Origin: Promethearchaeota archaeon
GTDB taxonomy: Archaea > Asgardarchaeota > Lokiarchaeia > Sigynarchaeales > SOKP01
Direction of reading: 5' to 3'
Length of the DNA stretch: 64,000 nt
Assembly: GCA_016839845.1 (NCBI GenBank)
Contig: JAEOTL010000062.1
Location: 1-64,000, forward strand
Below the pieces are notes generated by a model, which made no database searches, was not told the origin of the DNA, and saw only the letters and a program-made list of their open reading frames with translations. Every line of letters begins with the position of its first letter. Positions within the stretch are counted from its first letter, which is position 1. This document shows, piece by piece, positions 1-64,000 of the stretch. The translations under genes and the position numbers were made by a program.

Positions 1-120
1 AAATTCTTGAATTTTATTCATTATCCATTCGCTCTTTTTAACTTCAATGATTAAGTTGTGAGTTGTATATCTGAAATGGTATATAAATCTTGTTATTGAA
101 CGGATCAATTTCTAGACAAG

Positions 121-130
121 GATATAAAAG
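121..130 (+). promoter_or_regulatory. TATA box of the surface-protein gene
   Basis: GATATAAAAG is a good archaeal TATA element. It lies about 50 bases before the Shine-Dalgarno-preceded ATA at 182 and about 100 bases before the TTG at 227, so it fits the earlier start better. Confidence 0.5.
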
Positions 131-181
131 TAAGTATTATGATACTTATGTTAACAAATTTTTAAAATAGAAAGGTGTAAA

Positions 182-1546
182 ATAATAGTAAATAAAAAAT
201 TAAAAGTTCTGATTTTCCCTTTAATATTGCTTAACCTTACCATCCTTTCAGTTCTCCCTTCTGGGAGAGCTATTAGTGTAAGTGAAATTCCGAAGATGAG
301 CAATACTCCGATGAGTAGTGTGGTCTTAGATGGGGCTATTAATGCTTCTGAATGGGCTGACGCAGATTGGAATATTACTTTTTATTTAGATGTTGATAAT
401 AATCCTGATTGGAATGGCAAAATTAATGTGGATGGAAACAACACACTGTATATAGGGGAGGATGCAACAAATTTATATTTAGGGCTTGATCTTTGTAGTG
501 ACAGATCTGATAATGAAACAGATGAATGGATAGGAGTATGGTTAAATACTGCGAATCGGGTGTTTGATAATTATGCTGATTGGGTTGATTTTTTTGATAA
601 TGGTGTGGAAACATTAATTTATGATGTGGACGCTGATCAACCTTGGGAATATTTTTCAGATTTTCAATTAAAATGGTGGTACGATGTAAATGACGATTCT
701 GAATTTGTTGCCTATTATGGAACTCCTGAAGGCACAGCAGAAAATTTTGATACTGGCTATCCTGAGTTTAATATTACCTCAGAGAATGTAAGTTCTAATG
801 AACTTCATTGGCTTAATTTTTCAATTGATATGACAAAATGGGTGTATATGGAACAGGAGCTTGATGTGTTTGAAAACTTGGATATCCTAATCGGTTCCAG
901 ACATAATACGTCGATAAATGACTTTAAACTGGTTTTGTGGAATAGTGATGGAACATTTCCGTCATTAAGCGATCCTGATCAGGTTATTTCACTAAACACA
1001 GGCACATCCTATGTTACCGATACTGAATATTACGGTATTGGCAATGTAACAGCTAATAAAAAACTTCAATTTAGCTTAATTGGGAATCATTCTTCTCCAT
1101 TTACAACATACATTGATCAGGTAGAATTTAGACCATTTCGTAATTACACTAACTGGGCAGGTCATGTACAAGTACCTTATTCTACAATTAATTCTTACCA
1201 GATAGAAAGGAGTTTTGCTCCTAGTCCTAATAATGCAACTGCTCACAGAATGTTTGAATTTGCAATTCCAAAAACTGAACTTGAACTCTATGACCCCAAT
1301 GAAGATTTGGGCATTATTATAGGAGGTTACGGTACTTTAGCAGCTATAAACGGCTCAAATTGGTGGGTATTTTCGGAAATTGATCACCATCAATATGTAG
1401 AAAATAGTACCTATTACAAATACTATAACATGAAAGGATTAACTTTACCCGGTGGCGCAATTTCAGGATATTCAATTTTTCTATTGATTGGAGTATTGAG
1501 TATTTCTTCAATAATCCTAATGAAGAAAAAAATGAAAAACAAATAA
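182..1546 (+). CDS. Secreted surface protein with CBM9/DOMON-like domain and C-terminal membrane anchor
   Basis: This is a predicted cell-surface protein. The first conventional start in frame is TTG at 227, but that removes the charged part of a signal peptide. The frame is open upstream, and starting at ATA 182 gives a lysine-rich n-region (NKKLKVL), a hydrophobic core and a PSGRA-type end. AAGGTG at 172-177 is correctly spaced for that ATA. The mature part begins with a segment (LDGAINASEWADADW) that resembles CBM9-like/DOMON beta-sandwich domains, followed by Asp/Asn/Trp-rich extracellular sequence with many N-x-S/T sites. The last 30 residues form one hydrophobic segment followed by KKKMKNK, an archaeal C-terminal anchor. 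The ligand is unknown; sugar binding is only an analogy. The start codon is uncertain: about 454 residues if ATA, 439 if TTG. Confidence 0.7.
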   Translation: MIVNKKLKVLIFPLILLNLTILSVLPSGRAISVSEIPKMSNTPMSSVVLDGAINASEWADADWNITFYLDVDNNPDWNGKINVDGNNTLYIGEDATNLYLGLDLCSDRSDNETDEWIGVWLNTANRVFDNYADWVDFFDNGVETLIYDVDADQPWEYFSDFQLKWWYDVNDDSEFVAYYGTPEGTAENFDTGYPEFNITSENVSSNELHWLNFSIDMTKWVYMEQELDVFENLDILIGSRHNTSINDFKLVLWNSDGTFPSLSDPDQVISLNTGTSYVTDTEYYGIGNVTANKKLQFSLIGNHSSPFTTYIDQVEFRPFRNYTNWAGHVQVPYSTINSYQIERSFAPSPNNATAHRMFEFAIPKTELELYDPNEDLGIIIGGYGTLAAINGSNWWVFSEIDHHQYVENSTYYKYYNMKGLTLPGGAISGYSIFLLIGVLSISSIILMKKKMKNK

Positions 1547-1547
1547 T

Positions 1548-1573
1548 CCTTTTTTTCTTTTCTTCTTTTTTTA
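1548..1573 (+). terminator. T-rich terminator after the surface-protein gene
   Basis: Consecutive T-runs immediately follow the stop codon, as is typical of archaeal transcription termination. No hairpin is needed or seen. Confidence 0.4.
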
Positions 1574-1764
1574 ACCTATTTATAATTCTTTGTTATAAAA
1601 AATTTAAATCTTCTAATTTCGGTTTAAGAATTCCATCTTTTTTATTCTGGCTTTTACATATTCGCTAAAAAATCTTTTATAATTCATCATGCCTAAATTT
1701 AAATATTATCATTACTAATCTTCAAATAGAAAGAACGTTATTTTACAATAATCATTGAACTCAT

Positions 1765-2061
1765 ATGGCAAGCAAAGCAAAAAAACACACTCAAATCCCT
1801 CGTAATTCGACATCCTTAATAAAATGTTTAACTGAGTGTGAAAAAGGAGAAGAATTAACGGTATTAAGCGTAAATACGGGAATTCGACAAAAAAAGCGGT
1901 TAGCTAATCTTGGTATAATCCCCGGAGCAAAACTACAGAAAAAAAAAGGTGCACCTTTCCGAGGACCTTTACAGGTTATTGTGAAAGGGTCATCATTAGT
2001 AATTGGAAGGGGTTTAGCTTCAAAAATAAGAGTACAATGCAAAGATAGTTGTTCTGATTAA
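1765..2061 (+). CDS. feoA: FeoA-like ferrous iron transport accessory protein
   Basis: FeoA is a small cytoplasmic SH3-like protein that supports FeoB. This 98-residue protein has the family core: L-x-E-x-x-x-G-E-E-L-T-V near residues 27-38, then RLANLGIIPGAKL, and the later V-K-G-S-S-L-V-I-G-R-G-L-A strand. It is slightly longer than a minimal FeoA because of a basic N-terminal tail, and it ends in a Cys pair (CKDSC) that might bind metal. A TATA-like TTTAAATA lies near 1696-1705. feoB follows 78 bases downstream on the same strand, so joint function in Fe(II) uptake is well supported. Confidence 0.88.
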   Translation: MASKAKKHTQIPRNSTSLIKCLTECEKGEELTVLSVNTGIRQKKRLANLGIIPGAKLQKKKGAPFRGPLQVIVKGSSLVIGRGLASKIRVQCKDSCSD

Positions 2062-2139
2062 TTGAATAAAAACCAATTCAATTATATTACTATTAAATAT
2101 CTGATTATAATAATGATTTAAATCTAATAATTCGAAAAA

Positions 2140-4203
2140 ATGAGTTGTCACTTACCAAAAAAGCATTTAAACAAAAAAAGAAATGATCGTAATAATGAAA
2201 TCAACATCGCCTTAGCTGGTAATCCAAATGTTGGAAAATCAGTGATATTTAATCAACTTACAGGGCTAAGTCAAACAATCGGGAATTGGCCCGGTAAGAC
2301 GGTTGAAAAGATGGAAGGTTATCTGGATTTCTTAGGATTTCATTTTAATATTGTTGATTTACCAGGAATATATTCTCTTTCTACTTATTCAATAGAGGAA
2401 ATTGTAAGTAGGGAATACATAATTTCTGAGGATGTTGACATCATCATCAACGTAATTGATTCCACTAACTTAGAAAGAAACCTATTTTTCACTTTCCAAC
2501 TATTAGAGCTTAACGTTCCAATGATTATTGCCATGAATCAAATGGATATATTAAGAAAACGTAAAATTGATCTTGATTTTCAACAATTAGAACATATATT
2601 GAAATTACCAGTCCTTCCCGTTGTTGCTGTTCATGGAACGGGAGTTCATCAATTATTGGAAAAAGCTATTGAAATCGTACAGAATAGTGTTAATCACCAA
2701 ACTGTTAAAAAAAATGATAGTGAAATTCTAGATTTAGATAATGTTAAAACCTTCGGAAAAGAAGTAGAAAGTAAAGTATTCGATTTGACTAACAAAATCG
2801 ATATAATCTTAACAGAGTGGAATGAATGCCATTATCCTTCTCGTTTTTTAGCAATAAAGCTGCTTGAGAATGATGAAGAAATACTGAAATTATTTACTAA
2901 AAATGCTAAGTACGAAGAAATTATAAACCTTGCTCTCAATTACCGCAAAGAATTGGAAGAATACCATGGAGAAGATATAGATACAATAATTTCCTCAGAG
3001 ATCTATAGAAATATTAATACCATCATTGAAAGAGTTGTAAAAATTAGATCAAAACAAGATTTAAAGAAAATTTCAATTGCCGATAAAATTGACCACTTAA
3101 CGACTCATTCTTTATTTGGTTATGTGATTTTAGTCCTAGTATTAATCGGAATCTATATGTTTACATTTGCTATTGGAGATTTTTTTAGAGGAATTATAGA
3201 GAGTTCCTTTAGTAGTTGGACAGATCAAATTCATTCCTTTTTCGGAGAAACTAACATTCTAATTAATCTTTTTTGGGATGGAGCTCTTGGAGGATTTTTT
3301 GGAGCTGTGGCAGGAGTTTTAGTATATGTTATTCCTTTCTTTCTGGTAATCGAGATTTTACAAGATTCTGGATATTTGCCACGGGCAGCATTTCTTATGG
3401 ATCGGGTAATGCATGCTCTTGGTGTTCATGGGAAAACAGTTATAACGATGATACTAGGGTTTGGTTGTAATGTTCCAGCATGTTCTGGATGTAGAATAAT
3501 GGAAACCGAAAGAGAGAAAAAAATCTCATTAGCCTTAACTTCACTTGTGCCATGTGCTGCAGTAATGACGGTAGTAATGGGATTAATAGGACGCTATTTA
3601 GGAATTGGGTGGGTAATAATTCTTTTTGCGATAAATTTTTCTGTTATTTTACTCGTTGGTAAAATATTAAATAAAACAATGCCTGGAACGTGTACAGAGT
3701 TAATTATGGAAATGCATGAATATCGGGCTCCAAATTTTAGCGTTATTTTTAAACAGACATGGTTAAGAACTAAAGAATTTATTTTTAAAGCTCTTCCGAT
3801 TATAGTTGGGCTTGGGATCTTGTTAGAACTTCTTTTTATCTTTAACATCTTAGCACCTTTAAATGTGTTATTATCCCCCATTACCGTGTTTTGGCTCGGA
3901 TTACCTGCTGTAACTGGGATGTTTTTGATTTATGGAATCCTACGGAAAGAATTAACATTGGTACTCTTATCTTTATTCGCAAGTAACCTCGGTTTGACTG
4001 TTGTAGAACTGTTAACTCCAATTCAGATGATCATATTTAGTTTAGTGACGATGTTATATGTTCCATGTTTTGCCACAATAATTATCATAGCAAAAAATTC
4101 AAACTGGAAATATGCTTTACAGATCACTCTTTTAGAGATAGGTTTAGCTTTATTAATTGGGGGGATTGTACGTTTTGGATTCCTATTAGTTTCTAACTTC
4201 TAA
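2140..4203 (+). CDS. feoB: FeoB ferrous iron transporter (G-protein-coupled membrane protein)
   Basis: FeoB imports Fe(II) across the cytoplasmic membrane. The N-terminal GTPase has G1 GNPNVGKS (residues 27-34), G3 DLPGIYSLS and G4 NQMD. A helical linker follows to about residue 320. The C-terminal half carries the membrane core with two Gate-like segments, including GFGCNVPACSGC and a later C-x-A pattern (YVPCFATI). The length of 687 residues is normal. The N-terminus begins MSCH and is lysine-rich before the GTPase. The gene lies downstream of feoA, with its own AT-rich spacer that may hold a second promoter. Confidence 0.95.
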   Translation: MSCHLPKKHLNKKRNDRNNEINIALAGNPNVGKSVIFNQLTGLSQTIGNWPGKTVEKMEGYLDFLGFHFNIVDLPGIYSLSTYSIEEIVSREYIISEDVDIIINVIDSTNLERNLFFTFQLLELNVPMIIAMNQMDILRKRKIDLDFQQLEHILKLPVLPVVAVHGTGVHQLLEKAIEIVQNSVNHQTVKKNDSEILDLDNVKTFGKEVESKVFDLTNKIDIILTEWNECHYPSRFLAIKLLENDEEILKLFTKNAKYEEIINLALNYRKELEEYHGEDIDTIISSEIYRNINTIIERVVKIRSKQDLKKISIADKIDHLTTHSLFGYVILVLVLIGIYMFTFAIGDFFRGIIESSFSSWTDQIHSFFGETNILINLFWDGALGGFFGAVAGVLVYVIPFFLVIEILQDSGYLPRAAFLMDRVMHALGVHGKTVITMILGFGCNVPACSGCRIMETEREKKISLALTSLVPCAAVMTVVMGLIGRYLGIGWVIILFAINFSVILLVGKILNKTMPGTCTELIMEMHEYRAPNFSVIFKQTWLRTKEFIFKALPIIVGLGILLELLFIFNILAPLNVLLSPITVFWLGLPAVTGMFLIYGILRKELTLVLLSLFASNLGLTVVELLTPIQMIIFSLVTMLYVPCFATIIIIAKNSNWKYALQITLLEIGLALLIGGIVRFGFLLVSNF

Positions 4204-4267
4204 TAGTTGACCTTTATTTGCCCAAATCCTATTTTAAACTTTAATTCTAAGGATGAAATAGGTTCAA

Positions 4268-4708
4268 TTATTCCCAAACGAACTCTTTTCGACATTTAGT
4301 GCAAACCATCTTTTTGGCATAAATCCGTCTTGGTACGTAGCTAATTATTCTGGATTTATCATCTACTTCTTTTATTGCAAAACCAACAGCACCACATTCA
4401 GGGCACTTCCTTTTATTAACACGAGTATCTCCAAGGGTGGTGAGTATAGAACTCACTTGTGGAGGTCTCGTTATTGTTGGATGCTCTATTTGACTTGGAT
4501 AAGATGGGGGATTTAGAGCTTGTGTCATATTCTGAATTTTCGTTTTTAATTGACTGTTTTCTGTATTTAATCGTATAATCTGATTATCTTTTTCGGTAAC
4601 CAGTGCTTGATAATAATGAATTTCAGAAAATAATTCTGTAATTTGACTTGATAATTTATCAAGCGTCTCTTCATAATCAGAAGTAAATTCTTCTATACTA
4701 TTCTTCAT
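4268..4708 (-). CDS. Coiled-coil protein with C-terminal zinc ribbon
   Basis: Function unknown. The first 65 residues are heptad-rich and predicted to form a coiled coil. A Pro/Ser/Thr-rich linker leads to a C-terminal zinc ribbon with C102-P-E-C105 and C136-T-K-C139 separated by basic sequence. Such proteins may bind nucleic acid or act as oligomeric adaptors, but nothing here assigns a partner. It converges on feoB (65 bases between the stops), so it is not part of the iron operon. Its promoter region is shared with the divergent metallo-beta-lactamase gene. Confidence 0.72.
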   Translation of the reverse strand: MKNSIEEFTSDYEETLDKLSSQITELFSEIHYYQALVTEKDNQIIRLNTENSQLKTKIQNMTQALNPPSYPSQIEHPTITRPPQVSSILTTLGDTRVNKRKCPECGAVGFAIKEVDDKSRIISYVPRRIYAKKMVCTKCRKEFVWE

Positions 4709-4887
4709 TTTATATGGTCACACCTTACTCTTAACAATAAAGTCGCATATTTCTATAATACTAAGTTTGATTGGAAATATAAACATTTTCAGAAAAAAAA
4801 TTAATTACGTAAAAAATGAAAATAGATTTGATAGCAGCATTTGTGATATTGAAACAAATTTTAGTTGTATGTGAAATAACTAATATT

Positions 4888-5634
4888 ATGAGGATTTTAT
4901 TTTTAGGCACTAATGGTTGGTATTCAACAGATACAGGAAATACTGTTTGTACACTCATTGAAACCAAGACTCATTATATAATTTTAGATGCGGGTGATGG
5001 ATTTCATAAAATTGATAAATATATTGATGATGAGAAGCCAATTATTCTACTTCTTAGCCATCTCCATCTGGATCATATAATTGGGCTTCATTCATTGGCA
5101 AAACTCCGTTATAAGCAGGAAATAAATCTATATGGGTATAAAGGAACTAAAAAAGGAATAGGTAGAATTATTAAACATCCGTATTCTTCCCCTATAGCGG
5201 ATTTACCCTTGAACTTTCAGATTAATGAGTTGAAAGAAGGAAATCATAATATCGGCTTCCCAATCACATGTAAGCTTTTGGTTCATGCCGATCCTTGTTT
5301 AGGGTATAGAATAAAGATCGAAAATAAAGTAATTGCCTATTGTACAGATACAGGAGTATGTGATAACATGTATGAACTTGCAAAAGATGCGGACTTATTA
5401 ATAACAGAATGTTCCTATAAACCAGGTCAAGAAGAATGGGGCTGGCCACACCTTAAACCAGAAGATGCTGCCGAAGTAGCTGCCAAATCGAATGTGAAAA
5501 AATTAATTCTCACTCATTTTGATGCTAATACATATAAAACAATGTCGGAACGGAAAGAAGCTGAAGAAATAGCTAGAAAAATATTTAAAAATACCTTTAC
5601 GGCATCAGATGACTTAGAAATAATGATAGAATAA
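4888..5634 (+). CDS. Metallo-beta-lactamase-fold hydrolase (RNase Z/PhnP-like)
   Basis: This is a probable metal-dependent phosphodiesterase or related hydrolase. The frame could begin at 4816, but the fold starts exactly at the ATG at 4888 (MRILFLGTNGWYS), which I take as the start; the upstream 24 residues look non-native. From 4888, the metal motif is H58-L-H-L-D62-H63, followed by a later His (LLVHADP), the Asp of YCTDTG and a final His in LILTHFDAN. These fit the RNase Z/PhnP branch of the superfamily. There is no exosite typical of tRNase Z, so tRNA processing should not be assumed. The gene stands alone, divergent from the zinc-ribbon gene. Confidence 0.82.
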   Translation: MRILFLGTNGWYSTDTGNTVCTLIETKTHYIILDAGDGFHKIDKYIDDEKPIILLLSHLHLDHIIGLHSLAKLRYKQEINLYGYKGTKKGIGRIIKHPYSSPIADLPLNFQINELKEGNHNIGFPITCKLLVHADPCLGYRIKIENKVIAYCTDTGVCDNMYELAKDADLLITECSYKPGQEEWGWPHLKPEDAAEVAAKSNVKKLILTHFDANTYKTMSERKEAEEIARKIFKNTFTASDDLEIMIE

Positions 5635-5674
5635 AATTTTTTATTAAAAAAGAAAAATAAAAACTGATTAATTA

Positions 5675-6292
5675 TTAGAAATTGCTTGATTTTCCTTTTC
5701 CATCGAAGCTGGCAATTACTCCACTTCTATTCTTAAAATCCCATTTCCTCCCAAAATCATTATACTTCCAGAAATGGGTATTACATATTTTTATATCAGA
5801 AAAGAATATCCCAAATGGGGAATTTTCAAGCTTTTGAGGGTTCTTACCGTCAAGCCCTGGTGTGTAAGATTGTTTCATTTCTCCATAAGGCATCGTAACA
5901 TGGAAAGTATTTCCCTCTTGAGTTAGGTTGATATCAATGTATTTCACTCCTAAAACTTTTCTGAGAAGCCCACTCCCAGGAATATTATTAACAAAATAAG
6001 GCTCCAAGTATTTCCTTTGTTCTTCCGTAGTTTTATCGCTTATATATACGCCTCCTTCTCCACCTTTGACCATCAAATCGGCAACTTTGTTAGAATATAA
6101 ATCAACTACATTTATTGCCAAAACTCCACTAATATCCACTTCACCTAATTTGCCTTCTTCAAATTGGAACAACTGAAAAGATTTACATGATTCTTCTCTA
6201 TCTCTTCCAAAATAAAATGAGCAATGCCCTTCTGAGGCACATGCTTCATACCAATTTCCTTTTGTACTCCAATCAATCATTTCTTTTGACAT
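5675..6292 (-). CDS. DUF1326-like protein
   Basis: The protein resembles the DUF1326 family of unknown function. It opens with W-S-T-K-G-N-W-Y-E-A-C and a second Cys (GHCSFYFGRD), then has a mixed beta-rich body including G-x-V-D-I-S-G-V and a conserved-looking end (WKYNDFGRKWDFKNRSG). DUF1326 members usually carry a CPCxF-type motif near the N-terminus; here it is degenerate (CASEGHCSF), so any metal site may be changed. At 205 residues the length is typical. It has no signal peptide. It is convergent with the metallo-beta-lactamase gene and divergent from the carboxylesterase pair. Confidence 0.6.
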   Translation of the reverse strand: MSKEMIDWSTKGNWYEACASEGHCSFYFGRDREESCKSFQLFQFEEGKLGEVDISGVLAINVVDLYSNKVADLMVKGGEGGVYISDKTTEEQRKYLEPYFVNNIPGSGLLRKVLGVKYIDINLTQEGNTFHVTMPYGEMKQSYTPGLDGKNPQKLENSPFGIFFSDIKICNTHFWKYNDFGRKWDFKNRSGVIASFDGKGKSSNF

Positions 6293-6444
6293 AATATCAC
6301 TTTTTACATTTATGACTATTTACCATAATCATTTTCGGGTTTCATTTTAATACAAGGAAAGAAAGAATATAAAATAGTAATAATTTTAGGACACATATTA
6401 ATAAATCTCATAAAAACACGATGTTCTGAAAGAGATGATAGTGA

Positions 6445-7953
6445 ATGGATGTTATTGTTGAAATAAAAAATGGTAAAATTAGCGGATATGAAGGTGATGG
6501 GGTTAAGATTTTTAAAGGTATTCCTTATGCGGAACCTCCTATTGGTGATTTACGATTAAACAAACCCGTACCAAAAGGATCATGGAAAGGAATGTTAGAC
6601 GCGTCAGATTATAGACCTGTAGCCCCCCAACCCCCACCCTATACAAGTTATTTTCCTTTACCACCTCAAAGTGAAGAGGAATGCCTTAATCTTAATATTT
6701 GGACACCTGAATGCGATGATATTAAGCGCCCAGTAATGTTTTGGATTCATGGAGGATCTCATATATATGGATCAGGTAGATTACTTAATGGGAGGACCAT
6801 TTCACGTGAGGGGAATATTGTGCTTGTATCTATTAATTACCGTTTAGGACCTTTAGGATATCTATATTTTCCAGATGCTCCTACAAATATCGGTCAGTTA
6901 GATCAAATTATGGCTCTCGAATGGGTTCGAGATAATATCGAAAAGTTTGGAGGTGATCCAGACAATGTGACAATATTTGGTGAGAGTGCTGGAGCTACTT
7001 CGGTATGTGCATTATTGGCTATGCCTAATGCGAAGGGACTTTTTCAACGAGCAATATCTCAGAGTAGTGGAGTTAGACCCCTGGGTTTTAGCTTACCCGC
7101 ACGAAAATATACAACAAAAATGGTATTGAAGGAACTTAATTTAACGACCAATGACCTACAAATATTCCGAAACCTACCCACTGAAAAAATTATCAATGCT
7201 ATGGCCAAAGCACAGCAAAAGGGGATTGTTAACCGAAAACAATTGGATTTCAGACCCTATATTCATGAGGAATCCCTTCCCCAACACCCAATTAAAGCAA
7301 TTCAAAAAGGATATGCAAAAGAGATTGAGTTGATTGTGGGTACTAATCTCGAAGAATGGAAATTCTGGCGTGCTTTTGAGCCCAAATTTGAGGAATATGA
7401 AGAAACGAGAATTATTAAGAGAATTTCAAATTCATTGGAATTGAATAGCGAGGATGAAAAGAAGGTAGATGATGTCATAAATATATATAAAAAGTCGAGG
7501 AAAGATTTAGACATCTATGATATTCATGATGCATATATGTCTGACTTGATTTTCCGAGCCCCTTCAATCAAGTTTGCTGAAGCACAAAGTAAACACCAAA
7601 AAAACACCTACATGTATTTGTTTAAATGGAAGACCCCTTTCGAAGGTGGAAGATATGGTGCAATGCACGCGATGGAAATAGCATTCGTTTTTGGGGCATT
7701 TTGGGAAGATGATTTATGGACATTTCCAAAGAAAACAGATGAAACTGAAAAATTATCAAATAAAATGATGAGTTATTGGGTTAATTTTGCTAGGGATGGA
7801 AACCCAAATTCTAGAGATGCTTTCGAATGGCCATCATATGATGCAGAGAGTCGTAAAACAGTAATTTTTGACAAAGAAATTGAAATTGTTGAGGATCCAT
7901 TAAAACCAGAACGGGAAATGTGGTATAATATGAATCAATGGTCTCGATTTTAA
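6445..7953 (+). CDS. Type-B carboxylesterase, paralog 1
   Basis: This is a serine esterase of the carboxylesterase type B/cholinesterase family, hydrolysing carboxylic esters; the substrate is unknown. Visible family marks are the N-terminal FKGIPYAEPPIG, the oxyanion segment WIHGGSHIYGSG (around 100-111), and the nucleophile elbow G-E-S181-A-G-A. The acid is probably in GTNLEEW and the catalytic His in the GAMHAMEIAFVFG region. At 502 residues it is full length. No signal peptide is seen, so it should act in the cytoplasm, unlike most secreted relatives. A close paralog follows after 184 bases on the same strand; each has its own AT-rich upstream region. Confidence 0.9.
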   Translation: MDVIVEIKNGKISGYEGDGVKIFKGIPYAEPPIGDLRLNKPVPKGSWKGMLDASDYRPVAPQPPPYTSYFPLPPQSEEECLNLNIWTPECDDIKRPVMFWIHGGSHIYGSGRLLNGRTISREGNIVLVSINYRLGPLGYLYFPDAPTNIGQLDQIMALEWVRDNIEKFGGDPDNVTIFGESAGATSVCALLAMPNAKGLFQRAISQSSGVRPLGFSLPARKYTTKMVLKELNLTTNDLQIFRNLPTEKIINAMAKAQQKGIVNRKQLDFRPYIHEESLPQHPIKAIQKGYAKEIELIVGTNLEEWKFWRAFEPKFEEYEETRIIKRISNSLELNSEDEKKVDDVINIYKKSRKDLDIYDIHDAYMSDLIFRAPSIKFAEAQSKHQKNTYMYLFKWKTPFEGGRYGAMHAMEIAFVFGAFWEDDLWTFPKKTDETEKLSNKMMSYWVNFARDGNPNSRDAFEWPSYDAESRKTVIFDKEIEIVEDPLKPEREMWYNMNQWSRF

Positions 7954-8137
7954 TTTTAATACCTAACTAGTAATTATTTTTTAGATTACTTATTTCATTT
8001 TTTAAAATAGTTTTAGAGTTCAGTTTACAATTAGGAGAAAAAAAGAACATATAAATACAAAGACAATATATTTTGATTTTAATCCAAACAAAATTAAACT
8101 ATAATCGAATTATTTAGTTTTGAAGAGATGAGATTGA

Positions 8138-9652
8138 ATGGATTTAATTATAGAAACTAAAACCGGAAAAATTAAAGGTCATGAACAAGATGGTATAAAG
8201 ATGTTTAAAGGCATCCCTTATGCAGAACCACCTATTGGTGAATTACGATTAAGCTATCCCGAACCAAAAACACCTTGGAATGGAGTACTGGACGCATCAG
8301 AATATGGTCCTATTGCCCCTCAACCACTTCCCATTCTTGAACAACTCTTCCCCCTCCCCCCCCAAAGTGAAGAAGAATGTCTTAACCTTAATATATGGAC
8401 TCCCGAATGTGATGATTCCAAGCGTCCTGTAATGTTTTGGATTCATGGAGGTTCTCATATAACTGGATCAGGTCGGTTACTTAACGGACGGAATATCAGT
8501 CATAAAGGAAACATTGTATTAGTAACGATAAATTATCGATTAGGTCCCTTAGGTTATTTGTATATCCCTGGGGCTCCTGCGAATATTGGAGAATTAGATA
8601 AGATTACTGCCCTTAAGTGGGTGAAAGAAAATATTGAATCTTTTGGGGGTGATCCAGATAATATTACTATTTTTGGCGAGAGCGCTGGAGCTACTTCCGT
8701 TTGTGCTTTGATGGCAATGCCAAAAGCTAAAGGGCTTTTCAACCGAGCTATTTCTCAAAGTGGAGGATTATTCCCTGGTTTAGAGGTATCTGAAAGAAAA
8801 ACTACTTATGAAATGATATTAAATGAACTTGAATTAGGTAATGGTGATATAGATGAATTTAGAAGACTCCCTGTTGATAAAATAATAAATGGACTAATCA
8901 ATACACAAATAAAAGCACCCTTACAAATGGTAGATCTTAGACCCTATATTGATGATGAGACCCTCCCGCAACACCCCATAAAAGCAATTAAAGAGGGATT
9001 CGCAAAAGATATTGAGTTAATAGTGGGTACTAACCTCGAAGAATGGAGATTATGGCGTGCTTTTGAGCCAAACTTCGAAAAAATTAATATAAATGCAATG
9101 AAAACCAGAATAAAAATGATTATGAGCCTTTCAGGAGATGAAGAAATAGATGTGGAAGATTTGATCAATGTATATACAAAATCCAGAGAAGAAATCAATA
9201 TGTCTATGAATATCCATGATATTTATGACGCATTCATGACGGACGCGATTATGCGTATTCCATCAATAAAATTTGCTGAGGCTCAGAGTGAACATCAAAA
9301 AAATACTTATATGTATATGTTTAATTGGAAAAATCCTTTTGAAGGTGGAAGATATGGAGCAATGCATGGCTTTGAAATCGCATTTGTATTTGGATACTTT
9401 TGGGAAGACTTTTTCTGGTTTTTTCCCAAGAAAACACCAGAGACTGAATCACTTTCCGATAAAATGATGAAAGCTTGGGTATCATTTGCTAAATCAGGTG
9501 TCCCAAACCATGAAAATATACCTGAATGGCCTCCTTACAACATTGAAAATAGAAGTACCATAATATTTGATGATATAACAGAGATTTGGGATGATCCATT
9601 AAAGAAAGAGAGGGAAATGTGGTTTAACACTAATACTTGGTCTCAATTTTAA
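8138..9652 (+). CDS. Type-B carboxylesterase, paralog 2
   Basis: This is the tandem duplicate of the gene starting at 6445. The proteins align along their whole length with the same catalytic elements: WIHGGSHITGSG, G-E-S182-A-G-A, GTNLEEWRLWRAF and GAMHGFEIAFVFG. Differences concentrate in the cap region (residues about 205-240 and 330-350), where substrate choice is usually set, so the two may differ in specificity. It also lacks a signal peptide. ATG at 8138 follows a GAGATTGA sequence; no stronger start is present. Confidence 0.9.
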   Translation: MDLIIETKTGKIKGHEQDGIKMFKGIPYAEPPIGELRLSYPEPKTPWNGVLDASEYGPIAPQPLPILEQLFPLPPQSEEECLNLNIWTPECDDSKRPVMFWIHGGSHITGSGRLLNGRNISHKGNIVLVTINYRLGPLGYLYIPGAPANIGELDKITALKWVKENIESFGGDPDNITIFGESAGATSVCALMAMPKAKGLFNRAISQSGGLFPGLEVSERKTTYEMILNELELGNGDIDEFRRLPVDKIINGLINTQIKAPLQMVDLRPYIDDETLPQHPIKAIKEGFAKDIELIVGTNLEEWRLWRAFEPNFEKININAMKTRIKMIMSLSGDEEIDVEDLINVYTKSREEINMSMNIHDIYDAFMTDAIMRIPSIKFAEAQSEHQKNTYMYMFNWKNPFEGGRYGAMHGFEIAFVFGYFWEDFFWFFPKKTPETESLSDKMMKAWVSFAKSGVPNHENIPEWPPYNIENRSTIIFDDITEIWDDPLKKEREMWFNTNTWSQF

Positions 9653-9786
9653 TTTTAAAAAGTCTATATTTTAATCCTTTTTTAAATTTACTTTTTTGTT
9701 AGTTGAAGGGAAAAGCATTTTACACCTATAATTATTTTAGAGCTATTTCAAGAGTTTTCTATTCTTATTCTCCCTATAAAACATAA

Positions 9787-9945
9787 ATGCTATTTAATGG
9801 GATAACATTGAAACCCTTGAAAGAAAGAAACTTTTATAAGATATTAAGAGCTAGCGACGCTATTTCTGGTTGCATGGATGATGATATGGGAATAATAAAA
9901 GACTTTAAACAATTAGAAGAACAGCTTAAAGAAATCCTTGAATAA
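9787..9945 (+). CDS. Possible small protein of 52 residues
   Basis: An uninterrupted frame runs from ATG 9787 to TAA 9945 in an otherwise empty 390-base stretch. The product starts MLFNGITLKPLKERNFYK and ends in a charged amphipathic helix (KDFKQLEEQLKEILE). Composition is protein-like, and the C-terminal Lys/Glu heptads could form a coiled coil. I recognise no family. There is no clear Shine-Dalgarno site. The rest of the stretch (9653-9786 and 9946-10044) shows only AT-rich spacer. Confidence 0.35.
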   Translation: MLFNGITLKPLKERNFYKILRASDAISGCMDDDMGIIKDFKQLEEQLKEILE

Positions 9946-10044
9946 GTGTTATTATAGTTTTAAGCTACTTTTTGAACTATAAAGGAATTATTTAATTACA
10001 TAATTATTATCATTATACTTAATCAGTTTGCGAGAGATTCATAA

Positions 10045-10791
10045 ATGGGGACTACTATTATTTGGGGTCATAGAGGTGCGGGATTTAGAGGGATTGAGAA
10101 TTCTATGTCATCATTTAAGAAAGCAGTAGATATGGGTGTTGATGGCATTAAAACTGAAGCTCAATTAACGAAGGACGAGGAGATCGTACTTCATTTCTTA
10201 CCTTTTATAGTACATAAGAACAGAAAGAATTTCATTCAAGAGGTTAGCTTAGATATTGTAAAGCAGGTACAATTAGAGAATGATGAATCAATCCCAACTT
10301 TAACTGATATGTTTAAGGTGTTTGGTGATAAGATCAGGTATAATTTTGACATATTTAGAGTCGAAACAGGATTAAAAATAATCGAAGTGGCGGAAAACTA
10401 CAATTTAATTGATAATGTAGAAATTACCAAACCCGTTGGTCATACTAAATCAGCAGAATCCCTATTCAAACCCTTGAGAAAAAGAAGTAGAGAAGTCACC
10501 TTAGTATGTTCGTTATATTCTGATATACAAATTTCCGAAAATAATTATAGACACTTGGATCTCATGAAGGAGTTAGATGTTCAAGTTATCAATTTAGCCC
10601 ACCATCGATTCAATCTGGAAGTTTTTACTCAAGTGAAAAAGGCAGGATTCAAATTTTATCTCTGGTCAGTTCTTTTCAAATACTTTATGCGAAAATACTT
10701 GAATTTAGATTATAGAGGATATAGGGTTGATGGAATTTATACGAATTATCCCGATAAATTAGTAGAACTGCGATCTGAGATTACCGTTTAA
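10045..10791 (+). CDS. Glycerophosphodiester phosphodiesterase-like protein with altered metal site
   Basis: The fold is that of the GDPD/PLC-like TIM barrel: H9-R10-G-A, E18-N-S, then G-V-D-G-I and L-T-K-D, with a second His at 50 (VLH). Active enzymes carry an I-E-x-D motif for divalent metal and usually H-D at the second His. Here those positions read I35-K36-T-E38 and H50-F51, so one acidic ligand is replaced by Lys and another by Glu. C-terminally, the protein retains FYLWSV and VDGIYTNYPDK, matching the family's W-x-V and D-G-I-x-T-D-x-P. It may be a non-catalytic binder or use another substrate. It is convergent with the next gene, with a 4-base overlap. Confidence 0.75.
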   Translation: MGTTIIWGHRGAGFRGIENSMSSFKKAVDMGVDGIKTEAQLTKDEEIVLHFLPFIVHKNRKNFIQEVSLDIVKQVQLENDESIPTLTDMFKVFGDKIRYNFDIFRVETGLKIIEVAENYNLIDNVEITKPVGHTKSAESLFKPLRKRSREVTLVCSLYSDIQISENNYRHLDLMKELDVQVINLAHHRFNLEVFTQVKKAGFKFYLWSVLFKYFMRKYLNLDYRGYRVDGIYTNYPDKLVELRSEITV

Positions 10792-11141
10792 TTTTGAATA
10801 ACATCATTCAAAACATTTTCAATATTTTCAATTTCTTTTGAGCCCGGTTCTAAAATATACAAATCTTCTTGAATTTCTTCTTGGAGTATAATCATGCCAG
10901 ATCCCTTCACTCTATCATTGATATAAATGTCTCTATTTTCTATAGCTTCTATCAAGGTCGAATGTATTTTATTGTATTGTTGTTCTGATATTTCCTTTTT
11001 GATGTAATCTCCCCCGTCGTAAATACCACTTGAACTTTGCATTGGTTTTATTGGGATATATTCTATTGTGATTTTGAACTCATTAATGATAATATACTCG
11101 TTCCCACTACCATCAAGATATTTAATAGCTTTAATACTCAT
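10788..11141 (-). CDS. Hypothetical protein, 117 residues
   Basis: Not recognised. The protein is acidic and soluble, with beta-rich N-terminal sequence (NEYIIINEFKITIEYIPI) and a helical C-terminus. Composition and codon use match the neighbours. Its last 4 bases overlap the end of the GDPD-like gene on the opposite strand. ATG at 11141 has no strong Shine-Dalgarno site. It lies just downstream of three alpha/beta-hydrolase genes on the same strand but is separated by 59 bases, so it could belong to that transcript. Confidence 0.5.
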   Translation of the reverse strand: MSIKAIKYLDGSGNEYIIINEFKITIEYIPIKPMQSSSGIYDGGDYIKKEISEQQYNKIHSTLIEAIENRDIYINDRVKGSGMIILQEEIQEDLYILEPGSKEIENIENVLNDVIQN

Positions 11142-11200
11142 TTGTTGTTTGCTGGAATAGGTAAAATTAATTAAAATTAAAAAAAATATAAATAAAGAGC

Positions 11201-12082
11201 TTAGGCTTTTGTAGCATTTGCTTTAATAGCATCCGTTATTTGGGTCCACGTTTCCGGAGGTAAACTATGACCCATCCCCTCTATAATTATTAATTCAGAT
11301 CCGGGTATGGCTTCGTGGGTGTCTTTGCCACCTTCTACAAGAATAAGGGGGTCGTCACTGCCATGGATTACTAGCGTTGGAACTTTTACAGAGCCTAGTT
11401 TTGGTTTTCTATTCCCATGCGTCATTATTGCTAACAACTGTCTACCAAAACCAGTTGGATAGAAGCATCTATCAAATGCCATACCCGCAAGTTTACGCCC
11501 CTTTGCCTCATCATAAGGAAATCCTGAACCATAGATCATACGACCAACCTTAATCGCATTTTCAATAACTGCTTCACGCTCCGGAGGTACAGGAGTAACT
11601 AGCGCTTGTCCGACTTCTGGTGATGCTTGTGGAAGATCTGGATTCCCTGTTGTACTCATTATAGAAGTAAGGCTTAACACACGAGAGGGATGTCGAATAG
11701 TTATTGTTTGTACGATCATTCCACCCATTGAAACCCCACAAATATGAGCTTTTTCAATCTTTAGAACATCTAAAAGCCCCACCGCATCATCTGCCATGTC
11801 GTTTAATGAATATGGGGATTCAACGGATTCTCCAGCTTGAGCTGCCATAATTGCTTGCATAAGATTTGGTTCGCCTGCTTCTTCACATTTAGATGATAAA
11901 CCCACATCTCTATTATCGAAACGGATCACATAAAATCCACGGTCAACCAAAAGTTGGATAAACTCCTCATCCCAATTAATCATTTGACTTCCTAAGCCAT
12001 TTACTAAAAGTAATGGTTTATCTGAAGGATTCCCAAAGGTTTCATATTCAATTTCAAGATTTTTTACTTTTGCTCTCGGCAT
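11201..12082 (-). CDS. Alpha/beta hydrolase, paralog A
   Basis: This 293-residue cytoplasmic hydrolase belongs to the esterase/haloperoxidase-like alpha/beta-hydrolase group. The oxyanion region is VNGLGSQM, the nucleophile elbow is C-G-V-S118-M-G-G, the acid is the Asp of IHGSDDPL, and the His lies in EGMGHSLPPETW. The D-N-R-D-V-G-L-S motif after strand 4 is shared by all four paralogs in the window. It is the last of three tandem copies on the minus strand (13132-14013, 12198-13079, then this one), probably transcribed in that order. The substrate is unknown. Confidence 0.88.
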   Translation of the reverse strand: MPRAKVKNLEIEYETFGNPSDKPLLLVNGLGSQMINWDEEFIQLLVDRGFYVIRFDNRDVGLSSKCEEAGEPNLMQAIMAAQAGESVESPYSLNDMADDAVGLLDVLKIEKAHICGVSMGGMIVQTITIRHPSRVLSLTSIMSTTGNPDLPQASPEVGQALVTPVPPEREAVIENAIKVGRMIYGSGFPYDEAKGRKLAGMAFDRCFYPTGFGRQLLAIMTHGNRKPKLGSVKVPTLVIHGSDDPLILVEGGKDTHEAIPGSELIIIEGMGHSLPPETWTQITDAIKANATKA

Positions 12083-12197
12083 TTTTATTCCTTTTTAATT
12101 TTTTTAATACTATTTCTAAATATTAAACAATTTTTAAATTTTCATTATATTAATAATTTATACCTTGTATAATCTAAAGCCTGATCACGTTTTAAGA

Positions 12198-13079
12198 TTA
12201 TAATTTCACAGCATTCTCTGCAATTGCGTCAGATATTTGACCCCAGGTTTTAGCAGGTAAACTGTGTCCCATCCCTTCTATAATTAATAATTTAGATCCA
12301 GATATTGCATCGTGGGTATCTTTACCAGCTTCAACATGGATAACTGGATCACCAGAACCATGAATCACAAGTGTAGGAACCTTTATCGAAGCTAATTTAG
12401 GTTTCCTATTTCCACTTGTCATTATTGCTAAAGTTTGTCGACCAATCCCCGGAGGATAAAAGCATCTATCAAAGGCCACAGCCGCAAGTTTACGCCCCTT
12501 TGCTTCATCATAAGGAAATTTTGAACCATAAAGTAAACGTCCGAGTTTTACATAATATTCAACGTATCCATCGCGATCTGGGGGTGCAGGAGCAGCCATA
12601 ACTTGTCTTACTTCTGGGTCCCCTCCTGGAAGATCTGGATTCCCCGTTGAACTCGCAATTGAAATAAGGCTTAAGACACGAGAGGGATGTCGTAAAGTTA
12701 TTACTTGTACAATCATGCCCCCCATTGATAGACCACAAATATGAGCCTTTTTAATATCTAGAGCATCTAAAAGCCCAATAGCATCATCAGCCATATCTTC
12801 CAACGTGTATGGGGGTTTGAACGGTTGTCCTGTTTGAATTGCTATGTAGGCTTGCATTATATCCGGCTCTCCCGCTTCCTCAATTTTACTCGACAACCCA
12901 ACATCTCGATTATCAAAACGGATCACAAAAAACCCGCGTTCTACTAAATTTTGGATAAATCCTTCATCCCAAAATATCATTTGAGCTCCTAAACCACTTA
13001 TTAGAAGTAAAGGTTTATCTGATGCATTTCCAAAGGTTTCATATTCAATATCAATATTATTTGCTTTTGCTCTCGGCAT
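12198..13079 (-). CDS. Alpha/beta hydrolase, paralog B
   Basis: This is the middle member of the tandem hydrolase set, also 293 residues. It keeps the catalytic Ser (C-G-L-S-M-G-G), the Asp of IHGSGDPV and the His of EGMGHSLPAKTW. Relative to paralog A, the acid loop reads GSGD rather than GSDD, and the cap around residues 160-200 differs. The gap to paralog A is 115 bases and to paralog C 52 bases. The near-identical N-terminal MPRAKxxN in A and B points to a more recent duplication of those two. Confidence 0.88.
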   Translation of the reverse strand: MPRAKANNIDIEYETFGNASDKPLLLISGLGAQMIFWDEGFIQNLVERGFFVIRFDNRDVGLSSKIEEAGEPDIMQAYIAIQTGQPFKPPYTLEDMADDAIGLLDALDIKKAHICGLSMGGMIVQVITLRHPSRVLSLISIASSTGNPDLPGGDPEVRQVMAAPAPPDRDGYVEYYVKLGRLLYGSKFPYDEAKGRKLAAVAFDRCFYPPGIGRQTLAIMTSGNRKPKLASIKVPTLVIHGSGDPVIHVEAGKDTHDAISGSKLLIIEGMGHSLPAKTWGQISDAIAENAVKL

Positions 13080-13131
13080 TTTCGTTCCTTCCTATTTTAG
13101 TTATTACATTATTTTTAAATATCAAAAAAAT

Positions 13132-14013
13132 TTAAGCTTTTGCTGCGTTTTTTGCTATTGCATCAGATATTTGAGCCCAAGCTTCAGGAGGTAAGCTGTG
13201 TCCCATTCCATCTAGAATTAAAAGTTCAGATCCTTGTATCGATTCCGCAGTATCTATTCCTCCTTCAACAGGGAATAAGGGATCATCTCGTCCATGTATT
13301 ACTAGAGTTGGAACTTTAATCGCAGAAAGCCTGTTTTTTCTATTTCCATCCGCCATTATTGCAAGTGTCTGACGTTCAACCCCCTGAGGGTAAAAGCATC
13401 TATCAAATACTCTAGCCGCAAATTCACGTTGTTTTTCTTCATTAAATGGAAATCCCTTTCCATAAATAAATTTTCCTACTTGCACTAAGTTCTCAATATA
13501 AGCATCTCGCTCAGGGGGTACGGGATTGAATAATACTTGTGCTGCTTCTTGAGACATTTGAGGGAGTTCAGGATTTCCTGTGGTGCTCATTATTGATGTG
13601 AGACTTAATACTCGGGAGGGATGCCTTATAGCAATAGTTTGGGCAATCATACCTCCCATCGAAGCTCCACAAATATGAGCTTTTTCAATATCTAGCGCAT
13701 CTAAAAGCCCTACAGCATCATCTGCCATATCTCCTAACGTGTAGGGAGCATTAAAATCCTTTCCTTGTTGAACTGCCATGAAGCCTTGCATTAAATCTGG
13801 TTCCCCTGCTTCTTCATATTTTAACGATAATCCTACATCCCTGTTATCGAATATAATTACAAAAAAGCCTTGATCGGTTAGCAGTTTTAAGAATCCTTCT
13901 TCCCATTGGATCATTTGAGAACCTAATCCCATAATTAGAAGTAATGGTTTATCTGAAGGATTTCCGAAGGTATCATATTCAAGGTCAATATTATTTGATT
14001 TTGCTTTCGGCAT
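13132..14013 (-). CDS. Alpha/beta hydrolase, paralog C
   Basis: This is the first gene of the tandem set. Motifs are MGLGSQM, the elbow C-G-A-S-M-G-G, IHGRDDPLFP and DGMGHSLPPEAW. It has diverged more in the cap (FIYGKGFPFNEEKQREFAAR). It shares the GRDDPL-x-P-V-E-G-G-I-D-T-A segment with the distant copy at 24706-25590, so C and that copy are probably sisters. The intergenic region 14014-14105, shared with the divergent SDR gene, should hold the promoter for the set. Confidence 0.88.
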   Translation of the reverse strand: MPKAKSNNIDLEYDTFGNPSDKPLLLIMGLGSQMIQWEEGFLKLLTDQGFFVIIFDNRDVGLSLKYEEAGEPDLMQGFMAVQQGKDFNAPYTLGDMADDAVGLLDALDIEKAHICGASMGGMIAQTIAIRHPSRVLSLTSIMSTTGNPELPQMSQEAAQVLFNPVPPERDAYIENLVQVGKFIYGKGFPFNEEKQREFAARVFDRCFYPQGVERQTLAIMADGNRKNRLSAIKVPTLVIHGRDDPLFPVEGGIDTAESIQGSELLILDGMGHSLPPEAWAQISDAIAKNAAKA

Positions 14014-14105
14014 ATCTTTAATCTTATAAATTAATTTAATTGAAGTTTTAAATTATTTACAATTTTTAATTTTAATTACTATTAGGTAAAAAGAGTAGAA
14101 AAATT

Positions 14106-14945
14106 GTGAGTATGAAAGACAAGATATGCATTATAACTGGTGCAAACTCCGGGATAGGTAAAGCTACTGCTATTGGTTTAGCAAAAATGAATGCCACTGT
14201 AGTAATGCTATGTCGGAATAAAGAAGCTGGAGAAATTGCCCAAAATGAAATTATCAGTGAATCTGGGAATAAGAATGTGGATTTACTGTTGTGCGACTTA
14301 TCATCTCAAGAAGAAATTCGTAGATTTGTGGAAGAGTTTAAGCAGAAGTATCAAAATTTGCACGTTTTAATCAACAATGCTGGAGTAATGGCTTCTGAGC
14401 GAAGATTATGTGTCGATGGATATGAAATGAATTTTGCTGTAAATCACCTTGGACCTTTTTTATTAACGAATTTATTACTAGATATATTAAAAAAGAGCTC
14501 TCCAAGTAGAATTGTAAATGTAGGGTCAGCTGCTCATAGAATGGCAAAAATAGATTTTGATGATCTTCAGTGTGAAAATAAGAAACATCGCTTATTCAGA
14601 GTCTATGGCAATTCTAAACTAGCATTTATGTTATTTTCCTATGAATTAAGTAGAAGATTGGAGGGGACTGGAGTTACGGTTAATATTATTCACCCTGGGA
14701 TGATAAATACTAATCTAGGTCGAGAAATGTCACGATTTAGCCGAGGATTTGGAAAACTCGTGTTTAAAAGCCCTGAAAAAGGTGCTGAAACATCAATATA
14801 TTTAGCATCCTCACCAGAAGTAGAAGGCATAACCGGAAAATATTATATAAAAAAGGAACAACAAGAATCTTCTAAAGAATCTTACAATGAAGATGATGCT
14901 AAAAGATTATGGGAAATCAGTGCAAAATTAACAAATCTAATATAG
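14106..14945 (+). CDS. Short-chain dehydrogenase/reductase (retinol-dehydrogenase-like)
   Basis: This is a classical NAD(P)-dependent SDR. It shows the Rossmann motif T11-G-A-N-S-G-I-G, the N-N-A-G segment at 90-93, catalytic Ser141 (NVGSAAH), and Y167-G-N-S-K171. The overall pattern is nearest to retinol dehydrogenase/WW-domain oxidoreductase-type SDRs, so a hydrophobic alcohol or ketone substrate is plausible. GTG at 14106 or the ATG two codons later (14112) could start it; neither changes the domain. It diverges from the alpha/beta-hydrolase set and precedes the alkylsulfatase-like gene by 94 bases. Confidence 0.88.
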   Translation: MSMKDKICIITGANSGIGKATAIGLAKMNATVVMLCRNKEAGEIAQNEIISESGNKNVDLLLCDLSSQEEIRRFVEEFKQKYQNLHVLINNAGVMASERRLCVDGYEMNFAVNHLGPFLLTNLLLDILKKSSPSRIVNVGSAAHRMAKIDFDDLQCENKKHRLFRVYGNSKLAFMLFSYELSRRLEGTGVTVNIIHPGMINTNLGREMSRFSRGFGKLVFKSPEKGAETSIYLASSPEVEGITGKYYIKKEQQESSKESYNEDDAKRLWEISAKLTNLI

Positions 14946-15039
14946 TTCAAAATATTCACTTTAAACTATTCATAAATTTGAATTAAATGGTTTGAAGAAC
15001 TTAAAGTAATATTATTAAATTAAAAAGAGTTGAAAAAAA

Positions 15040-16374
15040 ATGGGTAAAATTTTAGACCTTGCCGAAGACCTTTGGATGGGTAGAATAGATACGTTCTCCT
15101 ATCATCCTTTTGGTGTTCCTCGTGGACTCGAGCTTATTAGTGAACATAATTCACAACGAACATGGTTTTACCGAGGTTTTTCAAATTCAATAATAAGAGA
15201 AACCAATGAGGGGTTGATAATAGTTGATCCTGGAGCAACTTTCGATGTAAATAAAAAATTTAGCACAGTACGGGAGGTTACTAAACAAAGAGTCCACACA
15301 ATAATATTTACTCATGGTCATGTTGATCACGTAGGAATCAAACCCTATTTAGAGGAAATTGAGAGGAATCAATGGCCATCTTTTCGGGTTATTGCACATG
15401 AAGCAATAATTAACCGTTTCGATCGCTATAAATTGACAGAATCGTGGAATGCGTCTATTAATTTAAGGCAATTTCGAGGGGATAAGGGAGAACCTGCTTT
15501 TACTAATGAATTCTACTATCCCGATGAAACTTATCGAGATGAATTAACTATTGAAGTTGGGGGTATTAATATTCAATTAAAGCATTCAAAAGGAGAAACA
15601 GATGATCATACCTGGGTTTTTTTTGCTGATACAGAAATATTATGCACAGGGGATCTCTTTATCTGGGGAGTACCAAATGCAGGTAATCCTCAAAAAGTCC
15701 AACGTTATGCTTATGAATGGGCGTCAGCATTACGAGAGATGGAAAAATTATCTCCTAAAATTTTATGTCCCGGACATGGTCTCCCAATAATAGGTAAAAA
15801 CCGAGTTAAAGAAGCATTAATTAATACTGCCCTATTACTTGAATCACTTCAATCTCAAACAATCGAGTTGATGAATAAAGGGGCAACTTTAGATTCTATA
15901 ATTCACACTGTAAAAGTTTCTGATGATTTACTTACAAAGCCATACCTTAAGCCAATCTATGACGAACCTGAATTCATAGTTAGAAATATTTGGAGGTTGT
16001 ATGGTGGTTGGTATGATGGAATTCCCTCTCATCTAAAACCTGCTACTGAAATCGCCCTAGCAAATGAAATTGCAGATTTGACGGGAGGTGCAGATAAATT
16101 AGCCAAGAGGGCAATAGAACTTTTAAAGAAAGGCGAATTAAGACTAGCTAGCCATCTAGCCGAATGGGCTTGGTTAAGTTCTCCTCAGAATAAAAGTGTG
16201 AGTGAAATTGCTGCAAAGGTATTTACTACAAGAGCTAAAAAAGAAACATCAACAATGGCAATTGGGATCTATTTATCAGCAGCTAGAAAAATGGGTGGTG
16301 ATCCCGATAAAGAAATGCCCGGAAGAACTGTGATCCAGGCCCAAGGCTCGAGAAATCGACAAAATCTAATATAG
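15040..16374 (+). CDS. Metallo-beta-lactamase-fold alkylsulfatase-like hydrolase
   Basis: The N-terminal half is a metallo-beta-lactamase domain with T91-H92-G-H94-V-D96-H97, a following His (HSKGETDDH), the Asp of CTGDLF and the His of CPGHGLP. The C-terminal part (about 310-430) matches the alkylsulfatase dimerisation domain, with a W-R-L-Y-G-G-W-Y-D-G segment and helical A-I-E-L-x-x-K-G-E-x-R-L-A-x-H-L-A-E-W. The C-terminal SCP2-like substrate-binding domain of SdsA1-type enzymes is absent: the protein is 444 residues, against about 650. There is no signal peptide. Sulfate-ester hydrolysis is the family role; the substrate here is unproven. It may sit in one transcript with the hotdog gene 84 bases downstream. 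Confidence 0.85.
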   Translation: MGKILDLAEDLWMGRIDTFSYHPFGVPRGLELISEHNSQRTWFYRGFSNSIIRETNEGLIIVDPGATFDVNKKFSTVREVTKQRVHTIIFTHGHVDHVGIKPYLEEIERNQWPSFRVIAHEAIINRFDRYKLTESWNASINLRQFRGDKGEPAFTNEFYYPDETYRDELTIEVGGINIQLKHSKGETDDHTWVFFADTEILCTGDLFIWGVPNAGNPQKVQRYAYEWASALREMEKLSPKILCPGHGLPIIGKNRVKEALINTALLLESLQSQTIELMNKGATLDSIIHTVKVSDDLLTKPYLKPIYDEPEFIVRNIWRLYGGWYDGIPSHLKPATEIALANEIADLTGGADKLAKRAIELLKKGELRLASHLAEWAWLSSPQNKSVSEIAAKVFTTRAKKETSTMAIGIYLSAARKMGGDPDKEMPGRTVIQAQGSRNRQNLI

Positions 16375-16457
16375 TGCTCCGAAAATTTATAGGAAAACTT
16401 TAAATAATCGATATTCAATTTTTGAAACAAATGTAATTGAATAAGGAGGAAATCACA

Positions 16458-16913
16458 ATGGAAGATAAAGCATTTCAAGATCTATGGCCTGTTTGGGGTT
16501 CTTTCTGCTGGGGTTGTGGACGAAATAATGAACATGGTTTACAGATTAAAAGCTATTGGGACGGTGACGAGGCTGTATGCACATGGCAACCAAAAAAGTA
16601 TCATGAAGCATACATGGGGGCTTTATGTGGAGGGATTATTGCTACTATTATTGATTGTCATTGTACTAATACCGCTATAGCAGCAGCATATAAAGCAGCG
16701 GGTAGAGAGATAGGCACCGAACCTATTCTTAGGTACGCTACAGGCTCAATCAATATTAAACTACTGCGACCGGCACGAACAAGAAAACCTGTCACTTTAC
16801 GAGCTAAAGTTAAGGAAATGAAAAAATCAAAAATTACTGTGTCCTGTTCACTCTTTTACAACAATAAATTATGTGCTACCGGGGAAATAGTTGTTATTAA
16901 TTTAGAGCGGTGA
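16458..16913 (+). CDS. Hotdog-fold thioesterase-like protein (PaaI family)
   Basis: A probable acyl-CoA thioesterase of 151 residues. I choose ATG 16458 because AAGGAGG at 16443-16449 is a near-perfect Shine-Dalgarno site for it; the TTG at 16437 lies before that site. The N-terminus has F-C-W-G-C-G-x-x-N-x-x-G-L, common in this PaaI subgroup. The hotdog helix reads GALCGGIIATIIDCHCTN, with the acidic residue of the G-G-x-x-x-x-x-x-D pattern. Later strands include INIKLLRPARTRKPVTLRAKV. The first Cys pair may be structural. It follows the alkylsulfatase-like gene. Confidence 0.82.
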   Translation: MEDKAFQDLWPVWGSFCWGCGRNNEHGLQIKSYWDGDEAVCTWQPKKYHEAYMGALCGGIIATIIDCHCTNTAIAAAYKAAGREIGTEPILRYATGSINIKLLRPARTRKPVTLRAKVKEMKKSKITVSCSLFYNNKLCATGEIVVINLER

Positions 16914-17035
16914 ATTTCGGACCTAGCGATTTAATTATTTCTTTTCAATTTTTTAAGAATATTGGAAAATGAAATTTTATATATTTTCCATTTTTTTCTA
17001 AACCATTATTTTCAATAAATTCCAACGATAAATTC

Positions 17036-18373
17036 ATGGAAGCAATTAGATGGCCCAGTGATGAAGAGCATAGAGAGCATTTAGAGCAGTATCAAATTAA
17101 TCCATCCCATGCGATGTTTACGATTATTCTTAGCATAATGGTCGATGTTTTCGGGTTTTCAATGGTTATGCCATTATTACCTGCTATAGCAACAGCACTT
17201 GGTGCAAGCAATATTGTGTATGGACTTATTATTTCTTCAAACGCGGTTATGATCCTAATATTTGGCCCAATTTGGGGCAAATTGAGTGATAAATATGGTC
17301 GAAAACCGATTTTAATGATCTCTCAGGCAGGTACGGGAGTTGCCTTTCTTCTTTTAGCTTTTTCAAACTCTCTTTATATAATCCTTGCAGGACGAATGTT
17401 GGATGGAATTTTCAGTGGGCAGTTTCCTATTATACGAGCATATGTTTCTGATATAACTACTCCTAAGACTCGCGCACCTCAGATGAGCAAGATTATGGTC
17501 GGATATACATCAGGTATGATAGTAGGTCCTCTACTTGGTGGTTTTTTAGGTACATTTGCTTGGTGGTTGCCGATGGTATTTGCAAGTTTACTGACAATTG
17601 TTTCAATTATTCTAACAGCTACAGTTTTGATTGAAAGCATGCCAAAAGAAAGGATTGCTGATTTACAAGCTAAACTAAATCTTCTTATTAAATCTTCTAA
17701 TGATAAACAAAGTATTTGGACTAAAGAAGTTGGCATTCGTTTTCTCCAAGCTTTATTGCATTCTTTTATCTTTATGATTTTTACCACCGGTTTATCCCTA
17801 TCTCTCTATAAAAGATTTAATGCTAATCCAACTATTATTGGTACGATAATGTCTGTAACTGGTGTTATTTTACTGGTTTACGGCTTGTTTCTCATGAAAC
17901 GTGTAATTCAAAAAGTTGGAGAAAAACGTCTTCTCTTTTCATGTATCTTTGGATACATTATTCTATTTATTATATATCCCTATTTAGCTGAATTTTGGAT
18001 GTTGTATATCTTCATGACATTTTTTTCTTTATGTATGGCTTCTGTTTCTCCACTAATATCTAGTAATATTACTAAAGCAGTAGGTCCAGCAAAACAGGGT
18101 GCGATTAGTGGGTGGAGTACAAATCTTCGATCAATCTCTCAAACAACTAGCCCCTTAATCTCAACAGGGTTCCTACAAATCGGCGGTTTAACCATCGGGT
18201 TAATCTTCTTTGATTCATATCAATTAATCGGTTTCACTATTGCGATTTTATCTATGATCCTTCTGGTGGTTGCTTATATTGATGTTAAGAAGCATCCCCG
18301 ATTATATTCATATGAAAAACCTTTAAGAAAAAAAATGAAAGAAGCAAAAAAGGAAAAAAAGGAAAATATATAA
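17036..18373 (+). CDS. MFS transporter (drug:H+ antiporter type), paralog 1
   Basis: This is a 12-helix major facilitator protein of the DHA1/TetA-like type. The loop 2-3 signature GKLSDKYGRKPIL is intact, and D-G-I-F-S-G-Q-F-P-I-x-R-A-Y follows in helix 4. A 28-residue cytosolic N-terminus (PSDEEHREHLEQYQINP) is shared with the next gene and looks specific to this pair. The C-terminus is strongly basic (KKMKEAKKEKKEN). Export of a hydrophobic compound is the usual role; the substrate is unknown. Confidence 0.88.
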   Translation: MEAIRWPSDEEHREHLEQYQINPSHAMFTIILSIMVDVFGFSMVMPLLPAIATALGASNIVYGLIISSNAVMILIFGPIWGKLSDKYGRKPILMISQAGTGVAFLLLAFSNSLYIILAGRMLDGIFSGQFPIIRAYVSDITTPKTRAPQMSKIMVGYTSGMIVGPLLGGFLGTFAWWLPMVFASLLTIVSIILTATVLIESMPKERIADLQAKLNLLIKSSNDKQSIWTKEVGIRFLQALLHSFIFMIFTTGLSLSLYKRFNANPTIIGTIMSVTGVILLVYGLFLMKRVIQKVGEKRLLFSCIFGYIILFIIYPYLAEFWMLYIFMTFFSLCMASVSPLISSNITKAVGPAKQGAISGWSTNLRSISQTTSPLISTGFLQIGGLTIGLIFFDSYQLIGFTIAILSMILLVVAYIDVKKHPRLYSYEKPLRKKMKEAKKEKKENI

Positions 18374-18490
18374 AGCCCTAAAAAGTCACCAAAAGACATT
18401 AATGGTTGAAAAACTCTTCTTAAATGAAATTTTATATGGATCCCTTTATTTTCTTAAACATATTTTAGTTTACTTACCAAGGATAATTTT

Positions 18491-19855
18491 ATGGAGACAC
18501 AAGAATTTCCAAGTGATGAAGCACACAGAGAATCGTTAGCAAAATATCAGATAAATCCGAATCGTGCGATGTTTACTATCATTCTAAGTATTTTTGTTGA
18601 CTCGCTCGGATTTATTATGGTTCTCCCATTGTTACCACAAATATTTTATGGCCTCGGTGCTACAGATATAACAATAGGCCTTTCAATTTCTTCAAATGCG
18701 ATCGCTCTATTGATCTTTGGTCCAGTATGGGGTAAACTAAGTGATAAATATGGACGCAAACCTATTTTAATGATTTCTCAAATTGGTACAGGATTTGCGT
18801 TTTTATTATTAGTGTTCTCTGATTCAATCCCCATAATCTTTGCTGCTCGAATCTTGGATGGAGTATTCAGTGGGCAAATGCCTATCGTCCGAGCATATAT
18901 ATCAGATGTGACCACCCCACAGACCCGTGCTTCACAGATGGGTAAGATTATGGCTGGTTATACGTCAAGCATGATAATCGGTCCATTTATTGGCGGAGCT
19001 TTAGGCTTCTTTAATTGGCGATATCCCATGATATTTGCTAGTGCTCTTACAGTTTTTTCTACAATCATGACATATACCGTATTAGTTGAAAGTATGCCAA
19101 AGGAAAGAATTTCAGATATGAAAATAAAAAAGGAAGCGAGTATGGGTGCCTCTAAGGGAATTTTAACAAAAGAAGTAGCACTTCGATTTGTTGAGATTTT
19201 AATTCTTTCCCTAATCTCAATGATTTTTAATACAAGTTTCTCTTTAGTACTTTACTCTAGATACGGGGCCAATGCCTTTATAATTGGCTCAATCATGGCC
19301 GTTTCAGCAGGTTTCGTCATGATTTATGGATTAGTCTTTATGAGACGTTTAATTCAAAGAATGGGTGAAAAAAAGATGTTTTTTATGGGTATGAGCATAT
19401 ATATTGTTAGTTTCTTAATATATCCTTATCTAAATGAATTATGGATGCTCTATATCTTTGTAATCCCTTTTAGTTTCAGTTCTGCTTCAATTGGACCCTT
19501 AATATCTACTAATATTACGAAAGCAATAGGTCCAGATAAGCAAGGTGCGTTGAGCGGATGGACTACAAACTTACAAGCAATATCACAGATTGCTAGTCCT
19601 TTAATAGCCACTAGTTTTTTACAAATCGGGGGTTTGATGATAGGATTCATTTTCATATCATCGTATCAATTGATAGGTTTCACAAATGTGATATTAGGGG
19701 TGATACTCATAACTATTGTATTTCTTGATATCAAACACTATCCTTACCTTTACTCATATGAAAGAATAAGGAAAAAACGTAGAGCAATACAGAAAAGGAA
19801 AAAGAAAGAAGCAAAACAAAAAAGAAAACTCGGAATAAAAGAAGAACATATATAA
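18491..19855 (+). CDS. MFS transporter (drug:H+ antiporter type), paralog 2
   Basis: This is the tandem duplicate of the preceding transporter, 117 bases downstream. It keeps the PSDEAHRESLAKYQINP N-terminus, GKLSDKYGRKPIL, and D-G-V-F-S-G-Q-M-P-I-V-R-A-Y. The C-terminal tail is longer and very lysine/arginine-rich (KKRRAIQKRKKKEAKQ). The spread of differences along the protein indicates an older duplication than that of the OYE pair. Confidence 0.88.
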   Translation: METQEFPSDEAHRESLAKYQINPNRAMFTIILSIFVDSLGFIMVLPLLPQIFYGLGATDITIGLSISSNAIALLIFGPVWGKLSDKYGRKPILMISQIGTGFAFLLLVFSDSIPIIFAARILDGVFSGQMPIVRAYISDVTTPQTRASQMGKIMAGYTSSMIIGPFIGGALGFFNWRYPMIFASALTVFSTIMTYTVLVESMPKERISDMKIKKEASMGASKGILTKEVALRFVEILILSLISMIFNTSFSLVLYSRYGANAFIIGSIMAVSAGFVMIYGLVFMRRLIQRMGEKKMFFMGMSIYIVSFLIYPYLNELWMLYIFVIPFSFSSASIGPLISTNITKAIGPDKQGALSGWTTNLQAISQIASPLIATSFLQIGGLMIGFIFISSYQLIGFTNVILGVILITIVFLDIKHYPYLYSYERIRKKRRAIQKRKKKEAKQKRKLGIKEEHI

Positions 19856-19954
19856 ATTTACTATTATCCTCAATTTCCTCCTTGTTTTAGATCACTTTTA
19901 AATCTAGGTCAAATTGCATAATAATTATATGAACAACATTCTATTTTTTCATTC

Positions 19955-20893
19955 ATGAAATTTAAAACCAAATATTATGTTGTTTATGGAATAATTTTAT
20001 TTATCTCTGGAACTGCATTTATTGCGGGGTCATTACAAGAGAATCTTTCTTCACAAGCTAATAGCATCCAAGGTCAAGTATTAGATTTACAGGATACTCT
20101 AATTAGGATGGAATCAAAAGCTTTTTTCCTAACAAGCCGAGATATTTCAACCACATATAAATCAATCGATATACGTTTAGAAGCAATGTTAGTAGATAAC
20201 GAGTTTGATTATCTAAATTCAACCATATCTCAAAATCAAAGAGATTTTTATGTTAAAAAGATTGTCGAATTGTTGATATATAGCCAAGGTATGCAAAATA
20301 CTTTAACAGTTGTTCATCTATATCGACACTTCAATGTAACTACTGCCGATTTCGTAATAGCCTTTCAAGAATCAGATGGATATGATTATAGAATAACCTA
20401 TGAAATGTGGCAAATGTATAATAGTCTCTACGGTTCACCTGTATATATATGGAATGCAAGTGACTATTATGGGCCATATTTTAGTTATTCAGTTATTCAA
20501 GCTTTAGCCCCTGAATTTCGTCCTCATGATCCTGATACAGGTTACGAAATCTTTATTTTTGAGGGAGGTGGCATAGAAAGTATAATGGATTTCTTTCTCT
20601 ATGATCAGGTGAGAGACATTCAAGATGAGATAAATGAGAAATCAGGTCGGGTAAATAACCTAGAATCGCAAGCAACTTATATATCATTAGGTGTGTCGCT
20701 TACTACAGTAAGCATCCTTCTTTCTACTGCAATGATAACACGTGTTAACCATAAAAAGATAGAACACGAATTCAAATTACTTAAAGAAAAAGAAGGGCGC
20801 GAGGTTAGCATTGAGCATGATTATCTTTCTGTTCCGGTATTAGTTATCGCAACATTTCTATCTACTCTGGGTATAATTCTAGCGGTATTTTAA
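19955..20893 (+). CDS. Hypothetical membrane protein with large external domain
   Basis: No family recognised. An N-terminal transmembrane segment (about 8-28) is followed by about 210 residues of probably external sequence. A second transmembrane segment lies near 240-262, then a charged internal loop (NHKKIEHEFKLLKEKEGRE) and a third segment at 290-311. The domain between the first two segments opens and closes with helical, coiled-coil-like stretches, an arrangement seen in sensory receptors. No kinase or HAMP domain is attached. Confidence 0.6.
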   Translation: MKFKTKYYVVYGIILFISGTAFIAGSLQENLSSQANSIQGQVLDLQDTLIRMESKAFFLTSRDISTTYKSIDIRLEAMLVDNEFDYLNSTISQNQRDFYVKKIVELLIYSQGMQNTLTVVHLYRHFNVTTADFVIAFQESDGYDYRITYEMWQMYNSLYGSPVYIWNASDYYGPYFSYSVIQALAPEFRPHDPDTGYEIFIFEGGGIESIMDFFLYDQVRDIQDEINEKSGRVNNLESQATYISLGVSLTTVSILLSTAMITRVNHKKIEHEFKLLKEKEGREVSIEHDYLSVPVLVIATFLSTLGIILAVF

Positions 20894-20919
20894 AAAACGT
20901 AATTAAAAATCCCAAAATT

Positions 20920-20951
20920 TTTTTAAAATCTTCTTTTTTTTTAAAATTTTT
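20920..20951 (+). terminator. T-rich region after the membrane-protein gene
   Basis: Several T-runs (seven and nine T among them) lie about 30-60 bases past the stop at 20893, consistent with archaeal T-tract termination. Confidence 0.35.
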
Positions 20952-21061
20952 ATTGCTACTTCTGAGAAGATCATTTAAGTTTTAGATAAACCTAATATAT
21001 GAAGATTTCTTATTTAATAAGGTAATTTACTACTAGTAAATATATCTTATAGTGAGGTTTC

Positions 21062-21988
21062 ATGACAGAGAATAATTTTCCTCAAAAAAAGAAATTAAAA
21101 TGTCCTTTATGCAATTATAAATTCATTCCAGAATCGTTTCATCTCGAAAAGAATCATTTTGATCTTGTTGAGTCTAAGGGTGAGCTTACAAAGTTTCAAA
21201 ATGAAAAACACCAGATAGTCGTAAAGCCATTTTCATCGATCAAAGGATCATGGGTAACTTACTGCCCTGAATGTGGTTTTATGCTAAAATTTGCTGCAGA
21301 AGTTGGTAAAAAAGAAATTATGGAAGAAACTTCGCGTATTAAAAAATTGAGTGCGTTTAAAGAATTTGGTCAACAATATAAATATAATTATACATCTCAA
21401 AACAAACCCTACATGGACTATTCAGATTATTTTATTGAAAAAGTTGATAACATAAAGAAAACGATTAAAAACGCTTTAGATGAGGTTAATTTTTTTCAAT
21501 GGGGAGATCCATACCGGGAATGGAAAAACGATAAAAATGTTGACTCATTCAAATTTTTAGTTAGGTTCTTTACAAATTTAGAAGAATATACTAAAACTCA
21601 TGTGCAAGAGTATATCAATAAGGATATGGAAGAGAAAATCACAGACTTAGAACTATCTGAAGATCTTGAAATTTTTCTGCAATCAATAAGGAAATTACGA
21701 AATAAAATTGTGCATGAAGCCTATGAATTATCTGAGGAAGAGGATAACATTATTGAGAAAGCTTTTGTTGGTTTTATGTCTCATTTAGTAGCGAAACAAT
21801 TAAAACCATTAAATTTAGATAAAATAGAGATTGAACCTGAATATGATTTTATTGATTTAGATAAGATTAATTATGAAATCCAAAATTTCTTACGGTTGTA
21901 CCTTTACAGCACATTAAGGATTAAAGAATTTGATAAGATGTTTTTAACTCCGTTATTAGAAGACCTAGGAATTCCCTCTCAACAATAA
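21062..21988 (+). CDS. Zinc-ribbon protein with HEPN/DUF4145-like C-terminal domain
   Basis: The N-terminal part carries two Cys pairs, C14-P-L-C17 and C68-P-E-C71, which would form a split zinc ribbon. The C-terminal helical region has R213-N-K-I-V-H218, an exact match to the R-x4-H motif of HEPN domains, inside a segment that resembles DUF4145. HEPN domains are often RNases in toxin and defence systems but can be non-catalytic. The gene has no obvious antitoxin partner: neighbours are a membrane protein and a GNAT. The HEPN call rests on the motif plus helical context and needs structural confirmation. Confidence 0.55.
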   Translation: MTENNFPQKKKLKCPLCNYKFIPESFHLEKNHFDLVESKGELTKFQNEKHQIVVKPFSSIKGSWVTYCPECGFMLKFAAEVGKKEIMEETSRIKKLSAFKEFGQQYKYNYTSQNKPYMDYSDYFIEKVDNIKKTIKNALDEVNFFQWGDPYREWKNDKNVDSFKFLVRFFTNLEEYTKTHVQEYINKDMEEKITDLELSEDLEIFLQSIRKLRNKIVHEAYELSEEEDNIIEKAFVGFMSHLVAKQLKPLNLDKIEIEPEYDFIDLDKINYEIQNFLRLYLYSTLRIKEFDKMFLTPLLEDLGIPSQQ

Positions 21989-22125
21989 TGACGATTTTAT
22001 CATATCCCTAATCAATTTTTTTGTTTCAATTATTAGTACCCATAAATCTCTATTTTACATTGAAATCGAAAAATGATAAATAGTGATTAAACCTCTTATC
22101 TTTAAAAGTAGAAAGAAGAGAAAAA

Positions 22126-23088
22126 ATGACAATTAAGGTTAAAATTATTAGGGGCGATAATATTGAATTTGAAGAATTATTACAAATTACTTTTAAAATT
22201 CGAAAGCAAGACTTATTAGATAAAGGAATCGCATTTGAAGATTTAGCAACGATTTTTAGGGAGAACTTTACAAATCGCTCAATTTATTATGTTATCGCTT
22301 ACGAAAATGAAGCAATTGTTGGATGGCTTTTGCTTTATCCTATAACAGATGCGACTCTTGAGATAAATGTTGGAGAAACTTTAGGTGGAAATCCGTTAGT
22401 TGCTCCAACTTACGATTGGGATGAGTTAGCATCAAACCTTCTCACTGCAGCAAAAAAATTAGCAAAAAAGCAAGGATATAAGAGTATCGAGATATCTGTT
22501 CGGCAAAATGAAGTAGGGGAAATGACATCACCATCAAATTCGCTTACTCTCTTCCAATCCCTAGGATTTAAAACTAAGTTAAAGTATGTTGAAATGGTAT
22601 ATGATGTTAATTTGAATGATACTCCTGAGCTTATTCTACCAAAGGAATTATCTATGAGATTAATTAATAAATTTGACGAGATTGATATCTATCAGTGTTA
22701 TATTTCTTCATTTGAATCAGGAGATGCTAAATTTTTTGCGTATCAAACTAAAAATGAAAGATTAGATTACTTTCATACACTTTACGAGCCAGATATATTG
22801 AATAGGGAGGCATCTATAGTATTAATAAAGGATAATACGATAATTGGGTTTTCGTATGTCTTAGAATTTGAAGAAAACAGTAAACATATTAACTGCATGT
22901 GTATACATCCTGATTTTCAAGGTAAAGGATTAGGAGAACTCTTATTATATAAGATTATCAATGTCGTCTCTAAGCAAGGAGCAAAATATATCACATTAGG
23001 AACTGAAATAGAAATGGGAGCATTTCATCTCTATAAAAATAATGGTTTTACTGTATCTGAAGGTACTATGATTCTTCGCTGGGAATAA
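22126..23088 (+). CDS. Double GNAT-family N-acetyltransferase
   Basis: The protein contains two GNAT folds in tandem. The C-terminal one is well marked: CIHPDFQGKGLGELLLYKII gives the acetyl-CoA-binding R/Q-x-x-G-x-G/A pattern, and AFHLYKNNGFT is the terminal motif. The N-terminal repeat (about 1-155) is degenerate but keeps TLFQSLGFKTKLKYVEMVY. The layout resembles mycothiol-synthase-like double GNATs, but no substrate can be named. It stands alone with 120-140-base flanks. Confidence 0.8.
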   Translation: MTIKVKIIRGDNIEFEELLQITFKIRKQDLLDKGIAFEDLATIFRENFTNRSIYYVIAYENEAIVGWLLLYPITDATLEINVGETLGGNPLVAPTYDWDELASNLLTAAKKLAKKQGYKSIEISVRQNEVGEMTSPSNSLTLFQSLGFKTKLKYVEMVYDVNLNDTPELILPKELSMRLINKFDEIDIYQCYISSFESGDAKFFAYQTKNERLDYFHTLYEPDILNREASIVLIKDNTIIGFSYVLEFEENSKHINCMCIHPDFQGKGLGELLLYKIINVVSKQGAKYITLGTEIEMGAFHLYKNNGFTVSEGTMILRWE

Positions 23089-23211
23089 TCAATATTTAAA
23101 ATCTCCCATACTAAATAGCTAAAATCCTTAAAAAACTAACAAAGAAATTTATAATGAATAAATTCAAATGTTAACCTTAATTTTTTAAATGAAATCATTG
23201 GATATATTGAA

Positions 23212-23928
23212 ATGAACGTAGAAAAAATCTGGAATCAGGCAGAGTGGGTTGTTCATGCACGGAATATCATCGAAAACCTGGATAAATTTCCAGAAGATTC
23301 AAGACTAATTCTCATTTTAAGACATTCTCACAGAAATGAGCCAAAGCCTCTAGAAAATGTGAATAAATTAAGATTAACTCCTCAAGGTCATGCGATAGCA
23401 AAGAAATTTGGTGAAAGTTTACCTAAAAATAGATCCATAAGACTTTTTCATAGTATCATCTGGCGATGTGAAGAAACCGCAGAAAATATCCATAATGGAT
23501 TTCAAAATATTGGGGGGAATAGTGAATTAAAAGGAGTGCTTGAACCACTTTTTGATATTGGAATTCAAAATCGGGCTTTTAGAGAGCATTTAAATTATGA
23601 CCATTTTAGCAAGATATTATTTCGATGGTCTGCAGGATTTTATCTTCCAGAGGATTGGACACCATTCACAACATACTGTCACCAAGCTGCCCAACTGATT
23701 TGGAATCAAAATAATAATCACTCTAATAGGCATATAGATATCTATGTTACACATGACTGGCATGTTATGTCATTACGATATGGTTGGTTTGGTCTTCCAC
23801 CTGATGAACAATGGGTCAAGTTTTTAGGAGGGTTTGCATTTACATTCGAAGAAGATCAGATTCTCTTATTAGATCATCGAGGATTAAAACCAGTAGGTAT
23901 CCCGCACTGGTGGGTGCCTAAAACTTAA
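23212..23928 (+). CDS. Histidine-phosphatase-like protein, paralog 1
   Basis: This belongs to the histidine phosphatase (phosphoglycerate-mutase-like) superfamily. It has L-R37-H38-S-H-R at the first catalytic site, L-T-P-Q-G-H-A-I-A, a middle H-S-x-x-x-R-C-x-E-T-A motif, and the second catalytic His in ITH/VTHDWH near residue 180. The usual R-H-G is R-H-S here. The first 25 residues (WNQAEWVVHARNIIENL) are shared with the paralog and are not part of the standard fold. The substrate is unknown. The next gene starts 19 bases downstream, so the two form an operon. Confidence 0.8.
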   Translation: MNVEKIWNQAEWVVHARNIIENLDKFPEDSRLILILRHSHRNEPKPLENVNKLRLTPQGHAIAKKFGESLPKNRSIRLFHSIIWRCEETAENIHNGFQNIGGNSELKGVLEPLFDIGIQNRAFREHLNYDHFSKILFRWSAGFYLPEDWTPFTTYCHQAAQLIWNQNNNHSNRHIDIYVTHDWHVMSLRYGWFGLPPDEQWVKFLGGFAFTFEEDQILLLDHRGLKPVGIPHWWVPKT

Positions 23929-23947
23929 AGATTTAATTTAAAAGTCC

Positions 23948-24676
23948 ATGCAAAATAAATATGATATAAAAAAGGTCTGGAATGAAGCAGCTTGGACAGA
24001 ACAGGCTCGAGAAATTATTGAAAATCTTAAAAATCCATTATTTAATTCAAAATGTATTCTCATTCTTAGACATTCACAGAGGTATGAGCCGAAACTTACA
24101 GATGTAAATCAAAATATGGAACTCACTCCACAAGGGAGATCAATCGCAAGACTTTTCGGTACGAAATTACTGAAAAATAAGACAATTCGACTATTTCATA
24201 GTCCGGTAAATCGATGCAAGGAAACCGCAGAAAATATCCATGCAGGATTCGAAGAAATTGGTGGAGAAAGTATCTTCAAAGGAGAATGCTCCGTAGTATG
24301 GAAGGTTGGAATAAACAATAAATTCTTTTTGTCTGAACTACAAAAACATCAAGATTTAGATATATTTTTTCGATGGGCATCGGGTTTTTACGCAACAGAG
24401 AAATTTCCTTCTTTAATCTTATATTGTCAGAGAGCTGCAGATGTTATATGGAATCAACTCAAATTAGCGCCCCAAAATGGGATAGATATTTATATCACAC
24501 ATGACTATCACCTAAATGCGTTTAGGTATGGATGGTTGGGGCTTCCCCCAGATGATAGATGGGTCGGGTATCTCGGAGGTTTTGTATTCACATTTGAGGA
24601 GAATCATACTATTGTGGCAAATTTTGGAGATATAAAGACAGTAGAAACACCACACTGGTGGGAAAAAAAAGATTGA
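23948..24676 (+). CDS. Histidine-phosphatase-like protein, paralog 2
   Basis: This is the tandem paralog of the previous gene, with the same R-H-S-Q-R first motif, L-T-P-Q-G-R-S-I-A, H-S-P-V-N-R-C-K-E-T-A, and ITHDYH. Both end in an unusual shared segment (G-x-P-P-D-x-x-W-V-x-x-L-G-G-F-x-F-T-F-E-E and T/I-P-H-W-W), which may define a subfamily. The two proteins are clearly diverged, so this is not a recent duplication. Confidence 0.8.
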   Translation: MQNKYDIKKVWNEAAWTEQAREIIENLKNPLFNSKCILILRHSQRYEPKLTDVNQNMELTPQGRSIARLFGTKLLKNKTIRLFHSPVNRCKETAENIHAGFEEIGGESIFKGECSVVWKVGINNKFFLSELQKHQDLDIFFRWASGFYATEKFPSLILYCQRAADVIWNQLKLAPQNGIDIYITHDYHLNAFRYGWLGLPPDDRWVGYLGGFVFTFEENHTIVANFGDIKTVETPHWWEKKD

Positions 24677-24705
24677 AGAAAAAGTAATTTAGAATTTAGA
24701 GATTA

Positions 24706-25590
24706 TTAATTATTTGCTTTGTTAATATTAGCAACAAGTGCTTCTAAAATTTGAGGTGCAACTTCAGGGGGGAAACTATGTCCCATACCTTCAATAATTA
24801 GCAATTCTGCTTCAGGTATTGCGTCCGCAGTGTCGATCCCACCTTCAACAGGAATAAGTGGATCTTCTCTACCATGAACTACGAGAGTAGGAACAGTAAT
24901 CGACGCTAGTTTGGATTTTCGATTACCATTAGCAGAAATCGCGGCAGCTTGACGCATAATACCTATAGGATAAAAATATCGATCATATGCTATTGCTGCT
25001 AAATCACGTGCTCGGTCTTCATTATAAGGTAATGTTCCATAAGTAAGACGACCACGCTGAGCACTTTCTTTAATATATTCTTCACGCTCAGTAGCAATGG
25101 GTTTAAATAATTCTTGCATTAGTTCTTGCGACGGTTGCTTTAAGTCGGGATTTCCTGTGGTACTCATTACTGAGGTGAGGCTTAAAACCCTAGAGGGATG
25201 CCTATATGCAATTATCTGAGCAATCATCCCTCCCATAGAAGCACCACAAATGTGTGCTTTATCAACATTTAAATCATCTAAAACACCAACTGCATCATCT
25301 GCCATATCCTCTAAGGTATATGGTACTTCAGGCTTTTCACCACGCGCTACGGTAGCATATATTTCCGGTAAGTTTGGCAAACCCGCGTCATCAAATTTAG
25401 TTGATAAACCAACGTCTCGATTATCGAATCTTATAACAAATAGTCTTTGGTTTGCTAAAGCTTCACACATTTCATCAACCCAACCAATCATCTGACCGCC
25501 AAGGCCCATTACTAGTAATAATGGTTTTGAAGAAGGGTCCCCGAATGTATCATATTCAATTTCTATATTATTAACCTTTGCTTTTGGCAT
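24706..25590 (-). CDS. Alpha/beta hydrolase, paralog D
   Basis: This is the fourth member of the family found at 11-14 kb, here on its own. Motifs are MGLGGQM, the elbow C-G-A-S-M-G-G, HGREDPLIPVEGGIDTADAIP and EGMGHSFPPE. It shares most with paralog C, including the GGIDTA stretch. The length is 294 residues. It is convergent with the phosphatase pair (29 bases between stops) and divergent from the membrane protein at 25753. Confidence 0.88.
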   Translation of the reverse strand: MPKAKVNNIEIEYDTFGDPSSKPLLLVMGLGGQMIGWVDEMCEALANQRLFVIRFDNRDVGLSTKFDDAGLPNLPEIYATVARGEKPEVPYTLEDMADDAVGVLDDLNVDKAHICGASMGGMIAQIIAYRHPSRVLSLTSVMSTTGNPDLKQPSQELMQELFKPIATEREEYIKESAQRGRLTYGTLPYNEDRARDLAAIAYDRYFYPIGIMRQAAAISANGNRKSKLASITVPTLVVHGREDPLIPVEGGIDTADAIPEAELLIIEGMGHSFPPEVAPQILEALVANINKANN

Positions 25591-25752
25591 AATAATTTCC
25601 GTTTATTAATCTATAACCTATGACATTTTCATTTTAATTAAAATTATTCTATTTTAGATTCACACATTAGTAACCACAATAAATTTATAAAATAATAACT
25701 ATATTATTTAAAATTAATAACTCCATTCAAAATATAAAATGAGTTCTTTAAG

Positions 25753-26688
25753 ATGCTAAATTCTAAACGTAACTTCCGTTATAGAAACCTGCTAATCTTA
25801 TTTAGTCTTTACTGCGTTTTTTGGATTATTATTGTAGCAATTTTACGTGTTGTATTAAAACCCCAAACTCAATTCGCTTTAACACGCTTTCTTCCTTTAA
25901 ATGATGCGCTTATCGAATTAGCTTTTATATTTAGCTTTATCTTACCTTTATCAAGTATCATTGGTGTAATTTTCGGAGGATATTTGATTAGCCCTATAGT
26001 ATTATTTCTTCATAAGAAGATTTATGGTTCGAAAATGCATTATGGGATTCAATATGAAAAACCAACTCAAGATGTAAAATTATTCTCACGATCTTTTTTC
26101 CCGGTATTAATGGCGATTAATTTATCATCACTTTTCTTAACTCCTACTATTATTCAGTTTATACTAGAATCAGATCTTGTTGCAGAAATTAATGTGGTTT
26201 CAAGGGCACCTATACTAACACGATTTTTAGCTGAAGCTACTTTATTAATGATAACTTTTGGTGTGTCTGCTATGCTCTTTTCCTCTGTATGGTTTTTAGA
26301 AGATTCAGGAATAATATATTCAAATAAGGAGAGACTAATTAATTCGGATGAAGCCTTTACATTAAAATCTATTGGAGATTGGCTACAAACTATCTTCCGA
26401 AGTTATGCGGGGATTGGTTCAATCATTACATATATTATAATTATTTATGACTTTCTAACAAATTTTATAAACAATCTTGGTTATCCCGGTAATATTCTTA
26501 ATGTTCCGGGGATAATTTTGTGGTTAGGCTTACCTTTTTATTTGGCAATTTCTCTAATCCCCGCTTTAATATTTAATGACTTAATAAAAAAAAGCAGAAC
26601 ATCTTATGTAAGAAAGTTAGGTAAAAGAGTTGGCATTAAACATACAATAGAGATTAATTTTGAATTCAAGAAAAAAGAAAGTGGATAA
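25753..26688 (+). CDS. Hypothetical multi-pass membrane protein
   Basis: Not recognised. About six hydrophobic segments are visible: roughly 12-35, 50-85 (probably two passes), 108-130, 155-190, 220-245 and 250-278. A conserved-looking cytosolic loop (HKKIYGSKMHYGIQYEKP) lies between the second and third, and a basic cytosolic tail ends the protein. No catalytic or transport motif can be identified. A T-rich stretch follows the stop. Confidence 0.6.
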   Translation: MLNSKRNFRYRNLLILFSLYCVFWIIIVAILRVVLKPQTQFALTRFLPLNDALIELAFIFSFILPLSSIIGVIFGGYLISPIVLFLHKKIYGSKMHYGIQYEKPTQDVKLFSRSFFPVLMAINLSSLFLTPTIIQFILESDLVAEINVVSRAPILTRFLAEATLLMITFGVSAMLFSSVWFLEDSGIIYSNKERLINSDEAFTLKSIGDWLQTIFRSYAGIGSIITYIIIIYDFLTNFINNLGYPGNILNVPGIILWLGLPFYLAISLIPALIFNDLIKKSRTSYVRKLGKRVGIKHTIEINFEFKKKESG

Positions 26689-26718
26689 ATTTTTCTATTT
26701 TTTTAATTTCATAATTTT

Positions 26719-26947
26719 TTACTTATTAAGTGTTTCTGGATTAGAATAATTCTGAACTAATTCATTTTTTAGAGATTCAGCTAAAATTCCTAATTTATTT
26801 GCCGTAGCTGAGACTTCTTCTCTTCAGATTGTTTAAATGGATTAAAGTTGTCTCGTAACTTTCATTAAAAGCATCTAACAAATATACAAAACAAAAAATT
26901 TCATAAACAAAAATTAAATTTCCATCAGGAAATCTAGGGTTACTCAA
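26719..26947 (-). pseudogene. Small gene interrupted by a single-base frameshift
   Basis: In the 329-base stretch before the acyl-CoA ligase, the minus strand reads TTG at 26947 after an in-frame stop, with AGGT about 10 bases upstream. It continues as SNPRFPDGNLIFVYEIFCF...NESYETTLIHLNNLK and then runs out of frame at about 26821-26816. Removing one base in the AAGAGAAGAAG run restores EEVSATANKLGILAESLKNELVQ to a stop at 26719, a 75-residue product. Both halves look like real protein and join smoothly into a helical sequence. Read literally, the gene ends after 50 residues. It is either a decayed gene or a sequencing error. The family is unknown. Confidence 0.5.
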
Positions 26948-27017
26948 TTAGAAAATACCTATTTAACAAATAATGAATTAAAATACTAAATATAGTTAAA
27001 AATTATCAAAAATTTCA

Positions 27018-28709
27018 GTGAATTTTGTGAAAATTGTAAAGGGTTTTCAGTTTTCTTCAAAGGAAAATTACCAATTAAATATGATAAATGTTATGAAACA
27101 TGCAATTCGGTCTTATTCCAGGCAAGAGATTGTTAGTAGAAAAATGGATGGAATTCTGCATCGATACACTTATATGGATTCATATAAAAGGATGCAAAAA
27201 TTAGCAAATGCCTTAAAGACAATTGGAGTAAAAGTTGGGGATAGAGTTGGAGTTTTAGCATGGAATCATTATCAACATTTTGAAATATACTATGGATTAC
27301 CTGGCACAGGAGCAGTAATGGTCAATCTCAATCTACGTCTTTCTACACAAGACTTATCATATGTTGTGAATCATTCGGGAGCCTTATTTATCATTGTGGA
27401 TGAAGATTTAATTTCAATTGCCGAATCTATAATGCCCGTCTGTGAAAACGTGAAAGGATACATTATAGTAACTGATAAAGACCTAAATGAAATAGAAACT
27501 AAATTATATCCATGCTACAGCTACGAGCAACTTCTAACTAATGCATCTCCTTATTACGAATGGCCTTATCTTGATGAAAATTCTGCTTATGCCGCGTGTT
27601 ATACAACAGGAACTACAGGAAAACCAAAAGGGGTTTATTATTCCCATCGTAATGCGTATATTCAAACAATCGTATTTGCTGCGCAATTCTCAATGACTGT
27701 AGAAGATGTGGTTTTTCAAATGGTACCAATGTTCCATGTTCTGGGATGGTCTATGCCACTTGCTGGACCTTATGCGGGATCTAAAATGGTTTTTACAGGA
27801 AAATGGAGTTTGGAAGATCTTGAGGAGTTAACTTATTTAATGGTGGAAGAAGGTGTAACTGTTTCTGGAGGTGTTCCTGCAGTGTTCATGGCTATGCTTG
27901 AAATAATTAGGAAAATGGACCAAAAACCAGATCTCTCGAAAGCTCGCCTGATTTGTGGTGGTTCAGAACCTCCAATAGCTTTAATGAGAGGATTTTGGGA
28001 TGAAACAGGAGGAGAAATAGTCCATTCGTATGGTTCAACGGAAGCAATGGCAATTACCACTTTAAATTTCTTTAAGCCTTGGTTAAGAAAGGAGTTATCT
28101 GAACAAGAATTATGGGACTTAAAGAAAAAACAAGGTACTATTGCATCTGGACTTGATGTTAGGATAATTGATGAAAACTTTAATGACCTACCGTTTGATG
28201 GAGAATCTTCAGGTGAAATTCTCCTACGAGGACCTTGGATTACACAAAATTACTATAATGCGCCTACAACTAAACATATTTTTACTGAAGATGGATATTA
28301 CAGAAGCGGGGACGCAGGATTTCTTGACTCTGAGGGATATCTGAAAATTACAGATCGAATAAAGGATGTCATCAAAAGTGGTGGTGAATGGATTAGTTCT
28401 ATAGACATGGAGAATACATTAATTTCACATCCTGCTGTTCTTGAAGCCGCGGTGATTGGAATTCCTCATTCTAAATGGGTTGAAAGACCTTTAGCTTTAA
28501 TTGTATTACGAGAAGAGTCTAAAACCGTGAGTAAGGAGGAAATGCAAGACTATCTAGCTAATTTTTTTGCAAAATGGCAAATTCCTGAGGAGATCTTATT
28601 TGTAGAAAAAATTCCCAGAACTAGTGTTGGGAAGCTTGATAAAAAAGTAATGCGAGATAAATATAACGATCTTTACTTAAAGGATGAAAATAAGAGAAGT
28701 GAGATTTAA
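27018..28709 (+). CDS. Fatty-acid/acyl-CoA synthetase (AMP-forming)
   Basis: This ANL-superfamily ligase activates a carboxylic acid with ATP and CoA. The P-loop-like motif is YTTGTTGKPKGVYYSH, followed by the middle motif with G-S-T-E, Y-R-S-G-D-A-G, D-R-I-K-D-V-I-K-S-G-G-E-W, and the C-terminal catalytic Lys in TSVGKLDKKV. The pattern fits medium- to long-chain fatty-acid CoA ligases. GTG at 27018 is the furthest start; internal alternatives would shorten only the N-terminal tail. It overlaps the next gene by one base (TAATG), so the two are translationally coupled. Confidence 0.92.
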   Translation: MNFVKIVKGFQFSSKENYQLNMINVMKHAIRSYSRQEIVSRKMDGILHRYTYMDSYKRMQKLANALKTIGVKVGDRVGVLAWNHYQHFEIYYGLPGTGAVMVNLNLRLSTQDLSYVVNHSGALFIIVDEDLISIAESIMPVCENVKGYIIVTDKDLNEIETKLYPCYSYEQLLTNASPYYEWPYLDENSAYAACYTTGTTGKPKGVYYSHRNAYIQTIVFAAQFSMTVEDVVFQMVPMFHVLGWSMPLAGPYAGSKMVFTGKWSLEDLEELTYLMVEEGVTVSGGVPAVFMAMLEIIRKMDQKPDLSKARLICGGSEPPIALMRGFWDETGGEIVHSYGSTEAMAITTLNFFKPWLRKELSEQELWDLKKKQGTIASGLDVRIIDENFNDLPFDGESSGEILLRGPWITQNYYNAPTTKHIFTEDGYYRSGDAGFLDSEGYLKITDRIKDVIKSGGEWISSIDMENTLISHPAVLEAAVIGIPHSKWVERPLALIVLREESKTVSKEEMQDYLANFFAKWQIPEEILFVEKIPRTSVGKLDKKVMRDKYNDLYLKDENKRSEI

Positions 28710-29761
28710 TGCCCATTTTAGACAAATCAAAAATAACAAGACTTGAAATAATTGAAACTCTTGAATTTCAGGATACGCTTCGCTCTCAAGCAGCTTCAAT
28801 ATTTTTTAATAAGGAAGAAAATCGTGAAATCGATTTCAGATCTCTATGGAAAAAGGTAATGGACGCAAATGATAGATGGTTCAAAGGTGAAAAGGTACGA
28901 GGATTATTGACTATAAAAGAAATGCGATTTCTTGCAAAATTACACCGGAATGCGGTGGAATTTCGCTCAAATGAGATGCAAAAGCGAGCATCATTTATGA
29001 ACAATGTAAAAATAGAGCCTCTAGATTTGGATGGTGTTCCTGCTGAATGGCAAATTGTACCTGGTGCTATGGAAGAAAAAGTAATTTTATATTTTCATGG
29101 GGGAGGGTATATAATGGGATCGCCTAATTTTACCCGATTGATCTCTGTAAGGCTTGGAATTGCCACTAAATCACGAATTTTAAGCGTCGATTACCGGCTT
29201 GCTCCTGAACATCCATATCCTAGAGGCATCGAAGATTGCATTTCTTCATATAAATGGCTTTTATCAAAAGGAGTTGACCCTAATAATATCATAATTTCAG
29301 GTGATTCAGCAGGAGGATATTTTACATTAATAACACTAGTAAAACTGCGAAATGAAGGTATTGCATTGCCGGCAGGGGCAATTCTTTTCTCTCCTGCGAC
29401 AGATTTAGCTTTGACAGGAGAATCTGCTGTCTCTAATGGACCAACTGATCCAATTCTCGCAGATCTAGGCATATTTTGGTGGAATGAGTGTTATTTAGCT
29501 GGTGCAGATCCTTTTAGTGCTGAAGTCTCTCCTCTATATGCTGATCTAACAGCTTTACCACCTTTACTAATACAAGTGAGTACAAGTGAGATGTTATATG
29601 ATGATGCTAGACGATTAGCTGAAAGTGCAAAAAAAGCAGGTGTGGATGCTATTTTGCAGACTTGGGATGATACATTGCATGAATTTCAAATATATGACTT
29701 ACCAGAAGCTACAGAAGCATTTGATAAAGCAAAAGAGTTTACTCAGAGAATTTTAAAGTAA
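28709..29761 (+). CDS. HSL-family alpha/beta hydrolase (esterase/lipase)
   Basis: This hormone-sensitive-lipase-type esterase has an FHGGGYIMGS oxyanion motif, the G-D-S-A-G-G nucleophile elbow, and a C-terminal acid/His pair in the LYDDARRLAE and LHEFQIY regions. The N-terminal 110 residues form the usual helical cap. It is translationally coupled to the acyl-CoA ligase, so it plausibly releases the acid that the ligase activates, a simple ester-to-acyl-CoA route; that pairing is inferred from position. Confidence 0.9.
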   Translation: MPILDKSKITRLEIIETLEFQDTLRSQAASIFFNKEENREIDFRSLWKKVMDANDRWFKGEKVRGLLTIKEMRFLAKLHRNAVEFRSNEMQKRASFMNNVKIEPLDLDGVPAEWQIVPGAMEEKVILYFHGGGYIMGSPNFTRLISVRLGIATKSRILSVDYRLAPEHPYPRGIEDCISSYKWLLSKGVDPNNIIISGDSAGGYFTLITLVKLRNEGIALPAGAILFSPATDLALTGESAVSNGPTDPILADLGIFWWNECYLAGADPFSAEVSPLYADLTALPPLLIQVSTSEMLYDDARRLAESAKKAGVDAILQTWDDTLHEFQIYDLPEATEAFDKAKEFTQRILK

Positions 29762-29779
29762 GATTTTATCCCATTAAAA

Positions 29780-30181
29780 TTACTTTACGGGAAAAATGGA
29801 AAACGTTCCCGATGCTTTTGCTATAAGTTTTTCATTATTAATTATTTCAGATTCTAAAGCACTAGTACTGCGACCTTTGTGAACTACTTTTGTATTACAC
29901 GTTAGAGTCCCACTATTTACTGGTTTAAAATAGGAAATTTTAACTTCAATAGTAGCACAACTTTCATTTTCTTCTAATAAAGAATAAAGAGCAGCCCCCA
30001 TACCGGTATCTGCCATCGAATATAAAACCCCACCATGTAAAAATCCATGGGGATTCATTAATTTCTCCTCTATATTTATAGTGCATTGAGAATATCCCTT
30101 CTCAAGCTTAGCAAATTTTAGACCTATTAATTCTCCGTATGGATGAAATCCTTTTGTGTTTAGAGGAAATTTTTTAGTCAT
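29780..30181 (-). CDS. PaaI-type hotdog thioesterase
   Basis: This 133-residue hotdog-fold protein has the family signature N-P-H-G-F-L-H-G-G-V-L-Y-S-M-A-D, with the catalytic Asp, followed by strands ending in GTLTCNTKVVHKGRSTSALES. It would hydrolyse an acyl- or aryl-CoA. It is convergent with the ligase/esterase operon, 18 bases away, and chemically opposes the ligase, a common pairing in acyl-CoA metabolism. Confidence 0.87.
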   Translation of the reverse strand: MTKKFPLNTKGFHPYGELIGLKFAKLEKGYSQCTINIEEKLMNPHGFLHGGVLYSMADTGMGAALYSLLEENESCATIEVKISYFKPVNSGTLTCNTKVVHKGRSTSALESEIINNEKLIAKASGTFSIFPVK

Positions 30182-30388
30182 AATCTAAGTGATTATTATT
30201 CTTCTTCCTTAATAAAACTCGTAAAATATGAGATGTAATGATGGTATCCCTTTTTCAAGAAAGGTGTATATTGAAAAGGATAGAAATTTCATGAAAAGTT
30301 AAATTAAATTACTACTGATCAATTTATAAACTTTAAGAGTAAAAAAAAAATATCTTTTTTCGAGATGCAATAGTCCCAAGTTCGAATT

Positions 30389-31234
30389 ATGATTATCTGG
30401 ATATTAGAGAACGATTCTGGAATAAAATTATTATATAAGTCTTTTTTAAAAACTGATGCTGATGAAGATATAGTTTCTGGATTTTTAACAGCGTTTAACC
30501 ATTTTTCTGTGATGGAATTTAACCAATCTATAGACTCAATAGAAATGGGTGGCTTAAGATGGATATATATTTCAGAACCTAAATATGATTTGCTCTTTGT
30601 AGCCGCAGGTACAAAGGATATGAGTACAGACATCCTTAAGAACAGGTTAGAGGTGATTAAAAACGCATTTATCAAGGAATTTGATAAAGTCTGGGAAAAA
30701 AAAGGTCATAATTGGGACGGTGATATTAAGATATTTAATCCGTTCCTTAAATTGATTGAAGATTACTATAATCAATGGGAAGAGGTTGAATCTTTAACAC
30801 TCGTTGCGGATTTTTTCGATATACTAGGAATCTTTCAGAACCTCTTTATTATGTTGAGAAACATAATAGAAAATAAAATGTATTCTAAATCTAAAAAGGA
30901 AATATTAACTCTTATTGAATCCCATTATAAATCATATCTTAATCAAAAAGATTTTAAAACTCAACCTGAATTAAAAAGCATAACCTTCTCAAAGGATTCA
31001 TGGTTCGATATTATCGATATTAATCTAATTAAGTGTGATAAAGAAACGGTTATCAAACACTTAAAATCGTTACTCACACAAGTTGTAACTGTTCTCAAGA
31101 ATGTAAAAGGAACTAACTTATGTCTAGCATATTTCAGAGAAGAAAAACTCTATAGCTATATTTTCAATAACATGATATTACTAAAAGATTTAAACTTAGA
31201 TATGTTCCTGTTAGAACTTTTTCTAATATTATAA
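30389..31234 (+). CDS. Stand-alone longin/roadblock-like domain protein
   Basis: The first 100 residues resemble the C-terminal domain of the TPR proteins at 53-64 kb: a hydrophobic strand (MIIWILENDSGI), S-F-L, then E-D-I-V-S-G-F-L-T-A-F-N-H-F-S, an I-D-S-I-E strand and YDLLFVAAGTKD. That layout matches longin/roadblock-type small-GTPase-regulator folds, though the assignment is by pattern only. The remaining 180 residues are helical plus a second possible alpha/beta module (KSLLTQVVTVLKNVKGTNLCLAYF). No TPR is present. It would be cytoplasmic. No partner gene is nearby. Confidence 0.55.
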   Translation: MIIWILENDSGIKLLYKSFLKTDADEDIVSGFLTAFNHFSVMEFNQSIDSIEMGGLRWIYISEPKYDLLFVAAGTKDMSTDILKNRLEVIKNAFIKEFDKVWEKKGHNWDGDIKIFNPFLKLIEDYYNQWEEVESLTLVADFFDILGIFQNLFIMLRNIIENKMYSKSKKEILTLIESHYKSYLNQKDFKTQPELKSITFSKDSWFDIIDINLIKCDKETVIKHLKSLLTQVVTVLKNVKGTNLCLAYFREEKLYSYIFNNMILLKDLNLDMFLLELFLIL

Positions 31235-31254
31235 TTATGCATCTAAAGCAGTGG

Positions 31255-31278
31255 ATTTTGCAAAAACTCTTGCAAAAT
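31255..31278 (+). terminator. Inverted repeat downstream of the longin-like gene
   Basis: ATTTTGC and GCAAAAT (7-base arms, 10-base loop) form an AT-rich hairpin 20 bases after the stop at 31234. It may help termination or 3'-end stability. Confidence 0.3.
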
Positions 31279-31381
31279 AGAAAGTACTCAATTTCGTTAT
31301 AAAAGGGAAATAGTTTGTTAGGTTAAACTTATTATAAAACGTTAAGAAAAAGTTTAAATCGTTTAAAACCGTCTAATTTTT

Positions 31382-32191
31382 ATGTCTATAGTTGGAATAA
31401 ATCATGAAAAATGCTCTGTTTGCAGACAATGTATATCTGATTGCCTCAGAGGTCTTTTTCAAGAAGATTCTTCTGGGAAAGTAATTCGTCTTGCTGATGA
31501 AATGAAGTACTGTAATTTTTGTGGAAAATGTGTTGCTATTTGTAAAGAAAATGCTATATTGTGGGAAGGAAACTGGGAAGACGATGTAGAATCTTATCCT
31601 GGTGTAAAAAATTATGAAGAAAATGTATCTTATGAAGACTTAATGCACTTACTAAAAGCTAAGCGATCTGTACGTCAATATAAACCTAAAAAAGTTCCCC
31701 CAGATTTACTTAAAAAAGTGTTTGAAGCTATGCGTTATGCGCCAAGTGCAGACAATCGTAGAGCATGGAAATTCTCAGTTGTATCAGATCCTTCAATAAT
31801 TAAACAATTAAGTCAAGCATCAATTAAAGTCGTATATCGTTATATAGGATTTCCCTCTGCAGAAGCAGCATTGAAATATTATAATTCAATTGATAAGGAT
31901 CCCATTTTTCTTGGTGCCCCAGCAGTAATATTTCATACTACAAGTGCAAGAGCTTCGATGCCCCCTTATGATGCAGGAATTGTGCTTACTTATGGCCAAC
32001 TTGCTGCACATACACTCGGTTTAGCGACTTGTTGGATAGGAAATGCTCATGGTTTAGGAATGAATAAAGATATGATGAAAGTTATTGGATTAGAAGGTCA
32101 ACTTCATGGAGTTTTAACCATTGGGTATCCTGCAGTCAAGTACCATCGAACTCCTCCTCGAGCACCATTAGACGTAATAGGTTTAGAATAA
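31382..32191 (+). CDS. Ferredoxin-domain nitroreductase
   Basis: The N-terminus has two [4Fe-4S] binding motifs: C11-x2-C14-x2-C17-x3-C21 and C44-x2-C47-x2-C50-x3-C54. From about residue 95 a nitroreductase FMN domain follows, with the K-R-S-V-R-Q-Y start motif, Y-A-P-S-A-D-N and G-L-A-T-C-W-I-G-N. Such fusions reduce flavin-bound substrates with electrons supplied by ferredoxin-like clusters, typical of anaerobes. The natural substrate is unknown. The long 3' intergenic region holds the RNA candidate. Confidence 0.9.
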   Translation: MSIVGINHEKCSVCRQCISDCLRGLFQEDSSGKVIRLADEMKYCNFCGKCVAICKENAILWEGNWEDDVESYPGVKNYEENVSYEDLMHLLKAKRSVRQYKPKKVPPDLLKKVFEAMRYAPSADNRRAWKFSVVSDPSIIKQLSQASIKVVYRYIGFPSAEAALKYYNSIDKDPIFLGAPAVIFHTTSARASMPPYDAGIVLTYGQLAAHTLGLATCWIGNAHGLGMNKDMMKVIGLEGQLHGVLTIGYPAVKYHRTPPRAPLDVIGLE

Positions 32192-32255
32192 ATTTTTATT
32201 GCGTTTTCGATTCTTTTTAAATTCTTTTTCTTAACTTTTAGATAGGATTATGAAA

Positions 32256-32382
32256 AGGAGGCTCCTGCCAAGGACCTCAATACGAGGTCAAATCCAATAA
32301 GTAGGAGAAGGTAAATTTTTAAGTGTAACGAGTTACACTACCAAAAGACAAAAATCCAGGGGATTGACAGGAGCCATTTTTT
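32256..32382 (+). ncRNA. Structured RNA candidate, unknown class
   Basis: In the 420-base gap between the nitroreductase and marR, about 125 bases fold convincingly. A closing stem of 8 pairs, GGCTCCTG (32260-32267) with CAGGAGCC (32368-32375), is followed by a T-run (32377-32382). Inside are hairpin GACCTC/GAGGTC (32273-32278 with 32284-32289), a 5-pair helix AATCC/GGATT (32291-32295 with 32361-32365) enclosing hairpin AGTGTAA-CGAG-TTACACT (32322-32339), itself extended by GGT/ACC. TTTAAATT near 32216-32224 could be its TATA box. G+C is higher than the flanks. It does not match tRNA, 5S, SRP, RNase P or common riboswitch cores that I know. Confidence 0.6.
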
Positions 32383-32570
32383 GTGGTATTATTAGATTTG
32401 ATTTCCTTATTTATAAAATTCATGAAAATTTTGTCTTACTTACATATTGTTATTATTTTCATAAATATAAATCTTTAGAGTATAAATTATTTCTTTGTAT
32501 TATATTCTATCAGAACTTCTCGTTTAGAAAACAATAAAAATAATAAGTCTGAAAGATATATTTCTATTAG

Positions 32571-32580
32571 GATATAAATA
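32571..32580 (+). promoter_or_regulatory. TATA box of marR
   Basis: GATATAAATA lies 32 bases before the marR ATG, so the transcript would be leaderless or nearly so. Confidence 0.45.
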
Positions 32581-32586
32581 ATTTCA

Positions 32587-32600
32587 ATCCGAAATATTTT
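32587..32600 (+). promoter_or_regulatory. Putative operator at marR
   Basis: ATCCGAAATATT, 12 bases, is identical to the core of the arsM promoter element at 33141-33152. It lies immediately downstream of the marR TATA box, over the expected transcription start, a position suited to autorepression. Confidence 0.5.
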
Positions 32601-32611
32601 GTGAAAATAAA

Positions 32612-33088
32612 ATGTCCGAAAATGATTCTAGCTGTGATAATACGTGCGAAGTACTTAATTTCTCAGAAATTTTTCAATTAATTAGTTTATTAAATAAGAA
32701 GTATGAAAAGCTGCAACGTCAAGTTGTGAAAAAAGACAATCTTACACCTCCCCAGTATTCTATATTAACCCAATTATGGGAATCTGATGGAAAACAATTT
32801 AAGGAATTAGCATCTGCATGTTGTTGCTCCCCTTCAACAATAACGGGGATAATTGATACTATGGAAAAAAATGAATTAGTTTATAGGGATAATAATCCAG
32901 TGGATAGACGAAGTCTTCTCGTCAAACTTACAGATAAAGGAAAAAAAATTGAACAAATTACACCTCCAATTAAAATCGTTTTAACAAATTGTTGTGAAGG
33001 TTTTACAACTGAAGATGTAGAAAGTCTTACCCAATTATTGAATAAATTATCTGACTCATTTGAAATTAGCGGATTGGATAAGTGTTAA
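32612..33088 (+). CDS. Cys-rich MarR-family regulator, probably arsenic/thiol responsive
   Basis: This is a 158-residue winged-helix MarR protein: L-T-P-P-Q-Y-S-I-L-T-Q-L at helix 2/3, then the recognition region SPSTITGIIDTMEKNELVYR and the wing D-N-N-P-V-D-R-R-S. Unusual are the cysteines: C8 and C12, a triple C70-C71-C72 directly before the recognition helix, C127-C128 and C158. Together with the neighbouring arsM gene and the shared operator, this suggests As(III) or other thiophilic metalloid sensing. That role is inference. Confidence 0.85.
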   Translation: MSENDSSCDNTCEVLNFSEIFQLISLLNKKYEKLQRQVVKKDNLTPPQYSILTQLWESDGKQFKELASACCCSPSTITGIIDTMEKNELVYRDNNPVDRRSLLVKLTDKGKKIEQITPPIKIVLTNCCEGFTTEDVESLTQLLNKLSDSFEISGLDKC

Positions 33089-33135
33089 TAATTATTTTCT
33101 TTCTTGGATTAAAATTTTCAATATTAAATTAATTG

Positions 33136-33157
33136 TTCGGATCCGAAATATTCGGAA
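33136..33157 (+). promoter_or_regulatory. Operator upstream of the arsM TATA box
   Basis: Three alternating half-sites are visible: TTCGG (33136-33140), CCGAA (33143-33147) and TTCGG (33151-33155). The first two make the perfect 12-base palindrome TTCGGATCCGAA. The element sits directly upstream of TTATATAC (33161-33168), the likely TATA box, where a bound repressor could block TBP/TFB. Confidence 0.6.
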
Positions 33158-33160
33158 CCC

Positions 33161-33168
33161 TTATATAC
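33161..33168 (+). promoter_or_regulatory. TATA box of arsM
   Basis: TTATATAC lies 54 bases before the arsM ATG and directly downstream of the TTCGG/CCGAA operator. Confidence 0.5.
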
Positions 33169-33221
33169 ATGTATTGATTATTAATAATTAAACTAAATTA
33201 TTAATAAAAAGGAAGAAAAAA

Positions 33222-34190
33222 ATGGTTGAAGAAAATTGGCTTGAAGATGATAAAATAAGACAAATTGTTAGAGAAAAATATGCAAAAGTCGCAGAAGGTC
33301 GACAGCAAAGGGCAAGCTGTTGTGGTCCTGCTGCACCTACGGAAACTCCAACTATGAATTGTTGCGGTCCGACAGCGATTACAGAAACTCCAAGTTTAAG
33401 TTCATGTAGCAGTAATGCATGCAGTCCTATTGAACTTCCTGTTGATAAGGTTGGTGATTTCTTAGAAAAATATAGTTCTGAATTAGGATATTCTGAAGAT
33501 GAACTTAAAAGTGTACCAGATGGAGCAAATTTAGCCTTAGGGTGTGGAAACCCAACCGCTCACGCTTCAATAAAAGAAGGAGAGACTGTTCTAGATCTTG
33601 GGGCTGGTGGTGGTTTAGATTGTTTCATCGCAGCAAATAAGGTAGGAAAAACAGGAAAAGTTATCGGAGTAGATATGACACCTCAGATGGTTGATAGGGC
33701 TCGACAAAACGCAAGAAAGGGAAATTATGAAAATATTGAATTTCGATTAGGAGAAATCGAAAATTTACCTGTAGCTAATGATTCTGTTGATCTTATCATA
33801 TCAAATTGTGTTATTAATCTTTCTCCTAATAAGGAAAGGGTATTTAATGAAGCTTTCCGAGTACTCAAACCAGCTGGAAGAATGATGGTTTCAGATATTG
33901 TTCTATTGAAAGAATTACCTGATGTTATTAAAGAAAACAAAGAGGCTTATGTTGGGTGTGTTTCAGGGGCAATCATGAAAGACCGATATTTAGGATTGAT
34001 AGAAGAAGCTGGATTTCAAGATGTTGAAGTTATGGAAGAAAGTACTTTTTCCACTATTGACTTTTTTCTTGATGATCCAATAGTCAAAGCAGCCTTAGAG
34101 GAACAAGGGAGAAATATTGAAGATTTGAAAAATCTAGAGGAATTTATCACTAACTCAAGCATAAAGGTTAGGGCAATAAAACCAAATTAA
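33222..34190 (+). CDS. arsM: Arsenite S-adenosylmethionine methyltransferase
   Basis: ArsM methylates As(III) using SAM. The SAM motif is [11 protein letters not shown] (123-133). The three Cys positions characteristic of ArsM are present: C108 (ALGCGNP), C195 (ISNCVINLS) and C246 (YVGCVSGA). The N-terminus adds extra thiols, C33-C34, C47-C48, C62 and C67, in two CCGPxA/T-type repeats that may capture arsenite. A Shine-Dalgarno site (AAAAGGAAG) precedes ATG 33222. It lies 133 bases downstream of marR, under a promoter with the shared operator, so metalloid induction is likely. Confidence 0.92.
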
Positions 34191-34215
34191 AATTTTCTTT
34201 TTTTTTATTATTATT

Positions 34216-35019
34216 CTAATTCTTATTCCCACAATAAGGGCAAAGAACAGCGTTATTATCAATTAAATTCCCACAAAAAGAACATCCTATTTTAGTTTCC
34301 CCTACATATCCTTGATCTTCATGTGTTCTAACCTTTTCAGACGCTTTATACATTTTAGCTTGATTTAATACATCATATAATTTTTCCGTTTTTTGTGTGT
34401 CTTTACCAAATTTTCTACGTTGTCTTTTTAATGGAAAGAATGAATAAATTTGGCCGTAAATGGTTTCAATTTTTACATATATTGTTGAATCCACGATTTC
34501 CATTGTAATACTCTTAAAATCTAGCACATTTATCTTATACATATTTCCTGGTTTGAAAGATTTAAATAAAATATAATTTTCCGTTAAAAAGATATAACCC
34601 TGAAGCGTCATTTCTTTTAAATCATAACTGCGAAGAGAACCAATATAGAATCCACCGATTGTATTAAAAAGTATTGTCTGATCTTTATTGTATATAAAAC
34701 GAGCTAATTGTCGAAACAATTGTATTGTCATTTCTTTCGAAGAGCCTTCTGATTTATCATTTTTATTCATAGGGTAAAGTGTATAAAATGTTTGATGAAG
34801 AGTCTGGACTTCTATTAAATTGATTTTAGATCTTTTTTTTATTGCTATGTCTTGAATCTCGGATAGTTTAACTTGAAATAGGATTTTGTCCACTTGTGAT
34901 TCGAATGACAGGAAAGTTTCCGTGAGAGTAATTGTTCCTTTGGATTTTTTTGAAACTAACTGCCTAAATAAAGGTATCCCTGAGCTAAAACTTCCGTATG
35001 ATTCATAAAAAGTTGCCAT
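34216..35019 (-). CDS. Protein with two PH/GRAM-like domains and a C-terminal zinc ribbon
   Basis: Two repeated beta-rich modules are visible: about 28-90 (GTITLTETFLSFESQ ... YTLYPM) and about 130-195 (GYIFLTENYILFKSF ... IYSFFPLKR). Their strand pattern resembles bacterial PH or GRAM domains. The last 22 residues hold a zinc ribbon, C246-x2-C249 and C260-x2-C263. There are no membrane segments. A lipid- or protein-binding adaptor is a reasonable guess but not shown. It is divergent from the dsrEFH operon and convergent with arsM (25 bases between). Confidence 0.6.
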   Translation of the reverse strand: MATFYESYGSFSSGIPLFRQLVSKKSKGTITLTETFLSFESQVDKILFQVKLSEIQDIAIKKRSKINLIEVQTLHQTFYTLYPMNKNDKSEGSSKEMTIQLFRQLARFIYNKDQTILFNTIGGFYIGSLRSYDLKEMTLQGYIFLTENYILFKSFKPGNMYKINVLDFKSITMEIVDSTIYVKIETIYGQIYSFFPLKRQRRKFGKDTQKTEKLYDVLNQAKMYKASEKVRTHEDQGYVGETKIGCSFCGNLIDNNAVLCPYCGNKN

Positions 35020-35198
35020 GCTTGGCCTTAAAGAAATATATTCTATAAATGGTTTATTATTTTAATATTGATTTTTATACAGTTAAATTTATAGATCTAC
35101 TTCTCAATAATTTGAGTGTATTTATTAAAAGATTAAAATATAAAAACTCCAAAAATTATCTCCAATTAATTATTTACTAAAAAGAGAAAATTCGAAAA

Positions 35199-35567
35199 AT
35201 GGTATCTTTTACGTTTGTAGTCTGCGCTGAACCATATAAGTATGAGGCGATAGACACAGTGATAAATCTAGGTAAAGCCATAATAAAAAAAGGACATAAA
35301 ATTACTGGTGTTTTTCTCTATGGAAGTGGTGTTTACAATATTAAAAATAAAGAAATTATCAGTGATAGCATGAGAAATTTATCAGAACGTCTTAGCAACT
35401 TTTGTAGAAAAAATGAGACGGATTTAAAAGCATGTAGTACGTGGATTAGCTTTACAGGGATCCAAACCAGTGAATTCATTGAAGGAGGAGTTCAAGAGGG
35501 TTTGGGTGCGCTTTCAGATATGATTTCAAGATCAGATAAAGTTATCTTTTTTGGACCAGGAGGTTAA
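35199..35567 (+). CDS. DsrE/TusD-like sulfur carrier protein
   Basis: This is the first gene of a three-gene sulfur-relay set. It has the DsrE-family Rossmann-like fold: F-T-F-V-V-C-A-E-P-Y-K-Y-E-A, then H-K-I-T-G-V-F-L-Y-G-S-G-V, and a Cys at 79 (LKACSTW) at the position of the persulfide-carrying Cys of TusD/DsrE. It ends in D-K-V-I-F-F-G, as is usual. The next gene starts 6 bases downstream. The set would pass sulfur to tRNA thiolation or, in sulfur metabolisers, to dissimilatory enzymes; no such target is in the window. Confidence 0.85.
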   Translation: MVSFTFVVCAEPYKYEAIDTVINLGKAIIKKGHKITGVFLYGSGVYNIKNKEIISDSMRNLSERLSNFCRKNETDLKACSTWISFTGIQTSEFIEGGVQEGLGALSDMISRSDKVIFFGPGG

Positions 35568-35573
35568 GCATAA

Positions 35574-35942
35574 ATGGTAAAATCTATAATAATAATTTGT
35601 GAAGACTCTCCTTTCGGGAAAAATTCAGCTGTAGAAACGTTACGCATGGCTACAGGATTATTAGCAGTAGGAGATATTGATGACTGTAAAGTAGTATTCA
35701 TGAAGGATGCTGTTTACTTTTTAAACAAGAATTTAGATCCTGATGCTATAAAGGTTGATCCATTTGCTAATATAATGAGATTAATTGAGCTTTCTGATTT
35801 AGAAATATACATTCATGATGAAGCTCTTATGGATGCCGGAATGGATGTTACTGATTTAATACCTGGATATAATATAAAGGTTGTAAAAATTAAGAAAATT
35901 TCAGAATTAATAGCACAGGCGGAAATGAGTTTTAAATATTGA
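35574..35942 (+). CDS. DsrF/TusC-like sulfur relay protein
   Basis: This is the second subunit of the DsrEFH/TusDCB-type complex, with S-I-I-I-I-C-E-D-S-P-F-G near the N-terminus and K-V-V-F-M-K-D-A-V-Y, matching the DsrF/TusC pattern. The length (122 residues) is normal. The subunit has no conserved active Cys in the family and is thought to be structural. It is flanked tightly by DsrE-like (6 bases) and DsrH-like (3 bases) genes. Confidence 0.82.
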   Translation: MVKSIIIICEDSPFGKNSAVETLRMATGLLAVGDIDDCKVVFMKDAVYFLNKNLDPDAIKVDPFANIMRLIELSDLEIYIHDEALMDAGMDVTDLIPGYNIKVVKIKKISELIAQAEMSFKY

Positions 35943-35945
35943 AAT

Positions 35946-36299
35946 ATGGTGAAGAAAATGGCAGAAAAAGATTCAATTGCATATTTATATGGATTTAGCA
36001 CGATGTTGGAGTCGAAACTTATTAACTTTATAAAAATAATAGAGCAGCAGTTAGAGCAAAAACATCAAATCAGTATCGTTTTTATCCATGATGGGGTTAT
36101 AGGCACATCTAAGAAGCACAAGATTACATCCTCAATGAAAAAGTTATTAAATTTACCCCTAACACCCTATTCACTTCTTCCCGATCTAAAAGCCCGAGGG
36201 ATTAATGTTACAAACCTCCAAAATAACATTAAAGGGATTGAATATGAAGATCTAGTTGACATACTAGTTGATATACCAAAAATAGTATCATGGATGTAA
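35946..36299 (+). CDS. DsrH/TusB-like sulfur relay protein
   Basis: This is the third subunit, 117 residues. It has an I-S-I-V-F-I-H-D-G-V-I strand-loop, characteristic of DsrH/TusB, and the later PDLKARGI and YEDLVDIL segments. The family's conserved Cys near the D-G-V loop is absent: no Cys occurs in the protein. DsrE C79 would then be the only obvious sulfur-carrying thiol. ATG 35946 or the internal ATG at 35958 may start it. The assignment relies partly on operon order. Confidence 0.68.
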   Translation: MVKKMAEKDSIAYLYGFSTMLESKLINFIKIIEQQLEQKHQISIVFIHDGVIGTSKKHKITSSMKKLLNLPLTPYSLLPDLKARGINVTNLQNNIKGIEYEDLVDILVDIPKIVSWM

Positions 36300-36347
36300 A
36301 TTGACTTGTTTCTATAAAAAAGAAAAAAAGAGAGATAGTAATATTTT

Positions 36348-38327
36348 TTATTTTAAACTTCGGGCAAATTTTTGAGCATCTGCCATGGCTTCTTTTATAT
36401 CTCGTGGGCTTTTACAATCTCCAATTAGTACGATTTCAGGAGCAGTTCCTTCAAACTTCTCCTGTAGAGTCTTGCCATTAGCAATCCGAGAGCCACAATA
36501 AACTAATGTGTCTGCTTCAATAAATTGTTCTTCTTGGTTTTCATCCAGAAACTTAACCCCTTCCTTCGTTACATCTATCAATTTTGCTTTAGTATAAACA
36601 GGGATCTTGTTATTTCTTAAATATCGAAGTAAATACATATATCTTCCGCCATTTCCCATGAGCAATTGTCCTACAATAGCATTTGATCCCATAAGTGCTT
36701 TCACGTTATATTCTTGTTCGCCCAAAGTTGTAACTGTTTCTAAACCTCCTTTCCAGAATGCATTTAGCCCCCAAATAACCACATTTTTACCCATTGGTTT
36801 CGACTTCAGAATCGCTTCATCTTGAGTTATCACATTTGAATGATCTTTATATTTTACGGGAATTGTAGCCTTTGAACCCGCAGCAAGAACTAGAATATCC
36901 GGATTTAATGCCTCTAGTTCATCTCTTGTTAAATCTCTATTTAGGCGTACGGGGATATTTAATTTCTTTAATTGAGTTTCTAGCCACTCTGCTATTAAAA
37001 TAAAACGTTCCTTCTTATATTCTGCAGCGAGAAGTGGCATTAAACCCCCAAGTTTCTCCGATTTTTCATAGAGTTCTACTTCATGGCCTCGAAGTTTTAA
37101 AACCCTAGCAGCTTCCATTCCAGCAATACCTGCACCTAATACAACTATCTTTTTCAATTCTGCTGAAGGTGTAAGCTCTTGATAATCCAAACCACTATAA
37201 TTATCATAAACACAAGTGCCGCAACTTTGTAAACATCCAATACACCGTTTAATATCATCAATTTGACCATTAAAATATTTATTTGGGGTATCAGGATCAC
37301 AAATTAATTGTCTTCCCATATTAATGATATCTGCTTTTTCCTGCTCGATAAATTCAGCTGCCATTCGTGGATCATTAATATTGCCAACACCGAAAACAGG
37401 GACATTAACGTTTTTTTTAATGGCTTCGGGTAAATGGATATAACATCCATATTTACAATAAAGAGGAATTGTTATACCAAAAGGACTTCTGAGAATAATC
37501 CCTTGAGATACATCTATAGCATCGACTCCCGCTTTTTCAAGTTGCTTTGCGATTTCTATTGAATCCTCAATTCTATTTCCATCATGTACTAATTCATCAG
37601 CTGAAATGCGCACCATAATGGGGGGTATATCGCCTATAGCCTCCCTCATTTTAGCCACAGTTTCTCTTATAAATTGGCATCTCTTTTCAATTGTACCGCC
37701 ATACTTGTCAGTTCTTTTGTTAAAATATGGGGATAAAAATGAGCACGGTAATGTTCCATGAGCAGAATGAACCATTACATAATCAAATCCTGCTTGGATT
37801 ACTCTTTTTGCTCCTGTGGCATATAGATCTTGAATATCACTTATTTCATTAACTGTTAATTCTCGTATTTTAAGGTTTTTACTTCTTACAGTATCAGACC
37901 AAGTTGGTGACATTAACTCATACGCGGAGGTTGCATGTACTAAATCAATACTTGATGGACCGATATTTGCTGGAGGAAACATACCATACATTGCACCAAA
38001 AGTATAACCAATCATGCCCATTTTATTAATTTGCATCCCAATCTTTGTTCCATATTTATGAATAATATCCGTCAACTTCTTGTAAGCAAGAATATTTTCA
38101 TCGTTCCCAATATTCGCACCCATCCCTCCTTTAGCCCAGGGGTCAACCTGAGCAGCCTCATATGTCATTATACCTACTCCTCCACGAGCTTTTACCTCAT
38201 ATCCATTAATTGATCTCTGAGTAGGACGACCTTCAGCATCAGAAGAATTTGTTAAACATGGCGGATAACCAAACCTGTTTTTTACTTCCATATCCCTTAT
38301 AGTAATAGGATCTGATATTTTTGGCAT
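36348..38327 (-). CDS. OYE/2,4-dienoyl-CoA-reductase-like flavoprotein, copy 1
   Basis: Layout: an old-yellow-enzyme FMN barrel (1-340), a [4Fe-4S] site, then an FAD/NAD(P)-binding half starting VVLGAGIAGMEAARV. H187-S-A-H190-G-T192-L aligns with the OYE active-site segment, but the proton-donating Tyr of that motif is Thr. The cluster motif is C-I-G-C-L-Q-S-C-G-T-C, with the last Cys only two residues after the third, against about eleven in FadH or TMADH. At 659 residues the length is normal. Reductive chemistry on an unsaturated acid or CoA ester is possible. It diverges from copies 2 and 3. Confidence 0.87.
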   Translation of the reverse strand: MPKISDPITIRDMEVKNRFGYPPCLTNSSDAEGRPTQRSINGYEVKARGGVGIMTYEAAQVDPWAKGGMGANIGNDENILAYKKLTDIIHKYGTKIGMQINKMGMIGYTFGAMYGMFPPANIGPSSIDLVHATSAYELMSPTWSDTVRSKNLKIRELTVNEISDIQDLYATGAKRVIQAGFDYVMVHSAHGTLPCSFLSPYFNKRTDKYGGTIEKRCQFIRETVAKMREAIGDIPPIMVRISADELVHDGNRIEDSIEIAKQLEKAGVDAIDVSQGIILRSPFGITIPLYCKYGCYIHLPEAIKKNVNVPVFGVGNINDPRMAAEFIEQEKADIINMGRQLICDPDTPNKYFNGQIDDIKRCIGCLQSCGTCVYDNYSGLDYQELTPSAELKKIVVLGAGIAGMEAARVLKLRGHEVELYEKSEKLGGLMPLLAAEYKKERFILIAEWLETQLKKLNIPVRLNRDLTRDELEALNPDILVLAAGSKATIPVKYKDHSNVITQDEAILKSKPMGKNVVIWGLNAFWKGGLETVTTLGEQEYNVKALMGSNAIVGQLLMGNGGRYMYLLRYLRNNKIPVYTKAKLIDVTKEGVKFLDENQEEQFIEADTLVYCGSRIANGKTLQEKFEGTAPEIVLIGDCKSPRDIKEAMADAQKFARSLK

Positions 38328-38417
38328 CTTATATTACACTTTTCTCAAATTTATAATAATTTTTTAATAAAGATTAGAAAAATTACGTCTAAAAAAAAGT
38401 TATTATTTTCTAGGCAA

Positions 38418-38489
38418 AAGTTTAAGCGAAGTTATTGACAGAGCTGAATCGATCGACAAAAAAATTTAAGTTAAATCATGTAGATAAAA
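38418..38489 (+). promoter_or_regulatory. Conserved leader/operator before OYE copy 2
   Basis: About 70 bases are nearly identical to 40681-40751 upstream of copy 3. The block includes the 8-base palindrome TCGATCGA (38449-38456) within GAGCTGAATCGATCGACAA and ends shortly before the AT-rich promoter. Conservation of non-coding sequence between paralogs suggests a shared operator. Confidence 0.5.
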
Positions 38490-38525
38490 TATTTAATTAT
38501 AAAATTTTGAAAAAGTGAGAAAACT

Positions 38526-40502
38526 ATGCCAAGAGTAACTGATCCATTAAAAATTAGAAATATGGAAATAAAAAATAGAATTGGATTTCCTCCTATGATG
38601 TCTGGTTCGATCTCAAATGGTATCCCTGGAGATAATTTCTATCATGTTTATGAACCAATAGCAAAGGGAGGTGTTGGATTTATTACGGTAGAAGCGAGTT
38701 CAACAGATCCAATGAATAATCCAATTCAGCCCTGTCTAGGGTTAGATGCGAATATTCCCGAGTTTAAAAAATTTACCGATAGAATTCATGAATATGGTGC
38801 CAAGATAGGTATTCAATTTGCACATGGAGGGATTCTTTCCCTAATGATGATTGCCATAATGAAATTCCCTATGCCTGTTTGGGCACCCTCTAAAGTAGAC
38901 CCTGTAGTTGCAAGTTCTGCTTATGAACTCACAAACCCTAATTGGCGGGAAGATCTAATGAAAACGGGATTTAAAGAAATTCATGAAATGACTGTGGAAG
39001 AGATGGATGGAGTTGGAAATAGATTTGCAGATGCCGCTAAAAGAGCTATTGACGCAGGATTTGATTACGTAATGATCCATTCTGCACACGGAACGTTATA
39101 TCACGATTTCTTATCCCCTTATTACAATCAAAGAACAGATGAATACGGTGGTTCATGGGAAAATAAAACACGATTTATTAGAGAAACCGTTGAAAAAATG
39201 AGAGATAAAATTGGAGATAATCCTATTTTCGTTCGGATCTCTGCTGAAGAACTTCTGGAAGATGGGCTAAAATTAAAAGATCAACAAGAAGTAGCTAAAA
39301 TCTTAGAAAAAATCGGTGTTGACTGTATTGACGTCAGCCAAGGAATACAAGTAAGGAAACCTGAAGGGATAAATATTCCAACATATATTCCACCCGGTGG
39401 TTTTATTCATCACGCAGCGGGAATTAAAAAAGTTGTGAATATTCCTGTAATTGGAGTTGGAAATATTATTCACCCGAAAATGGCTGATGAATTCATACAA
39501 CAAGGAAAGGCTGATTTAATTAATATGGGTCGACAATTAATATGTGATCCTGAAACTCCCAATAAATATTTTGATGGTCAAACTGATGATATTAAACATT
39601 GTATCGGGTGTCTAATTGGATGTGGTCGTGTGTGCGTTTTGAATCCCTATAAAAGACATAATTATAAAGAGTTTATTCCAACTGAAGTACCTAAAAAAAT
39701 TGTTGTATTGGGGGGTGGAATTGCTGGAATGGAACTTGCACGGGTGGCAAAACTTCGAGGTCATGATGTTGAGATATATGAAAAATCAGATAGAGTAGGC
39801 GGTTTGATGCATATATTAGCAGCAGAATATAAAAAAGAACAATTTATGAATATTGTGAATTACCAGAAAATTCAACTAAAGAAGCTAGACGTTCCCATTC
39901 ATTTTAATAGAGAATTAACAACTAATGAAATTAAGGAACTGGATTGCGATGTTTTAGCATTTGCTGTAGGAACTGAAGCTGTGCTTCCTGTTAAATACAA
40001 AGATCACCCAAATGTTATAACTCAGGACGAAGCGATTTTAAAAACAAAACCAATAGGAAAAAATGTAGTCATATGGGGATTGGACACATATTGGAGAGGA
40101 GGCGCAGAAACAGCAATTACACTAAGAGAACAAGGTTATAACATTAAAGCTATTGCTGGAACAGAAAAAGGATTGGCCGGAACAATTACCGGACCAGGGC
40201 TTACAGGCAGGGTTACTTGGATTCATCAGTATTTTAGAGATAATAAAATACCACAATTTAAAGAAGCAAAACTCCTTGATGTTACTGATAAAACAGTTAT
40301 AATACAAGACTCTGAGGGCAAAGAACATGAAATTGAAGCTGATACTCTCGTACATATAGGAGGTCGGACTACGCCTAAGAAATCTCTAGAAAAAGAATTT
40401 GAAGATTTAGGATTTAAAATAGAGTTTGTTGGGGATTGTAAGAGCCCAAGAGATATTCAAGCGGCAATATATGATGCCCAAACTCTCGCACGTGCTATTT
40501 AA
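38526..40502 (+). CDS. OYE/2,4-dienoyl-CoA-reductase-like flavoprotein, copy 2
   Basis: Same three-part layout as copy 1: FMN barrel, [4Fe-4S] site, and an FAD/NAD half starting VVLGGGIAGMELARV. The active-site stretch is I-H-S-A-H-G-T-L, again with Thr in place of Tyr. The cluster motif is C-I-G-C-L-I-G-C-G-R-V-C-V-L-N-P, C-x2-C-x3-C-x3-C. Copy 3 is almost identical over residues about 175-275 and in much of the C-terminal half, but differs more in the first 175 residues. Physiological electrons would come from NAD(P)H through FAD and the cluster to FMN. Confidence 0.88.
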   Translation: MPRVTDPLKIRNMEIKNRIGFPPMMSGSISNGIPGDNFYHVYEPIAKGGVGFITVEASSTDPMNNPIQPCLGLDANIPEFKKFTDRIHEYGAKIGIQFAHGGILSLMMIAIMKFPMPVWAPSKVDPVVASSAYELTNPNWREDLMKTGFKEIHEMTVEEMDGVGNRFADAAKRAIDAGFDYVMIHSAHGTLYHDFLSPYYNQRTDEYGGSWENKTRFIRETVEKMRDKIGDNPIFVRISAEELLEDGLKLKDQQEVAKILEKIGVDCIDVSQGIQVRKPEGINIPTYIPPGGFIHHAAGIKKVVNIPVIGVGNIIHPKMADEFIQQGKADLINMGRQLICDPETPNKYFDGQTDDIKHCIGCLIGCGRVCVLNPYKRHNYKEFIPTEVPKKIVVLGGGIAGMELARVAKLRGHDVEIYEKSDRVGGLMHILAAEYKKEQFMNIVNYQKIQLKKLDVPIHFNRELTTNEIKELDCDVLAFAVGTEAVLPVKYKDHPNVITQDEAILKTKPIGKNVVIWGLDTYWRGGAETAITLREQGYNIKAIAGTEKGLAGTITGPGLTGRVTWIHQYFRDNKIPQFKEAKLLDVTDKTVIIQDSEGKEHEIEADTLVHIGGRTTPKKSLEKEFEDLGFKIEFVGDCKSPRDIQAAIYDAQTLARAI

Positions 40503-40680
40503 TTCTTTCAATATTTATTTGTGATAAAATTTTTTTAATTTTATTTTTATATACTTTTTTTTTATTATCGGTATTATCAATCAAGCAATCTCATTTAACA
40601 TGCTTTTAAACTGTATTCAGAAAAAAGTAAAATATGAGAAATTAACTCTAAAAAAAGTTATTATTTTATTTTCTATAAAG

Positions 40681-40751
40681 AAGTTTAAGCAAAACCATTG
40701 ATAGAGCTGAATCGATCGACAATAAAATTTAAGTTAAATCAAGTAGATAAA
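40681..40751 (+). promoter_or_regulatory. Conserved leader/operator before OYE copy 3
   Basis: This block matches 38418-38489 with only a handful of substitutions and keeps the TCGATCGA palindrome (40712-40719). It lies 37 bases before the ATG, next to an AT-rich promoter-like stretch. Confidence 0.5.
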
Positions 40752-40787
40752 CTATTTAAAATAAATTTTTGAAAAAGTGAGATAAGT

Positions 40788-42764
40788 ATGCCAAGAGTAA
40801 CAGATTCATTAAAAATTAGAAATATGGAAATAAAAAATAGGCTTGGATTTCCTCCTATGATGTCAGGTTCGATTTCAAATGGTATTCCCGGCAAAAACTT
40901 CTACAATGTTTATGAACCAATAGCAAAAGGAGGTGTTGGGTTAATTACAGTAGAAGCATCTTCACCAGAGCCAATGAATGGGCCAATATCACCATGTATT
41001 GGATTGGACGAAAATATTCCTGCGTTTAAAAAATTCACTGATAAAATTCATGAATATGGAACCAAGATCGGTATCCAAATTGCTAACGGAGGTATTCTTA
41101 CGCTTATGTTTATTGCTATAATGAAAATGAATATGCCCGTAATGGCACCCTCTAGTGTGGATCCTGTAATAGCTAGTTCTTCTTATGAACTGATTAATCC
41201 TAATTGGCGCGAAGACTTAGCAAAAACAGGATTTAAAGAAATTCATGCAATGACAAAACAAGAAATTATAGCTGTTGAGGATAGATTTGCTGCTGCTGCT
41301 AAAAGAGCAATTGATGCGGGTTTTGATTACGTTGAGATCCATTCTGCACATGGAACGTTATATCACGATTTCTTATCACCTTATTACAATCAAAGAACAG
41401 ATGAGTACGGTGGTTCATGGGAAAATAAAACCCGATTTATTAGAGAAACCGTTGAAAAAATGAGAGATAAAATTGGAGATAATCCCATTTTCGTTCGGAT
41501 ATCTGCTGAAGAACTGTTAGAAGATGGGTTAAAATTAAAAGATCAACAAGAAGTGGCTAAAATATTAGAAAAAATCGGTGTTGATTGTATTGATGTCAGC
41601 CAAGGAATACAAGTAAGGAAACCTATAGGGATAAATATTCCAACATATATTCCACCTGGTGGTTTTATTCATCACGCCGAGGGAATTAAAAAAGTTGTGA
41701 ATATTCCTGTAATAGGTGTAGGAAATATCGTTGATCCTGCTATGGCAGATCAATTTATTCAGGAAGGAAAAGCAGATATCATCTATATGGGTCGGCAATT
41801 AATTACTGATCCTGAAACTCCTAATAAATTCTTTAGTGGACGCGCTGATGATATTAAGCATTGTATTGGTTGTCAAGTCGGGTGTGGCGGTGTATGTGTT
41901 CTTAATCCATTTGAAAGACATGCCTATAAAGAACTTATTCCAACTGAGGACCCCAAAAAAATCATTATTTTGGGAGCTGGTATTGCTGGGATGGAATTAG
42001 CACGAGTGGCAAAACTTCGAGGACATGATGTTGAACTCTATGAAAAATCAGATAAAGTTGGCGGATTGATGCATATTTTAGCAGCAGAATACAAAAAAGA
42101 ACAATTTATGAACATTGTGAATTACCAGAAAATTCAACTAAAGAAGCTAGACGTTTCCATTCATTTTAATAGAGAATTAACAGCTAATGAAATAAAGGAA
42201 CTGAATTGCGATGTTTTAGTATTTGCTGTAGGAACTGAAGCAGTACTTCCTGTTAAATATAAAGATCACCCAAATGTGATAACTCAGGATGAAGCAATAT
42301 TAAAAAGTAAACCAATCGGTAAAGATGTGGTAATATGGGGATTGGATACCTATTGGAAGGGAGGGGCAGAAACCGCAATAACTTTAAGAGAGCAAGGTCA
42401 TAATATTAAAGCAATTGCAGGAACGGAAAAAATCTTAGCAGGAATACTTACCCAAGCTAGACTTACTGGTAGGGTTACTTGGATTCATCAGTATTTTAAA
42501 GATAATAAAATACCACAATTTAAAGAAGCTAAACTTATTGATGTTACGAAGAAAGCAGTTATAATCCAAGACTCTGAGGGAAATGAACATGAAATTAAGG
42601 CGGACACACTAGTTCATATTGGAGCTAGAACTACACCAAAGAATACTCTAGAAAAAGAGTTTGAAGATGTAGGATTTAAAGTAGAGTTTGTTGGGGATTG
42701 TAAAACACCACGAGATATTCAAGCAGCAATAAGAGACGCCCAAACTCTCGCACGTGCTATTTAA
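40788..42764 (+). CDS. OYE/2,4-dienoyl-CoA-reductase-like flavoprotein, copy 3
   Basis: This is the tandem duplicate of copy 2, same length (658 residues). The active-site segment is E-I-H-S-A-H-G-T-L, and the cluster motif is C-I-G-C-Q-V-G-C-G-G-V-C-V-L-N-P. The FAD half starts IILGAGIAGMELARV. Copies 2 and 3 differ mainly in the substrate-side half of the barrel (residues 35-175), so they may have distinct substrates under common control. Confidence 0.88.
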   Translation: MPRVTDSLKIRNMEIKNRLGFPPMMSGSISNGIPGKNFYNVYEPIAKGGVGLITVEASSPEPMNGPISPCIGLDENIPAFKKFTDKIHEYGTKIGIQIANGGILTLMFIAIMKMNMPVMAPSSVDPVIASSSYELINPNWREDLAKTGFKEIHAMTKQEIIAVEDRFAAAAKRAIDAGFDYVEIHSAHGTLYHDFLSPYYNQRTDEYGGSWENKTRFIRETVEKMRDKIGDNPIFVRISAEELLEDGLKLKDQQEVAKILEKIGVDCIDVSQGIQVRKPIGINIPTYIPPGGFIHHAEGIKKVVNIPVIGVGNIVDPAMADQFIQEGKADIIYMGRQLITDPETPNKFFSGRADDIKHCIGCQVGCGGVCVLNPFERHAYKELIPTEDPKKIIILGAGIAGMELARVAKLRGHDVELYEKSDKVGGLMHILAAEYKKEQFMNIVNYQKIQLKKLDVSIHFNRELTANEIKELNCDVLVFAVGTEAVLPVKYKDHPNVITQDEAILKSKPIGKDVVIWGLDTYWKGGAETAITLREQGHNIKAIAGTEKILAGILTQARLTGRVTWIHQYFKDNKIPQFKEAKLIDVTKKAVIIQDSEGNEHEIKADTLVHIGARTTPKNTLEKEFEDVGFKVEFVGDCKTPRDIQAAIRDAQTLARAI

Positions 42765-42880
42765 TTCTTTCTAAATTATTTTAAGGTAATTTTTTTTTCT
42801 TATTATTTCTTATTTAGATTATACCTTAAAGAAATTCATTCTTCAAATTAAAAATTAGGAAAAAAAAGTAAAAAAAAGAG

Positions 42881-44086
42881 TTAATCTAATGCTTGATTTA
42901 TTAAATCCGTTAAATCAACCATTTTAATATTAGAATTACTTGCCTTTATTGCATCAGCTAAGTTTCTATAACAGAAAGGACATATGCTTACTAAGTGATC
43001 GGCACCTGTTTCCTCGGCTTCAATTATTCTACTCTTAGCAATCTCGAGAGCTAATTCAGGGAAACCTTTCTTAAGACCTCCACCGGCTCCGCAACACTTC
43101 GCAGCTTGCTTAATGGTTTTCATTTCAGTTAAATTAGCCAATTTTTTCAAGATTTCTCTTGGTTCTTCATAAAGGCCCATATGTCGTCCTGTATGGCATG
43201 GATCATGGTAAGTGGTATTAAGTCCTAAATTTTTTAGTTGTATATTGTTCTCTTTAATATATTTATTCAAGAATTCAATAGTATGAAGTACCTCAATTCC
43301 TAAATCTTCCATGTGGTCGGCGTAGTCCTTTTTTAAAGTTCGATAGCAACCCGCACAACTTGTTACTATGGTTTTAACACCACTTTTCTTAAAGAGTTCA
43401 TAGTTTTTTGTAGCAACTGTATTGAATGCTTTGCGGTCTCCTGTCCTCATTGCTACACTTCCACAGCAAACTTCATGTTCACCAAATACAGAAAAATCTA
43501 GATTTAATTTCTTAAAAATCTGAGCTGTATTAATAGCAACATTCTCAATATCAGGGGTCAAGGCAGCAGTACATCCAACATAATAAAGAACTTCTGCTTG
43601 TTCCTTATTAGCATCCTTAACTTTAAAATCAAGTTTTTCTAGCCATTTGCTTTTAAGCTTATTATCTCTCTCATAGGGATTTAAGAGTTCAACCATCGCT
43701 TTATTCATTGGCACATGAGCTTCTAAACCGCACCCCGCATCGACTAATTCTGCTCTTAATGCCTCATATAAAGCAACATTATCCATATCATAAGCACATG
43801 CTTCTGAGCATGCATTGCATGTAGGACACTGAAAGATCACTTCTGCCATATCCTTGCTTAATTCCAACTTCCCTTGCCATAATGAGCGAATTATTTGCAT
43901 TTTTCCTCGGGCAAAGAAGGGTTCAAATCCAGAAGTATGATCTCTTGCGACACATACCCCCCATTTTGGTGGATTAGCTGTATAATCGGTTTGCTCTCTG
44001 CAATCACCACAAGCAATACACTGCAAAACATTTGGACCAATTTTTGCCAAATGTTTAAATTTTTCTTTTGGTTCAAATTCTGTCAT
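42881..44086 (-). CDS. Fe-S oxidoreductase subunit with two CCG domains (GlcF/HdrD-like)
   Basis: The N-terminus holds ferredoxin-type Cys motifs, C23-x2-C26-x2-C29 with a later C, and C-P-T-C-N-A-C-S-E-A-C. Two CCG domains follow, marked CCGSVAMRTG plus CAGCYR, and CCGAGGG plus CPFCYR. This is the architecture of GlcF, LldE and HdrD-type electron-transfer subunits. It lies 10 bases downstream of the FAD oxidase at 44097-45632, in one operon, matching GlcD-GlcF pairs. Only one such Fe-S subunit serves the four FAD oxidases in the window. Confidence 0.9.
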   Translation of the reverse strand: MTEFEPKEKFKHLAKIGPNVLQCIACGDCREQTDYTANPPKWGVCVARDHTSGFEPFFARGKMQIIRSLWQGKLELSKDMAEVIFQCPTCNACSEACAYDMDNVALYEALRAELVDAGCGLEAHVPMNKAMVELLNPYERDNKLKSKWLEKLDFKVKDANKEQAEVLYYVGCTAALTPDIENVAINTAQIFKKLNLDFSVFGEHEVCCGSVAMRTGDRKAFNTVATKNYELFKKSGVKTIVTSCAGCYRTLKKDYADHMEDLGIEVLHTIEFLNKYIKENNIQLKNLGLNTTYHDPCHTGRHMGLYEEPREILKKLANLTEMKTIKQAAKCCGAGGGLKKGFPELALEIAKSRIIEAEETGADHLVSICPFCYRNLADAIKASNSNIKMVDLTDLINQALD

Positions 44087-44096
44087 TTTTTTTCAC

Positions 44097-45632
44097 CTAA
44101 TCTTCCTCTTCTATATAATAATCTTTAAATTTCGAATCGTAAGTGTGTAAATGGAACTTATTAGGAGATAGCAAGTAATTGGGATCTACTGTTTTCTTCA
44201 TATCTCTGAAAAATTGTTCATATTCCGGGGTAAACGCTCCCGCTTCAGTAACGGATTGTGATATGGATTCTCCTAACCAATAGTGAGCACCTCCATACCG
44301 AACTTGATGTCGTATTTTTTTATGCCATCTGTCCATATTTTTTTCCCGTTCTCCTTCTATGTTTTTCCCCCCAACTCCACCTAATACCACAAAATTACCG
44401 TTTGGTAGAAAATAGAGCATAGATGCGAAAATTCCAGGCCAAACTGCACCTCCACTAAATTCACTGGCATGTTTCTTACTGAAATCAACTATCTTATCAT
44501 GTACTTCTCCCATATGTGAGATTGGGATTTTATGACAAGTAGCCATTGAAATTTGAGCTGGCATAGGGGAAATAGATTGTTGGAAGAAATGAAATGTTCC
44601 CTCTAAATCGTAGCCAAATTTAGGCTCTTCATCAAACTCAGGGTTTATCAATGATCCTGGTACTTGAACAGCATCATTTTCCATGATCTTAGCAAGTTTC
44701 TCAAGTTTTAACTCTAAAGTACTCTCTTCCATGGCTTCAATAGTTATATTCATAAGAGGACCTTTAGCTGTAATTGTTTGACCTGTTTCCTTTTTAAATT
44801 GAGGAAGCCTCATCTGAATTAAAATCGCTGGTAATACTGAAATATCCCGTAAAGCCTCATTTACTTCGAATCGTATCTTTTTTGATAATTCAAATACTTT
44901 ATTATAATCATCTTTGTTGAGCACATACATCCGTGCCTGCTTATATGGGGGATCAGGGAATAATCTCAAGAAAGCTTTTGTTTTAATTCCCATGGTTCCC
45001 ACATCTCCCATAAATAGCCCTGTAAAGTCGGGGGAAACACCATATCTGCAAAATGGTTTCGCGTATTTGTTTGCTGCTGATCCAGTCCTAATGATTGTTC
45101 CTTCAGGATTTGGGAGGACTACTTCTACGCCTAAGCAAATATCAGGAACAAGACCGTATTTAGTTGAGCCACCTCCAGCGGTACTATTGGAAAGTCCACC
45201 TCCAATGGTTGCTGCGAATCCACTTCCGGGACCAATTACACCGGTAGTATAACCTGTAGGATGGAGATGAGATATTAACGCACCCCATGTAATTCCACAA
45301 CCGACTACGATATAGTAGTCATCTTTGTTGAATTCAATAACTTGATTCATTCTGGTAAGATCTAAAAGAATTCCGCTCTCAGTGACAGAACCTCCAACAA
45401 GATCAGCACCTCCACCTCTTGGTACCATTCTTATTTTGTACTTATTGGCGATCTTGACTATTTCAGATACTTCTTCAGTGGTTTCAGGGCGTACGATCAT
45501 GTCAGCCCATCGGTCAGGAAACGCAGGATCAACATTTCGTGAATATGCTGCCTTCATAAAATCTTTTTCAGTTACAAAGTCTTCTCCAACAACATTTTCA
45601 ATCTCTTTATATGCTTCTTTTACTTTCGAAAT
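44097..45632 (-). CDS. FAD-linked oxidase (GlcD-like), paralog 1, probable AUU start
   Basis: The FAD-binding PCMH domain has P-R-G-G-G-A-D-L-V-G-G-S and G-P-G-S-G-F-A-A-T-I-G-G-G-L-S-N; the C-terminal oxidase domain ends with V-D-P-N-Y-L-L-S-P-N-K. It oxidises an alcohol or hydroxy acid; substrate unknown. The first ATG in frame (45557) cuts off 25 residues that are conserved in all paralogs (SKVKEAYKEIENVVGEDF). Those residues begin at ATT (45632-45630), preceded by GTGAT five bases upstream and by an in-frame TGA two codons before TTA-AAA. I therefore place the start at ATT. It is co-transcribed with the CCG-domain subunit. Confidence 0.85.
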   Translation of the reverse strand: MSKVKEAYKEIENVVGEDFVTEKDFMKAAYSRNVDPAFPDRWADMIVRPETTEEVSEIVKIANKYKIRMVPRGGGADLVGGSVTESGILLDLTRMNQVIEFNKDDYYIVVGCGITWGALISHLHPTGYTTGVIGPGSGFAATIGGGLSNSTAGGGSTKYGLVPDICLGVEVVLPNPEGTIIRTGSAANKYAKPFCRYGVSPDFTGLFMGDVGTMGIKTKAFLRLFPDPPYKQARMYVLNKDDYNKVFELSKKIRFEVNEALRDISVLPAILIQMRLPQFKKETGQTITAKGPLMNITIEAMEESTLELKLEKLAKIMENDAVQVPGSLINPEFDEEPKFGYDLEGTFHFFQQSISPMPAQISMATCHKIPISHMGEVHDKIVDFSKKHASEFSGGAVWPGIFASMLYFLPNGNFVVLGGVGGKNIEGEREKNMDRWHKKIRHQVRYGGAHYWLGESISQSVTEAGAFTPEYEQFFRDMKKTVDPNYLLSPNKFHLHTYDSKFKDYYIEEED

Positions 45633-45817
45633 TTTTAATCACATTATTTTGTAAATGATATCTGATTTTTGTTAAATGTTGAATTCAATTTAATAGTTAT
45701 TCTTAATTCAGATTCTTTATTTAACTATTCTAAGAATAGCCAATAGTTATGATACTAAATTGATTAAAAGATTATAATAAAATTAAAAATTAAAAAGAAA
45801 AAATAGAAATTGATTTC

Positions 45818-45973
45818 TCACATCCATGCTCCAATAGGCAACATCAGTATAATATTGAAAAATATAGAAATAATAATAAAAACTGCAAGCCATGAATGAA
45901 TACTATCTAACCGTTTATTTATCTTCATTAATTCATTAACAATATCATCCTTTGAATCTTGAATTTCACCCAT
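45818..45973 (-). CDS. Small single-pass membrane protein, 51 residues
   Basis: A short open frame starts at ATG 45973 with an excellent Shine-Dalgarno site (AGGAGGGAGTG) and ends at TGA 45818. Residues 1-25 are charged and helical (MGEIQDSKDDIVNELMKINK); residues about 28-46 form a clean transmembrane helix (WLAVFIIISIFFNIILML). The layout, a short cytosolic helix plus one membrane span, resembles XhlA-like and other small membrane anchors. It sits between two FAD-oxidase genes on the same strand, so it may anchor one of these otherwise soluble redox proteins; that is inference. Confidence 0.65.
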   Translation of the reverse strand: MGEIQDSKDDIVNELMKINKRLDSIHSWLAVFIIISIFFNIILMLPIGAWM

Positions 45974-46144
45974 TTCACTCCCTCCTATCAATATAATTTA
46001 TAATTACTATATTTTAGGAAATAAGCTCTTAAAAATCTTTTTTTAAAACAGTAACCCAAAAATAATAAAAAAATTTGGAATATTAGGAATCCAAACACAC
46101 ATTTGTGTAAAAATAAAAGAAAAAGATTGAAATTAATTATTTTT

Positions 46145-47626
46145 TTAATCTGGTTCTACATAATAATCTGCAAACTTGGAATCGTACGTATGCAGATGAA
46201 ATTTGTTAGGGCTTAACAGCCAATTTGGATCAACCGTTTTCTTCATATCCCTGAAGAATTGCTCATATTCCGGTGTAAACGCTCCCGCTTCAGTAACTGA
46301 TTGTGAGATGGACTCTCCGAGCCAATAGTGTGCTCCACCGTATCGTACTTGGGTTCTAATTTTTGAATGCCATAACTCCATATTTTTCTCATGCCACTCA
46401 TCCGTATTTTCGCCCCCTACACCCCCTAACACAACCATATTTCCATTTGGTAAGAAATATTGTGTGGCCTCAAATGTATCTCGCATCACAGAACCCGGTA
46501 TATCATCTGCATGCCTATTATTCCACGCAACATTCTCATCATGAACGTGCCCTAAAGTGGAGATTGGGATTTTATGACATGTTGCCATAGCAATTCTTCC
46601 AGGGACAGGGGAAATTCCTGCTTGAAAGTAGTGAAAAGCCGCTTTCAAATTAGGGGGTGCGTTAGCACCAGGAGCGGCAGGCAACATCATTGTGTCTTCT
46701 TTCATGATATCTTCAAGTATTTTAATATATTTCTCAAGGATCTCTAAATCCATTGCTTCTACTGAAACTGATATCCCTGGACCTTTAACATTCGGGATTT
46801 TAAATTGTGCAAAGTAAAATGGCGGAAACGAGCTAAGACCAAGCAAACCATCAGGAAGTTCGTACCTAATTTTTTTAGCTAACAAAAAGACCTTATTATA
46901 ATCATATTCCTTGAGGAGAAAAACTCGATTGGCTTTATAGGGGTGTTCCCGGTATATTTTTAAGTATGCTTTGCATTTAATTCCCATAGTTCCAACATCA
47001 CCCATGAACAGACCTGTGAAATCTGGTGAAACACCATACCTACAAAAAGGTTTTGCATATTTGTTAGCTGCTGAACCTGTTCTAATTATCGTTCCTTCTG
47101 GATTGGGAAGCACCACCTCAACTCCAAGGCAGTTGTCAGGCACGAGACCATATTTAGTTGACCCTCCGCCAGCTGTGCTATTCGAAAGACCTCCCCCAAT
47201 AGTAGCAGAAAATCCGCTACCCGGACCAGTTACACCAGTTGTATATCCCTCTGGGACCAATTGAGAAAGTAAATCCCCCCAGGTAATTCCCACCCCAACT
47301 ACGATATAATAATCATCTTTGTTAAACTCTTCAAGCTTATTCATTCGCGTCATATCAATAAGTATCCCTTCTTCCGTGACGCTACCCCCTACAAGATCCG
47401 CACCACCACCGCGTGGAACCATTCGCATTTTATATTTATTCGCAATTTTCACAATTTCAGATACTTCTTCAGTAGTTTCTGGACGCACAATTATATCTGC
47501 CCATCTATCTGGAAACGCGGGATCTACATTTCTTGAATATGCTGCTTTCATAAAATCGCTATCAGAGACAAAATCATCACCGACGACATCCTCTATTTCC
47601 TTATACGCTTCTTTTACTTTTGACAT
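46145..47626 (-). CDS. FAD-linked oxidase (GlcD-like), paralog 2
   Basis: This is the paralog with a normal start: ATG 47626, preceded by AAGTGAT (the in-frame GTG at 47635 lies inside that site). The N-terminus MSKVKEAYKEIEDVVGDDF fixes the true start of the family. The FAD motifs P-R-G-G-G-A-D-L-V-G-G-S and G-P-G-S-G-F-S-A-T-I-G-G-G are intact, and the C-terminus ends L-L-S-P-N-K-F-H-L. A proline/alanine-rich insert lies near residue 310 (PAAPGANAPPN). There is no Fe-S partner gene adjacent. The small membrane protein lies downstream on the same strand. Confidence 0.9.
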   Translation of the reverse strand: MSKVKEAYKEIEDVVGDDFVSDSDFMKAAYSRNVDPAFPDRWADIIVRPETTEEVSEIVKIANKYKMRMVPRGGGADLVGGSVTEEGILIDMTRMNKLEEFNKDDYYIVVGVGITWGDLLSQLVPEGYTTGVTGPGSGFSATIGGGLSNSTAGGGSTKYGLVPDNCLGVEVVLPNPEGTIIRTGSAANKYAKPFCRYGVSPDFTGLFMGDVGTMGIKCKAYLKIYREHPYKANRVFLLKEYDYNKVFLLAKKIRYELPDGLLGLSSFPPFYFAQFKIPNVKGPGISVSVEAMDLEILEKYIKILEDIMKEDTMMLPAAPGANAPPNLKAAFHYFQAGISPVPGRIAMATCHKIPISTLGHVHDENVAWNNRHADDIPGSVMRDTFEATQYFLPNGNMVVLGGVGGENTDEWHEKNMELWHSKIRTQVRYGGAHYWLGESISQSVTEAGAFTPEYEQFFRDMKKTVDPNWLLSPNKFHLHTYDSKFADYYVEPD

Positions 47627-47880
47627 TTTTATCACTTATTTTTAATGATAGGTTAATTGATTTTCTTGTAATGATGTATCAAATTTAATAATTATTCTTA
47701 AATAGCTTTTCCTAAATTTTATCGTCTCAAAAAAAATGCCTTTACTACGATTGATAGGGCTAAATTCAAGATTAATATAAGAAAATTGGCTTAATTAGCT
47801 ATTCTAGAAAAGCTAAAATGATAAAATACAGTTAAAAAAAATTGTAAATAAGGTTAGATACTGTTTGAGAGACTTCCTTA

Positions 47881-49413
47881 TTACTCATCATTTACATAAT
47901 GCTGAGTAATATCATCATCATAACTGTATAAATGCCATTTATTTGGGCTTAACAGGAAATTAGGATCGACTGCTTTTTTCATATCCTTAAAGAATTTGAC
48001 GAAATCTGGAGTAAAAGCACCTGCTTCTGTAATTGATTGCGATATTGATTCTCCAAGCCAATAATGTGCAGCACCATATCGAACTTGATATCGAATCTTC
48101 TTATGCCATAAATCCATAGAAAGCTGACGCTTTTCTTCAACGTTATCTGCATTAAAACCTCCAACAAATATGCAATTTCCATTTGGCATAAAAGCTATGA
48201 CACCAGCCCAAATAGCCATAGTACCGGGAGGATAGGTTTTATAATGATCAATATCAAATTGTTGGGCTTTCTTTGATAATTCTGGTAAGCCCGACATTGG
48301 TACTTTGTGGCAGGTGGTACAAGTAATCTTAGGTGGCGCCACTGAAATTAAGTTATGGAAGTAGTTAAAACTCGCTTTTAAATTGTATTGCCATGTGTCA
48401 GGCCGTTCTGTAGAGGATTCAATTTCTCCAAACGAGATTGGACGGGTTGTCTCATCTTTTGCCATGATTTCATCAACTTTTTCTATATACACATCTAAAA
48501 TTCTCTGATCTGTCGCTTCTAAATTGATTGCTGCTAATGGCCCTTTTATTCTTGGTCTTTGGGCAGGACTTTGCCCACTTTGAGCAGCCATCATCATCGT
48601 AATTTCAAGTGGTAGGACGCTTAATCCAAGAAGGGCATCCTGAACTTCCATTCTTAATTTATGAGCTTTCTTAAATACTTCATTGTAATCATTTTTGTTA
48701 AATACATACATACGAGACGCTTTATATGGAGGATCGCGGAATAATCTCATATAGGCTTTTGTTTTAATTCCCATGGTTCCGACATCTCCCATGAAAAGTC
48801 CTGTGAAATCAGGTGATACACCGTACCTACAAAAGGGAGTTGCGTACTGATTTGACGCAGAACCTGTTTTTACAATTGTACCTTCTGGATTTGGCAACAC
48901 AACTTCAACGCCTAAGCATACATCTGGAACTAACCCATATTTTGTAGAGCCTCCTCCTGCTGTACTATTTGATAATCCCCCTCCAATTGTTGCTGAAAAT
49001 CCACTTCCTGGCCCTGTAACTCCTGAAGTCAAGCCCCTTGGGTGTAATTCTGATAATAGTGCTCCCCATGTGACACCACATTCAACTACATAATAAAAAT
49101 CATCTTCATTAATTTCGATAATTTTATTCATTCTTGTGAGGTCGAGTAAAATGCCACCTAGGGTTGTAGAGCCTCCGACAAGGTCAGCACCTCCACCTCG
49201 CGGAACCATTCGAATTTTATATTTATTTGCAATTTTTACAATCTCCGATACTTCTTCTGGAGTTTCAGGTCTTACAATGATGTCTGCCCATCGATCTGGA
49301 AACGCAGGGTCGACATTTCGGGAGTAAGCAGCTTTCATAAAATCCTTATCGCTTATGAAATCGTCTCCAACAACACTTTCAATTTCCTTATACGCATTTT
49401 TAACTTTTGAGAT
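47881..49413 (-). CDS. FAD-linked oxidase (GlcD-like), paralog 3, possible AUC start
   Basis: Full-length paralog with intact PCMH motifs (G-G-G-A-D-L-V-G-G-S-T, G-P-G-S-G-F-S-A-T-I-G-G-G). The conserved N-terminus SKVKNAYKEIESV is preceded by ATC (49413-49411), which aligns with the ATG of paralog 2 and sits five bases behind GGTGA. GTG codons at 49425 and 49422 are alternative starts, but they overlap that Shine-Dalgarno site. A C-T-T-C-H segment in the oxidase domain resembles a heme c site but is probably not one. It is followed by 240 bases of spacer before paralog 2. Confidence 0.87.
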   Translation of the reverse strand: MSKVKNAYKEIESVVGDDFISDKDFMKAAYSRNVDPAFPDRWADIIVRPETPEEVSEIVKIANKYKIRMVPRGGGADLVGGSTTLGGILLDLTRMNKIIEINEDDFYYVVECGVTWGALLSELHPRGLTSGVTGPGSGFSATIGGGLSNSTAGGGSTKYGLVPDVCLGVEVVLPNPEGTIVKTGSASNQYATPFCRYGVSPDFTGLFMGDVGTMGIKTKAYMRLFRDPPYKASRMYVFNKNDYNEVFKKAHKLRMEVQDALLGLSVLPLEITMMMAAQSGQSPAQRPRIKGPLAAINLEATDQRILDVYIEKVDEIMAKDETTRPISFGEIESSTERPDTWQYNLKASFNYFHNLISVAPPKITCTTCHKVPMSGLPELSKKAQQFDIDHYKTYPPGTMAIWAGVIAFMPNGNCIFVGGFNADNVEEKRQLSMDLWHKKIRYQVRYGAAHYWLGESISQSITEAGAFTPDFVKFFKDMKKAVDPNFLLSPNKWHLYSYDDDITQHYVNDE

Positions 49414-49486
49414 TTTATTCACCACTAACGTTATATTCAATTATAAAGAATTACACGAGGAAATTAATTAAAGTTTTCCTTCAAAG

Positions 49487-50674
49487 TTAAATATTCAATT
49501 CAATACTCTTTTCTATAAAAATTTCAGTTATAAGTGATTTTAATGATGGACTATCCTTTAATTCGAGAACTTGGTTTGTTTTATAAAATTTCTCAAGAGT
49601 TTCCCAAATAGTTGTTGTGTTTTGAATTCGCTCTGCAAATTTAGCTAGTTTTTGTGATGCAAGAACCGTCTGTCCTTTGAATAAATAGCATAAAGAAAAG
49701 TTTGGCAGAGATTCCATTAGTACCGTATATTGACCAAATTTAGCTCGATCAAACTCTTCAGAGAAGAACTCATCACTGAATGAAGTAAAGGCTGACAAAA
49801 AACTTCCAAACATTTCGTTGTCGCGTTCCCATTCATCAACAAAAGAGTAGGAAAAAATAAGAACGCCACCTTCAGTTATTATAAGAAGTACTACGGGTTC
49901 TTCATTAACTAACTCCTCAGTTGTTTGACCCGGTTTTTCAGTGAAAAAGAATAATGAATCTTTAATTTTCGCTTGCTTTTTAGGCAATAATTTTTTTGGT
50001 TTAGCAGATTCCTCTTTCAATCCTAAATAAAAAAACAAATAGCAAAAATTTATCCCTATTCTTACAATATACAATGAGAATCCTGGAAAATTAAATACAT
50101 CAAAAATCGTAAAGAAAACAAAAATAAAGAATCCAATAGACAAATATAAATTTTTTCTACGTATAATACCTTTTGATTGAATGCTCTTGCGAAGGAAACC
50201 AATTCCATTAAAAAGAACAGAAAAATCAAAAATAGCGATAAGAACGAATGCGGGAGATGAAACATTGAATCTCGCATCAATTAAACTCCAACCTGGATTT
50301 ATAGGATCGTCAAAAATAAATGAATTCAACGTATCGAAAAATACAAAGAATTCAAAGATTATTCCCAAAATTACATAAATTGAGACAATATACCATTTCA
50401 TCTCAGGTAATAAAATCTGCGCAGTTATCAGCATTGCTAAAATTAATGGTATGGGAACCCACATATAACTTAAAATACTATACAATCCATACGAATTATC
50501 CATATTATTTCCCATTGTAAAAACTATCGTTGCGAAATCGACGATGGGGCCTAACCACATAAATCCCATGAAGAAAATCATTAGGGCTAAATAAGACAGA
50601 AGCTTAATATCAAACTCCCTTGATTTATGGAAGAAGTATGCCCCAGTTATAATACTAAAAATAAGTACGCCCAA
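49487..50674 (-). CDS. Seven-helix-like membrane protein fused to a longin/roadblock-like domain
   Basis: The first 220 residues contain about six or seven transmembrane helices. After a basic linker (AKPKKLLPKKQAKIKD), residues 265-395 match the C-terminal domain of the TPR proteins at 53-64 kb: VVLLIITEGGVLIFSY, F-G-S-F-L-S-A-F-T-S-F-S-D-E-F-F, F-D-R-A-K-F-G-Q-Y-T-V-L-M-E-S and C-Y-L-F-K-G-Q-T. A membrane receptor with a cytosolic small-GTPase-regulator-like domain is a plausible reading. TTG 50674 lies inside the first helix; the frame stays open to 50743, so the real start is probably further upstream (for example ATA 50731). Confidence 0.68.
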   Translation of the reverse strand: MGVLIFSIITGAYFFHKSREFDIKLLSYLALMIFFMGFMWLGPIVDFATIVFTMGNNMDNSYGLYSILSYMWVPIPLILAMLITAQILLPEMKWYIVSIYVILGIIFEFFVFFDTLNSFIFDDPINPGWSLIDARFNVSSPAFVLIAIFDFSVLFNGIGFLRKSIQSKGIIRRKNLYLSIGFFIFVFFTIFDVFNFPGFSLYIVRIGINFCYLFFYLGLKEESAKPKKLLPKKQAKIKDSLFFFTEKPGQTTEELVNEEPVVLLIITEGGVLIFSYSFVDEWERDNEMFGSFLSAFTSFSDEFFSEEFDRAKFGQYTVLMESLPNFSLCYLFKGQTVLASQKLAKFAERIQNTTTIWETLEKFYKTNQVLELKDSPSLKSLITEIFIEKSIELNI

Positions 50675-50910
50675 AACTACAAGGCCATTAAGTAAGACAT
50701 AATAAGATAGAGCTATAAATAAACACCATATAAGGTTGTTATTTCAAGAGAATCCTATTTCTAGATTCTTATACGTAAATTAATTTTTAAAGTTTTACCT
50801 TCACATACGATAATTAAGTTAATTTGATAAGGCAAAAATGATAGAAATAAATAATTATATTAGGAAATTATACAATATTTCCTATTTTCAAAAAATTGAG
50901 TTTATAATAG

Positions 50911-52320
50911 ATGAAAAAACCGAATATTATATTTATTCTCATCGATGATATGGGATGGAAGGATTTGGGATGCTACGGCAGTACGTTTTATGAGACACCG
51001 AATATCGATAAACTCGCAACTGAGGGTATGAGTTTTACAAATGCATACTCAACCTGCCCGGTGTGTTCTCCCGCTCGAGCAAGTATACTGACAGGAAAAT
51101 ACCCCGCTAGGATTGGTCTTACAAACTATATAGGTGGAAGATCTAAAGGTAAGCTTATAGATGCACCCTTCATTGATCATTTACCCTTGTCAGAAAAATC
51201 AATAGCTAAGGTTTTAAAGGAAAATGGGTACAACACGTGGCACGTCGGTAAATGGCATCTGGGAGAGGAACAATATTATCCTGCGAAACATGGATTTGAT
51301 GTAAATATTGGTGGAGGTCATTGGGGTTTATCATTTAAAGGGTATTTCAACCCGTGGAATATTCCTACTATTGATGATAATGATGCTCCTGAGGGAACTT
51401 ATTTGACGGACTATCTTACTGATAAAGGAATTGAATTAATTACTAGCAAAAATGAAAAACCTTTTTTTCTGAACATGTGGTATTATAGTGTACATATTCC
51501 GATTATGGCTAAACCTGAGAAAATCGAATATTTCAGAAAAAAAAAAGAAAGATTAGGTTTGGATAAAATTTACCCCTTTGAAGACGGAGATCATTTTCCT
51601 ACTGAGAGAAAAAAAGATTTGGTTATTAGGAGACGAAAATTGCAATCCAGTGCGAATTATGCTGCCATGGTGCACTCTGTTGATGAAAACGTGGGAAGAA
51701 TTCTTAAAGCTATTGAAGAATCAAGAGAATCTGAGAATACAATTGTGTTTTTCACATCAGATAATGGGGGATTAGCCACAGCAGAAGGTTCACCAACTAG
51801 TAATTCCCCTTTATCGGAAGGAAAAGGGTGGATGTATGAAGGAGGAGTTCGAGATCCTTTAATTGTTAAATGGTCAGGACAGATAAAGGAGAATTCGACT
51901 TGTGAAATCCCTATAAACTTTAACGATTTTTATCCAACCTTCTTGGAACTAGCAGGAATTGATTTGATGCCTGAGCAACATCAAGATGGGGATAGCATTC
52001 TTCCATTATTAAAAGGAGAGAAGACAATGTATGATAGAAGTTTATTTTGGCACTATCCACATTATGGAAATCAAGGAGGGACTCCAGGATCCTCGATTAG
52101 AAAAGGCGACTATAAATTGATTGAGTTTTTTGAGGATGACCATGTTGAACTGTATAATCTAAGAAATGATATTGAAGAAAAAAACGAAATATCTAGGAAA
52201 TTTCCTGAGATTACTGAAAATCTAAAAACCTTACTTAGAGACTGGAGATTATCTATTAAAGCAAAAATCCCCCAAAAAAATCCCAATTATAAACAACAAA
52301 TATCGTATAGGAATAAATAA
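50911..52320 (+). CDS. Type I sulfatase (arylsulfatase family)
   Basis: A formylglycine-type sulfatase. The maturation/active-site motif is C52-S-P-A-R56 followed by ASILTGKYP; metal ligands include D12-D13 (FILIDDMG) and S-D-N-G-G. V-G-K-W-H-L-G supplies the catalytic Lys and His. The length (469 residues) fits. No signal peptide precedes the domain, so the enzyme should be cytoplasmic, whereas most relatives are exported. A maturation enzyme (FGE or anSME) must be encoded elsewhere. It stands alone in front of the toxin-antitoxin pair. Confidence 0.9.
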   Translation: MKKPNIIFILIDDMGWKDLGCYGSTFYETPNIDKLATEGMSFTNAYSTCPVCSPARASILTGKYPARIGLTNYIGGRSKGKLIDAPFIDHLPLSEKSIAKVLKENGYNTWHVGKWHLGEEQYYPAKHGFDVNIGGGHWGLSFKGYFNPWNIPTIDDNDAPEGTYLTDYLTDKGIELITSKNEKPFFLNMWYYSVHIPIMAKPEKIEYFRKKKERLGLDKIYPFEDGDHFPTERKKDLVIRRRKLQSSANYAAMVHSVDENVGRILKAIEESRESENTIVFFTSDNGGLATAEGSPTSNSPLSEGKGWMYEGGVRDPLIVKWSGQIKENSTCEIPINFNDFYPTFLELAGIDLMPEQHQDGDSILPLLKGEKTMYDRSLFWHYPHYGNQGGTPGSSIRKGDYKLIEFFEDDHVELYNLRNDIEEKNEISRKFPEITENLKTLLRDWRLSIKAKIPQKNPNYKQQISYRNK

Positions 52321-52402
52321 TTTATTACAAAACTTTATAATTTATATTGATCTGTAATATTTTGTAAACTAAAGTAATTACTTAAATTAGAACTGTAAAA
52401 TA

Positions 52403-52657
52403 ATGGAAAAAGAAAAACCTAAAGTACTACATACGGAATTAAGAGGTAGTTTATCAACAAGATTTAATATCATCAAATCCGTTTTGGGAATACAAAATGA
52501 CGCTGAGGTTGTTCGGTTTCTAATTCAAAACTATTATAAGGAGTATTTAGAAAGTAAAAAAATAATAGCAAGAGAAGAAATTGAGCGTGATCGTGATATA
52601 GTTAAACAGTTTATGGAAAAATATGGTGAAGAATGGCGAAAACTTGGTGAAGATTAG
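52403..52657 (+). CDS. Putative antitoxin of a Doc/Fic module
   Basis: This 84-residue protein directly precedes and overlaps the Doc-like gene by one base (TAGTG). The N-terminal third (LRGSLSTRFNIIKSVLGIQND) has a ribbon-helix-helix-like strand-helix pattern for DNA binding; the C-terminal half is a long charged helix (EEIERDRDIVKQFMEKYGEEW) that could cover the toxin. The antitoxin call comes mainly from position and size. Confidence 0.7.
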   Translation: MEKEKPKVLHTELRGSLSTRFNIIKSVLGIQNDAEVVRFLIQNYYKEYLESKKIIAREEIERDRDIVKQFMEKYGEEWRKLGED

Positions 52658-53031
52658 TGATTTGGATTCCTAATCTTGATTACGTTGAGGAATTATTTAA
52701 GGATCAAATCAAGGTAGGTTTATTAATGAATCGGGAAGGGCTTATGTCTACACTTGATAAAGTACAATGGGGTATTCCTTTTAAAGATGCCCCATCTATA
52801 TGGGATCAAGTCACTATTTTATATAAGGAAATTGTAGATAACCATTACTTTTCAGATGGCAATAAGAGGATCGCTTCCTTAATAGCATATATTTTTCTAT
52901 ATAAAAATGGGTATAAATTTTCTCCTCCTAAAGGAGATGTATATGAAGTTACTTTAGACGTAGCACAAGGATTAAAATCTTTTGATGATATTAAAGATTG
53001 GTTTAAAAGATACTCAAATAAAGAATATTAA
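52657..53031 (+). CDS. Doc/Fic-family toxin
   Basis: A 124-residue single-domain Fic-fold protein with the active-site loop H63-Y-F65-S-D67-G-N-K-R71. Classical Fic (AMPylating) enzymes read HxFx(D/E)GNGR, while Doc kinases carry K at the position of the second G, as here (G-N-K-R). So Doc-type phosphorylation of elongation factor is more likely than AMPylation. The GTG start overlaps the antitoxin stop, giving translational coupling. It converges with the TPR genes, 21 bases away. Confidence 0.85.
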   Translation: MIWIPNLDYVEELFKDQIKVGLLMNREGLMSTLDKVQWGIPFKDAPSIWDQVTILYKEIVDNHYFSDGNKRIASLIAYIFLYKNGYKFSPPKGDVYEVTLDVAQGLKSFDDIKDWFKRYSNKEY

Positions 53032-53052
53032 TTAATCCACCTGGGATAATAA

Positions 53053-54924
53053 TTAATCAGTCTTAATATTTCCAGGATTTTTACTCAAAAATATCTCTGT
53101 TATAAATCCTTCAAGAAAAGGAAAGTCTTTTAATTCGATAACCTGACTTGTCTCAGCATATTTATCAAGCGTCTGCATTATTGAAGGAATATTTTGAAGA
53201 CGCTCAATAAAGTGCTCAACCTTTTTTTTAGCGAAGTATGTTTGTCCTTTGTATAGATAACAGATTGAGAACTTGGAAAATGTTTCCATGAGCACCGTAT
53301 ACTGACCGAACTTAGCACGATCGAGCCCTTCAGCAAAAAACTCATTGCTAAAAGACATAAAAGCCGTTAAAAAGCTTCCAAATTGTTCTTCGTCACTTTT
53401 CCACTCATCACTAAATGGAAACGACAACAGGAGAACACCACCTTCTATTAAAATTAGAAGTAGGACTGGCTCTTCATTAGTAACTTCTGGTATATTTTCC
53501 TCTCGAGTTTCCATGAGATTGCTAATAGAACCGCCAAGCGAAGCTACACTCATTCGTCTTGAAACTGAGGCGTTTGATTCCTTAAGATTATCTAATACAT
53601 CTAATTGACTCAACAAATAATCATGTTCTATTGAAATTGTTTGAGCTAGATTATGATACCCATTTTCATCAGCAATTTCTTGCGCTTGAGCGAGTAACCT
53701 TCGAGCATCACCCATATTCATTTGAAATAATGCAAGGCGTGCTTGTAACAGTTTTAATTTTGCTATAAGCGAGTAATCTTTTTCAGCTTGTTTTAGAAGT
53801 TGTGATATATAAGGGTTTATTTCATCTATAATAGTAACATCTTTGGTGAGTTTCAGTTCTTTTATATACAAATCACATATTTCAATTAAAGCATTTATCA
53901 CTATCCATGAAAACTCTTTTTCTGTTTCAATAATTTTCTTCAATATTTTTTCAGCTTCAGCTCTATCACGTGGTCTTGTACTTGATTTTAATACTCGAGC
54001 TCTGAGTAATTTATACATAGAAATATTCTGTATCATGGGTTTTTCATCATTAATTTGTTTAAATAATTGTAAATAATGTTGAGCCCCTTCATGATCTCCT
54101 TTCGCTATCAATACTTTTATTAAACCTTGTAATGTCGCTCCTGAGAGTGGTGCAAATTTTACTAAGAAGTTAAGATCTTCAAGGATTGTTAAACTTTTTT
54201 TAAACAAATTTAGAGATTTATCTAAATTACCCTTTAAGTAATATAAATATCCCATTTCCCAATATTCATTAGTATCCAATATCAATTCAAGATTTGTATC
54301 CCCAATTTTGAGAGCGATACTTTTTTCATGGTATTCTAAAGAAAGCTTTAAATCACCCGTATGAGTATAAATATGACCTATTAAACTTAAAATATATCTT
54401 CTGTATTTCTGGTCTTCTAGACTATCGATCTTAAATTGCTCCATTAACTCCAATGACTTTTCACAACATTCCAAGGCAAAATTATAATTTCCTCTGTTAA
54501 AATTCATAACTCCCTTCATATATAAGAAACGTGTTTCTTTAATTACGATTTTACTTGAGGTTCCTTTTGAAATAGAATTTAGCAGTAATTCTCCTCTTTC
54601 TATTAAATCGTAAGCTGGCCTGCTAAGAATTTGGCCTTGATTTAACATACACCATAATTTAAAATTTAAGGCATCGATTAAAAGAAAATCATTTCCAAAT
54701 TTTTCATATTCTTCGTAAGTTTCTTCAGCTAATTTTAAACCAATTTGAAGATTGCCTAATGCATAGTGTATATTACCCTTTAATATGACAATTTTGAGTC
54801 TTTCTTCTGGAGAGAGATCTTCCTTTTTTTCAATTTCGATTGCTAGGCTTAAAGCTTCTTCTTCTTTCCCTTCATTTAAGAGTTTCCAACACCGTTCTAT
54901 ATCATCTAATACGGAAACTGGCAT
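53053..54924 (-). CDS. TPR protein with C-terminal longin/roadblock-like domain, paralog 1
   Basis: About ten tetratricopeptide-like repeats (residues 10-450) end in ARRLLAQAQEIADENGYHNLA, followed by a linker and the shared C-terminal domain (about 490-620): VLLLILIEGGVLLLSF, E-Q-F-G-S-F-L-T-A-F-M-S-F-S, L-D-R-A-K-F-G-Q-Y and C-Y-L-Y-K-G-Q-T. I choose ATG 54924, preceded by GAGGA, rather than the upstream TTG at 54954. It lies 19 bases after the stop of paralog 2, in the same operon. It is probably a cytosolic scaffold; the partner is unknown. Confidence 0.8.
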   Translation of the reverse strand: MPVSVLDDIERCWKLLNEGKEEEALSLAIEIEKKEDLSPEERLKIVILKGNIHYALGNLQIGLKLAEETYEEYEKFGNDFLLIDALNFKLWCMLNQGQILSRPAYDLIERGELLLNSISKGTSSKIVIKETRFLYMKGVMNFNRGNYNFALECCEKSLELMEQFKIDSLEDQKYRRYILSLIGHIYTHTGDLKLSLEYHEKSIALKIGDTNLELILDTNEYWEMGYLYYLKGNLDKSLNLFKKSLTILEDLNFLVKFAPLSGATLQGLIKVLIAKGDHEGAQHYLQLFKQINDEKPMIQNISMYKLLRARVLKSSTRPRDRAEAEKILKKIIETEKEFSWIVINALIEICDLYIKELKLTKDVTIIDEINPYISQLLKQAEKDYSLIAKLKLLQARLALFQMNMGDARRLLAQAQEIADENGYHNLAQTISIEHDYLLSQLDVLDNLKESNASVSRRMSVASLGGSISNLMETREENIPEVTNEEPVLLLILIEGGVLLLSFPFSDEWKSDEEQFGSFLTAFMSFSNEFFAEGLDRAKFGQYTVLMETFSKFSICYLYKGQTYFAKKKVEHFIERLQNIPSIMQTLDKYAETSQVIELKDFPFLEGFITEIFLSKNPGNIKTD

Positions 54925-54943
54925 ACTTTTTTCCTCGAGTTTT

Positions 54944-56794
54944 TTATTTAACAAATATCTCTCTCAAAAGTGATTCTAAGGCAGGATTCTCACTTAAGGT
55001 TATGGCTTGATGTGTTTGATGATAATTGGTAAAGACATCCCATAATGGAGTTGTATTCTGTAAACGATGAGCAAAGTTAATCAGTTTTTGCTTTGCGAGA
55101 TATGATTGTCCCTTGAATAAGTAACATACCGTAAAATTCCCAATTGAATCCATTACTAGTGTAAATTCTCCAAATTTTGCTCGATCAAGCCCCTTAGAGA
55201 ACACCTCCTCACTAAAAGTATTAAACGCAGTAAGAAAATTGCTGATAAATCCATCTTCAATATCCCAATCTTCAGCAAATTGATTAGAGAAAGCGGGAAC
55301 TCCACCTTCTGCGATAATTAAAAGTAAAACAGGAACTTCATCGATTAATTCAGGAAGTTTAACTGGACGTGATTCTAGGATAATATCCATTATTACTTTC
55401 ATTGAAGCTAAGTCCAATCGTTCTGATAAGGGCGCATTTGCTTTCTTGAGTTTTTCCCACACATCTAACTGACCTATTAGATTATCGTGTTCTATTGAAA
55501 TAATCTGTGCTAGATGGTGATATCTATTTTCATCGGCTATCTGCTGCGCTTGAGAAAGGAATCGCCTGGCATCACCCATATTCATTTGGATTAGAGCAAT
55601 TCTAGCCTGCAATAAATTCGTTTTAGCTGAAATAGTGTAAGTCTTTTCTTTTTTGGCAACTTTTTGAAGTTTTATGATGAAAGGATTTATTTCGTCAATA
55701 ATTGTTAAATCATTCGTTAACTTCAATTCTTTCAAATACAGGTCGCATATATCAATTAAAGCAGCATTAATCGACCAGGAAGGATTGTTCTCATCTTTAA
55801 TTATTTCCTTGTAGATGTTCTCAGCTTCAGTTCGTTCACGACTGCGTGTACTTGATTTTAATGCTTTTGCTTTAAGTAATTTGTAGGAAGAAATAGCTCT
55901 TTTCCATGGTTTTTCATCGATTATTTGTTTAAAAAGATCTAAATAATAGTGAGTGCTTTCATAGTCACCTTTTGCAATCATTACCCGGATTAACCCTTCT
56001 AATGTAGCACTGGCATCACCGACATATACAACTAATAAGTTAAGATCTTCTAAAATCACTAAGCTTTGCTTAAAATATTTTAAGGCGCTATCCAAATCAC
56101 CTTTTGAATATAGAACATGCCCAATTCCATAAAAATTAATACTATCAAAAAATCTTTCATAATTAGTGTCTTTAAGCTTAAGAGCAAGACTCTTTTCATG
56201 GCACTGTAAAGCGAGATCTAGTTCACCTCTTGCGTTGTATATAAATCCCCTTATTGTTACAACCGATCTTCTATATTTTTGGTCTTCATACTTGTCAATA
56301 TTAAATTTATCTATTAACTCTAAAGATTTCTTATTATATTCTAAAGCGATATTATAATTTCCTAAATTAAGATTAATTATACTTTTCAAATACAGAAAGC
56401 GTGCTTCCTTGATAGCGATCTCTAGCGATGATTTGTTTGAAATGGATTTAAAAGCAGCTTCCCCACGTTTTATTAAATCAAGAGATGACTTACTAAGCAT
56501 TTTTCCTAAATAAAATAAAATCCACACTTTCAAATTTATAACATCTAATAAAAGAAAATCATTTCCCATTTTTTCATATTCATTATAAGCATCTTCAGCT
56601 ATATTAAAAGCTTTTTTGAACTGTCCTAAGGATTTATGTATATATCCCTTAAGCATTTTTATCCTATGCTTTTCCTCCAGAGAGAGATTTTCTTTTTTTT
56701 CGATTTCAATAACTAAGTCTAACGCTTCCTCTTCTCTCCCATCATTTAAGAGTTTCCAACACCGTTCTATATCATCTAATGTGGAAACTGACAT
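54944..56794 (-). CDS. TPR protein with C-terminal longin/roadblock-like domain, paralog 2
   Basis: Close relative of paralog 1: both begin (V)S-V/T-L-D-D-I-E-R-C-W-K-L-L-N-x-G-x-E-E-E-A-L. TPR-like helices fill residues 5-440, and the C-terminal domain (about 480-616) carries VLLLIIAEGGVPAFSN, I-S-N-F-L-T-A-F-N-T-F-S, L-D-R-A-K-F-G-E-F and C-Y-L-F-K-G-Q-S. ATG 56794 has AGAGA upstream. It follows paralog 3 by 17 bases, so the three minus-strand genes form one operon (3, 2, 1). Confidence 0.8.
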   Translation of the reverse strand: MSVSTLDDIERCWKLLNDGREEEALDLVIEIEKKENLSLEEKHRIKMLKGYIHKSLGQFKKAFNIAEDAYNEYEKMGNDFLLLDVINLKVWILFYLGKMLSKSSLDLIKRGEAAFKSISNKSSLEIAIKEARFLYLKSIINLNLGNYNIALEYNKKSLELIDKFNIDKYEDQKYRRSVVTIRGFIYNARGELDLALQCHEKSLALKLKDTNYERFFDSINFYGIGHVLYSKGDLDSALKYFKQSLVILEDLNLLVVYVGDASATLEGLIRVMIAKGDYESTHYYLDLFKQIIDEKPWKRAISSYKLLKAKALKSSTRSRERTEAENIYKEIIKDENNPSWSINAALIDICDLYLKELKLTNDLTIIDEINPFIIKLQKVAKKEKTYTISAKTNLLQARIALIQMNMGDARRFLSQAQQIADENRYHHLAQIISIEHDNLIGQLDVWEKLKKANAPLSERLDLASMKVIMDIILESRPVKLPELIDEVPVLLLIIAEGGVPAFSNQFAEDWDIEDGFISNFLTAFNTFSEEVFSKGLDRAKFGEFTLVMDSIGNFTVCYLFKGQSYLAKQKLINFAHRLQNTTPLWDVFTNYHQTHQAITLSENPALESLLREIFVK

Positions 56795-56811
56795 TTTTCT
56801 CTAAGAGTTTT

Positions 56812-58869
56812 TTATTTTGGCTTATCGATAAATATTTCTGTTATAAGGGATTCAAGCTTAGGACTATCTTTCAACTCAAGAACTTGGCTTGCGTTATAAA
56901 AATTTTCTAGAGTTTGCCAAACTGGAGTAGCATTTTGAATTTCCTCAGTAAATTTCGATAATCTTTGCGTAGCAGGGTAGGTTTGCCCTTTAAATAAGTA
57001 ACAAATCGAAAAGTGACCAATTGATTCCATTAATATTAAATCATCTCCAAATTTCGCACGATCTAGGCCTTTTGTGAAAAATTCACTACTAAATGAAGTA
57101 AATGCGGATAAAAAACTACTGAAAAGCTCATCATCACGCTTCCATTCATCTGTAAATGGATATGAGAACAGTAATACACCCCCCTCTGCTATTATCAGGA
57201 GTAGAGTGGGTTTTTCATTAATCAACTCAGGAGCTTCTATGGCACGTTTACCCTGCAATCGATCCAGTACACCCTCAATTGAGGCTAATTCAATTCTTTC
57301 AGCCATAGGGGCATTTTTCTTTTTCAAATTTTCCCAATCGTTAATACGTTCAAGTAAAATATCATGCTCGCTTGAAATTTTATGTGCCATTAAGTTTAAA
57401 CCGTGCATTTCAGCGATCCGCTGAGCTTGTGTCAGAAGTAACTTTGCATCATCAAGATCCATTTGAATTAATGCTAGTTTAGCCTTTAAAAGTTTTCCCT
57501 CAGCTATGTAAAGGGAAGAATTTTGATCTTCTGCTATCTTAAGTAATCGTGATACTAGAGGTTCTAATTCGTCCAGGATCTCCAATTCATTATATTCATA
57601 AAGTTCTTTAAACATAAAATCGCAAAGAGCTACCAAAGATAATATATAAACTTGTGTGTGAGCAATATCATCGTCAATTATTTGTTTTAGGATATCTTCC
57701 GCTTCAGCTCTATATCGTGCACGACTCTTTGTTTTTAAAAATAAAGCTTTTGCTAACAAATAGATTTGAGAAATTACCTTAGACGTGGTCCGATCTGCTG
57801 TATTTTTTAATAATTCTAAAGATTCTTGAGCTTTTTCGAATGAATTATCATCCAAATTTATGAAGAACTGATCTAACAACGCAAATTGCTTCGCAATAAA
57901 AAAGTCTTCCTTTTCTAAAAATAAAACACAGCGTTTAATGTACTTAAGCGCTTCTAAACTATCACCTTTTATTCTATATGTTGTTGCAATCCGTGATAAA
58001 AGCGCCCCTAATGTATAAAACTCGTTTCTCTCTTCAGCAAGCATTATCCCTTTCTTGAAATAATCCAAAGATGTGTCTAACTCTCCTTTTTCCCTATATA
58101 TGTCTGCTAATGTTAACAAAATAATACCCTTGGAACCCCCACCAATCTCTTTAATCATCAAACCTTTATGACAGAGTTCCAATGCCTGACTCAAATCGCC
58201 TTTGTAATAATAGATATGACTGAATAATGCTAGACATTGTGCTATACATGTCTGGGAATTTAATTCTTTAGCAATGGTTAAACCTTTCTCTGCGTAAATT
58301 AACGCTGCATTAGGATCCCCTTTGGTAACCAGATATAAATAACTAGTTATTAACAGGAAGAATAAGTTAACAAGCTTTAGCCCTAATTTTTCTCCTAAAG
58401 AAAAACCATCTAATGCTACTTCTAATCCTTTTTCAAAATCGGATCTTATATAATATGCCCATGCTTTGGGGAGTAAAATACCTATCTTCAATCTAGAGAA
58501 CTGAGTAGATGAAATAATATTAACTGAATTGAGCAATTCTTCAGCTTCTAAAACTAGATTGAGTGCATTCTCAACTTGCCCTGAATTACTAAAAGCAAAA
58601 GCCTTTAAACTAAGTGCTTCAATAGTTTCTGAAACCCTTTCTAATTTTTTACTCAATTCATATGCTGAATTCCCGATTTCTGCTACTTCTTTATACCTTT
58701 CAAAAAAAATAAACAATTTTCCTTTTATAAGAAGTGCTGATAATTGATCTTGTAGGGTGATTTCGGAATTATTCTCGAATTTACTTACTTTATTAAGAGC
58801 TTCCTCTAATTTCCCATCATTCATGAGATCTTCTGCGTTTATTAATTCTTGGGGTTTAGAATAAACCAT
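56812..58869 (-). CDS. TPR protein with C-terminal longin/roadblock-like domain, paralog 3
   Basis: This is the first gene of the minus-strand TPR operon. It is longer (685 residues) because of extra repeats, several with the canonical W/Y-x-x-x-G-D pattern (for example YYKGDLSQALELCHKGL, YREKGELDTSLDYFKKG). The C-terminal domain keeps LLLIIAEGGVLLFSYPF, L-F-S-S-F-L-S-A-F-T-S-F-S, L-D-R-A-K-F-G and C-Y-L-F-K-G-Q-T. ATG 58869 is preferred; TTG 58884 is an alternative. Its upstream region is shared with the divergent FAD oxidase paralog 4. Confidence 0.8.
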   Translation of the reverse strand: MVYSKPQELINAEDLMNDGKLEEALNKVSKFENNSEITLQDQLSALLIKGKLFIFFERYKEVAEIGNSAYELSKKLERVSETIEALSLKAFAFSNSGQVENALNLVLEAEELLNSVNIISSTQFSRLKIGILLPKAWAYYIRSDFEKGLEVALDGFSLGEKLGLKLVNLFFLLITSYLYLVTKGDPNAALIYAEKGLTIAKELNSQTCIAQCLALFSHIYYYKGDLSQALELCHKGLMIKEIGGGSKGIILLTLADIYREKGELDTSLDYFKKGIMLAEERNEFYTLGALLSRIATTYRIKGDSLEALKYIKRCVLFLEKEDFFIAKQFALLDQFFINLDDNSFEKAQESLELLKNTADRTTSKVISQIYLLAKALFLKTKSRARYRAEAEDILKQIIDDDIAHTQVYILSLVALCDFMFKELYEYNELEILDELEPLVSRLLKIAEDQNSSLYIAEGKLLKAKLALIQMDLDDAKLLLTQAQRIAEMHGLNLMAHKISSEHDILLERINDWENLKKKNAPMAERIELASIEGVLDRLQGKRAIEAPELINEKPTLLLIIAEGGVLLFSYPFTDEWKRDDELFSSFLSAFTSFSSEFFTKGLDRAKFGDDLILMESIGHFSICYLFKGQTYPATQRLSKFTEEIQNATPVWQTLENFYNASQVLELKDSPKLESLITEIFIDKPK

Positions 58870-59026
58870 TTTTTTGATATGCAATCTTTGGATTAAAAAA
58901 TATGAAGATGAGTTTCCTTAAAAGCCTTTTGAACCCCAAGTTGTTAGTGAATATCTACATAACTTTTATTAGGATATGCGGTCTATCTTTTAATTATTAC
59001 AATTTTTATAATATAGGGTGTGAAAA

Positions 59027-60562
59027 ATTAGCAAGGTTAAAAATGCCTATAAAGAAATAGAAGATGTGCTTGGATCAGATTTCGTATCTGATAAAGATTT
59101 CATGAAGGCTGCGTATTCTCGGAATGTCGATCCAGCGTTTCCAGATCGATGGGCTGATATAATTGTGAAACCAGAGACTACAAAAGAAGTATCGGAAATT
59201 GTTAAAATTGCCAATAAATATAAAATTAGAATGGTACCACGAGGTGGGGGGGCAGACTTAGTTGGAGGTTCTGTCACTGAAAGCGGAATTCTTATCGACC
59301 TTACACGGATGAATCAAATCCATGAAATAAATGTAGACGATTATTATTGTATTTTGGGATGTGGAATTACATGGGGTTCGATGCTCTCAGAACTGCAGAA
59401 AAAAGGAATGACTACGGGTATTCTTGGACCTGGAAGTGGATACTCTGCTACCATTGGCGGAGGGCTTTCAAACGCTACTGTAGGTTTTAGTTCTACGAAA
59501 TATGGACTTACACCAGATATTTGTTTGGGTGTTGAAGCCGTTTTACCAAATCCAGAAGGCACAATTATAAGAACTGGAGCAGCAGCAAATCAATATGCAA
59601 CTCCCTTCTGCCGTTATGGTGTTGCACCGGACTTCACTGGTCTTTTCATGGGAGATGTCGGAACCATGGGAATTAAATGTAAAGCTTTCCTTAGATTATT
59701 CCCTGATCCTCCTTATAAGCAACGACGATACTTTATGCTCTTAAAGGATGATTATAGTCAGGTGTTTAAACTGGCTCATAAAATGCGGATGGAAGTCGGA
59801 GATGGTTTAAATGATTTAATGGTATGGCCGTCCATATTATTCAACCTACTATCCGCTCAAGTTGTTAATAAACCCGAAAAAAGGCCAAAAATAACCGGAC
59901 CAGTATTTTCAGTGACATTAGAAGCAACAGATCAACGAATTATTGATATATATCTCGAAAAAACAAATGAAATTATGCTAAAAGACGATGTGACTAGATC
60001 ATTTGAATGGCAGGAGATTGATTTAGATATGGTTTTATCGAAAGATTGGAAATTCACATTAAAGGAAGAGTTTAATTTCTTCCAGAAATATATCTCAACT
60101 GCACCTCCTAAAAGTTCTTGTACAACGTGCCATAAAGTTGCGATTTCCCGATTAAATGAAAGTGTTCAAAAAGGAGTACAATTCAATATAAGCAATGCAA
60201 AAGAATTTCCACCAAAGAATCCCCCATATCCCGTTTTTGCATCATTCCTTATGTTTCTGCCTAACGGAAACTGTGTGATTGTAGGGGGACTCGGTGGTGA
60301 TAATACTGATGAACATCGTGAAACTACAATGAATATCTGGCATAAGAAAATACGACATCAAGTTCGTTATGGAGGTGCTCATTATTGGCTTGGAGAATCC
60401 ATCAGTCAGTCAATCGTCGAAGCAGGCGCTTACACTCCTGAGTTTATGCAATTCTTTAAAGATATGAAAAAAACAGTTGACCCAAACTTTCTGTTAAGCC
60501 CAAATAAATTTCACATGTATTCTTATGACCATGATTATACAGAGCATCTCGTAGAAGATTAG
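59027..60562 (+). CDS. FAD-linked oxidase (GlcD-like), paralog 4, probable AUU start
   Basis: Full-length FAD oxidase of the same family, on the opposite strand from the other three. Conserved N-terminal residues SKVKNAYKEIEDVLGSDF begin directly after ATT 59027-59029, with a stop (TGA 59021) two codons upstream and GGGTG at 59016-59020. The only conventional start, GTG 59066, would delete 13 conserved residues. PCMH motifs are intact, although the G-G-G-S-T-K-Y-G segment reads V-G-F-S-S-T-K-Y-G. A C-T-T-C-H segment is shared with paralog 3. It lies upstream of two TPR genes and shares its promoter region with TPR paralog 3. Confidence 0.87.
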   Translation: MSKVKNAYKEIEDVLGSDFVSDKDFMKAAYSRNVDPAFPDRWADIIVKPETTKEVSEIVKIANKYKIRMVPRGGGADLVGGSVTESGILIDLTRMNQIHEINVDDYYCILGCGITWGSMLSELQKKGMTTGILGPGSGYSATIGGGLSNATVGFSSTKYGLTPDICLGVEAVLPNPEGTIIRTGAAANQYATPFCRYGVAPDFTGLFMGDVGTMGIKCKAFLRLFPDPPYKQRRYFMLLKDDYSQVFKLAHKMRMEVGDGLNDLMVWPSILFNLLSAQVVNKPEKRPKITGPVFSVTLEATDQRIIDIYLEKTNEIMLKDDVTRSFEWQEIDLDMVLSKDWKFTLKEEFNFFQKYISTAPPKSSCTTCHKVAISRLNESVQKGVQFNISNAKEFPPKNPPYPVFASFLMFLPNGNCVIVGGLGGDNTDEHRETTMNIWHKKIRHQVRYGGAHYWLGESISQSIVEAGAYTPEFMQFFKDMKKTVDPNFLLSPNKFHMYSYDHDYTEHLVED

Positions 60563-60634
60563 AAAGCTTAAACTTATTCCTATTCTATTTTATAATTTTT
60601 AATTTTTAAAAAATCCAGAAATCTGACCATTGGT

Positions 60635-62410
60635 ATGAATAACTCCAATTCTGATGAAATATCAAGAGCAAAAGGACTTATTTTAGAGAATAAAGAAGAG
60701 GAAGCTCTTAAATTCATCCAAAAAGCTGTGGATAAAGCATGGGGTTATTTCTATGAAAGAAATTATAAAGAGGCATTAAGTTTAGCTTTAAAAGTTAAAG
60801 AATTACATGAAAAAATCGGATATAGATTAGGTATTGCAAACATTTTGCATTTACTTGGTCTTTTATACCTTTTCAATGGAGATTATGATAAAGGTTTGGA
60901 ATGTGGGCTAAAAAGCTTAAGAATCAATGAAAAATTAGAGAATCAAGAAGAAATTGCTAAGAGTTTATACTTAACAGGTTTTGCATATAATTATAAAGGT
61001 AAATTTAATCAAGCAATTGATTACCTGAAACGCTGTCTAGATATTGAAAAAATCCTACCTCAAACAAAGGTGGATGCTCTTTATAACTTAGGAGTGATTT
61101 ACTTCTGGAAAGGAAATTTTGATCAATCGTTAAAGTATTGTGAAAAAAGTCTCAAAATTGCAGAGGAGATTGATCGTAAAAATTATATCGCAATGAGTTT
61201 AAATACAATCGGAGGAATTTACCAACTTAAAGGTGAAATTAAAAAGGCAAAGGAATATCATATACGTTCGTTATCAATAGGTGAGAACCAAAGATTACCT
61301 CTTGTTATTGGATTAGCACTGCAGTCATTATTAATAATTGCGGTCCTAGGGGAAAGTAATCTTGAAGAAGCAATGAAACTTACAAATCGCATAAGAGCTT
61401 TTTCTGAGGAATTTGAGAAAAGTAAATTTCTTAATCATAATTATCTACTTGGAAAGGCTATGATTGCGTTAAAACTCAAATCACGGATACAAGATCGTGC
61501 TGAAGCCGAACTTCTGCTTAAACGAATTCTTACTGATAAAATATCTCACCCCCCAACCCATATTTGGGCCATTATTTTTCTTTGTGAATTTCTTCTTGAA
61601 GAACTTAAAATTTCTGGCAATTTAACAGTTTTGGATGAATTAAATCCTTTAGTTAATAGATTACTAAACATAAGTGAAAAAACTCATTCATACATATGGT
61701 TAGTGCAAGCAAAACTAATACAATCAAAATTAGCATTAATCCAAATGGATTTTAGAAAAGCAAAATTATTCCTGGCACAGGCTCAACAGATTGCAGAATC
61801 AAATGATCTTGTTGTATATGCTCAAATAATTTCAAATGATCACGATCATTTACTTGAGCAACAGGATATGTGGGAGCACCTTAAGAAAACAAAAGCTCCT
61901 ATGGCAGATCGTATAGATCTAGCTTCTTTTGATGGGATAATAACACAAATGCAAGGTCTTCGTACCTTAGAACCTGAAGTTCTAGTGGATGAGCAGGCTA
62001 TATTACTTTTAATAATAGCGGAGGGGGGAGTCCTATTATTCTCTTACCCTTTCTCTGAAGAATGGAAATTCGATGATGAGCTTTTCGGTGGCTTTTTAAA
62101 CGCATTCAATTCTATTAGTGATGAAATTTTCTCTGAAGGGCTTGATCGTGTCAAGTTTGGTAAGCAGACAGTTCTCATGGAAAATGTAGGAAAATTTTCA
62201 TTTTGCTATTTGTTTAAGGGACAGACCTATCCTGCAAAACAAAAATTTGATAAATTTATAGATAGGATTCATGAGTCATCATCAATATTTAAGACTCTCG
62301 AAAACTATTATAGAACAAGTCAAATTGCAGAATTAGAAGATATTCCTTCAATTGAACCTCTCATAGAGGAAATATTCTATAAAAGAAGTAACAAAATTCA
62401 AAAAAAATAA
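60635..62410 (+). CDS. TPR protein with C-terminal longin/roadblock-like domain, paralog 4
   Basis: 591 residues. The N-terminal part has at least five clear TPRs (for example LYLFNGDYDKGLECGLKSL, YNYKGKFNQAIDYLKRCL, YFWKGNFDQSLKYCEKSL, YQLKGEIKKAKEYHIRSL). A helical middle region includes D-R-A-E-A-E-L-L-L-K and A-K-L-F-L-A-Q-A-Q-Q-I-A, then the C-terminal domain with ILLLIIAEGGVLLFSYPF, G-G-F-L-N-A-F-N, L-D-R-V-K-F-G-K-Q and C-Y-L-F-K-G-Q-T. The next paralog starts 14 bases downstream. Confidence 0.82.
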   Translation: MNNSNSDEISRAKGLILENKEEEALKFIQKAVDKAWGYFYERNYKEALSLALKVKELHEKIGYRLGIANILHLLGLLYLFNGDYDKGLECGLKSLRINEKLENQEEIAKSLYLTGFAYNYKGKFNQAIDYLKRCLDIEKILPQTKVDALYNLGVIYFWKGNFDQSLKYCEKSLKIAEEIDRKNYIAMSLNTIGGIYQLKGEIKKAKEYHIRSLSIGENQRLPLVIGLALQSLLIIAVLGESNLEEAMKLTNRIRAFSEEFEKSKFLNHNYLLGKAMIALKLKSRIQDRAEAELLLKRILTDKISHPPTHIWAIIFLCEFLLEELKISGNLTVLDELNPLVNRLLNISEKTHSYIWLVQAKLIQSKLALIQMDFRKAKLFLAQAQQIAESNDLVVYAQIISNDHDHLLEQQDMWEHLKKTKAPMADRIDLASFDGIITQMQGLRTLEPEVLVDEQAILLLIIAEGGVLLFSYPFSEEWKFDDELFGGFLNAFNSISDEIFSEGLDRVKFGKQTVLMENVGKFSFCYLFKGQTYPAKQKFDKFIDRIHESSSIFKTLENYYRTSQIAELEDIPSIEPLIEEIFYKRSNKIQKK

Positions 62411-62424
62411 ATATTATATATCGC

Positions 62425-64000
62425 TATGCTTGATTCTGAAACTGATGAAATATTACAGGCGGAAGAACTTATAAAAGAAAACAAGATGGATGAGGCACTC
62501 GTCCTATTTAGGAGAATTGAAGTTAAAGCTTGGACAGATTATAACAAAGGTTATTATAAAAAGGCGTTACATTCGGCACTTAAATGTAAAGATTTATATG
62601 AAAAAATCGGGAATAAAATATTCATAGCTGAGAATTTAATACTGATAGGGTATTCATATATTTTTACAGGTGATAACAATACTGGTCTGATTTACGGGCA
62701 GAAAAGCTTAAAACTCTATGAGGAATTGGAAAATCAAGAAGGTATAGCCAATAGCCTATCCTTGATAGGAGTTGTTTATAATTATAAGGGTAAACTCGAC
62801 CAAGCAATCGAATTCTTTGAGAAAAGTTTGTCTATAGAAGAAATTAATCCTCGTCAAAAGGTTGGATTACTTTATAATTTAGGAAATGTAATCTACTGGA
62901 AAGGAGAAATAGATAAATCGTTAAAATATTGTGAGAGTGCTCTTGAACTTGTTGAGGATATGGATGTGGACATGGGTATGGATAAGAATATTGCATTAAT
63001 TCTACTTCAAATCGGAAATATTTATCATGTTAAAGGTGATTATAAAAAAGCTGTAGAATATGATAGACGTGCATTAGTAATTTCTGAAAGCAAAGGATTG
63101 ATTTTTCCTCTTGGATTAATTTTAGAATGCTTAATTCTCGTCTTAAGAAATTCAAATGCTCCCCTTGAAGAAGCTAAGAAATATGTTGATCGTTTACAAG
63201 AATTAGCTGAGCAAAATCCTAAAAATAAAACGCTTAATCATCAATATTTACTTGGGCGAGCAGGGATATTACTAACATATAGTTCTCGCACACAGGATCG
63301 TGCTGAAGCAGAGCTTCTTCTGAAACAAATTGTTAAAGATAAGATATCTAATCCTCCAACCCATATTTATGCCATATTGACCCTTTGTGAATATCTTATT
63401 GAAGAATTAAAAATATCGAATGATTCAAGAGTATTGGATGAAATTAATCCTTTGATTGACCGTTTACTTTATATAGCTGAGAAAACAAACTCGTATTTAT
63501 ATCAAGTTCAAGCTAAAATTATACAATCAAAGTTAGCATTAATTCAGATGAATTTTAAGGAAGCAAAAACAATCTTAGCACAAGCTCAGAAAATCGCAGA
63601 ATCTCACGATTTATATGGAATAGCTCAACAAATTTCAAGTGAACATGATCATATACTTGAGCAAAAGGAAATGTGGGAGCAACTTAAAAAGATAAAAGCT
63701 CCAATGGAGGAACGTGTAAATTTAGCTTCTTTTGACAGAATTATTGCCCAAATGCAAGGACGTCGTGCCTTAGAGCCACCAGAATTAGTCGAGGAAGAAC
63801 CCATTTTGCTTCTGATCATGGATAAAAGTGGAATTTCATATTTTAATTACCCCTTTAGTAAGGATTGGGATTATAATTGGCTTTTTAGCTCATTCATGTC
63901 CGCTTTTGAGACATTTAGCTCTGAAATCTTTTCTGAATCTATTGATAGAATCAAAATAGGTGAGAATATAATCCTTATAAACCCAATTGAATCCTTTCTG
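62425..64000 (+). CDS. TPR protein with longin/roadblock-like domain, paralog 5 (cut by window end)
   Basis: This open frame starts at ATG 62425 and continues past the end of the window without a stop (525 codons visible). It parallels paralog 4 throughout: E-L-I-K-E-N-K-M-D-E-A-L, TPRs such as YNYKGKLDQAIEFFEKSL and YHVKGDYKKAVEYDRRAL, D-R-A-E-A-E-L-L-L-K, AKTILAQAQKIAE, and the start of the C-terminal domain (PILLLIMDKSGISYFNY). In that domain the E-G-G-V of other copies reads K-S-G-I, closer to the stand-alone protein at 30389. It is in an operon with paralog 4. Confidence 0.8.

Follow-up and report, generated by a model that had tools for sequence, protein, structure and literature searches.

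Probable AUU start codons behind strong Shine-Dalgarno elements in Lokiarchaeal FAD-oxidase genes and in the gene for aIF1

The stretch of DNA analyzed here (the window) comprises 64,000 nt of contig JAEOTL010000062.1 from a Promethearchaeota archaeon (GCA_016839845.1) and encodes four paralogous FAD oxidases, three on the minus strand and one, paralog 4 (P4), on the plus strand. P4 occupies positions 59027..60562 including the stop codon and has a length of 511 aa when read from an ATT codon, whereas paralog 1 (P1, 44097..45632), paralog 2 (P2, 46145..47626), and paralog 3 (P3, 47881..49413) make up the minus-strand set, to which P4 is 62–66% identical. In a scan of P1, P3, and P4, all three proteins matched the FAD_binding_4 model PF01565 (133.6, 132.4, and 125.3 bits, respectively, vs. 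a cut-off of 26.4 bits), and the gene adjoining P1 matches PF02754, the CCG domain. FAD_binding_4 oxidoreductases with a CCG-domain Fe-S partner are enzymes that we take to be of the glycolate oxidase type; the genes described here share PF01565 (P1, P3, and P4) and a PF02754 neighbor (P1) with them, and the start codon is their sole unusual feature. Judged from its sequence the window is Lokiarchaeal: among the 47 related loci from a genome contig search, 44 are from Lokiarchaeota/Lokiarchaeia, two from Helarchaeota, and one from a distant Sulfurovum. The closest related loci are those of bin60 (L001/L033), ABR03 (L002/L025), and WORC5 (L003), and in a comparison of the window with 20 stretches of the nearest genome DNA similarity was confined to the FAD cluster. 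Rfam and tRNA scans across the window gave no matches.

The proposed start codon of P4 is ATT 59027..59029 on the plus strand, after which the coding signature begins. It is preceded by GGGTG (59016–59020), an in-frame TGA stop codon (59021–59023), and AAA (59024–59026), and the element GGGTGTGA (59016..59023) resembles a Shine-Dalgarno (SD) sequence with a duplex energy of −8.3 kcal/mol, where this and all other SD energies were computed against an assumed 16S 3′ end rather than one read from these genomes. Within GGGTGTGA, GGTG starts 10 bases and GTGA 7 bases before the ATT. The element also holds an in-frame GTG (59018–59020), the sole conventional codon upstream; it is followed directly by the TGA, which closes that start, and the order GTG TGA AAA ATT leaves no open frame from the GTG to the conserved N-terminus. 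P1 is similarly arranged on the minus strand, with ATT at 45632–45630, GTGAT at 45642–45638, and the leader ATG TGA TTA AAA ATT, and the relative of P1 in L033 has the leader AAG TGA TTA AAA ATT. The start is forced in these three genes, in which an in-frame stop is followed by only one or two codons and then by ATT. P2 starts with ATG (47626–47624) behind GTGAT (47635–47631), and P3 has ATC (49413–49411) behind GGTGA (49423–49419) with in-frame GTGs at 49422–49420 and 49425–49423, that is, at −9 and −12 relative to the ATC. The aligned start codons of P1 to P4 are therefore ATT, ATG, ATC, and ATT, each with GTGA a few bases 5′ of it. A first-pass annotation of this DNA had proposed ATT 59027 as the start of P4 with GGGTG and TGA before it and a GTG thirteen codons on, and every one of these coordinates is exact; its mention of another AUU start 13 kb away on the other strand is borne out by the ATT of P1, and the sequence around the ATC of P3 with its GTG alternatives is as it had described. 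The ATC start of P3 is nevertheless ambiguous owing to these in-frame GTGs, although the predicted SD energy precedes the ATC and not the GTG.

A survey of ATT and ATC starts among relatives, which the first-pass annotation had suggested, covered 67 aligned oxidase copies from 48 sequences, with some genes counted twice where loci overlap. The start column holds ATG in 47 copies, ATT in nine, TTG in two, and ATC, ATA, CTG, and GTG in one each; the other five copies show some other codon and have poorly aligned N-termini. L003, the closest relative of P4 (92% identical), has ATG at the aligned site with an in-frame TAA immediately before it, and the aligned position is therefore a genuine start. 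ATT at the P4 site recurs in L001 and L002, and the ATT of P1 after TGA recurs in L033, where the relative of P2 also carries ATT. Among 17 close-relative pairs, which are not independent of one another, substitutions in codons 2–14 number 26/21/75 at positions 1/2/3 with 54 synonymous and 33 other differences, and in the 36 bases upstream they number 92/88/85 with no codon phase; when L025 is left out, the six P4 pairs give 7/3/15 versus 30/22/22. Thus, codons 2–14 evolve as coding DNA and the leader does not. A start at GTG 59066..59068, the nearest conventional in-frame start downstream, or still further downstream with the first 13 codons untranslated, would be the choice of conventional gene callers and has some company in the database (among 120 listed homologs, three annotations begin at the internal Met of MKAAYSRN and two at codon 4), but it would cost 13 conserved residues, as had been argued from the start and as the alignment and the third-position substitution bias uphold, and we regard it as extremely improbable.

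The sources are metagenome-assembled genomes, and an A5 run shorter by one base would bring GTG 59020 into frame, so that an assembly or base-calling error, or else the decayed start of a pseudogene, might be invoked. ATT is found at the same site in separately assembled relatives, however, and the first-pass annotation had argued that a single assembly error cannot account for both cases; in addition, codons of this kind recur in other families, the open reading frames are full length and conserved, and the aIF1 pattern described later is present in 47 genomes. Assembly error is thus very unlikely as the cause of ATT 59027, and the chance that either error or decay is the explanation is only slight. 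We conclude that P4 very probably starts at AUU 59027 and not at AUG.

The start state is labile within the FAD family, in which most relatives have ATG at the site of the P4 codon. On a tree of 58 rows, parsimony requires at least 11 changes of start state, and at least four for the ATT label, three of the latter being forced by well-supported branches. The tree left out L001 (the same genome as L033; its P4 is missing), L020, L041, L045, L047, identical proteins, and proteins of less than 400 aa; L025:4001 groups within the P4 clade. Parsimony favors an ATT that arose separately in P1 and in P4, with gains and losses not strictly separable. Six distant FAD paralogs (G022:C51, G019:C1, G015:C23, G009:C32, G020:C1, and G010:C403) have one stop inside the matched stretch, which may be due to an alignment that reaches into the leader or to broken genes.

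Starts at AUU, AUC, or AUA (hereafter AUH) were then collected from 182 stretches of nearly exclusively Lokiarchaeal DNA (2.06 Mb). A first pass that flagged 34 of 671 ORFs included antisense frames such as the VPTSPI set, and a longest-ORF rule removed these. Shadow removal left 1,860 ORFs, identical copies within a genome were then dropped, and 502 ORFs had a start column anchored by a homolog that starts with ATG. These anchored starts are ATG in 354 cases, TTG in 18, GTG in seven, and other codons with (67) or without (56) a conventional codon upstream. From the 123 nonconventional cases, 54 were removed because they had a conventional codon no more than five codons downstream or two codons upstream, a filter that also lost real-looking cases such as P1 of G001 (L124). 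Strict AUH starts, which lack a nearby conventional alternative, account for 18 of the 502 (11 ATT, four ATC, and three ATA), a fraction that is not a genome-wide rate given that the anchors are ATG-start homologs and the sample is enriched near the FAD cluster. The remainder consists of 17 AUH codons and one CTG with an in-frame conventional codon upstream, six strict near-cognates (four ACG, one AAG, and one AGG), and far codons, three of them strict and 24 with a conventional codon upstream.

By our own grouping and naming, the 18 strict AUH rows fall into eight families, seven of them with an SD: the FAD oxidases P4/P1 and their CCG-domain neighbor (two rows each), an ISFKRS neighbor and a 95-residue IYYRGY protein (five rows each), and a ligase-like protein, a hydrolase-like protein, a gene at position 185 of the window, and L027 (one row each). 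The candidate in the window (185..1546, plus strand) has ATA at 185–187 after GGTG, with the next conventional codon being TTG 227, and was anchored by a single homolog of 58% identity. The IYYRGY protein IYYRGYILIRLKAI, of approximately 95 residues (L088, 2407–2691), has an ATC or ATT start in nine of ten aligned genomes and ATG only in L083; its relatives are found in L081, L082, L084–L087, L094, and L095. The ATC of L027 lacks an SD and is probably spurious. More generally, the strict rows without an SD, which besides L027 comprise AAG in L180, AGG in L213, and two far codons, probably represent internal or misaligned positions; in the one remaining far case, ACT in L036, ATT immediately precedes the codon. 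Separately, ACG stands at the aligned start after an SD in four strict rows from two families (L005 1767–2556, L006 3056–3845, and L007 3132–3921; L147 18263–18635), and judged by the SD it looks like a real further start codon. The first-pass annotation had suggested that the start codon is a translational control point for the FAD-oxidase family. The AUU starts of P4 and P1 are supported, but this suggestion is upheld only in part, and its restriction to one family is too narrow: a control point peculiar to the FAD family was rejected given that AUH starts are found in eight families and, as shown later, in aIF1. The FAD start itself is labile and mostly ATG, so that a conserved control role for this particular start is no more than a possibility.

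AUH starts carry much stronger SDs than ATG starts. The mean SD energy is −7.18 kcal/mol for strict AUH starts and −3.57 kcal/mol for ATG starts, compared with −1.8 kcal/mol for far codons with an upstream start and −0.71 kcal/mol for control windows 60 bases upstream, and energies of −5 kcal/mol or lower are reached by 89% of the strict AUH starts, 31% of the 354 ATG starts, 8% of the far codons with an upstream start (n = 24), and 7% of the control windows (n = 445). AUH codons that have a conventional one upstream (17 rows) are intermediate (mean −5.68, 53% at −5 or lower), and the difference between all 35 AUH rows and the ATG starts has a p value of 5e-8, calculated over rows that are not independent. 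Where GTGA or GGTG is present, it lies 9–10 bases before the codon in 15 of 17 strict AUH rows versus 27 of 66 ATG starts.

These energies bear on the proposal that translation truly begins three codons upstream, at the in-frame GTG overlapping the SD, with the AUU being an internal Ile codon. Such a GTG is present in L001, L002, L025 (4001), L008, L019, the relative of P2 in L001/L033, and P3 of the window, and 25 of 120 homologs listed in the protein database start 3–4 residues earlier, and 20 of these have Ile at the corresponding site; we read these upstream starts, whose DNA is mostly unseen, as misplaced. In window P4, however, the GTG stands directly before TGA, and TGA occupies that place in P1 of the window and of L033; five IYYRGY rows have GTG TAA shortly before ATC or ATT. 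On average the GTG also lacks an SD of its own: at the 11 AUH sites with an in-frame GTG at −9, the mean energy is −6.47 before the AUH and −1.28 before the GTG, with three of the GTGs reaching −3.6 or lower and one of these −6.1. A GTG at −9 is found as well before 11 of 59 plain ATG starts that carry GTGA, as predicted from the placement of the SD. The in-frame GTG at −9 is part of the SD, and its use as the start is improbable. Within the SDs of the window, in-frame start-stop pairs are present at 59018–59023 (GTG TGA) and 45644–45639 (ATG TGA), and pairs of this kind (GTG TGA, ATG TGA, TTG TGA, and GTG TAA) also precede AUH codons in aIF1 and IYYRGY leaders; they may arise as a by-product of the SD or constitute a start-stop element.

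The gene for aIF1, which matches PF01253 (SUI1) above the cut-off and by this match is taken to lie outside the IF3 family, has no ATG, GTG, or TTG before codon 89 of its ORF in the nearest genome. An aIF1 match was found in 15 of 19 genomes of that genus, one of them masked, and all 14 readable genomes have a copy in which GGTTGTGA is followed by one to three codons and ATT (e.g., TAA GAG AGT ATT AAA GAC); the TGA of GGTTGTGA is in frame and mostly followed by a further stop. A further aIF1 copy in G018 (L255) does have ATG and GTG. Widening the search to the GTDB family to which the nearest genome belongs gave an aIF1 match in 55 of 65 genomes, and 53 of these (58 loci) were examined after leaving out G007 and G141 with truncated matches; one is masked, resulting in 52 readable genomes. 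Among these, 47 have an aIF1 copy without ATG, GTG, or TTG before the zinc-knuckle Cys (loci of this kind are L221, L242–L254, L294–L300, L302–L325, and L327, most with ATT after GGTTGTGA), four of the 47 also carry a copy with a conventional codon, and the other five genomes have only copies with a conventional start, a GTG. Taking the first ATH 9 to 4 codons before the Cys as the candidate start, we obtained ATT in 42 genomes, ATA in four, three of which have ATT close behind, and ATC in one. An SD of −5 kcal/mol or lower precedes the candidate in 40 of the 47 genomes (in an 18-base window slightly longer than that of the survey), and the spacing from GTGAT to AUU is 8 bases compared with 5 in P1. 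As a control, neighboring genes were examined at 30 aIF1 loci: in two adjacent gene clusters every locus (27 of 27 and 23 of 23) carries a conventional codon close to the start column, whereas such a codon is missing from 23 of 30 loci of the aIF1 cluster; a fourth cluster (19 loci, 10 without a conventional codon) resembles a noncoding frame. The longer SD spacing counts against the explanation proposed below, and so does the third base of the AUU, which shows scarcely more conservation than its counterpart in the Ile codon preceding the Cys (ATT in 46 vs. 44 of 57 loci). These leaders show AUU, AUC, or AUA to be the only plausible start of aIF1 in most genomes of the family.

Outside the family, we examined a nonrandom sample of 63 aIF1 loci, 30 of which were the best scoring and 33 chosen from the list. 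An unreadable CxxC set aside six of these 63 loci, compared with one of 58 (the masked one) inside the family. Among the remaining 57 loci, 48 have a conventional start, often GTG, and nine Asgard loci have none before the Cys: eight have ATA (L256, L261, L263, L265, L342, L350, L353, and L354), which follows AGGAGG in four cases, and one has CTG (L355).

We propose that the SD GGGTGTGA would place the 30S subunit on the P4 mRNA and that Met-tRNAi would initiate at the near-cognate AUU 59027 in the P site. A search for a special initiator tRNA in one genome (a 3.34-Mb contig) gave 20 matches, of which ARAGORN typed 6 of 20 loci (five genes), and identified no initiator. The arrangement of AUU, AUC, or AUA after a strong, well-spaced SD is a conserved anatomical feature in front of several Lokiarchaeal families. 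Because aIF1 of another archaeon, Sulfolobus, is reported to favor discrimination against noncanonical starts (PMC6237735, PMC8211752), we infer from the presence of this arrangement on the aIF1 gene that the factor most likely restrains its own production by way of the AUU and tunes the remaining AUH genes together with itself, which would constitute an aIF1-sensitive gene set. Taken as a whole, this explanation, that P4 is translated from AUU 59027 by way of its SD, that other families share the arrangement, and that aIF1 limits itself and tunes the AUH genes, appears to us likely.

The closest parallel is E. coli infC, the gene for IF3, a factor that rejects such codons and is reported to limit its own synthesis through an AUU start (PMC9410913). 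In Lokiarchaeal aIF1 the AUU is the sole plausible start (47 of 52 genomes) with an SD before it (40 of 47); start discrimination is reported for Sulfolobus aIF1 and not for the Lokiarchaeal protein (PMC6237735). aIF1 is described as functionally similar to IF3 and is thought to lack common ancestry with it (PMC7531240); it is a SUI1 protein (PF01253), and, unlike the infC case, several other gene families have AUH starts as well. Eukaryotic eIF1, described as autoregulating through a conserved AUG in poor context (PMC5823381), is likewise a SUI1-family stringency factor whose own mRNA has a weak start, but in that case a scanned AUG is weak through its context, whereas in aIF1 the weakness lies in the codon itself after an SD. 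Switches from AUG to AUU are reported to be extremely rare in prokaryotes, at 1 of 61,358 (PMC5622118); the same substitution has occurred repeatedly within one family here. That study is described as using annotated, precisely aligning starts, a method that would miss AUU starts that are not annotated. Among the matches listed in a literature search of titles and abstract openings, with preprints and most subscription journals outside its scope, none reported AUU starts in archaea or an archaeal aIF1 that begins with AUU.

The alternative that survives best is that the AUH starts are genuine but result from relaxed selection on start codons, with drift offset by strong SDs and no feedback through aIF1. 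The lability of the FAD start, with its many changes over the tree, is what such drift would produce, and non-AUG starts are reported to accompany stronger SDs elsewhere too (PMC5622118). Relaxed selection leaves unexplained, however, why aIF1 lacks a conventional start in most genomes of the family while its two neighbors keep one, and we give it a substantial chance, though somewhat less than an even one. As for the feedback reading, we tentatively suggest, at slightly less than an even chance, that Lokiarchaea, and perhaps Asgards in which aIF1 has ATA, CTG, or GTG, run an archaeal loop similar to that of IF3/infC that would set the output of AUH genes including the FAD oxidases.

Conventional gene calling does not offer AUU, and Lokiarchaeal proteins including aIF1 are likely to have been assigned wrong starts or missed. 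If aIF1 limits itself through its AUU, then three domains would have converged on one logic, with an AUU on the gene for IF3, a poor context for eIF1, and an AUU for aIF1, and Asgard archaea would then allow one to test directly how the stringency of start-codon choice was established before scanning arose in eukaryotes.
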